Below, piece by piece: positions 1 to 32,446 of a stretch of 32,446 nt of DNA. Each line of letters opens with the position of its first letter. The first letter of the stretch is position 1. Origin of the DNA: Bacteroidota bacterium (GTDB taxonomy: Bacteria > Bacteroidota > Bacteroidia > Bacteroidales > VadinHA17); assembly GCA_015222065.1 (NCBI GenBank), contig JADFUQ010000112.1, forward strand, positions 1-32,446, written 5' to 3'. Made by a program: the position numbers and the translations under genes. A model generated the notes under the pieces. That model did not search any database and was not told the origin of the DNA. It saw only the letters and a program-made list of their open reading frames with translations.

Positions 1-441
1 GTGTTGCAGTGGGAAGAGGGATGAAGAGAGGGAGCGAGGGAGCGACTGAGAGAAGAGGCGAAAAGGAGATGAGGAGATGAGAAGATGAGAAGATGAGCAA
101 GATATATAGAAAGACCTGCCAGAGTGCGCCGAAGGCGTTCCTGGCAGAGTCGAAAGGAAGAAGAAAAATGTTCTAAAGTTGAAAGCATATAACTCTTTAG
201 ATCCCATGTTCCGGGATACGGGTTTTTGTTTGTTAAGTATTCATTATAGAAGTTTACCCCGTGAAATGCGACGCTTGCCCTGCCTGCCCCGTAAGGAAGA
301 ATGACTATACCGGGGTGCTCCTGCGCCTTTGCAGTGAAAAAACATAACAATCTTTTTCTTTATTCCATATCAACAGAAACATCAATTTTTTATATATTTG
401 CTGCCTGAATTTTTGCATCAAACTAAAATCTTAAATAACTC

Positions 442-2556
442 ATGTCAACATTACAAACATTACGTGAAAGAGGAGGAGTTCTTGTAGCAATTATTATAGG
501 ACTGGCACTTTTGGCTTTTATTTTAGGTGATTTTAAAATTGGAAAAGGAGCCGGAGGGAGATCGAAAAAATATTTTGAAATAGCAGAAATTGCCGGAAAA
601 TCCATTACTTACCAGGACTTTGAGAAAAAAATAAATAAACTTACAGAGATCTATAAATTATCGGGCAACGGGGTTATCGATGAAAGCACCTCAGAAAAAA
701 TCAGGGAGCAAAGCTGGCAACAGCTAATCCGCGAAAATATTCTGGATAATGAATATAAGGAACTGGGACTGGGTGTATGTAATGAGGAGTTGTTTGACCT
801 GATACAGGGAAATAACCCTCATCTTTTTATCAGGCAAATGTTTACTGATCCGCAAACAGGAAGAATGAATAAGCCTGCACTGATAAATTTCCTTAAGAAT
901 ATGGATAATGATCCAACCCAGAAAGCTTACTGGTTATTCATGGAAGACGAAATTCTAAATGACAGGTTTTTTATAAAATATACCAACCTTATTCGCAAAG
1001 GGTTATATCCCACACATAATCAAGCTGTAATTGAGTTTAACGAGTCAAATAAAAAGGTTGATTTTAATTATTTTGTTGAACGATTCAATACTATATCTGA
1101 TAGCGCTGTAACAGTAAATTTAAATGACCTTGAAAAATATTACAATGAACATAAAGATGATTATAAACAATCGCCTGCAAGGTCTATTGAATATGTTATA
1201 TTCAGTGTAGAGCCGTCTGAAGCAGATATTGCTGAAAGCGAAAAGTGGATCAATGGTATCAAATCTGAGTTTGAACAAGCTGAAGATGTGAAAGAATTTG
1301 TTAACCTTACAGCCGATACACGGTTTGAGGATATTAACCATACCCCGGATGAATTCCCGGAAATTATCAGGGGGTTTGTTGATACGGCTGAATTAGGAGA
1401 AGTTTACGGACCATATTTTGAAAATGAAACTTACAAACTGGCAAAAATAGCTGAGATAAACTACTTGCCTGATTCTGTACATGTCCGTCATATTCTTATA
1501 TCTGCCGGTCAGAACAGAAGCTTTAGTGAAGCAGAATCTACTGCAGACAGTCTGAAAACACTAATAAGAAACGGCACTAATTTTAACATGATTGCAATAA
1601 CTTTTTCCGACGACCAGGGATCAGCCCAACTTGGTGGTGATCTCGGATGGTTTAGCGAAGGACAAATGGTTAAACCTTTTAATGATACATGTTTTCAAGG
1701 GAAAACCGGTGATCTGACCATAGTTGAAACCCAATTTGGTTTTCACATTATTGAAATACTTGATCAGAGCAGTACTGTAAAAAAATTCAAAGTAGGAATA
1801 GTTGACAGAAAACTGGAACCAAGCTCAACTACATATCAGAACATTTATGCTGAAGCAAGTCGTTTTGCAGGGATGAACAACACATACGAGAAATTCAATG
1901 AAACTATTGTCGGTGAAGGTTATGATAAACGAACAGCTAATGATTTAAACCCCACTGATAAAGAAATTCCCGGTCTTGAGACACCAAGGTATCTTATACG
2001 GTCGGTTTTTGAAAGCAAAGAAAATGAGATTGTTCTTGATTTTAATGAGCAGGCTGTTTTTGAACTGGGTGATCAATTCGTAATTGCATATCTCTCCGAT
2101 GTAAAAAAAGAGGGATATTCTAAGCTTGAAGATGTTGAATCAGATATCCGCCTTAATGTTATGAAGGAGAAAAAAGCTTTGAAAATAATAGAAAATATTA
2201 AAGCCAGGATGAGTGAAACAGAAACCATTGAGGAACTTGGAAGAGACCTGGGGGTAAATATTGAAACTGCAACAGAAATTTCATTTAATTCATTTTCAAT
2301 TCCCGGAGCAGGTATAGAACCACAAGTAATTGCCACCGCAGTTAATAGCGATCAAGGGATACTTACCGGTCCTTTTATTGGAAATAACGGAGTATATGTT
2401 ATTACTGTCACAAACATTACAAATCCGGAAGAGACTGACCTTACAGCAATATTAAACCGTTTAAAAAGCACCTATAATTCCAGAGCCGGTTATGAAGCAT
2501 TTGAGGCATTGAAGGAAAATGCCGATATAGTTGACAGCAGGTCTAAATTCTACTAG
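442..2556 (+). CDS. PpiD/SurA-like membrane-anchored peptidyl-prolyl cis-trans isomerase
   Basis: N-terminal TM anchor (GGVLVAIIIGLALLAFILGDF), parvulin motifs VHVRHILIS and GGDLGWFSEGQMVKPF...TQFGFHIIEI; 704 aa. Confidence 0.9.
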   Translation: MSTLQTLRERGGVLVAIIIGLALLAFILGDFKIGKGAGGRSKKYFEIAEIAGKSITYQDFEKKINKLTEIYKLSGNGVIDESTSEKIREQSWQQLIRENILDNEYKELGLGVCNEELFDLIQGNNPHLFIRQMFTDPQTGRMNKPALINFLKNMDNDPTQKAYWLFMEDEILNDRFFIKYTNLIRKGLYPTHNQAVIEFNESNKKVDFNYFVERFNTISDSAVTVNLNDLEKYYNEHKDDYKQSPARSIEYVIFSVEPSEADIAESEKWINGIKSEFEQAEDVKEFVNLTADTRFEDINHTPDEFPEIIRGFVDTAELGEVYGPYFENETYKLAKIAEINYLPDSVHVRHILISAGQNRSFSEAESTADSLKTLIRNGTNFNMIAITFSDDQGSAQLGGDLGWFSEGQMVKPFNDTCFQGKTGDLTIVETQFGFHIIEILDQSSTVKKFKVGIVDRKLEPSSTTYQNIYAEASRFAGMNNTYEKFNETIVGEGYDKRTANDLNPTDKEIPGLETPRYLIRSVFESKENEIVLDFNEQAVFELGDQFVIAYLSDVKKEGYSKLEDVESDIRLNVMKEKKALKIIENIKARMSETETIEELGRDLGVNIETATEISFNSFSIPGAGIEPQVIATAVNSDQGILTGPFIGNNGVYVITVTNITNPEETDLTAILNRLKSTYNSRAGYEAFEALKENADIVDSRSKFY

Positions 2557-2620
2557 AATAAGAATAAACATATGGAGTTGGGAATTGTGATGCAGTATTC
2601 CGGGTATCCTGTTGCGAAAC

Positions 2621-3793
2621 TCAGGAAATATTAAAAAATTTCTCCATCCTGTCGAAAGCCTTGTTTATCATCTCTTCAGGTACACAAAAGGAGAGTCTCA
2701 AGTGACCTTCGCCTTTAAAAGCAACACCGGGTGTTGTAGATACAAGGGCATCAAAAAGTAATTTCTTGCAAAATTCGGCAGAATCTGCACCATCCTCATG
2801 CAATATTTTCGGGAACATGAGATATCCACCCTGTGGTCTTTGATATTTAAATACCGAAGGCATCCGGTCAAGCCGTTCACACATCAGGTTTCTGGCAGAT
2901 AAATAATGTTCGCTGAACTCACTTATGCAATCCTGTGGTCCCCTGAGTGCTTCAATAGCTGCATATTGTGAAACTACCGGTGTGCAAATTGCAAACGGAA
3001 TATGAGCTTTTGTTATCTGGGGTATAATTTCCTCGTCAGCATGAATATAACCTATACGCCAGCCAGTCATTGCATATGTTTTGGTAAATGTAAATGCACT
3101 TATCACATTCTTTGACATTCCAGGAACAGAGGCAATACTAAAATGTATATTTCCATCGAAGGTGAAATATTCGTATGCTTCATCTGTAATAAGCATAAGA
3201 TTATTTTCAAGAGCAATTTCTGCCAGTTGTAATTGTTGTTCTTCACTAAAAACCGAACCGGTAGGATTACCGGGAGTACAATACATAATTGCTTTGGTTT
3301 TTGGCGTTATTGATTTTTTTATGGCTTGTATATCAAGAACAAATCCTTCTTCCTCAATGGTTGGAACCAGAACCGGTTTGCCTAAAGCCATTACAACCTG
3401 CCTGATATGTGTTGAATAAGTCGGGGTAGGGAAAATTACCTCGTCGCCCGGATCTATAATTGCCATAACTGCTGCTGATAATCCTTCAATAGCACCAACA
3501 GTTACAATTATCTGCTCTGGATTAGCATTAATATTATTCTTTGTTTTTAATTTTTTTACTATTTCTTCTCTCAATTCCGGTAAGCCAGCCGACTCGGAAT
3601 ATCCTCCGGCCAGTCCTTTTTCTATTGCATTAATCGCGGCTTTTTTGATATGTCCAGGAGTATCTGAAGTAGGTTTTGCCCAGGACAGGAATGCCACATC
3701 ATCAAATTGTTTAGACAGTCGTGTCATTTCATGAATGGCTGATCTGGGTATTTGTGAAACCCTGTTTGAAATCAATTCTTTTCCTTTTCTCAT
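2621..3793 (-). CDS. PLP-dependent class I/II aminotransferase
   Basis: Fold-type I motifs YCTPGNPTGSVFS, ITDEAYEYFTF, FTFTKTYAMTGWRIGY (PLP lysine); 390 aa. Confidence 0.9.
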   Translation of the reverse strand: MRKGKELISNRVSQIPRSAIHEMTRLSKQFDDVAFLSWAKPTSDTPGHIKKAAINAIEKGLAGGYSESAGLPELREEIVKKLKTKNNINANPEQIIVTVGAIEGLSAAVMAIIDPGDEVIFPTPTYSTHIRQVVMALGKPVLVPTIEEEGFVLDIQAIKKSITPKTKAIMYCTPGNPTGSVFSEEQQLQLAEIALENNLMLITDEAYEYFTFDGNIHFSIASVPGMSKNVISAFTFTKTYAMTGWRIGYIHADEEIIPQITKAHIPFAICTPVVSQYAAIEALRGPQDCISEFSEHYLSARNLMCERLDRMPSVFKYQRPQGGYLMFPKILHEDGADSAEFCKKLLFDALVSTTPGVAFKGEGHLRLSFCVPEEMINKAFDRMEKFFNIS

Positions 3794-3816
3794 AGTATAT
3801 TTTCCAGGTTATGTTC

Positions 3817-4263
3817 CTAATTATAAGCAAGCCTGATTTCCGGGGTAGCCAGAGTAGGCTTAATATACTCCTGCCATGCAGGATTATCCCATGTTTTTAG
3901 GGCTCTATGTATCACATAATACTTCTCAGGAATTGGATGGGTGCCAACAACTACCTTTAAATTATATTGCTCCTCTATAAACTTCTTAAAAAATGTAATA
4001 CGCGTACATGGAGGATAGCCAACTACCATTCCGGTAGCAAAATGAATGACCTCTGCCCCATTCTTTTTCATTTCCCCCGGAACGTATTCAATATTTCCAC
4101 CAGGACATCCATCACAGGTTGAATACCCAACAAGCTCAACGTCCATGTCTTTGTAAATACTAAAAGCACCTTCCTTGTTTTTCATGGATCTAAAACATTT
4201 ACCACCACCACAAGTATGATAACGGTGACAAATAATAATTCCGATTTTTACTATTTTTTTCAT
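3817..4263 (-). CDS. CGGC-domain protein (putative metal-binding)
   Basis: KIGIIICHRYHTCGGGKCFRSMKNKEGAF and STCDGCPGG Cys/Gly-rich motifs typical of the CGGC domain family; 148 aa. Confidence 0.75.
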   Translation of the reverse strand: MKKIVKIGIIICHRYHTCGGGKCFRSMKNKEGAFSIYKDMDVELVGYSTCDGCPGGNIEYVPGEMKKNGAEVIHFATGMVVGYPPCTRITFFKKFIEEQYNLKVVVGTHPIPEKYYVIHRALKTWDNPAWQEYIKPTLATPEIRLAYN

Positions 4264-4278
4264 TTAAACTTGTTTTTT

Positions 4279-4311
4279 AACCAGTAACCAGCAACCAGCA
4301 ACCAGTAACCA
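4279..4311. repeat. heptamer tandem array AACCAG[T/C] (~4.7 units)
   Basis: aaccagt-aaccagc-aaccagc-aaccagt-aacca read directly; lies just upstream of the CGGC gene start codon. Confidence 0.9.
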
Positions 4312-4375
4312 AAAACTCAGGTTAATTATTATGTTTTTCTACGTTTTCTCCTTTTATAGTTTTCTTCTAAGTTCT

Positions 4376-5872
4376 TTAATCAACATTATCATGCAGGTAT
4401 GAATTATTATCTTTCAGTATTGATTTTTTCTTTTTATTATCCTCATTATCCTCCTCATCACCAAGAGAATATCTTGAAACTTTAGATTTAGATGAATAAA
4501 CATCATTCTTTATATTAATATTTCTTCTTATATAAGCAGGTTCATCTTCAAGTTCGTCAATATTATCTTTAACATCCTGATTTTTAAGACCTTTTTCTTT
4601 TATTATAGAATGTGTTTCTTTTATTTTCCTAATCCGTTCAGCATTTTTTTCAGAATTGATTGAATGGTTTTCCGGATTATGATCCGGTTTTTTATTCACA
4701 TCTGCCGGCTCTTCATCCTCCTCCTGCATATTAAAATTAATTGTACGTTGATTATTATTATATTCATCAACACGGTAAGTACCAAGATCTTTATCTTTAA
4801 TTTCAAAAATAGCATCCTGCCATTTTCTCTCATCCGATGAATTTTCAGACAACGTTACACTTTTCCTGGATCTGCTTTTTACATACAATTCAGGGATACT
4901 GTTAGCCTCAAAACCGGTAGCTATTATTGTAACAACTACTTTTTCTTCAAGTGATTCATCAACACCTGTTCCCCATATTAATTGCACATCCTCTGCTGCC
5001 AGTTCATTTAAATAATCGGTTATTTCGCCTACTTCATCCATACTTATTTCATCAGACCCGGAAGAAATGTTGAGTAAAATACTTTTTGCGCCGGTAATAT
5101 CATTCGAATTAAGCAAGGGTGATGTTACTGCCTGTTCAATTGCTTTCAATGCTCTTCCTTCACCTTCAGCTACACCAGTACCCATTATTGCCACACCCGA
5201 ATTAGTCATTACTGTCTGGACATCGGCAAAATCAACATTTATATAACCATGAACTGTAATTATTTCAGCTATTCCTTTAGCGGCAATAGTAAGCACATTA
5301 TCCGCGTGCCCGAATGCTTCAGACAACTTAAGATCTCCAAATATTTCCCTGAGTTTCTCATTATTAATTACCAGGAGTGAATCGACATATTGACTTAATT
5401 CATTAATACCGTCTATAGCCTGGTTAATCCTTTTCTGTCCTTCAAATTTAAAAGGGATTGTAACAATGGCAACTGTAAGAATACCTGCTTCGCGGGCTGC
5501 TTTCGCGATTACCGGTGCAGCTCCCGTTCCTGTTCCTCCGCCCATTCCGGCTGTCAGGAAAACCATTTTTGTATTGCTCGAAATTGCATCTGTTATATCA
5601 TCCATGTTTTCCAGAGCAGCCTGTTTACCTATTTCAGGAATATTTCCTGCTCCTCTTCCTTCAGTAAGAGATTCACCAATTTGTATTTTCACAGGAACCG
5701 GACTGGTATTCAATGCCTGTGCATCTGTATTGCACACCACAAAATTAACATCCTTTATGCCTTTTTGGTACATATAATTTACCGCGTTACTCCCACCTCC
5801 ACCAATACCCAGAACCTTTATAGTTGATGACTTTTCAACAGGCAGATCAAAGTTCATTATTTCGTCAGTCAT
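4376..5872 (-). CDS. ftsZ: cell division protein FtsZ
   Basis: Tubulin signature GMGGGTGTGAAPV, T7-type loop NVDFADVQTVM, C-terminal EPAYIRRN and terminal SYLHDNVD tail. Confidence 0.98.
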   Translation of the reverse strand: MTDEIMNFDLPVEKSSTIKVLGIGGGGSNAVNYMYQKGIKDVNFVVCNTDAQALNTSPVPVKIQIGESLTEGRGAGNIPEIGKQAALENMDDITDAISSNTKMVFLTAGMGGGTGTGAAPVIAKAAREAGILTVAIVTIPFKFEGQKRINQAIDGINELSQYVDSLLVINNEKLREIFGDLKLSEAFGHADNVLTIAAKGIAEIITVHGYINVDFADVQTVMTNSGVAIMGTGVAEGEGRALKAIEQAVTSPLLNSNDITGAKSILLNISSGSDEISMDEVGEITDYLNELAAEDVQLIWGTGVDESLEEKVVVTIIATGFEANSIPELYVKSRSRKSVTLSENSSDERKWQDAIFEIKDKDLGTYRVDEYNNNQRTINFNMQEEDEEPADVNKKPDHNPENHSINSEKNAERIRKIKETHSIIKEKGLKNQDVKDNIDELEDEPAYIRRNINIKNDVYSSKSKVSRYSLGDEEDNEDNKKKKSILKDNNSYLHDNVD

Positions 5873-5940
5873 GGCTATTATTTTTTGTTTTTAAATAAAT
5901 ACATTTTATATCACCGTTTTTTTCAAAAAGAACTGTAGTA

Positions 5941-6165
5941 AATTAATTAGTGTCCGTCAATAAATCCATCATTTTATTTTATTAAGCACCAAATAACAAA
6001 AAACAAATAACAAATAAATCCCAAATACCAATTATCAAATGTCCGAAACTGTTTTGATTATTGAATTTTTGAATATTGTAATTTATTTGAAATTTGGTGC
6101 TTGTCATTTGTGATTTTTAATTCTTATTTAAACATTCGGACTTTGTAGACGGACTCTAATTAACT
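5941..6165. mobile_element. MITE-like inverted-repeat element, copy 1 (ftsA-ftsZ intergenic)
   Basis: Terminal inverted repeats AATTAATTAGTGTCCGTC (5941-5958) and GACGGACTCTAATTAACT (6148-6165); right ~82 bp nearly identical to copy 2; imperfectly self-complementary interior (aagcaccaaataacaaa / tttggtgcttgtcattt). Confidence 0.65.
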
Positions 6166-6170
6166 GTTTG

Positions 6171-7469
6171 CTAATCCATTTTCACGTCATTTTCAGCAAA
6201 CATTTCATTAAATGTTTTCTTCCACTTCTCAAAAAAGCGAGGTTTTTCTCCCTTAATATCATTTTCCTGTTCAAGGAACTCATGTGAGGTTTCTTTTTCA
6301 ACCTCATAAGTATTCAGGTATTCAAACCCCTTAAGCACGAGGCCAACGCTGGTAGCAAATTGTGGCTGGTTAATATCATCGTCTAATTCACCACCTATAA
6401 ATTCATTTGGTAAACCTACTCTCACATCCATTCCTGTTTTAAATTTCACAAGTTGTGAGAGATGTCTGAGTAAAGCACCTCCGCCTGTCAGTACAACACC
6501 GGCAGCAAGTTTCTCAAAATATCCACTGTTTTCTATTTCAAATATTACTGCATCAATTATTTCTTCCATCCTTGATTGGATAATATATGCCAGGCTTTTA
6601 AAAGAAATCTCCTTTGGTTCCCGTCCTGAAATACCCGGAATTGTTACCACCTTATCATCCGGAGAAATATCGCCGAGAGCCGAACCAAACTGGATTTTCA
6701 ACGATTCAGCCTGCCGCTGAAGGATAGCACATCCTTCTTTGATATCTTTTGTAACCACATTACCACCAAAAGGTATCACTGCAGTATGCCTGATAATATT
6801 ATCATAATAAACAGCAACATCAGTTGTTCCTCCACCAATATCCACTAAAACCACACCTGCTTCTTTTTCATCATCAGTAAGTACTGCTTCAGAGGAAGCT
6901 AGTGGTTCCAGGATAAGCTCTCTTATTTGCAGTCCTGTCCTGTTAATACATTTCTCAATATTTTTTGCCGAAGCTATCTGTCCAATTACGATATGGAAAT
7001 TAGCTTCCAGCCTTCTACCATTCATTCCTACAGGATTTTTCACGCCTGTTTCATTATCAACAATAAAATTCTGAGGCAGGACATGAATAATTTCCTCTCC
7101 AACATCAATAGGAATCTTATACATATCCTTTATCAGCCGGATAATATCTTCCCGCGTTATCTCTTCTTCCACGGAATTCCTGTTAATATATCCTCTGTTT
7201 CGCATGCTCCTGATATGTTGGCCGGCGATTCCGACAAAAACCTGGCTGAAATTTATTTCAGAACGTTTTTGAACATCTTCTACGGTTGAGCGGATAGCAT
7301 TCACGGTTTCTTCAATATTCAGGACAACTCCCCGTTTTATACCTTTTGAGGGAGCTTTGCTAAGTCCTAAAATCTCGATTTTACCATTTTCATTTTTCCT
7401 GCCGACTACAGAAACAATTTTTGTTGTTCCAATATCAACAGCCGCAACGATATGGTCTTTTTTGTTCAT
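6171..7469 (-). CDS. ftsA: cell division protein FtsA
   Basis: Actin-fold motifs VAAVDIGTTKIVSVVG, LVDIGGGTTDVAVY, GVVLTGGGALL; dcw context next to ftsZ. Confidence 0.97.
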   Translation of the reverse strand: MNKKDHIVAAVDIGTTKIVSVVGRKNENGKIEILGLSKAPSKGIKRGVVLNIEETVNAIRSTVEDVQKRSEINFSQVFVGIAGQHIRSMRNRGYINRNSVEEEITREDIIRLIKDMYKIPIDVGEEIIHVLPQNFIVDNETGVKNPVGMNGRRLEANFHIVIGQIASAKNIEKCINRTGLQIRELILEPLASSEAVLTDDEKEAGVVLVDIGGGTTDVAVYYDNIIRHTAVIPFGGNVVTKDIKEGCAILQRQAESLKIQFGSALGDISPDDKVVTIPGISGREPKEISFKSLAYIIQSRMEEIIDAVIFEIENSGYFEKLAAGVVLTGGGALLRHLSQLVKFKTGMDVRVGLPNEFIGGELDDDINQPQFATSVGLVLKGFEYLNTYEVEKETSHEFLEQENDIKGEKPRFFEKWKKTFNEMFAENDVKMD

Positions 7470-7536
7470 AGTATTAGATTTTTAATGTGGTTATGTAATA
7501 TTCTCTACTTTTTTACCAATAAATAATTTCCTTTTT

Positions 7537-7773
7537 AATAATTAGAGTTTGTCCATATACTCTATATTTCGTTTATAAATAACAAATCTCAAAAAACAAA
7601 TAACAAATAATACCCAATGTTTGAAAAAACAAAATCCAAACAGCACATATACAAGAATTTGTTTGATTTTTTATTCATTAGAATTTGAGATTTATTTGAA
7701 ATTTGGTGCTTGTCATTTGTGATTTTTACTATTTATTTAAACTTTCGGACTTTATAGACGGACTCTAATTAGT
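7537..7773. mobile_element. MITE-like inverted-repeat element, copy 2 (ftsQ-ftsA intergenic)
   Basis: Left end TAATAATTAGAGTTTGTCCATA, right end TATAGACGGACTCTAATTAGTA; 7690-7771 aligns to 6081-6162 with 5 mismatches, including a 39-bp identical block. Confidence 0.65.
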
Positions 7774-8568
7774 ACGTTTAGTACAAACTATTTGTCCGTC
7801 AAATTTCAGGTTAATTGCTTCATACTTGTTCCACCCCACCTTGTTCAGGCCTTTTTCAAACAATGCGTATAGTTTCCTGAACTTTTCCTGATAACCGTCA
7901 AAGCCTCCAAAAATAATTCTGTAGGCTCCAACACGTGGCACTAGTTCAAGCTCTCCTTTTTTGTTAATATATATCTGTTCAATCTGTGCCTTCCAGAAAT
8001 CATGCGAACTGATGAAACAGCCCAGTTTATGAACTTGTTTGATTATATTGTCAGAATCAATATTTTTTATCATAAGTTCCTGCATAATTTCCTCAGGTTC
8101 ATTAATATAACCACTGGCTATCAGCACCCTGGGAGTGAATTTTTCAGAAAAAGGGACAATTGCACCTTCAGCGTCAATATAATAACTCATTCCCTTATTA
8201 TTTATAATTCTTACAACCGGTACTCTTTGAATTGCCTCAATATGCAACTTTCCCCCAATTGTTTTATATGCTTCTACTTTTTTCAGTGCCGGATGTAAAG
8301 CAAGCCGAATTTCAATTTCGCGGGTATCAAGAGTTCCAATTGGATAACCAAGTAACTGATTATCAGGTTTATTAATAATATTGAGTATATCATCTTGTGT
8401 AACAAACCGGCTGGTAAGCGAATCAGGTAAACTGATATCAATCGAATTACATGGAGTTTTTCCCGACCGATCAACAACAAAACCGGGAACCACAACTATA
8501 TAAGCTATGATAATTACCCAAACAAATATTTTCAGAATCCGCTTCATTTTTTCTTTATCTCTTCTCAA
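7765..8568 (-). CDS. ftsQ: cell division protein FtsQ/DivIB-like
   Basis: Short N-terminal TM, POTRA-like region (HPALKKVEAYKTIGGKLHIEAIQRVPVVRI); position between murC and ftsA. Confidence 0.88.
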   Translation of the reverse strand: MRRDKEKMKRILKIFVWVIIIAYIVVVPGFVVDRSGKTPCNSIDISLPDSLTSRFVTQDDILNIINKPDNQLLGYPIGTLDTREIEIRLALHPALKKVEAYKTIGGKLHIEAIQRVPVVRIINNKGMSYYIDAEGAIVPFSEKFTPRVLIASGYINEPEEIMQELMIKNIDSDNIIKQVHKLGCFISSHDFWKAQIEQIYINKKGELELVPRVGAYRIIFGGFDGYQEKFRKLYALFEKGLNKVGWNKYEAINLKFDGQIVCTKRTN

Positions 8569-9937
8569 GCATTTTTTTCACCGGTTCAACAAATTCACCT
8601 ATATCTCCTGCTCCAAGTGTTAACAATACATCCAAATCTTTATTTCCCAACAGATCAACCAGGTTTTCCTTTTTTGCCAATTGTTTATTTTCCATTTTCA
8701 TTTTCTGCAATATCATCTCAGAAGTAACACCGGGGACCGGTTTTTCCCGGGCAGGATAGATATCCAAAAGTATAAGCTCATCCAATTCATCAAGACTACC
8801 GGCAAATTCATTGGCGAAATTTTGTGTACGGGAATAAAGGTGTGGCTGAAATACCCCTGTTATTGATTTGCCGGGAAACATCTCCCTTACAGATGCGATG
8901 CATGCTTTCAATTCTTCAGGATGGTGTGCATAATCGTCAATATAAATCAGCTTATCAGATTTGAATACAATTTCAAACCTGCGTTTGACACCGGAAAAAT
9001 ATAACAATGCTTTTTTAATTGTCTCCTGCTTTACTCCAAGCAATGTAAGAACTGCAACCGCGGCAACTGCATTTTCTACATTCATCCTGCCGGGATAACC
9101 AAAGTGAATATCTTTGATAATTCCATCAGGTGTATGAATATTAAACAGATATAAACCCTCATTGATAGTTACATCTGAACAATAAAAGTCAGCATTTGTT
9201 TTAATTCCATATGTATATATTGATATATCATGCAGGTTTTCAGATTCAAGCGATAGCCCTTTCTTTATCAGTAATATACCTCCCGGTTTTATTTGTCCGA
9301 TAAATTTCATAAAAGCTTTTTCCATTTCATCTTTCCCCCCGTAAACATCCAGGTGATCAGCATCAATAGCTGTCACTACTGCCAACCATGGATGCAATTG
9401 CAGGAATGACCTGTCATATTCATCAGCTTCAAGCACGACCAAATCGCTTTTACCCAGAAGAAGATTTGTATTATAGTTTTTTGAAATTCCTCCAAGGAAA
9501 GCGGAACAATCAAGCTCCGACTGTTTTAATAAATAAGCAATAATAGTTGAAACTGTAGTTTTCCCGTGAGTGCCCGCAACAGCGATACATTTTGTTTTTC
9601 GGGTTATCCATCCAAGTACTTCAGCCCTTTTCACCACCAGGAAATCCTTGTTTCTGAAAAATCTTAGTTCTGTATGTGCCTCAGGAACAGCAGGCGTGAA
9701 TACAACCAGAACCTCCTCCTTTTTATTAATGTCCCTGTATATTTCAGGTATTTTATTGATATTATCAATATAATGAATTAAACTCCCTTCTGCTGACAAT
9801 TGTAAGGTGAGTTTCGATTCAACACGATCATACCCGGCAACTTCAAAACCACCGGCCATAAAATACCTGGCAAGGGCACTCATCCCGATACCTCCGATAC
9901 CGATAAAATAAACCCTTTGTATTTTGTTCAGATCCAT
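8555..9937 (-). CDS. murC: UDP-N-acetylmuramate--L-alanine ligase
   Basis: FIGIGGIGMSALARY, VAGTHGKTTVSTIIAYLL, DDYAHHPEEL; overlaps the ftsQ start by 14 bp. Confidence 0.97.
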   Translation of the reverse strand: MDLNKIQRVYFIGIGGIGMSALARYFMAGGFEVAGYDRVESKLTLQLSAEGSLIHYIDNINKIPEIYRDINKKEEVLVVFTPAVPEAHTELRFFRNKDFLVVKRAEVLGWITRKTKCIAVAGTHGKTTVSTIIAYLLKQSELDCSAFLGGISKNYNTNLLLGKSDLVVLEADEYDRSFLQLHPWLAVVTAIDADHLDVYGGKDEMEKAFMKFIGQIKPGGILLIKKGLSLESENLHDISIYTYGIKTNADFYCSDVTINEGLYLFNIHTPDGIIKDIHFGYPGRMNVENAVAAVAVLTLLGVKQETIKKALLYFSGVKRRFEIVFKSDKLIYIDDYAHHPEELKACIASVREMFPGKSITGVFQPHLYSRTQNFANEFAGSLDELDELILLDIYPAREKPVPGVTSEMILQKMKMENKQLAKKENLVDLLGNKDLDVLLTLGAGDIGEFVEPVKKMLEKR

Positions 9938-9938
9938 A

Positions 9939-11057
9939 TTAATTTTTTTTCATCAATTTAAGCACTTCATCTGCAATCAGGTCAGCTGAGTTTCTTACAG
10001 TCATTTCTCTGATATTCAATGATAATAACTCTTTCTTTTTCTTATCAGCAGATAATTCCAAAACAGTATTCAACAAAGTTTCCCCGGCTTCACTATCTTT
10101 CACCATAATGGCAGCCCTGTTTTTCACCAGTACCTGTGCGTTTTTTGTCTGATGATCCTCTGCAACATTTGGAGAAGGCACAAGTATAACCGGTTTCCCC
10201 ACAAGGTACAATTCCGAGATAGTTCCTGCCCCTGCTCTCGACACTATCACATCTGCAGCTGAGTAAGCAAGATCCATACGGTTGATAAACGGAAATAACT
10301 TTACATTCTCCACACCACTTGACAACATTGCTTCTTCAGCATTTTTATGATAAAATTCACCTGTTTGCCAAATAATACATACATTTTCATTTTTTATTCT
10401 GCTAAGGCCTGTTTTAATACTCTCATTAATAGTCCTTGCCCCTCCACTACCGCCAAGAATCAGTACTATTTCCGGTTCATTCTCAAGTCCGAAATATTTC
10501 AATGCCTCTTTCTTTTTTTTCTCTAACTTATCAAGATCCTGCCTGACTGGATTTCCGGTAAAAACTATTTTATTTTCAGGAAAATATTTGTCCATGTTTT
10601 CATAGGCAACACAAATTTTTTCAGCTTTTTTCCCCAGGATTTTATTAGTGATACCGGCAAAAGAATTTTGCTCCTGAATCAAAGTTGGAATTCCTTTTTT
10701 CGAGGCGCACCAAAGAACAGGAGCACTGGCATATCCTCCAACTCCTATCACCACAGAGGGCTGAAACCTGCGTATGATCTTTTTAGCAATAAACAAACTG
10801 CGAAAAAGTTTAATTAAAAAACCAACATTTTTAAAAGACAATCCTCTATGTAAGCCCGTTACAGGAAGACCTTCAATAGCATAACCCGCTTCAGGCACCT
10901 TTTCCATTTCCATTTTCCCTTCAGCCCCGACAAACAAAATATCAAGCTCCTGTCTTTTCAATTTCAAAGCGTTTGCAATTGAAATTGCCGGGAATACATG
11001 TCCGCCGGTTCCACCACCGCTGATAATAATTTTGTTATATTGTAACTTCTTCTTCAT
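9939..11057 (-). CDS. murG: UDP-GlcNAc:lipid I GlcNAc transferase
   Basis: IISGGGTGGHVFPAISIA, GGYASAPVLW, LGGSGGARTIN, SRAGAGTISEL. Confidence 0.97.
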   Translation of the reverse strand: MKKKLQYNKIIISGGGTGGHVFPAISIANALKLKRQELDILFVGAEGKMEMEKVPEAGYAIEGLPVTGLHRGLSFKNVGFLIKLFRSLFIAKKIIRRFQPSVVIGVGGYASAPVLWCASKKGIPTLIQEQNSFAGITNKILGKKAEKICVAYENMDKYFPENKIVFTGNPVRQDLDKLEKKKKEALKYFGLENEPEIVLILGGSGGARTINESIKTGLSRIKNENVCIIWQTGEFYHKNAEEAMLSSGVENVKLFPFINRMDLAYSAADVIVSRAGAGTISELYLVGKPVILVPSPNVAEDHQTKNAQVLVKNRAAIMVKDSEAGETLLNTVLELSADKKKKELLSLNIREMTVRNSADLIADEVLKLMKKN

Positions 11058-12192
11058 CCGGTTCTGTTTTGTCCAAATTTCTGCTTATACTTAAAATAAT
11101 TCCAAATGCAATACTTGTAAACAGCATTGATGATCCACCCATACTAACAAGTGGCAATGTCTGTCCGGTAACCGGGAAAATTCCTACTGCCACTGCCATA
11201 TTAACCATTGCCTGAACGACAATCATAAGTGTTAACCCAATTGCAAGGAATGCAGGAAATGTCCGGTCACATTTTCTTACAATAACTCCGGCCCTGAATA
11301 ATAAAAACAAGTAAGCCAATAATATAGGGATCCCCCCGATTATCAGCCCGTATTCCTCAACGATAATTGCGTAAATAAAATCAGAATATGGATTAGGCAG
11401 AAAGTTTCGCTGGACACTTTTCCCGGGATTTTTCCCGAATAATCCACCTGTTGCAATAGCAATTTTTGCTTGCTGGCTCTGGTAACTTTCCTCACCCCCT
11501 TCTTCGAAGTAATTCTCTATGCGATTCTTCCAGGTATTTATTCTTCCTTCCTTTTTAACCAATGTTCCGACTGTAATAAAAAGTGCAAGTAACAATATAG
11601 CAACACCACCTGAGGCAAGAAGATGTTTCATGCTGATCCTGCCAATAAACATCAGCAAAAGTGAAATTCCGAAAATTAAAGCAGCAGTTGACAGGTTTGC
11701 CGGAAGGATCAATACACAAATTATTACAACAGGTATAATAACAGGTAAAAATGCCTCTTTGAAACTCTTTATTTCACCCTGTTTCATTGACAATACTCTT
11801 GCTATGTACATAATAAGAGCCAGCTTGGCAAAGTCAGATGTCTGGATTGTAAATCCCAGTCCCGGCAAAGTAAGCCAACGGGAAGCCTGGTTGAAGTTTG
11901 TACCCAGAAACAGGGTAAGCATTAAAAGAATAATAGCTATCCCAATTAATAATTGAGATAATCTTGAATAGTATTTATAATGAATAAGGTGAGTGATAAA
12001 AATGATCATTATTCCAAAGGCGAGGATAACACCATGACGAACCAGGTAATACAATGTATTCCCGCCCATCTTGTGCATAGCCAGCGTACTGGTTGAGCTA
12101 TATACTGCCAGGAGTGAAAATATACTCAGGACAATAATAACACCCCAGATAATCGGGTCACCTTTCAGATATTTATTTATCTTTTCACCCAT
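11035..12192 (-). CDS. ftsW: SEDS-family lipid II flippase/polymerase FtsW
   Basis: Multi-TM SEDS protein with GQTLPLVSMGGSSMLFTSIAFGIILSISR; dcw context. Confidence 0.95.
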   Translation of the reverse strand: MGEKINKYLKGDPIIWGVIIVLSIFSLLAVYSSTSTLAMHKMGGNTLYYLVRHGVILAFGIMIIFITHLIHYKYYSRLSQLLIGIAIILLMLTLFLGTNFNQASRWLTLPGLGFTIQTSDFAKLALIMYIARVLSMKQGEIKSFKEAFLPVIIPVVIICVLILPANLSTAALIFGISLLLMFIGRISMKHLLASGGVAILLLALFITVGTLVKKEGRINTWKNRIENYFEEGGEESYQSQQAKIAIATGGLFGKNPGKSVQRNFLPNPYSDFIYAIIVEEYGLIIGGIPILLAYLFLLFRAGVIVRKCDRTFPAFLAIGLTLMIVVQAMVNMAVAVGIFPVTGQTLPLVSMGGSSMLFTSIAFGIILSISRNLDKTEPDEEEVTI

Positions 12193-12197
12193 TCTTT

Positions 12198-13553
12198 TTA
12201 TAGATTCCTTACTGCTTTCTTAAATTGTCTTCCACGATCCTCATAGTTATCAAACAAATCGAAGCTTGCGCATGCCGGAGAAAGTAAAACCGTATCTCCT
12301 TTTTTTCCATAATAATAAGAAGTACGCACAGCTTCTTCCATTGAACCTGAATCAACAACATCCGTAACTATTTCATCATAAGCCTTATGTATCTTTGAAT
12401 TATCTTTTCCCAGACATATGATAGCCTTTACTTTTTCTTTAACCAATGTGGTAAGCCCCGAATAATCGTTTCCTTTATCAATTCCTCCAACAATCCAAAT
12501 CACCGGCGTTTTCATGCTTTCAAGAGCATACCAGGTTGAATTTACGTTAGTTGCTTTTGAGTCGTTGACAAACCAGATACCATGCACTTTAATAAAAGGT
12601 TCCAAACGATGTTCCACGCCCTGAAAATCACTCAGGCTTTCCCTGATAGTTTCTTTCCTGATATGTAATACCTGGCCGGCAATACTTGCAGCCATGGAAT
12701 TATAAATATTGTGTTTCCCTTGTAAGGCTAATTCATCAATTGATATTTTCATTATTTTGTTTTTTACTGTTTTAATATTTACCATATTGTTATGAATAAA
12801 AGCTGCCTGGTTTTCTGATTTATACAGGGAAAAGGAAAGAGAATTCCCTGCTATCTCCCGTTTTTTCAACTCCCTGAGTATTATCTCATCGTCACCACAA
12901 AAAATAAAAGAGTCATTTTTTTCCTGATTCCGTACTACTCTGAATTTCGAATCCACATATCTGTCAAAGTCATATCCATACCTGTCAAGATGGTCGGGAG
13001 TAATATTCATCAGCACAGCTATATCAGCTTTAAAATTGTACATATTATCCAACTGAAAACTGCTTAATTCAATCACATAATAATCATGATCTTCTATCGC
13101 CACTTGTTTAGCCAGGCTATTCCCGACATTTCCTGCCATCCCTACATTCAACCCTGCTTTTTTCATCATATGAAATATCAGGGAAGTTGTAGTAGTTTTA
13201 CCATTGCTGCCTGTAACACATATTTTTGTGGCATGAGTATATCTCCCTGCAAATTCAATCTCGGAGATTACCGGTGTTTGTTTTTCTTTTAGTCTACTTA
13301 TTAGCTCAATATCATCAGGAATACCCGGACTTTTAATTACTTCATCTGCCAAAAGGATCTTTCCGGGCGAATGTTCTTTCTCTTCATATTCTATCCGGTA
13401 ATTATCAAGCAACTTTTTATACTTATCCTTTATTTTCCCATTATCAGACACGAAAACATCCAGCCCTTTTTTAAGGGCCAGTATTGCAGCTCCTGTGCCG
13501 CTTTCTCCGGCACCAAGCATTACAATTTTTTCATGTTTTCTGTCTACTGACAT
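12198..13553 (-). CDS. murD: UDP-N-acetylmuramoyl-L-alanine--D-glutamate ligase
   Basis: VTGSNGKTTTTSLIFHMMK, MNITPDHLDRYG, NDSKATNVNSTWYAL, LSPACASFDLFDNYEDRGRQF. Confidence 0.97.
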   Translation of the reverse strand: MSVDRKHEKIVMLGAGESGTGAAILALKKGLDVFVSDNGKIKDKYKKLLDNYRIEYEEKEHSPGKILLADEVIKSPGIPDDIELISRLKEKQTPVISEIEFAGRYTHATKICVTGSNGKTTTTSLIFHMMKKAGLNVGMAGNVGNSLAKQVAIEDHDYYVIELSSFQLDNMYNFKADIAVLMNITPDHLDRYGYDFDRYVDSKFRVVRNQEKNDSFIFCGDDEIILRELKKREIAGNSLSFSLYKSENQAAFIHNNMVNIKTVKNKIMKISIDELALQGKHNIYNSMAASIAGQVLHIRKETIRESLSDFQGVEHRLEPFIKVHGIWFVNDSKATNVNSTWYALESMKTPVIWIVGGIDKGNDYSGLTTLVKEKVKAIICLGKDNSKIHKAYDEIVTDVVDSGSMEEAVRTSYYYGKKGDTVLLSPACASFDLFDNYEDRGRQFKKAVRNL

Positions 13554-13558
13554 AGTAA

Positions 13559-14809
13559 TTATCTGATTTTCAACGTAACAATAGTTATGACAGCCAGCAA
13601 GACTGCAATAATCCAGAACCGGGTAACGATTTTCGGTTCGGGATATCCTTTTTTCTGGAAATGATGATGAATAGGTGTCATCAGAAAAACCCGTTTACCC
13701 TGTCCGTATTTCCTTTTAGTCCGTTTGAAAAAGCTTACCTGAATTAACACAGACACACTTTCTACCAGGAATATACCGCAAAGGACAGGGATCAGCAGTT
13801 CTTTTCTTATCAGGATAGCAAAAACTGCAATTATTCCACCCAGCGGAAGACTGCCTGTATCTCCCATAAAAACCTGAGCAGGATAAGAGTTATACCAGAG
13901 GAACCCGATTGTAGCACCGATAAACGCACTTATAAAAATTACTAATTCACCAGTATTGGGGATATACATAATATTCAAATAATCAGCATATATCACATTC
14001 CCTGACAGATATGCCAATATTCCCAGAGTTGTTCCAATAATTGCTGATGTACCTGTAGTCAATCCGTCAAGCCCATCGGTAAGATTTGCCCCATTGGAAA
14101 CCGCTGTAACAATAAAAATGGTTACAATAATAAATATAACCCAACCCCACTGTTTACTCTTTTCACCAAGAAAGCAGACCAGGTATGCATAATCAAACTC
14201 ATTATTCTTTATAAAAGGTATTGTTGTGATGGTACTTTTTACATCCCTGCTAATATATTTCGCTTCTTCATTTTCTCCGGTCACTGCTTCCGGCATTTCT
14301 TCTGTCTGAACAGCCTGATCAATCATCACAATTTCCCTGACTACAACATCATCGTTAAGATAAAGGGTTATCCCAACTATAAGTCCCAGAATTATCTGTC
14401 CTATAATCTTAAATCTACCGGCAAGTCCTTCCTTACTCTTTTTAAAGATTTTTATATAATCATCAATAAATCCTACAAACCCGAGCCAGACGGTAGTAAT
14501 AAGCATCAAGATAACATAGATATTCCCAAGATCACCAAACAGGAGGGTTGGAATAACAATTGATGCCAGGATAATGATACCACCCATGGAAGGAGTACCA
14601 ACTTTGCGATACTGGCCTTCAAGTCCCAGGTCCCTTACCACTTCACCAATCTGTTTTTTCTGCAGATACAATATGATTCGCTTTCCGAACAACAATGAAA
14701 TGACAAGGGAGGTAATTATTGCCATCCCAGACCGGAAAGAAATATACTGAAACATACCCGCTCCGGGTACATCCAGGCTTTCAAGATATCCGAATAAATA
14801 ATAAAACAT
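13559..14809 (-). CDS. mraY: phospho-MurNAc-pentapeptide transferase
   Basis: [67 protein letters not shown]. Confidence 0.97.
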
Positions 14810-14827
14810 ATTCTTTTTTCAATTCGG

Positions 14828-16291
14828 TTACATAGCTAAAACTTCAAACATACCGGCAACTATTTCTCTGTCATCAAAATGATATTTTACACCATTAATC
14901 TCCTGGTATGTTTCATGGCCTTTCCCGGCAATAAGGATTACATCATCTTTTTCTGCTAACATACAAGCGGTTTTTATAGCTTCTTTTCTGTCAATCAGGA
15001 TCAATACTTTCCTTTTTTCATTCTTTTCCACACCCTTATACATATCATCAATGATCTTTTGCGGGTTTTCTGTCCGGGGATTATCAGATGTAAGTATCAC
15101 CTTATCACTTTTATTAACAGCAATGCCGGCCATTACCGGCCGTTTTGACTTATCCCGGTCACCCCCTGCCCCAACCACAGTTATTAATTGCTTTTTTTGT
15201 TTTTTTATTTTTCCCAGTGCATTCAAAATATTCTCCAGGGCATCAGGAGTATGTGCATAATCAACTACAGCAGTCACACCTCCTTCCGACCTGATAATCT
15301 CAAAGCGACCCGGTACCGATTCAGATTCGCTAATCAATCTTATAAGTTCATCTTTTTTCAAGCCAAGGAGATCAGCAGCTGCATAAACAGCAAGCAGATT
15401 ATAAACATTAAACTCCCCAACAAGCCTGCTCCATACTTCCTGGTTATCAATCTTAAGTAATGTACCCTCCTGTAAACTTTCAATTATTTTACCTTTGAAA
15501 TCTGCAAAAGACCTTAGAGCATAGGTGCTGATACCGGCGTCACAGTTTTGTACCATAATCTTTGCATTCCTGTCATCTGCATTTACCAGGGCAAAAGCAT
15601 CTCCCCCCAGATCATCAAAAAATTTCTTCTTAGTATTTAAATATTGCTTGAAATTTTTATGGTAGTCAAGGTGATCATGAGTAATATTGGTAAAAATTCC
15701 TCCTTTAAAAATAAGTCCGGCGGTCCGGTATTGATCAAGAGCATGAGAACTTACTTCCATAAAGACATATTCGCATTCTTTATTGACCATTTCTGTAAGC
15801 AGCCGGTTTGTTTGTAAAATATCAGGGGTTGTATGAGTAGCTGGTATCTCTTTTTCAACAATTATGTTCCCTGTGGTAGAAATCAAACCTGTTTTCTTTC
15901 CGGTTTTCCTGAAAAGATTATAAAGAAGATGTACAATTGTAGTTTTGCCATTTGTACCTGTTACTCCAATAAGTTTGAGTTTTCCGGTAGGATTCCCGAA
16001 AAAATTTGCTGCTATTCTGCCTAAAGCAACGGCAGTGTTATTTACCCGGATGAAAGTTACTCTTTCACCTGTTTTTTCCGGAATTTTCTCACAAATAATT
16101 GCAGATGCGCCATTATTAACAGCCAACGGTATATACTTGTGTCCATCCGTATTTGTGCCTTTTACAGCAAAAAACATATCTCCCGGTTTTACTTCCCTGG
16201 AGTCAAATTGCAATCTTTTAACTTCAGTTTCCCGAGGACCGGTAATTTCCAGGATATTTACCCCGTGTAATATGTCTTTCAGTTTTACCAT
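14828..16291 (-). CDS. murE: UDP-MurNAc-L-Ala-D-Glu--meso-diaminopimelate ligase
   Basis: GVTGTNGKTTIVHLL, VDYAHTPDALENIL, DNPRTENP (the DNPR motif is associated with meso-DAP specificity). Confidence 0.96.
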   Translation of the reverse strand: MVKLKDILHGVNILEITGPRETEVKRLQFDSREVKPGDMFFAVKGTNTDGHKYIPLAVNNGASAIICEKIPEKTGERVTFIRVNNTAVALGRIAANFFGNPTGKLKLIGVTGTNGKTTIVHLLYNLFRKTGKKTGLISTTGNIIVEKEIPATHTTPDILQTNRLLTEMVNKECEYVFMEVSSHALDQYRTAGLIFKGGIFTNITHDHLDYHKNFKQYLNTKKKFFDDLGGDAFALVNADDRNAKIMVQNCDAGISTYALRSFADFKGKIIESLQEGTLLKIDNQEVWSRLVGEFNVYNLLAVYAAADLLGLKKDELIRLISESESVPGRFEIIRSEGGVTAVVDYAHTPDALENILNALGKIKKQKKQLITVVGAGGDRDKSKRPVMAGIAVNKSDKVILTSDNPRTENPQKIIDDMYKGVEKNEKRKVLILIDRKEAIKTACMLAEKDDVILIAGKGHETYQEINGVKYHFDDREIVAGMFEVLAM

Positions 16292-16307
16292 TTGAAATAT
16301 TCGCTAT

Positions 16308-18428
16308 TTATCCCATACTCATTTCAAGCAACACTTTTGAACCGGGCGATATTTTAGTACCCGGTGCAATTGATTGTTTCCAAACTTTACCATATCCTTT
16401 TATTTCCACTTTCAAAGCCATATTCTCAAGAATATATAGAGCATCCCTAAGTCCCATCTCTTTAACATTCGGCATTATTCCCTTGCGTATATCCAGTGGT
16501 TTTATCATGATAGTTGAATCTTGCTTGACCGTTGCTACCCATTTCGATGAGATATTTTCATTTGTTGTCGCTATATTAAATCGTTCAAAAACCAACTTCA
16601 GATCTTCAAGATTACCGTGCTTTGAATATGGAGGGTCATATGCTTCAGGTATATTCAAATATTGTTGTTCGTCCCGAAACAGGCTGGTGGCATAAACTTT
16701 ATCCGCAATTTCCTTAAAAACAGGTCCTGCAACCAGATTTCCATAGTAGATTGAACTGGTAGGAGAATTAATAACAACAATGCAGGAATATTTTGGATTC
16801 TCTGCCGGAAAATATCCTACAAAAGAAGCCTGGTATGATACTTCTGATCCCTGCTTATAACCATATTTTTCATTTGCAATCTGTGCAGTTCCTGTTTTTC
16901 CTGCTATTTTAAAGTTATCATTCCGGAGATTCTTAGCTGTCCCATTTTCAACAACACCCTCGAGTATTTCGCGGGCTTTCCGAATAGTTTCACCAGAACA
17001 GATTGAAGGATTTAATACTTTAGTATCAAACTTTCGTATTTTTTCCCCGTGGTACCTTATCTCCCTGACAAAACCCGGTTTTACCATTTTGCCATTATTA
17101 GCAACTGCATTATAGAATGTAAGTATCTGTAACGGTGTCATTCTAACTTCATATCCATGAGAAATCATGGGAAGACTTAGCCCCGACCAATACTTATCTC
17201 CCGGATATTGAATATACGGGCTCCCTTCGCCCTTGATTTCAACGTTAAGTTTTTCATTAAGACGCATAGCATAAAGCCTGTTAATAAACTGTCTTTCATG
17301 GCCTTTATAATTTTCATTGATTATTTTTGACATCCCTACGTTTGAAGATAACTCAAAGACCTGTTTGACTGTTATTTTTCCATATCCTCCTTTTTTGGTA
17401 TCTCTTATAGTTTTGTCGTAATACTGTATCTTCCCATTGCCGGTATCAATGGTATCATCCAGACTAACCACTTTGTCTTCCAGGGCAACCATAAGCGCGG
17501 GAAGTTTAAAAGTTGATCCGGGTTCAGTACTTTCGCCGATCCCATAATTGTATAATTCACGATACCTGCCCTCCTTATCCTTCTCCAGATTAACTATTGC
17601 TTTTACCTCACCTGTATGAACTTCCATAAGAATAGCAGTGCCATGATGTGCATTATGCCTGGAAAGTTGTTTATACAGGGCATGCTCAGCCACATCCTGC
17701 AGATTTATATCAATAGTTGTTACTACCTCATTACCATCACGTGGTTCCACTTCATTGTTAGTATTCACAGGCATCCAAACATTACCCGAGAGACGTTGCA
17801 TCAACCTGACTCCAACCACCCCTGAAAGCTCATGATCATACGCTCCTTCAATGCCAACCACATTTCCTGATCTTCCCTTTGTCAGATACCCTATTGTTCT
17901 GGATGCAAGCCCTATATGAGGCAATATTCTTTTATTTTCCTGAACATAAATAAATCCTCCTTTATAACGGCCACGTCTGAACAGGGGAAAAGCTTTCATC
18001 TCTTTCAGTTCATTATAATTCACTCCTTTTTTCAGTAAATGATATCTCTCTCCATTTTGCCTGGCTCGAATAATTTCACGCTTATAGGCAGCTTTTGATC
18101 TATCATTGAATAGTTTTGAAAAACAGAATGCCAGAGAGTCTATTTTTTTCGTGAATATTTCATCCGACATAGCAGTACTCATCAAATCCATCCTAATCTC
18201 ATAATATGGAACAGAACTGGCAAGCAGGCGACCATCATCAGCAAGAATATCCCCACGATTAGGATCGATGGTAACGTACTTCATATTATGTTCTTCAGCT
18301 TTTTCCTCCCATTTGCTGCCTTCAACATAAATAAGGAAAAACAATTTGCCTATTATACCTAATGAAAGAATAAAAATGCCAAGGTACACTACACCTACTC
18401 TCCAAACGATATGTTTTTTCAATGACAT
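16308..18428 (-). CDS. ftsI: FtsI-type class B penicillin-binding protein with C-terminal PASTA domain
   Basis: Transpeptidase motifs STFK (ESTEPGSTFKLPAL), SSN (FELSSNVGM), KTGTA (IAGKTGTAQIA); C-terminal PASTA-like MPNVKEMGLRDALYILENMALKVEIKGYG. Confidence 0.95.
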   Translation of the reverse strand: MSLKKHIVWRVGVVYLGIFILSLGIIGKLFFLIYVEGSKWEEKAEEHNMKYVTIDPNRGDILADDGRLLASSVPYYEIRMDLMSTAMSDEIFTKKIDSLAFCFSKLFNDRSKAAYKREIIRARQNGERYHLLKKGVNYNELKEMKAFPLFRRGRYKGGFIYVQENKRILPHIGLASRTIGYLTKGRSGNVVGIEGAYDHELSGVVGVRLMQRLSGNVWMPVNTNNEVEPRDGNEVVTTIDINLQDVAEHALYKQLSRHNAHHGTAILMEVHTGEVKAIVNLEKDKEGRYRELYNYGIGESTEPGSTFKLPALMVALEDKVVSLDDTIDTGNGKIQYYDKTIRDTKKGGYGKITVKQVFELSSNVGMSKIINENYKGHERQFINRLYAMRLNEKLNVEIKGEGSPYIQYPGDKYWSGLSLPMISHGYEVRMTPLQILTFYNAVANNGKMVKPGFVREIRYHGEKIRKFDTKVLNPSICSGETIRKAREILEGVVENGTAKNLRNDNFKIAGKTGTAQIANEKYGYKQGSEVSYQASFVGYFPAENPKYSCIVVINSPTSSIYYGNLVAGPVFKEIADKVYATSLFRDEQQYLNIPEAYDPPYSKHGNLEDLKLVFERFNIATTNENISSKWVATVKQDSTIMIKPLDIRKGIMPNVKEMGLRDALYILENMALKVEIKGYGKVWKQSIAPGTKISPGSKVLLEMSMG

Positions 18429-18430
18429 TG

Positions 18431-18820
18431 TTATTGTTCCTTTTCCTTTTCTATAACTATTTTGCTTGGAGGCTCAACCAGTTCTTCCAATCCCAGTTTT
18501 TTCTCCTGAACCATTCTGGCAACTTCAGATTGTTTACTTATGTACATCAGATCGGCAGCCGTTGTTATTGATTCAAATCTTAGCTCTTTCACTTCACGCT
18601 GTATTTTCACAGTTTCTCTTACAACACGTTCGGCATGGTAGCGATTGGCTATATACAGAATTGCAAGAAAGGTGAGAAAAATAATAAAAGGGACCTGTGT
18701 AACTACCCAGTTTCTGGTTAATACCGAACCATCAATCATGCTTTTTACAGAGAATTTTTTTTCTTCCCTGTAATCAGCAGGTTCATCAATAAAATCAATA
18801 TTTTTTCTATCATCATTCAT
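18431..18820 (-). CDS. FtsL-like bitopic division protein
   Basis: 129 aa with one TM (VPFIIFLTFLAILYIANRY) followed by a coiled-coil-like region; position between rsmH and ftsI. Confidence 0.8.
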   Translation of the reverse strand: MNDDRKNIDFIDEPADYREEKKFSVKSMIDGSVLTRNWVVTQVPFIIFLTFLAILYIANRYHAERVVRETVKIQREVKELRFESITTAADLMYISKQSEVARMVQEKKLGLEELVEPPSKIVIEKEKEQ

Positions 18821-18834
18821 ATTAACTCAAAAAC

Positions 18835-19731
18835 TCAAATTCTTTCAGCGATACGTAACTTTGCACTACGTGCTCTTTTATTCTTCAATATCTCGTTTTC
18901 ATCAGGTGTTATCACTTTTCGGTTAATTTGTTTAAATGGAACTTTAAAATTCCCATAGATATCTTTCTCTATGTTGCCGGTAAAATTGCCGGCCCTGATA
19001 AAATTCTTTACCAATCTGTCTTCAAGAGAATGATATGTAATTATGACCAGACGCGCACCAGTATCCATGATATCCACAGTTTGTTTTAACATTTGTTTAA
19101 GATTCTCCATTTCCCTGTTCACCTCTATCCTTAATGCCTGAAAAACTTTTGCCATAAATTTATTCTCTCCTTCACGACCAGTTAGCGGTTTCACCAAATT
19201 CACCAGATCAAAAACTCTTTCGATTTTTTTTGTTTTCCTGAATTCGTCAATCCTTCCGGCCAATTGACCTGATCTTCTGATCTCTCCATAATATCTGAAT
19301 ATCTCTGATAATTCCTCAACACTATATTCAGAAAGTATATCTATTGCGGTTTTTTTTGCTGCAGGATTCATTCTCATATCCAACATTGCATCATGGCGAA
19401 AAGAAAAGCCTCTTTCAGGAATATCTATCTGATGCGATGAGATACCCAGATCGGCTATTAATCCATCAATCCCGGGAACTCCATAGAATCGCAAATTGTT
19501 ACTTAAGAATCTGAAATTCTGTATCAGTAACTTAAATCTTTCATCCCTCAATGAATTAGCCATAGCATCAATATCAGCATCGAAAGCAACCAGGCGACCA
19601 TTCTTAAGATGACTTAGAATTTCTCTTGAATGTCCTCCGCCCCCAAAAGTTGCATCAACATAAATCCCGTCAGGTTTTATTTTCAATCCTTCAATGCTCT
19701 TATGTAAAAGAACCGGTATATGATATATCAT
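18835..19731 (-). CDS. rsmH: 16S rRNA (cytosine1402-N4)-methyltransferase
   Basis: IPVLLHKSIEGL, YVDATFGGGGHSREIL, GLIADLGISSHQID, ITYHSLEDRLVKNF; start overlaps the mraZ stop by 4 bp. Confidence 0.97.
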   Translation of the reverse strand: MIYHIPVLLHKSIEGLKIKPDGIYVDATFGGGGHSREILSHLKNGRLVAFDADIDAMANSLRDERFKLLIQNFRFLSNNLRFYGVPGIDGLIADLGISSHQIDIPERGFSFRHDAMLDMRMNPAAKKTAIDILSEYSVEELSEIFRYYGEIRRSGQLAGRIDEFRKTKKIERVFDLVNLVKPLTGREGENKFMAKVFQALRIEVNREMENLKQMLKQTVDIMDTGARLVIITYHSLEDRLVKNFIRAGNFTGNIEKDIYGNFKVPFKQINRKVITPDENEILKNKRARSAKLRIAERI

Positions 19732-20198
19732 TCTTCTTCAGGATCAACAAGTGAACCGCCCATAAGTTTCTCTGCCAGAGCCGGAAAATCTTTTATCTCT
19801 CCACCAGATATTTCATAGCTTTCTCTGGACCAGATCTCAATTTTTCCGTATTGTCCCGCGAGTATTACTTCCTTTTTTATCCCCGCAAATTCCAGCAATC
19901 TTTTTGGGATCAACATACGGTTATTACTATCCGGAACAATTTCAGTCGTACCCCTGTAGAAATTTCTTAGAAACTTGCTTTGTTCCTTATTGTAGGGATT
20001 AATACGACTACGAATTAATTTATTCTGCCGTTCCCACTCGTCCATTGGATAGAGTACAAGACATTTCTCAAAAATATCTTTCTTTATCACGAATCTGTCC
20101 TGCAATATTTTTGACATATGCTTTTTAAAGGCAGATGGAATTAAAATCCTACCTTTGGAATCAACTTTGCACGTATGGTCACCAATGAATGTTGACAT
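19728..20198 (-). CDS. mraZ: division/cell wall cluster transcriptional regulator MraZ
   Basis: Two SpoVT/AbrB-like halves (CKVDSKGRILIPSAFKKH; VPDSNNRMLIPKRLLEFAGI); first gene of the dcw operon. Confidence 0.93.
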   Translation of the reverse strand: MSTFIGDHTCKVDSKGRILIPSAFKKHMSKILQDRFVIKKDIFEKCLVLYPMDEWERQNKLIRSRINPYNKEQSKFLRNFYRGTTEIVPDSNNRMLIPKRLLEFAGIKKEVILAGQYGKIEIWSRESYEISGGEIKDFPALAEKLMGGSLVDPEEE

Positions 20199-20236
20199 TT
20201 TACAGTATTAAAATTTGTAAAAATATACAATAATTT

Positions 20237-20270
20237 ACCACAATTTACCACTTTTACCCATTTTTTCCCA
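20237..20270 (-). promoter_or_regulatory. MraZ-box-like array: four 10-bp spaced TGG[G/T] direct repeats upstream of mraZ
   Basis: Minus strand reads TGGGAAAAAA-TGGGTAAAAG-TGGTAAATTG-TGGTAAATTA; plus-strand CCCA/ACCA at 20237, 20247, 20257, 20267, exact 10-bp period. Confidence 0.75.
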
Positions 20271-20512
20271 CTTTGTTAATAACTTTCGTCAAAATTTCCC
20301 ATTTTTTATGAATTATTGAGGTTTAATGAGTACTAATCAGTTGGTTTATTCCCTTTAAAAAGAGATTTACAAGAAAATTAGTAACTAATCAGCCGGCAGT
20401 CAACAGTCCCGTTTACAATTCTCTCATCATAATTTTGCAATATTTTTGCATATTTTTACACTCTTTAACCCTTTACTCATATAGCATGACCAATAGGAAA
20501 TAAAATTCAAAA

Positions 20513-21361
20513 ATGAAAAATGAAGAAAAACGAACTGAGGCGTTTTATATTGATATTGAGAAGGTAATTTCAGATAAAAATCCACGGTTACTTAAATTGT
20601 TACCTGCATTTCTGATCCGGTATCTGAAAAAGATCATCCATCAGGATGAGCTTAATGAATTCCTTAAATTATATGGAGATTTGCCGGGTCTTGATTTTAT
20701 CCATGAGGGTTTAAAATACATGGAAACAAAATATAAAGTGAAAGGATTGGAAAATTTACCTAAGGAAGGACGGTATTTATTTGCATCGAATCATCCATTG
20801 GGGGGACTTGACGGGTTAGTTTTCATCCACGAAGTAGGCAAAATCTGGCCCCGGCTAAAATTTCCCGTCAATGATCTTTTAATGAATATAAAGAATCTTG
20901 ATCCCATTTTCCTTCCTATAAATAAACATGGAAAACAGGATAAGCAAGCTGTTATACAAATTGAAAAATCATACGCTTCAGATGATCAAATCCTCTATTT
21001 CCCTGCAGGTTTATGTTCCAGAAAAAAGAAAGGGAAAATTGAAGACCTTGAATGGAAAAAGCATTTTATTACCAAAGCCGTAAAACATAAGAGGGATATT
21101 GTCCCCGTGCATTTCACAGGCCGCAATTCCAATTTCTTTTATAATCTTGCCAACCTTAGGGTTTTGCTGGGAATAAAAGCCAATATTGAAATGATTTACC
21201 TGGCTGATGAAATGTTTAAACAAAAAAATAAGAAAATCACTGTCAGGTTTGGGGAACCAATATCATACAGAATGTTTGACAAAACATTATCCCCTCAAGC
21301 ATGGGCGGTTAAGGTAAAAAAGATCGTGTATTCTCTTGGTGAAGGAAATGACACATTCTAA
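20513..21361 (+). CDS. PlsC-like lysophospholipid/glycerol acyltransferase (GlsA/OlsA-like O-acyltransferase)
   Basis: FASNHPLGGLDGLVFIHEVG acyltransferase motif, ILYFPAGLCSRKKKGKIEDLEWKKHFITKA, RNSNFFYNLANLR; 282 aa. Confidence 0.8.
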   Translation: MKNEEKRTEAFYIDIEKVISDKNPRLLKLLPAFLIRYLKKIIHQDELNEFLKLYGDLPGLDFIHEGLKYMETKYKVKGLENLPKEGRYLFASNHPLGGLDGLVFIHEVGKIWPRLKFPVNDLLMNIKNLDPIFLPINKHGKQDKQAVIQIEKSYASDDQILYFPAGLCSRKKKGKIEDLEWKKHFITKAVKHKRDIVPVHFTGRNSNFFYNLANLRVLLGIKANIEMIYLADEMFKQKNKKITVRFGEPISYRMFDKTLSPQAWAVKVKKIVYSLGEGNDTF

Positions 21362-21393
21362 CAACCTAAAGTTAAGTGTTATAAGTTATTGTT

Positions 21394-21419
21394 GCTTTTA
21401 GCTATTAGCTGTTAGCAAG
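21394..21419. repeat. short heptamer tract GCTTTTA-GCTATTA-GCTGTTA-GC
   Basis: Read directly; same heptamer family as at 26296-26330. Confidence 0.75.
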
Positions 21420-21460
21420 TTAACACGCTTTTTCATTAATCCAATCTTCTCCTGTAAAAT

Positions 21461-21485
21461 AATGACTTCGTCATTTCGCCTGCGA
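21461..21485. other. two adjacent small hairpins AATGAC-ttc-GTCATT and TCGC-ct-GCGA
   Basis: Perfect inverted repeats read directly in the intergenic region after the acyltransferase. Confidence 0.6.
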
Positions 21486-21552
21486 ATTATACTGGGCTTA
21501 CACGAAGCTTGTTTTAGTTAAGTTGTTAAATGGTTGAATGCCTCTTCACACT

Positions 21553-21584
21553 GCAACATTGCATCACCGCAACACTACATCACA
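21553..21584. repeat. degenerate octamer tract (GCAACATT GCATCACC GCAACACT ACATCACA)
   Basis: Four in-register 8-bp units just upstream of the main octamer array. Confidence 0.55.
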
Positions 21585-21600
21585 ATTTTTTTTTCTGCTA

Positions 21601-21856
21601 TTCCATCTTTCCACTATTCCATTATTCCACTATTCCATCTTTCCATTATTCCAACATTCCATTATTCCAACATTCCATTCTTCCATCTTTCCACTATTCC
21701 ATCTTTCCATTATTCCAACATTCCATTCTTCCATCTTTCCATCTTTCCACTATTCCATTATTCCACTATTCCACTATTCCATTATTCCACTATTCCATTA
21801 TTCCATTCTTCCATCTTTCCACTATTCCATCATTCCATCTTTCCACTATTCCAAAA
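21601..21856. repeat. octamer tandem array (TTCCANNN)x32
   Basis: 32 consecutive units, no indels, TTCCA invariant; variable triplets cta x9, tct x8, tta x7, aca x3, ttc x3, tca x1, aaa x1. Confidence 0.97.
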
Positions 21857-21929
21857 TAACCAACTCAGCCTTACTTATTCTACATTTTATCTGTATCTTT
21901 ACTTTCCAATAAAATAATTGATTATTTCA

Positions 21930-22877
21930 ATGGAAGCTATTACTCGATCCGTACCACGGGAAAAACTAATAAAAGAGCTTACCTCTGAACGGTTTATCCG
22001 TAAAACCAATTACGGTGACAATGAAGTTTATATTTTCACACATCATGACTCACCAATGCTTATGCAGGAGGTTGGCAGGTTAAGGGAAATGGCTTTCAGA
22101 CTTGCGGGAGGAGGTACAGGGGAAAAAATTGATATTGATGAAATGGACACCCGGGAAGATCCATATCAGCAATTAATTGTCTGGAATCCGGAAGATCAGG
22201 AGATATTAGGGGGTTATCGTTTTTATAAATGCATAGATGCGAAAAAGAATGATTTTGATATTGATAAATTATCAACATCTCATTATTTCAATTTCTCTGA
22301 AAAATTCATTAAAGAGTATCTTCCTCACATGATTGAACTGGGTCGTTCCTTTGTGCAACCTTTTTCTACTTCCGGTAAAAGAAGAAAAAGCTTATTTGCT
22401 CTTGACAATCTCTGGGATGGTTTAGGAGCACTTGTAATTGACAACCCCGGAATGCGTTATTTCTTCGGAAAAGTAACCATGTATCCGCATTTCGACAGGT
22501 TTGCAAGGGATATGATCTTGTATTTCCTCTACAAATACTTTGGAGATCCTGAAAAACTGGCAACTCCTATAGATCCTATGCCTCTTGACCTGGAAAGAGA
22601 GGAGATCACTTCTATATTGACCGGCAAAGATTATATCGAAGATTACAAGTTACTTTCCCAACATGTTCGAAAATTGGGTGAAAATGTCCCGCCTTTAATT
22701 AACTCTTATATGAACCTATCTCCAACAATGAAGACCTTTGGTACTATTATCAATAATGATTTTGGCAATGTAGAGGAAACCGGGATAATGATCACGCTCA
22801 AAGACATGTATATCTCGAAAGTGAACAGGCATCTGGCTTCTTACCGGGAAGATTACCAGTTACCTTCGCATGAATAA
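21930..22877 (+). CDS. GNAT-type N-acyltransferase (Acetyltransf_5 / GlsB-like, 'hemolysin' family)
   Basis: GYRFYKC, MIELGRSFVQPF, KSLFALDNLWDGLGALVIDNPGMRYFFGKVTM; the ORF-track start at 21918 is TTG, an ATG giving MEAITRSVPRE lies at 21930. Confidence 0.8.
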   Translation: MEAITRSVPREKLIKELTSERFIRKTNYGDNEVYIFTHHDSPMLMQEVGRLREMAFRLAGGGTGEKIDIDEMDTREDPYQQLIVWNPEDQEILGGYRFYKCIDAKKNDFDIDKLSTSHYFNFSEKFIKEYLPHMIELGRSFVQPFSTSGKRRKSLFALDNLWDGLGALVIDNPGMRYFFGKVTMYPHFDRFARDMILYFLYKYFGDPEKLATPIDPMPLDLEREEITSILTGKDYIEDYKLLSQHVRKLGENVPPLINSYMNLSPTMKTFGTIINNDFGNVEETGIMITLKDMYISKVNRHLASYREDYQLPSHE

Positions 22878-22882
22878 CACCT

Positions 22883-22931
22883 ACTGGTTGCTGGTTGCTG
22901 GTTACTGGTTACTGGTTACTGGTTACTGGTC
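22883..22931. repeat. heptamer array [A/G]CTGGTT x7
   Basis: actggtt-gctggtt-gctggtt-actggtt x3-actggtc; begins 5 bp after the GNAT gene stop. Confidence 0.95.
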
Positions 22932-23140
22932 TGACCTTGAACTTTGAACCTTGAACTCTTTTCTTCTCTCATCTCTCATCTCTCATCTCTTTCTTCCTCT
23001 TCCTACTCAACTTACTCAACTACTCAAACATTCTTCAAACCTCAAACCTCAAACAATATTATAACTTTCTCTTTTCCCTTCATTCAATATTTTCATAATT
23101 AAAAAAAATAAGAAATACTTGATAAATAAAAAACTTATTA

Positions 23141-23171
23141 TACATTTGCATAAAATATGACTACTGGTCAT
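23141..23171 (+). promoter_or_regulatory. putative Bacteroidetes -7 box TACATTTG (23141-23148) and TetR-type palindromic operator ATGAC-tactg-GTCAT (23157-23171)
   Basis: Matches TAnnTTTG consensus; perfect 5-bp inverted repeat 29 bp upstream of the tetR ATG. Confidence 0.5.
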
Positions 23172-23199
23172 GTATTAAACTAACGTATATTATATTGTT

Positions 23200-23832
23200 A
23201 TGGGTATATCGGAACGTAAAGAACGGGAAAAAGAGCAACGCAGAAATGATATCGTTGATGCTGCAGAAAAAGTATTCTTTAAAAAAGGATTAAACAATTC
23301 AACAATGGATGAAGTCGCCGAAGAAGCCGAGCTTAGTAAAGGTACTTTGTATTTATATTTTAAAAGCAAGGAGGAAATTCATTTTGAAATTAAATCAAGA
23401 GCTTTAATTATTTTAAAAAAAATGTTTCATAAATCTATTTCTGAGAATAAAACCGGTTTTGAGAATTGTGCGGAAATTGGCAAAGCTTACGTGGACTTTG
23501 TAAAAAAACATAGCAACTATTACAAAGCAATAATACATTTCGAAAGTAGCGATTGTAGTATTTGTGAATTTCGAGACAAATGCGAGGATTTTTTCAAGGA
23601 AGATAATCCATTGGAATTTTTCGTACAAATAATTAGCAAGGGAATAGCAGATGGTACAATTAGAAGCGACATTTCTGCAAATGTTCTGGCACAAACGCTT
23701 TGGGCTCAAACTAATGGGATCCTTCAGTTCGTTTCAACTAAACAAAAAATAATTGAATTTGCCGGTGTGAAAGCAGAAGATATTATTAACAGCCAGTTTG
23801 AAATTATAAAAAAAGGAATAAAGAATAAATAA
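23200..23832 (+). CDS. TetR/AcrR-family transcriptional regulator
   Basis: N-terminal HTH RNDIVDAAEKVFFKKGLNNSTMDEVAEEAELSKGTLYLYFKSKEE; 210 aa. Confidence 0.95.
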   Translation: MGISERKEREKEQRRNDIVDAAEKVFFKKGLNNSTMDEVAEEAELSKGTLYLYFKSKEEIHFEIKSRALIILKKMFHKSISENKTGFENCAEIGKAYVDFVKKHSNYYKAIIHFESSDCSICEFRDKCEDFFKEDNPLEFFVQIISKGIADGTIRSDISANVLAQTLWAQTNGILQFVSTKQKIIEFAGVKAEDIINSQFEIIKKGIKNK

Positions 23833-23839
23833 TTGAAAC

Positions 23840-25207
23840 ATGAAAAAAAAGACATTAATATTTATATTTTTTATAACATTAATGAGTTATCTCACGGCTC
23901 AAAACAATGTTTTGGAGAAATATATTCAGGAAGGATTGCAAAGTAACCTTTCATTAAAACAAAAACAATCTTCTTATGAAAAGAGCATACAGATTTTGAA
24001 AGAAGCGAAAGGAATGTTTCTCCCGAATTTAAGTCTCAATGCAAGATACTCATTAGCAGATGGCGGGCGTATAATTGAATTCCCTGTGGGTGATATGATG
24101 AATTCGGTTTATAGCACGCTTAATCAACTAACTCAAACAAATCAGTTCCCTCAATTAGAGAATGAAAGAATTCCTTTTTTAAGGCCGACTGAACAGGAAA
24201 CCAAGTTGCGTCTGGTTCAGCCCTTATTTAATCCACAGATTTATTATAATTCAAAAATAAAATCGGAACTGACAAATGTCGAAAAGGCGGATGTTGAAAG
24301 CTATAAACGGGAATTAGTTGCAGAAATTAAAACAGCTTATTATAACTATTTAAAAACTGTACATGTTCTTAAACTTACGGATAAAACAACCGAACTGCTG
24401 AAAGAAAATATCAGGGTAAATGAACGGCTTTTTGCAAACGATAAAATTACAATTGATAATGTTTACCGTTCAAAAGCAGAGTTAAGCAAACTTGAACAAA
24501 ATATTGCCGAAGCTGTTAAATATAATAAATCATCAAAAGCATATTTTAATTTTCTGTTGAACAAGCCGTTTGAATCGGATATTGAAATATCTGACGAAAC
24601 AAAATTTTCATTCATTGAAACAGAACTTCAAAATTCACAGGAGAATGCAATAAATAACAGGGAAGAATTATACATGCTCAAAAGCTTTGAAAAGGCAAAC
24701 GATTACAATTTAAAGCTGAATAAACTCAACAAAGCTCCGAACTTAACTGCTGTTGTTGATTATGGTTTTCAGGGAGAAGAATACAATTTTACTTCTGATG
24801 ATGATTTTATTATGGCTTCGTTTGTTTTAAGCTGGGATTTATTCAAGGGATTTCAAAATAAGGCAAAAATCCAACAGGCAACTATCGACAAGCAAATAAT
24901 TGAAACACAGTATAACGAGGCGGAAAACCGGGTGAAATTACAGGTCCTCGATTTGTATTACGAAGTTGAAGCTGTTGAAAAAGCAATTTTTGCTGCTCAA
25001 CAGGGAAAATTGAGCGCTACGAAATCGTACGAAATAATTAATAAAAAATACAAGGAAGGACAGGCAAGCCTTATACAATTCATTGACGCCCGAACCACTA
25101 TGACAAATGCCGAATATAACGTAATTATTACAACTTATAATTATAAAATAAAATATGCGGAATTTGAAAAGGCTGCTTGTTTGTATGAATTAAGAATAGA
25201 ACGCTGA
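23840..25207 (+). CDS. TolC-family outer membrane efflux protein
   Basis: Signal peptide, internal coiled-coil repeats, LRLVQPLFNPQIYY, SWDLFKGFQNKAKIQQA; efflux operon context. Confidence 0.92.
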   Translation: MKKKTLIFIFFITLMSYLTAQNNVLEKYIQEGLQSNLSLKQKQSSYEKSIQILKEAKGMFLPNLSLNARYSLADGGRIIEFPVGDMMNSVYSTLNQLTQTNQFPQLENERIPFLRPTEQETKLRLVQPLFNPQIYYNSKIKSELTNVEKADVESYKRELVAEIKTAYYNYLKTVHVLKLTDKTTELLKENIRVNERLFANDKITIDNVYRSKAELSKLEQNIAEAVKYNKSSKAYFNFLLNKPFESDIEISDETKFSFIETELQNSQENAINNREELYMLKSFEKANDYNLKLNKLNKAPNLTAVVDYGFQGEEYNFTSDDDFIMASFVLSWDLFKGFQNKAKIQQATIDKQIIETQYNEAENRVKLQVLDLYYEVEAVEKAIFAAQQGKLSATKSYEIINKKYKEGQASLIQFIDARTTMTNAEYNVIITTYNYKIKYAEFEKAACLYELRIER

Positions 25208-25257
25208 TGACACGGATTACACGGATTTACACAGATAAAAATTAAAATTTGTAAAAA

Positions 25258-26298
25258 ATGAAAAATATAATTAAAACTCTTTCTGCAATAATATTTATCG
25301 CATTGATTTTTAATGCTTGTAAAGAGCAAGTTGAAGAAGAAAAAATCGCGGAAAAAATAAAAGTAAGAACAACAAAGGTTATTGAAAAAGAAATGTCGAT
25401 ACCTGTTCATTGCAGCGGTAAATTATCTTCAAAAACCGAATCGAAATTAAGTTTTAAAACCGGTGGAATTATCAGCAGCATATTTGTTGATGAAGGTCAA
25501 AAAGTGAAAAAAGGACAAGTTTTGGCAAAGCTTAATCTTTCTGAAATTCAGCCACAGGTAAATCAGGCAAGACTTGGTTTGGATAAAGCCGAACGGGATT
25601 TCAGGAGGGCTAATAATTTGTATAAGGACAGTGTTGCTACTCTTGAGCAACTGCAAAATGTTACAACTGCTCTAAATATTGCAAAATCAAATGTGGAAAT
25701 AGCCGAATTTAATCTGCAATACTCAACAATCAAAGCCCCGTCAAACGGTAAAATTTTAAAACGTATTGCCGAAGAAAACGAAATCGTCGGACCCGGCAAC
25801 CCTGTGTTTTTGTTTGGTTCTACTGATAATGACTGGATTGCCAGAGTGAATATTACTGATAAGGATATTTTTTCGCTCCAACTTAATGACAAGGCAGAAA
25901 TACAATTTGATGCTTATCCCGATAAAACTTTCACGGCAATTGTTACCGTAATTGGAAACTTAGCCGACCCATATACAGGAACCTACGAAGTTGAACTTAC
26001 GCTAAAACAAACAGATGCAAAATTTGCTTCAGGATTAATTGCAAGTGTGGATATTTATCCTTCAAAAAAAGAAATATTTAAAATCATTTCTGTTAATGCT
26101 CTTATAGAAGGCAATGAAACGGAAGGTTATATATATCAGGTTATTAATAAAAGCAAGGTTAAAAAGTTAAGAATTAAAATTCACAAGATCTCTGATAACG
26201 ATTTATTTATTAAATCAGGCGTAGAAACCGGAGCCGAGATAATCACCGAAGGAGTGAGTTATGTTAATGGAACGTCTGAAGTTAAAGTAATAAAATAG
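25258..26298 (+). CDS. RND efflux periplasmic adaptor subunit (HlyD/MFP)
   Basis: Lipoprotein-like N-terminus (LIFNACKEQ), SGKLSSKTESKLSFKTGGIISSIFVDEGQKVKKGQVLAKL, YSTIKAPSNGKILKR. Confidence 0.93.
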   Translation: MKNIIKTLSAIIFIALIFNACKEQVEEEKIAEKIKVRTTKVIEKEMSIPVHCSGKLSSKTESKLSFKTGGIISSIFVDEGQKVKKGQVLAKLNLSEIQPQVNQARLGLDKAERDFRRANNLYKDSVATLEQLQNVTTALNIAKSNVEIAEFNLQYSTIKAPSNGKILKRIAEENEIVGPGNPVFLFGSTDNDWIARVNITDKDIFSLQLNDKAEIQFDAYPDKTFTAIVTVIGNLADPYTGTYEVELTLKQTDAKFASGLIASVDIYPSKKEIFKIISVNALIEGNETEGYIYQVINKSKVKKLRIKIHKISDNDLFIKSGVETGAEIITEGVSYVNGTSEVKVIK

Positions 26299-26330
26299 CT
26301 TTTAGCTGTTGGCTGTTAGCTTTTAGCTTT
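26296..26330. repeat. heptamer array TAGCTTT/TAGCTGT/TGGCTGT x5
   Basis: tagcttt-tagctgt-tggctgt-tagcttt-tagcttt; the adaptor stop TAG (26296-26298) is the first triplet of the array. Confidence 0.92.
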
Positions 26331-26379
26331 ACTATCATAAATTAATGCTTTATCTATTAAAACCTTTAAAAAATAAATT

Positions 26380-26739
26380 ATGAAAAATTTTAGAAAATTA
26401 ATCATTTGGCAAAAAGGAATTGATTTGGTAATTGACATTTATAAGTTCTCAAATGATTTGCCATCAGATGAAAAATATGGTTTAATAAGTCAAATACGAC
26501 GAGCATCAGTATCAATTCCTTCAAATATTGCCGAAGGTTCTTCGAGGTATAGTGAAAAAGATTTTAAACGTTTTCTTGAAATTGCTATAGGTTCAGCTTT
26601 TGAGTTAGAAACTCAATTACTAATAATCCAAAAGTTATGTTTAATTGACAAAAGCAAGTGTGATATACTTATCCAGTCGTTACAAGAAGAACAAAAAATG
26701 ATCAATAGTTTGATTACTAAAATTAAAACCAACAGCTAA
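26380..26739 (+). CDS. four helix bundle protein (S23/23S rRNA IVS-type family)
   Basis: LIIWQKGIDLVIDIYKFSNDLPSDEKYGLISQIRRASVSIPSNIAEGSSRYSEKDFKRFLEIAIGSAFELETQLLI is the family's canonical motif set; 119 aa. Confidence 0.93.
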   Translation: MKNFRKLIIWQKGIDLVIDIYKFSNDLPSDEKYGLISQIRRASVSIPSNIAEGSSRYSEKDFKRFLEIAIGSAFELETQLLIIQKLCLIDKSKCDILIQSLQEEQKMINSLITKIKTNS

Positions 26740-26759
26740 CAGCTAATAACTAACAGCTA
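26732..26759. repeat. inverted heptamer array ACAGCTA/ATAACTA x4
   Basis: acagcta-acagcta-ataacta-acagcta; reverse complement of the family at 26296-26330; contains the four-helix-bundle stop TAA (26737-26739). Confidence 0.92.
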
Positions 26760-26764
26760 ATAAA

Positions 26765-29700
26765 ATGAAACTACCTAAAATATCGATTAGCAATTATCAA
26801 TTCACAATCATTGTATTTATCCTGATTACAATAGCCGGATTGAATTCGTACCTGAATATGCCCCGTATGGAAAATCCTGAGATGAAAATACCGGGGGCTT
26901 CTGTGGTGGTAATTTATCCGGGCACTAACCCTGTTGATATGGAACAATTGGTTGTTACACCAATTGAAGATGTTCTTAATGAACTGGACGATATTAAAAT
27001 GATTGAAACGAATATTAACGATGGTCTCGCTATAATTAATATTGAATTTTATTATGGAACCGATGCTGATAAAAAATATGATGATGTCGTAGAAAAAGTA
27101 AATACAGTAAGAAATGACCTGCCCGGCGATATTTACGAAATTAATATTCAACAATGGACCGTATCGGATGTTTGTATGATGCAACTTGCCCTTGTTTCCG
27201 ACAGCGTTGAATACAGGATTTTGCAGGAAAAAGCAGAGAAACTTGAAAAAGAGTTAAAAAAAGAAAGCGGTGTTAAAAAAGTGGAAATTTTTGCTTATCC
27301 CGAGCAAGAGGTAAGAATTTCGCTTGATATTGAAAAAATGGCTCAGATGAATATTTCTCTCGATAATATTACCAATGCTATAAAAAGTAATAATGCAAAT
27401 ATTCCAGGTGGAGCTATAACCCTGGATGATAAAAGCTTTAATATAAAAACAAGTGGTTCGTACAATAATCTTGATGAGATACGAAATACGGTAGTCAATT
27501 CATATCAGGGCAGGTTGATTTATCTGAAAAATATTGCAAAAGTAAATTTTGATTATGAAGATACAAGATATCTTGCACGTCTGTCGGGCAAAAGAGCAAT
27601 ATATATTACCCTTAAGCAAAAAGAAGGACGAAACGTTTTTAAAACAACCGAAGGTGTTAAAGCAAAAATAAATAAATTCAAAGAAAGCCTGGATGATGAT
27701 ATTAGTTTGGAATATGTTTATGACCAGTCGGAAGAAGTAGCTACAAAAATCAATAACTTTCAGTCAAATCTTTTGCAAGGGATAATTCTGGTAGGTATAA
27801 TTATTTTGCTTGCGCTGGGTTTTAAATCTGCATTAATTGTAATAATTGCAATTCCTTTATCAATCATTACAGGGCTTGCTTTTGTTGACTGGGCAGGATT
27901 CGGGTTGGAACAAATGTCAATTGCCGGGCTGGTGATTGTTTTAGGCTTGCTGGTGGACAATTCCATTGTTATGACTGAAAATATCAACCGGTTTCTATCA
28001 ATGGGATACAAACCTAAAGAAGCAGCAATAAAAGGAGCCTCCGAAATTGGCTGGCCTATTGTAAGTGCTACAGTTACAACCTTACTGGCGTTCATACCGA
28101 TAATTCTAATACCTGAAAAAGTAGGGCAGTTTATACGTAGTCAGCCTGTAACCATTATGGCGACACTTTCGGTTTCTTTGTTTATAGCTCTTACTTTAAC
28201 TCCGCTTATTGCAAGCAGAATATTTAAGCAAAAATCAAATAATAATTTAATTGAAACAAAAAAGAAAAACAGGCACAGGTATCTGAGACGATTTATTGAA
28301 GGACCTTACAGAAAAATCTTATCCTTTTCATTGTCCCATAAAGTTCTGATACTAATTGGTGCTCTTGCTGTTTTATTTGGCTCTGTGTTTATGGTTAAGT
28401 TTGTCGGGTTTAGCTTATTCCCTAAAGCCGAAAAGCCTCAGTTTCTGATTAAAATAAATCTTCCCGAAGGGACTAATCTTGATAAAACTAACAGCATGGT
28501 CAGTGAAGTTGAAACTATTTTAGATACAATTGAATATGTGAAATATTATGCTTCAAATATTGGTCACGGAAATCCACGCATTTATTATAATGTAATGTCA
28601 AAAAACTATTTGAAAAATTATGGTGATATTTTTGTTTTTTTAAAAGAGTATGATATTGAAAAATTCGATAATTTGATTTCACAATTACGAAAAACTTTCA
28701 ATAATTTTCCAGGAGCTAAAATCAATATTAAAGAATTTGAGCAAGGAACCCCAATAGCTGCGCCTATTATGGTATATATCGAAGGTGATAATATTGACGA
28801 GCTTAAAGAAATTGCATCGAATGTTGAAAAATTTATCGAAAATGAAAAAGGGACTATAAATATTAATAACGAATTAGCAAAATCACGAACCGACCTTTTT
28901 ATTAATATTAATAAAGAAAAAGCTAATTTATTTGGTGTACCGATACACGAAATTGATAAAACTATTAGAACAGCAATTACAGGAATGAACATTTCGAAAT
29001 TTAGAGATAAAGACGGTGAAGAATTTAATATTGTAATGAGATTGCCTTTTGAAGATAAAATTAAAATGAGCGATTTTGATAAGATTTATGTAAAATCAAT
29101 GTCAGGTAAATTAATCCCGTTAAGGCAACTTGCATCTATTGAGTTAAAAAAAGCTCCAAGTTTGATAACACACTACAATCTTAGCAGAACTGCCTTAATA
29201 ACTGCCGACCTTGAAAAGGGGGTAAACCTTGATGAAATAATGGAACCGGTAATTCAAAAGTTAAATCAATATTCTTTCCCAAACGGTTATACATACAGAA
29301 TCGCAGGAGAGTTAGAAAGCCGGGGCGAAGCATTTGGCGGAATGAAAATTGCAATGATAATAGCTTTAATCTCAATATTTGCTGTTCTGGTTTTGCAGTT
29401 CAAATCTTTCACTCAGCCATTGATTATTTTTACTGCAATACCTTTAGCTTTAATCGGCTCAATATGGGCCTTGTTTATTACAGGCAATACCTTCTCGTTT
29501 GCAGCATTAATTGGTTTGTTAAGCTTAATCGGGATAGTAATAAATAATTCAATCATATTGGTTGATTATACAAACAAACTCCGGGACAGCGGCAAATCAA
29601 TAATTGAATCACTGAAAATTGCAGGTGAAATCCGTTTTACTCCAATCATTCTAACAACCCTGACAACAATCGGTGGATTATTACCATTAACATTACGCGG

Positions 29701-29833
29701 CGGCACAATGTGGGCACCAATGGGCTGGGCAATTATCGGGGGATTGCTCGTTTCAACTATGCTTACGCTGATTATTGTACCGGTTTTATATAAGGCTTTT
29801 TCAGTAAAACATTTTGAAAAAAAGGAATCATAA
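26765..29833 (+). CDS. RND-family efflux pump inner-membrane permease (AcrB/MMPL-like)
   Basis: 1022 aa; NPRMENPEMK-like N-terminus, VVIYPGTNPVDMEQLVVTPIED, GLLVDNSIVMTENINRF, GIVINNSIILVDYTNKL, two TM blocks. Confidence 0.96.
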   Translation: MKLPKISISNYQFTIIVFILITIAGLNSYLNMPRMENPEMKIPGASVVVIYPGTNPVDMEQLVVTPIEDVLNELDDIKMIETNINDGLAIINIEFYYGTDADKKYDDVVEKVNTVRNDLPGDIYEINIQQWTVSDVCMMQLALVSDSVEYRILQEKAEKLEKELKKESGVKKVEIFAYPEQEVRISLDIEKMAQMNISLDNITNAIKSNNANIPGGAITLDDKSFNIKTSGSYNNLDEIRNTVVNSYQGRLIYLKNIAKVNFDYEDTRYLARLSGKRAIYITLKQKEGRNVFKTTEGVKAKINKFKESLDDDISLEYVYDQSEEVATKINNFQSNLLQGIILVGIIILLALGFKSALIVIIAIPLSIITGLAFVDWAGFGLEQMSIAGLVIVLGLLVDNSIVMTENINRFLSMGYKPKEAAIKGASEIGWPIVSATVTTLLAFIPIILIPEKVGQFIRSQPVTIMATLSVSLFIALTLTPLIASRIFKQKSNNNLIETKKKNRHRYLRRFIEGPYRKILSFSLSHKVLILIGALAVLFGSVFMVKFVGFSLFPKAEKPQFLIKINLPEGTNLDKTNSMVSEVETILDTIEYVKYYASNIGHGNPRIYYNVMSKNYLKNYGDIFVFLKEYDIEKFDNLISQLRKTFNNFPGAKINIKEFEQGTPIAAPIMVYIEGDNIDELKEIASNVEKFIENEKGTININNELAKSRTDLFININKEKANLFGVPIHEIDKTIRTAITGMNISKFRDKDGEEFNIVMRLPFEDKIKMSDFDKIYVKSMSGKLIPLRQLASIELKKAPSLITHYNLSRTALITADLEKGVNLDEIMEPVIQKLNQYSFPNGYTYRIAGELESRGEAFGGMKIAMIIALISIFAVLVLQFKSFTQPLIIFTAIPLALIGSIWALFITGNTFSFAALIGLLSLIGIVINNSIILVDYTNKLRDSGKSIIESLKIAGEIRFTPIILTTLTTIGGLLPLTLRGGTMWAPMGWAIIGGLLVSTMLTLIIVPVLYKAFSVKHFEKKES

Positions 29834-29866
29834 ACAGATAGAAAAAATAATTAAAAAGAAAAATGA

Positions 29867-30502
29867 ATGAGACGGGTTGAAAGATTAACAGCGATCATTA
29901 CTTTTTTACAATCAAGAAAAAATACACCGATTGAAAGGTTGCAGGAAAAATTCAGAGTAAGCAAAAGGACGATATACAGGGACATAACTTCTTTACATGA
30001 AATAGGTGTACCGGTTTCATTTCAGAAAGACAGAGGATATTTTATTCTTGACAGTCATTTTATGCCTCCTGTTTCTTTTTCCGAAAATGAAGCTATTGCT
30101 CTTATTCTTGCCGGAACTCTAATGAAAAGGTTCTCTGACAATAAAACAAACGAGCATTTTGAAAATGCCCTAGACAAAGTTAAATATGCACTCAGCTCAA
30201 CACAAAAAGACACTGTAGAGACAATTGTAGAAAATATAAAAACACCTTCACAGAAAGAACACAGCAAACAAGGAAATTATTTATTCATAGTTCAGAATGC
30301 AATCACTAACAAACAAATCTTAAATATCAAATACAAGGACAGGAAAGACAAGCTTTCGGATAGAGAGATTGAACCAATAGGCTTAACATTTTATGGGAAT
30401 GAATGGCACACAGTTGCATTTTGTTGGAAAAGGAACGAATACAGAGATTATAAAATCAAAATTTCAATGACATACAGTTGTCAGTACGTTGATTTATATT
30501 AG
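29867..30502 (+). CDS. YafY-type HTH regulator with WYL-like C-terminus (apparently short)
   Basis: MRRVERLTAIITFLQSRKNTPIERLQEKFRVSKRTIYRDITSLHEIGVPVSFQKDRGYFI; LNIKYKDRKDKLSDREIEPIGLTFYGNEWHTVAFCWKRNEYRDYK. Confidence 0.9.
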   Translation: MRRVERLTAIITFLQSRKNTPIERLQEKFRVSKRTIYRDITSLHEIGVPVSFQKDRGYFILDSHFMPPVSFSENEAIALILAGTLMKRFSDNKTNEHFENALDKVKYALSSTQKDTVETIVENIKTPSQKEHSKQGNYLFIVQNAITNKQILNIKYKDRKDKLSDREIEPIGLTFYGNEWHTVAFCWKRNEYRDYKIKISMTYSCQYVDLY

Positions 30503-30525
30503 CAAAATAATTTAAATTTATTCAT

Positions 30526-30888
30526 ATGAAAACAAAAAGATTAATTATCGCTACTTTATTGGGAGTCATATTTGGATTCGTCTGTTTTGGTTTTGCCTCT
30601 GGCGGACCAAATGAAATCTCAACATTATTAGCTATAAACATTATTCTTGGCAGAACACTCATTGGTGTTGCTATTGGTATTAGTAGATTTCCAATGAAAC
30701 ATTGGTCTTTACACGGGTTAATTATGGGGTTGGTATTTAGCTTACCTCCAGCTTTTGGTGCAATAACAGGACCTGAAAACCCGGAATTTAATCATACAAT
30801 GATGTTTGTTTCAACAATCGTGATGGGAATGATTTATGGTTTCTTAATTGAATTAATTACTTCTGTTTTGTTTAAAGCAAAAAATTAA
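30526..30888 (+). CDS. small multi-TM membrane protein of unknown function
   Basis: 120 aa, 3-4 hydrophobic segments, ATG start 24 bp after the previous stop. Confidence 0.7.
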   Translation: MKTKRLIIATLLGVIFGFVCFGFASGGPNEISTLLAINIILGRTLIGVAIGISRFPMKHWSLHGLIMGLVFSLPPAFGAITGPENPEFNHTMMFVSTIVMGMIYGFLIELITSVLFKAKN

Positions 30889-31009
30889 AAACAGATGTTC
30901 CATATTTGTTTTTCAATGTACATAAAAAGTCGAGCATAAATTTTCCGATCTGGAAGTCCTGTAAATAAAGGTGAAAATACCAACAAAGGGCAGAAATTAT
31001 TTTCCAGTT

Positions 31010-31678
31010 TTAATGTGAAGATAAATTTGCCTCAAATGCATTAAGCAAAAATGTATTATTATTATTGTCAATAGCAATTTCCCCATTAGTTATATTGGCA
31101 TCAGCAAAATCCAGGACACTTAACCATACATTAGTATCAAATATAATTGAAATTGAAACCATACTGTTTTCACTTACGGTAACTCCATTATTTACAAGCG
31201 GCAATTGAATTTGTTTTGTAAAATCGGAGCTTAATGTAAAAGGTATTGTACTACTGCCGGCAGTTAAATAGTGGCCGGTAATTATAATACTGTGCCCGTT
31301 AAAAGTTGTACTTTCGCTGGTCTGGAATGTGAGATCAACTTTTTTATACGTTCCGGTAAACAAATCAACCTGATCGAAAGAGACAATCCCATTGCTTATT
31401 TCTTTAGTATAAGGGCCTTGTAATATTACATCATCATTTCCTGAATCTTCCTTGATATGCAAGTTGGAGATATTTATAACCACTGATGAAATATTTAATG
31501 CTTCAGCGAATGACTGATCATCACTAAGTTTGCTTCCTGACTCTTGTAAAGCAGAATCCAACTTTTTTTCTAATGTTGATGAATTTGAATTGCTATTTTG
31601 ACATCCTGTAATGGATACGGATACTAACAGTGCAATCATCATTGTTATAATAAAATAATTATTGCTTTTTGTTTTCAT
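31010..31678 (-). CDS. putative lipoprotein of unknown function (DUF4382-like beta-rich domain, weak)
   Basis: Signal with lipobox LLVSVSITGC; beta-rich body; 222 aa. Confidence 0.6.
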   Translation of the reverse strand: MKTKSNNYFIITMMIALLVSVSITGCQNSNSNSSTLEKKLDSALQESGSKLSDDQSFAEALNISSVVINISNLHIKEDSGNDDVILQGPYTKEISNGIVSFDQVDLFTGTYKKVDLTFQTSESTTFNGHSIIITGHYLTAGSSTIPFTLSSDFTKQIQLPLVNNGVTVSENSMVSISIIFDTNVWLSVLDFADANITNGEIAIDNNNNTFLLNAFEANLSSH

Positions 31679-31788
31679 AAAAAAATGTTTTAAAAATATT
31701 AAACAAGGAAAGCAAGAACCTTATTAAGATCCCTGCTTTCTTTCAATCTTTTTCAAATTCTGTTTGCCTTACAAATAATAATCACAGG

Positions 31789-32199
31789 CTAGAGGTTTTT
31801 AATAATAATGGCAAGCATATCATCAAAAGATTGTTTTGTTGTTAAAATAGCTTTTTCTTCTTTACTTTTTGCATCTACCAATACTACAACGCCAGTTCCC
31901 TGATTGGACTCCAATACATTATTAAGCCCAAGTTTGTTTGCAAGAACCTGAGTCTTTTCTTTTGATTCATTAGTGGAAAAATCGAATTTTACAAATTCCA
32001 CTTTCTCACCTTCCAGTTCGTTTTGTAAGTCTTTAACTTTAGGTACCATCAACTTACTTTCACCACAGTTATCAGCATAGAACATTACAGCATATAGCGT
32101 TGGTGATTCTTTTTCCTGACCAAGAACATTTGAAAATCCCAATCCTGTCAGGAAGATTAATACTAGAGTAAGATTTATTACTTTTTTTACATTTTTCAT
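31789..32199 (-). CDS. thioredoxin-fold protein with degenerate active site
   Basis: Signal peptide, then YAVMFYADNCGESKLMVPKVKDLQNELEGEKVEFVKFDF, GTGVVVLVDAKSKEE; 136 aa. Confidence 0.65.
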   Translation of the reverse strand: MKNVKKVINLTLVLIFLTGLGFSNVLGQEKESPTLYAVMFYADNCGESKLMVPKVKDLQNELEGEKVEFVKFDFSTNESKEKTQVLANKLGLNNVLESNQGTGVVVLVDAKSKEEKAILTTKQSFDDMLAIIIKNL

Positions 32200-32365
32200 A
32201 ATACTGATTTTTTAAAATAATTTAAATTAATTAAATTGCTAATAGACGTCTGTATTAAAGATTAACTTAGTTGAAAAAGGTTGGGTCAATAATTGAATTT
32301 ATTAATAATTAGTGCTTGTCCATAAAGTCAAACAAAGATTACATAAGCACCCCCGTACAGTCATT

Positions 32366-32443
32366 CCCTGTTAAATATTGCCCGCCCTGTGTAATTGCGT
32401 TGCACCACTTCGTGGATTACACAGGGCAAGCAATTTCACAGGG
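32366..32443. other. large nested cruciform-capable palindrome
   Basis: Arms CCCTGT/ACAGGG, ATTGC/GCAAT, GCCCTGTGTAAT/ATTACACAGGGC (32384-32395/32416-32427), inner CCAC-ttc-GTGG (32405-32415). Confidence 0.75.
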
Positions 32444-32446
32444 TAA

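Follow-up and report, generated by a model that had tools for sequence, protein, structure and literature searches.

The stretch of DNA analysed here (32,446 nucleotides, hereafter the window) carries an RND operon in which an S23-family gene, bounded on both sides by tandem heptamer arrays, lies between the adaptor and permease genes, and this raises the question of whether gene and arrays together are an inserted copy of a small dispersed element and, if so, how such an element might move. The family concerned (PF05635) is widespread but functionally uncharacterized, and since the 1990s there has been no explanation for its occurrence in rRNA intervening sequences.

Organization of the window cassette

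The initial annotation, made from the sequence alone, had claimed that an S23/IVS-type gene separates the RND adaptor and permease genes, that five TAGCTKT units lie to the left of this gene and four ACAGCTA units to its right, and that the adaptor stop codon falls within the left array and the S23 stop codon within the right one. All of these claims held (Table 1). Profile searches identified the S23 gene (PF05635, 131.9 bits against a cut-off of 33.8; TIGR02436, 129.7 bits against a cut-off of 24), and its operon neighbours are an OEP/TolC-type gene, an HlyD-type adaptor and an AcrB-type permease. The array coordinates were correct, the left units reading TAGCTTT-TAGCTGT-TGGCTGT-TAGCTTT-TAGCTTT and the right ones ACAGCTA-ACAGCTA-ATAACTA-ACAGCTA, of which the third is degenerate. 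The left array opens with the adaptor stop TAG (26296-26298), the S23 gene terminates with AAC AGC TAA within the right array, and the acrB ATG follows at 26765. The arms are inverted and are thus terminal inverted repeats, as in an inverted-repeat transposon or MITE. As a target duplication, the AT-rich AATAAAAT repeat at both edges is suggestive only; excision of the cassette together with one AATAAAAT copy would leave an adaptor stop TGA overlapping the acrB ATG, the arrangement found in two relatives described below (L067 and L070). In the 3.9-Mb window genome (G000), TAGCTNTTAGCTNT occurs in 10 copies and the reversed pattern in none. The cassette does not lie inside a 23S rRNA gene, since no Rfam match was found in the window and its flanks are the adaptor and permease genes; a Rfam scan of the window and ten S23 loci returned just tRNAs and one unrelated cis-regulatory element.

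Table 1. Features of the S23 cassette and its neighbours, in window coordinates; cassette boundaries and target-site duplication are inferred
Feature	Coordinates	Strand	Evidence
RND adaptor (membrane fusion protein), upstream neighbour	25258..26298	+	HlyD_D23 / HlyD_3 match
Left copy of candidate 8-bp target-site duplication AATAAAAT	26289..26296	+	identical 8-mer at both edges
Left arm, tandem heptamers TAGCTKT x5	26296..26330	+	TRF period 7, 5.0 copies
S23 / 23S-rRNA-intervening-sequence-type four-helix-bundle protein, 119 aa	26380..26739	+	PF05635, TIGR02436
Right arm, ACAGCTA x4, reverse complement of left arm	26732..26759	+	TRF period 7, 4.3 copies
Right copy of candidate target-site duplication AATAAAAT, overlapping acrB start codon	26759..26766	+	identical 8-mer
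Whole inferred cassette, 462 bp, between the two AATAAAAT copies	26297..26758	+	boundaries inferred
RND permease (AcrB/AcrD/AcrF), downstream neighbour	26765..29833	+	ACR_tran 711 bits

Inverted arrays around S23 genes

The window genome contains 21 PF05635 matches, and most of its clear S23 genes are flanked by matching inverted arrays built from other units, at least five of which were recognized (GTGAGTAG, GAAAGAGC, AGTCGGC/AGTCCAC, TGGAATAA and AAATGATT). Repeat units are 7-8 bp long, alike within one element and different between elements; the single unit TAGCTNT was therefore rejected as the mark of the element, and the test of TAGCTNT that the initial annotation proposed would, on its own, miss the generality of the pattern. 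By comparing the upstream flank of each gene with the reverse complement of its downstream flank, we obtained a median arm score of 29.5 for 56 S23 genes from G000 and its relatives; control ORFs, mismatched arms and random positions all gave 19. For a further set of 75 S23 genes from named genomes, spanning Acidobacteriota, Omnitrophota, Atribacterota, Gastranaerophilales, Selenomonadales and Verrucomicrobiota, among others, the median was 33, with mismatched arms at 18 and random positions from these loci at 19. This second set was retrieved by similarity to the subclade of the window protein and orthologous insertions are not independent, so the counts given here, pooled ones included, are not fully independent. 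When the data were pooled (150 bp flanks, score of at least 24), 90 of 127 S23 genes (71%) had matching inverted arms, a score reached by 0.95% of random positions (n = 1161) and by 4.5% of mismatched arm pairs; many of the genes below this threshold show short or one-sided arrays by eye. Left arms are mostly G-rich (G > C in 67 of 78 elements, C > G in 5). The arms are thus beyond chance, and their occurrence as inverted pairs is almost confined to S23.

The initial annotation had also proposed that arrays should be enriched at S23 genes, which held: tandem arrays of period 6-9 were present in 66% of 220 S23-adjoining gaps and 24% of 211 other gaps in the same loci. These statistics rest on retrieved loci, many of them metagenome assemblies, and not on the whole G000 genome. 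One qualification is that arrays are also found alone or in pairs without S23. Phage records gave no S23 match.

Several further arrays were observed. An intergenic segment before a TetR gene (window 22882-23054) is a mosaic of five different tandem arrays (TACTGGT, TTGAACT, TCTCTCA, CTACTCAA and TCAAACC), of which TACTGGT and TCAAACC match the arms of S23 cassettes L096 and L049; it might be a graveyard of cassette arms. A lone array of five TAACCAG units at 4278-4311 is the reverse complement of the TACTGGT-type unit at 22882. At 21598-21853, about 32 copies of the 8-mer CTATTCCA/TCTTTCCAT occupy a short open frame, and this unit family is common to S23 cassettes L005 and L100. A recurrent upstream block beginning with GCTRTTAGCTNTTAGCAAGTTAAC and followed by TTCCA-type arrays (L022, L024, L026, L031) precedes several unrelated genes, without S23. 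On the Pseudanabaena galeata plasmid pPg_01 (L354), an S23 gene lies between cas6 and cas4 with AAAGCTA and AAAGCCA arrays that are direct, not inverted.

Occupied and empty junctions

Whether the cassette was inserted can be judged from the same junctions in other genomes. In all six relatives with a readable adaptor-permease junction (L062, L063, L065, L066, L067, L070) the two genes are adjacent and S23 is lacking, and in two of them (L067 and L070) the adaptor stop and permease start overlap as ATGA; these relatives are distant, with merely 43-52% adaptor identity. Within the genus, the mce-pccB junction carries an S23 cassette in G000 and G005 and is empty in G004, while G003 retains only a right-arm remnant; in G001 the two arms persist and enclose a different, nested insert. 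At the kdsA junction, G006 carries an S23 cassette that follows the stop codon immediately, G002 has an insert made up of arrays only, and G001 has no insert. Cyanobacterial plasmids provide a further case: in Calothrix brevissima an S23 cassette separates an integrase gene from its neighbour, and these two genes lie 3 bp from each other in Tolypothrix, Aulosira and Nostoc carneum; the empty-site plasmids are 84-94% identical (Tolypothrix, 94% over the integrase). Close relatives thus differ in whether a given junction holds a cassette. Empty sites were therefore found at the window junction, within the genus and on closely related plasmids, and neither outcome that would have refuted an insertion was met, since empty sites exist and arrays are not equally common away from S23. 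The claim of an approximately 0.46 kb cassette with inverted repeat ends inserted at a gene end is supported, although its mechanism of movement is unknown. There is good support for the view that the window cassette is an inserted copy of a dispersing small element, and for the dispersal of S23 in cassette form.

Arms and S23 are co-inherited even where the genomic context differs. Cassette pairs from different contexts had the same repeat unit in 10 of 11 cases when protein similarity was 0.7 or more (Mantel p=0.002), in 20% of cases at a similarity of 0.55-0.7, and in about 1% or fewer below that. The nearest relatives of the window S23 (57-63% identity) lie at hemL/hemD-hemE junctions of Polaribacter, Tenacibaculum and kin (Flavobacteriaceae) and have the TAGCTTT unit in common with it, and cassettes from Omnitrophota and Atribacterota have a common unit and S23 proteins that are 66% identical. 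Different cassettes have also reached the same junctions independently: the S23 of L285 at hemE is closest to S23s from other places, and three unrelated S23s (L053, L193, L198) occupy the cysD-cysN junction. Concerted evolution of the arms among hemE orthologues was considered and rejected, as arms in the TAGCTTT group matched their own partners no better than they matched the arms of other orthologues. We also observed that L005 and L100, S23 elements at different loci in two genera, have about 110 bp of inverted terminal sequence in common beyond the array.

These observations bear on the possibility that arrays came first, i.e., that heptamer arrays are slippage-grown hot spots which S23 entered by inter-array recombination. 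In its favour, arrays are frequent without S23 (the 24% of other gaps noted above) and also occur without it at junctions used by S23 cassettes (the adaptor-acrB junction of G009, the kdsA junction of G002, several Flavobacteriaceae hem junctions and a Nostoc plasmid TraM junction), and they expand fast between close relatives (L054 vs L093). However, inverted arms with a common unit would not be expected from recombination into one array, several empty sites are without any array, and unit and S23 are co-inherited. We consider this explanation unlikely.

Orientation and selection

For the 124 S23 genes with both neighbours classed, 104 were in sense between co-directional neighbours, none was antisense and 20 were in mixed contexts; among S23-less derivatives of one family, 10 lay in sense and 6 in antisense. 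The sense rule is not absolute, since two S23 genes on plasmids run antisense to the genes on either side. The simplest reading, which is an inference, is that S23 is promoterless and retained only where an operon expresses it; transcript-directed insertion could yield an identical picture. S23 is under purifying selection (dN/dS 0.08-0.31, copies at different loci included), and therefore the protein is needed by something. Purifying selection and sense orientation would also suit an ordinary operon gene with incidental arrays, but S23 occurs sporadically and beside unrelated genes, has entered the same junctions independently more than once and is framed by matched inverted arms, all of which speaks against this explanation, as do the empty sites, and we regard it as very unlikely.

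A further alternative is RNA-mediated dispersal, in which the element would insert as RNA into operon messages or rRNA loops and be copied back by a reverse transcriptase, with S23 acting like Avd. It could account for the strict sense orientation, which rRNA intervening sequences also show (PMC4990558), and for the lack of target duplication in most copies. The arms can pair in a predicted RNA fold (z = -4.2), and S23 has a weak similarity to Avd, the Avd model NF033474 giving 20 bits on the window protein against a cut-off of 80. Against it, RVT_1 was not found in G000 (91.5% complete) or in most S23-rich relatives, and the genomes that do bear a reverse transcriptase (G017-G019) have no S23. 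Arm mismatches show no G-U bias (151 vs 131, p=0.26), and one subfamily has DNA-type terminal inverted repeats (TIRs) and duplications, as described below. An RNA route is accordingly doubtful; both a reverse-transcriptase partner, missing from most S23-rich genomes, and RNA-level selection on the arms through G-U wobble, which was not seen, were set aside.

Ends of the elements and search for a transposase

Signs of DNA-type movement were found in one subfamily. Elements with AGTCGGC arms carry GTAACTAWTCAGT as an outer inverted repeat; G000 contains 95 matches to it but none to the reversed pattern. In 23 bounded copies, several of which hold S23 remnants, the flanks match at exactly 8 bp (0.77 identity vs 0.42 in the control). 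A second S23 family has a different TIR, AGTGTCATGTCAA, and CTAG-like flanks. For 92 elements in general, no target duplication peak was seen at any length, and at two cyanobacterial plasmid junctions no duplication was visible, a few target bases being replaced instead. Since there is no common duplication length and plasmid bases were replaced, the mode of movement may differ between subfamilies, or duplications may have decayed.

No common transposase was identified among the families considered, IS66 and Y1/RAYT. The ends lacking an assigned transposase are GTAACTAWTCAGTGTC with the 8-bp duplication. As hinted by the GTAA end and the 8-bp duplication, IS66 was considered as a transposase acting in trans and rejected: it is absent from G000, as from most of the genus, and no matching ends were found. 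No facing TIR pairs at transposon length occurred among the GTAACTAWTCAGT matches inspected in G000. Y1/RAYT transposases were likewise rejected as owners of the arms, since RAYT genes in these genomes carry their own palindromic REPs.

Other elements were noted in passing. A lone left end of the AGTCGGC subfamily, GTAACTAATCAGCCGGCAGTCAACAGTCC, lies at window 20381-20409. Two copies of an inverted AAATAAC-array element without S23 (window 5947-6156 and ~7530-7765) have the outer ends TTAGTGTCCGTC / GACGGACTC; the S23 element of L165 contains a similar nested insert. RAYT-type Y1 transposase genes with palindromic REPs (e.g., GTCCCGTAGGGAC) were observed in L373, L375, L376 and L379, apart from heptamer arms.

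It remains possible that S23 is a passenger of inverted-repeat transposons or MITEs mobilized by DDE-type transposases in trans, plays no part in the movement and is kept for host benefit. The TIR GTAACTAWTCAGT with 8-bp duplications in one subfamily, the TIR AGTGTCATGTCAA in the second family and the abundance of S23-less derivatives are consistent with this explanation, and purifying selection fits host benefit equally well. However, the link between S23 and arrays spans many lineages and unit types without such TIRs, and most elements are without duplication.

Proposed mechanism and implications

The explanation that we prefer is a selfish S23 cassette in which a promoterless S23 gene is enclosed by a G-rich tandem array of 7-8 bp units on one side and the reverse complement of that array on the other, the arms being its ends. 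Such a cassette would insert into short stop-to-start junctions of operons and survive only where read-through transcription expresses S23. Solved structures of the S23 family (2GSC, 2RLD) contain five chains each, and a pentameric S23 would probably work on the arms by binding DNA ends or hairpins, with strand transfer provided in trans; movement would leave an 8-bp target duplication in at least one subfamily. S23-less derivatives do accumulate. That the arms are functional ends is likely, albeit inferred. A part of the S23 protein in movement is a reasonable inference but no more than that; direct evidence is lacking that S23 binds DNA or that any copy is active. The explanation as a whole is held with moderate confidence.

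On a bolder reading, which is conceivable at present, S23 proteins might be mobility factors of a new class of very small (~0.45 kb) mobile elements; that a pentameric S23 ring reads the arrays, that the repeat co-evolves with the protein and that operon stop-to-start junctions are targeted are likewise possibilities. If this were true, the class would include the S23 genes of 23S rRNA intervening sequences, as elements that had inserted into rRNA, and part of the heptamer repeats that lack an explanation in cyanobacteria and Bacteroidota would be cassette remains. S23 genes, rRNA intervening sequences and intergenic heptamer repeats are three loose ends that could potentially be tied together. 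The cross-phylum rule (matched inverted arms, sense to the operon, empty sites among close relatives) offers a testable genomic role for PF05635 and implies that many genes annotated as 'four helix bundle protein' within operons are insertions, which bears on the reading of operon structure. The S23 cassette thus probably represents a widespread, undescribed small mobile element of many bacterial phyla, its movement being inferred.

Comparison with known systems

In the open-access literature searched (open-licence papers only), we found no earlier description of S23 together with inverted heptamer arrays. The closest described counterpart of the S23 cassette is the 23S rRNA intervening sequence with an S23 ORF, such as that of Coxiella burnetii (428 nt), whose mobility is only hypothesised (PMC4990558). 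The two have in common the protein family, a similar size, terminal inverted repeats and an ORF in sense to the host transcript; however, the window cassette lies in a protein operon rather than in rRNA, and the arms of S23 cassettes are tandem 7-8-mer arrays of element-specific units, without a G-U bias that would suggest a selected RNA stem. REP-RAYT systems, present in the same genomes, also combine a small gene between inverted repeats with gene-less dispersed repeat copies, but S23 lacks the Y1 domain and the cassette arms are tandem heptamers instead of palindromes. Like MITEs, including a tandem-repeat-bearing Porphyromonas MITE (PMC4596501), S23 cassettes are short inverted-repeat elements, and one subfamily has TIRs and 8-bp duplications; unlike them, they encode a conserved protein under selection and mostly lack a clear duplication, and no autonomous transposon matching them was found. 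S23 is a distant homologue of the DGR accessory protein Avd within the same four-helix-bundle superfamily, although the window protein falls under the Avd model cut-off and its genome has no reverse transcriptase. Finally, the TAACTGA heptamer repeats of cyanobacteria, Beggiatoaceae and Bacteroidetes (PMC4679880) are intergenic and tandem, their spread is unexplained, and S23 is not mentioned in that study; in contrast to those repeats, the heptamers of S23 cassettes form inverted pairs around S23 and also occur on cyanobacterial plasmids.
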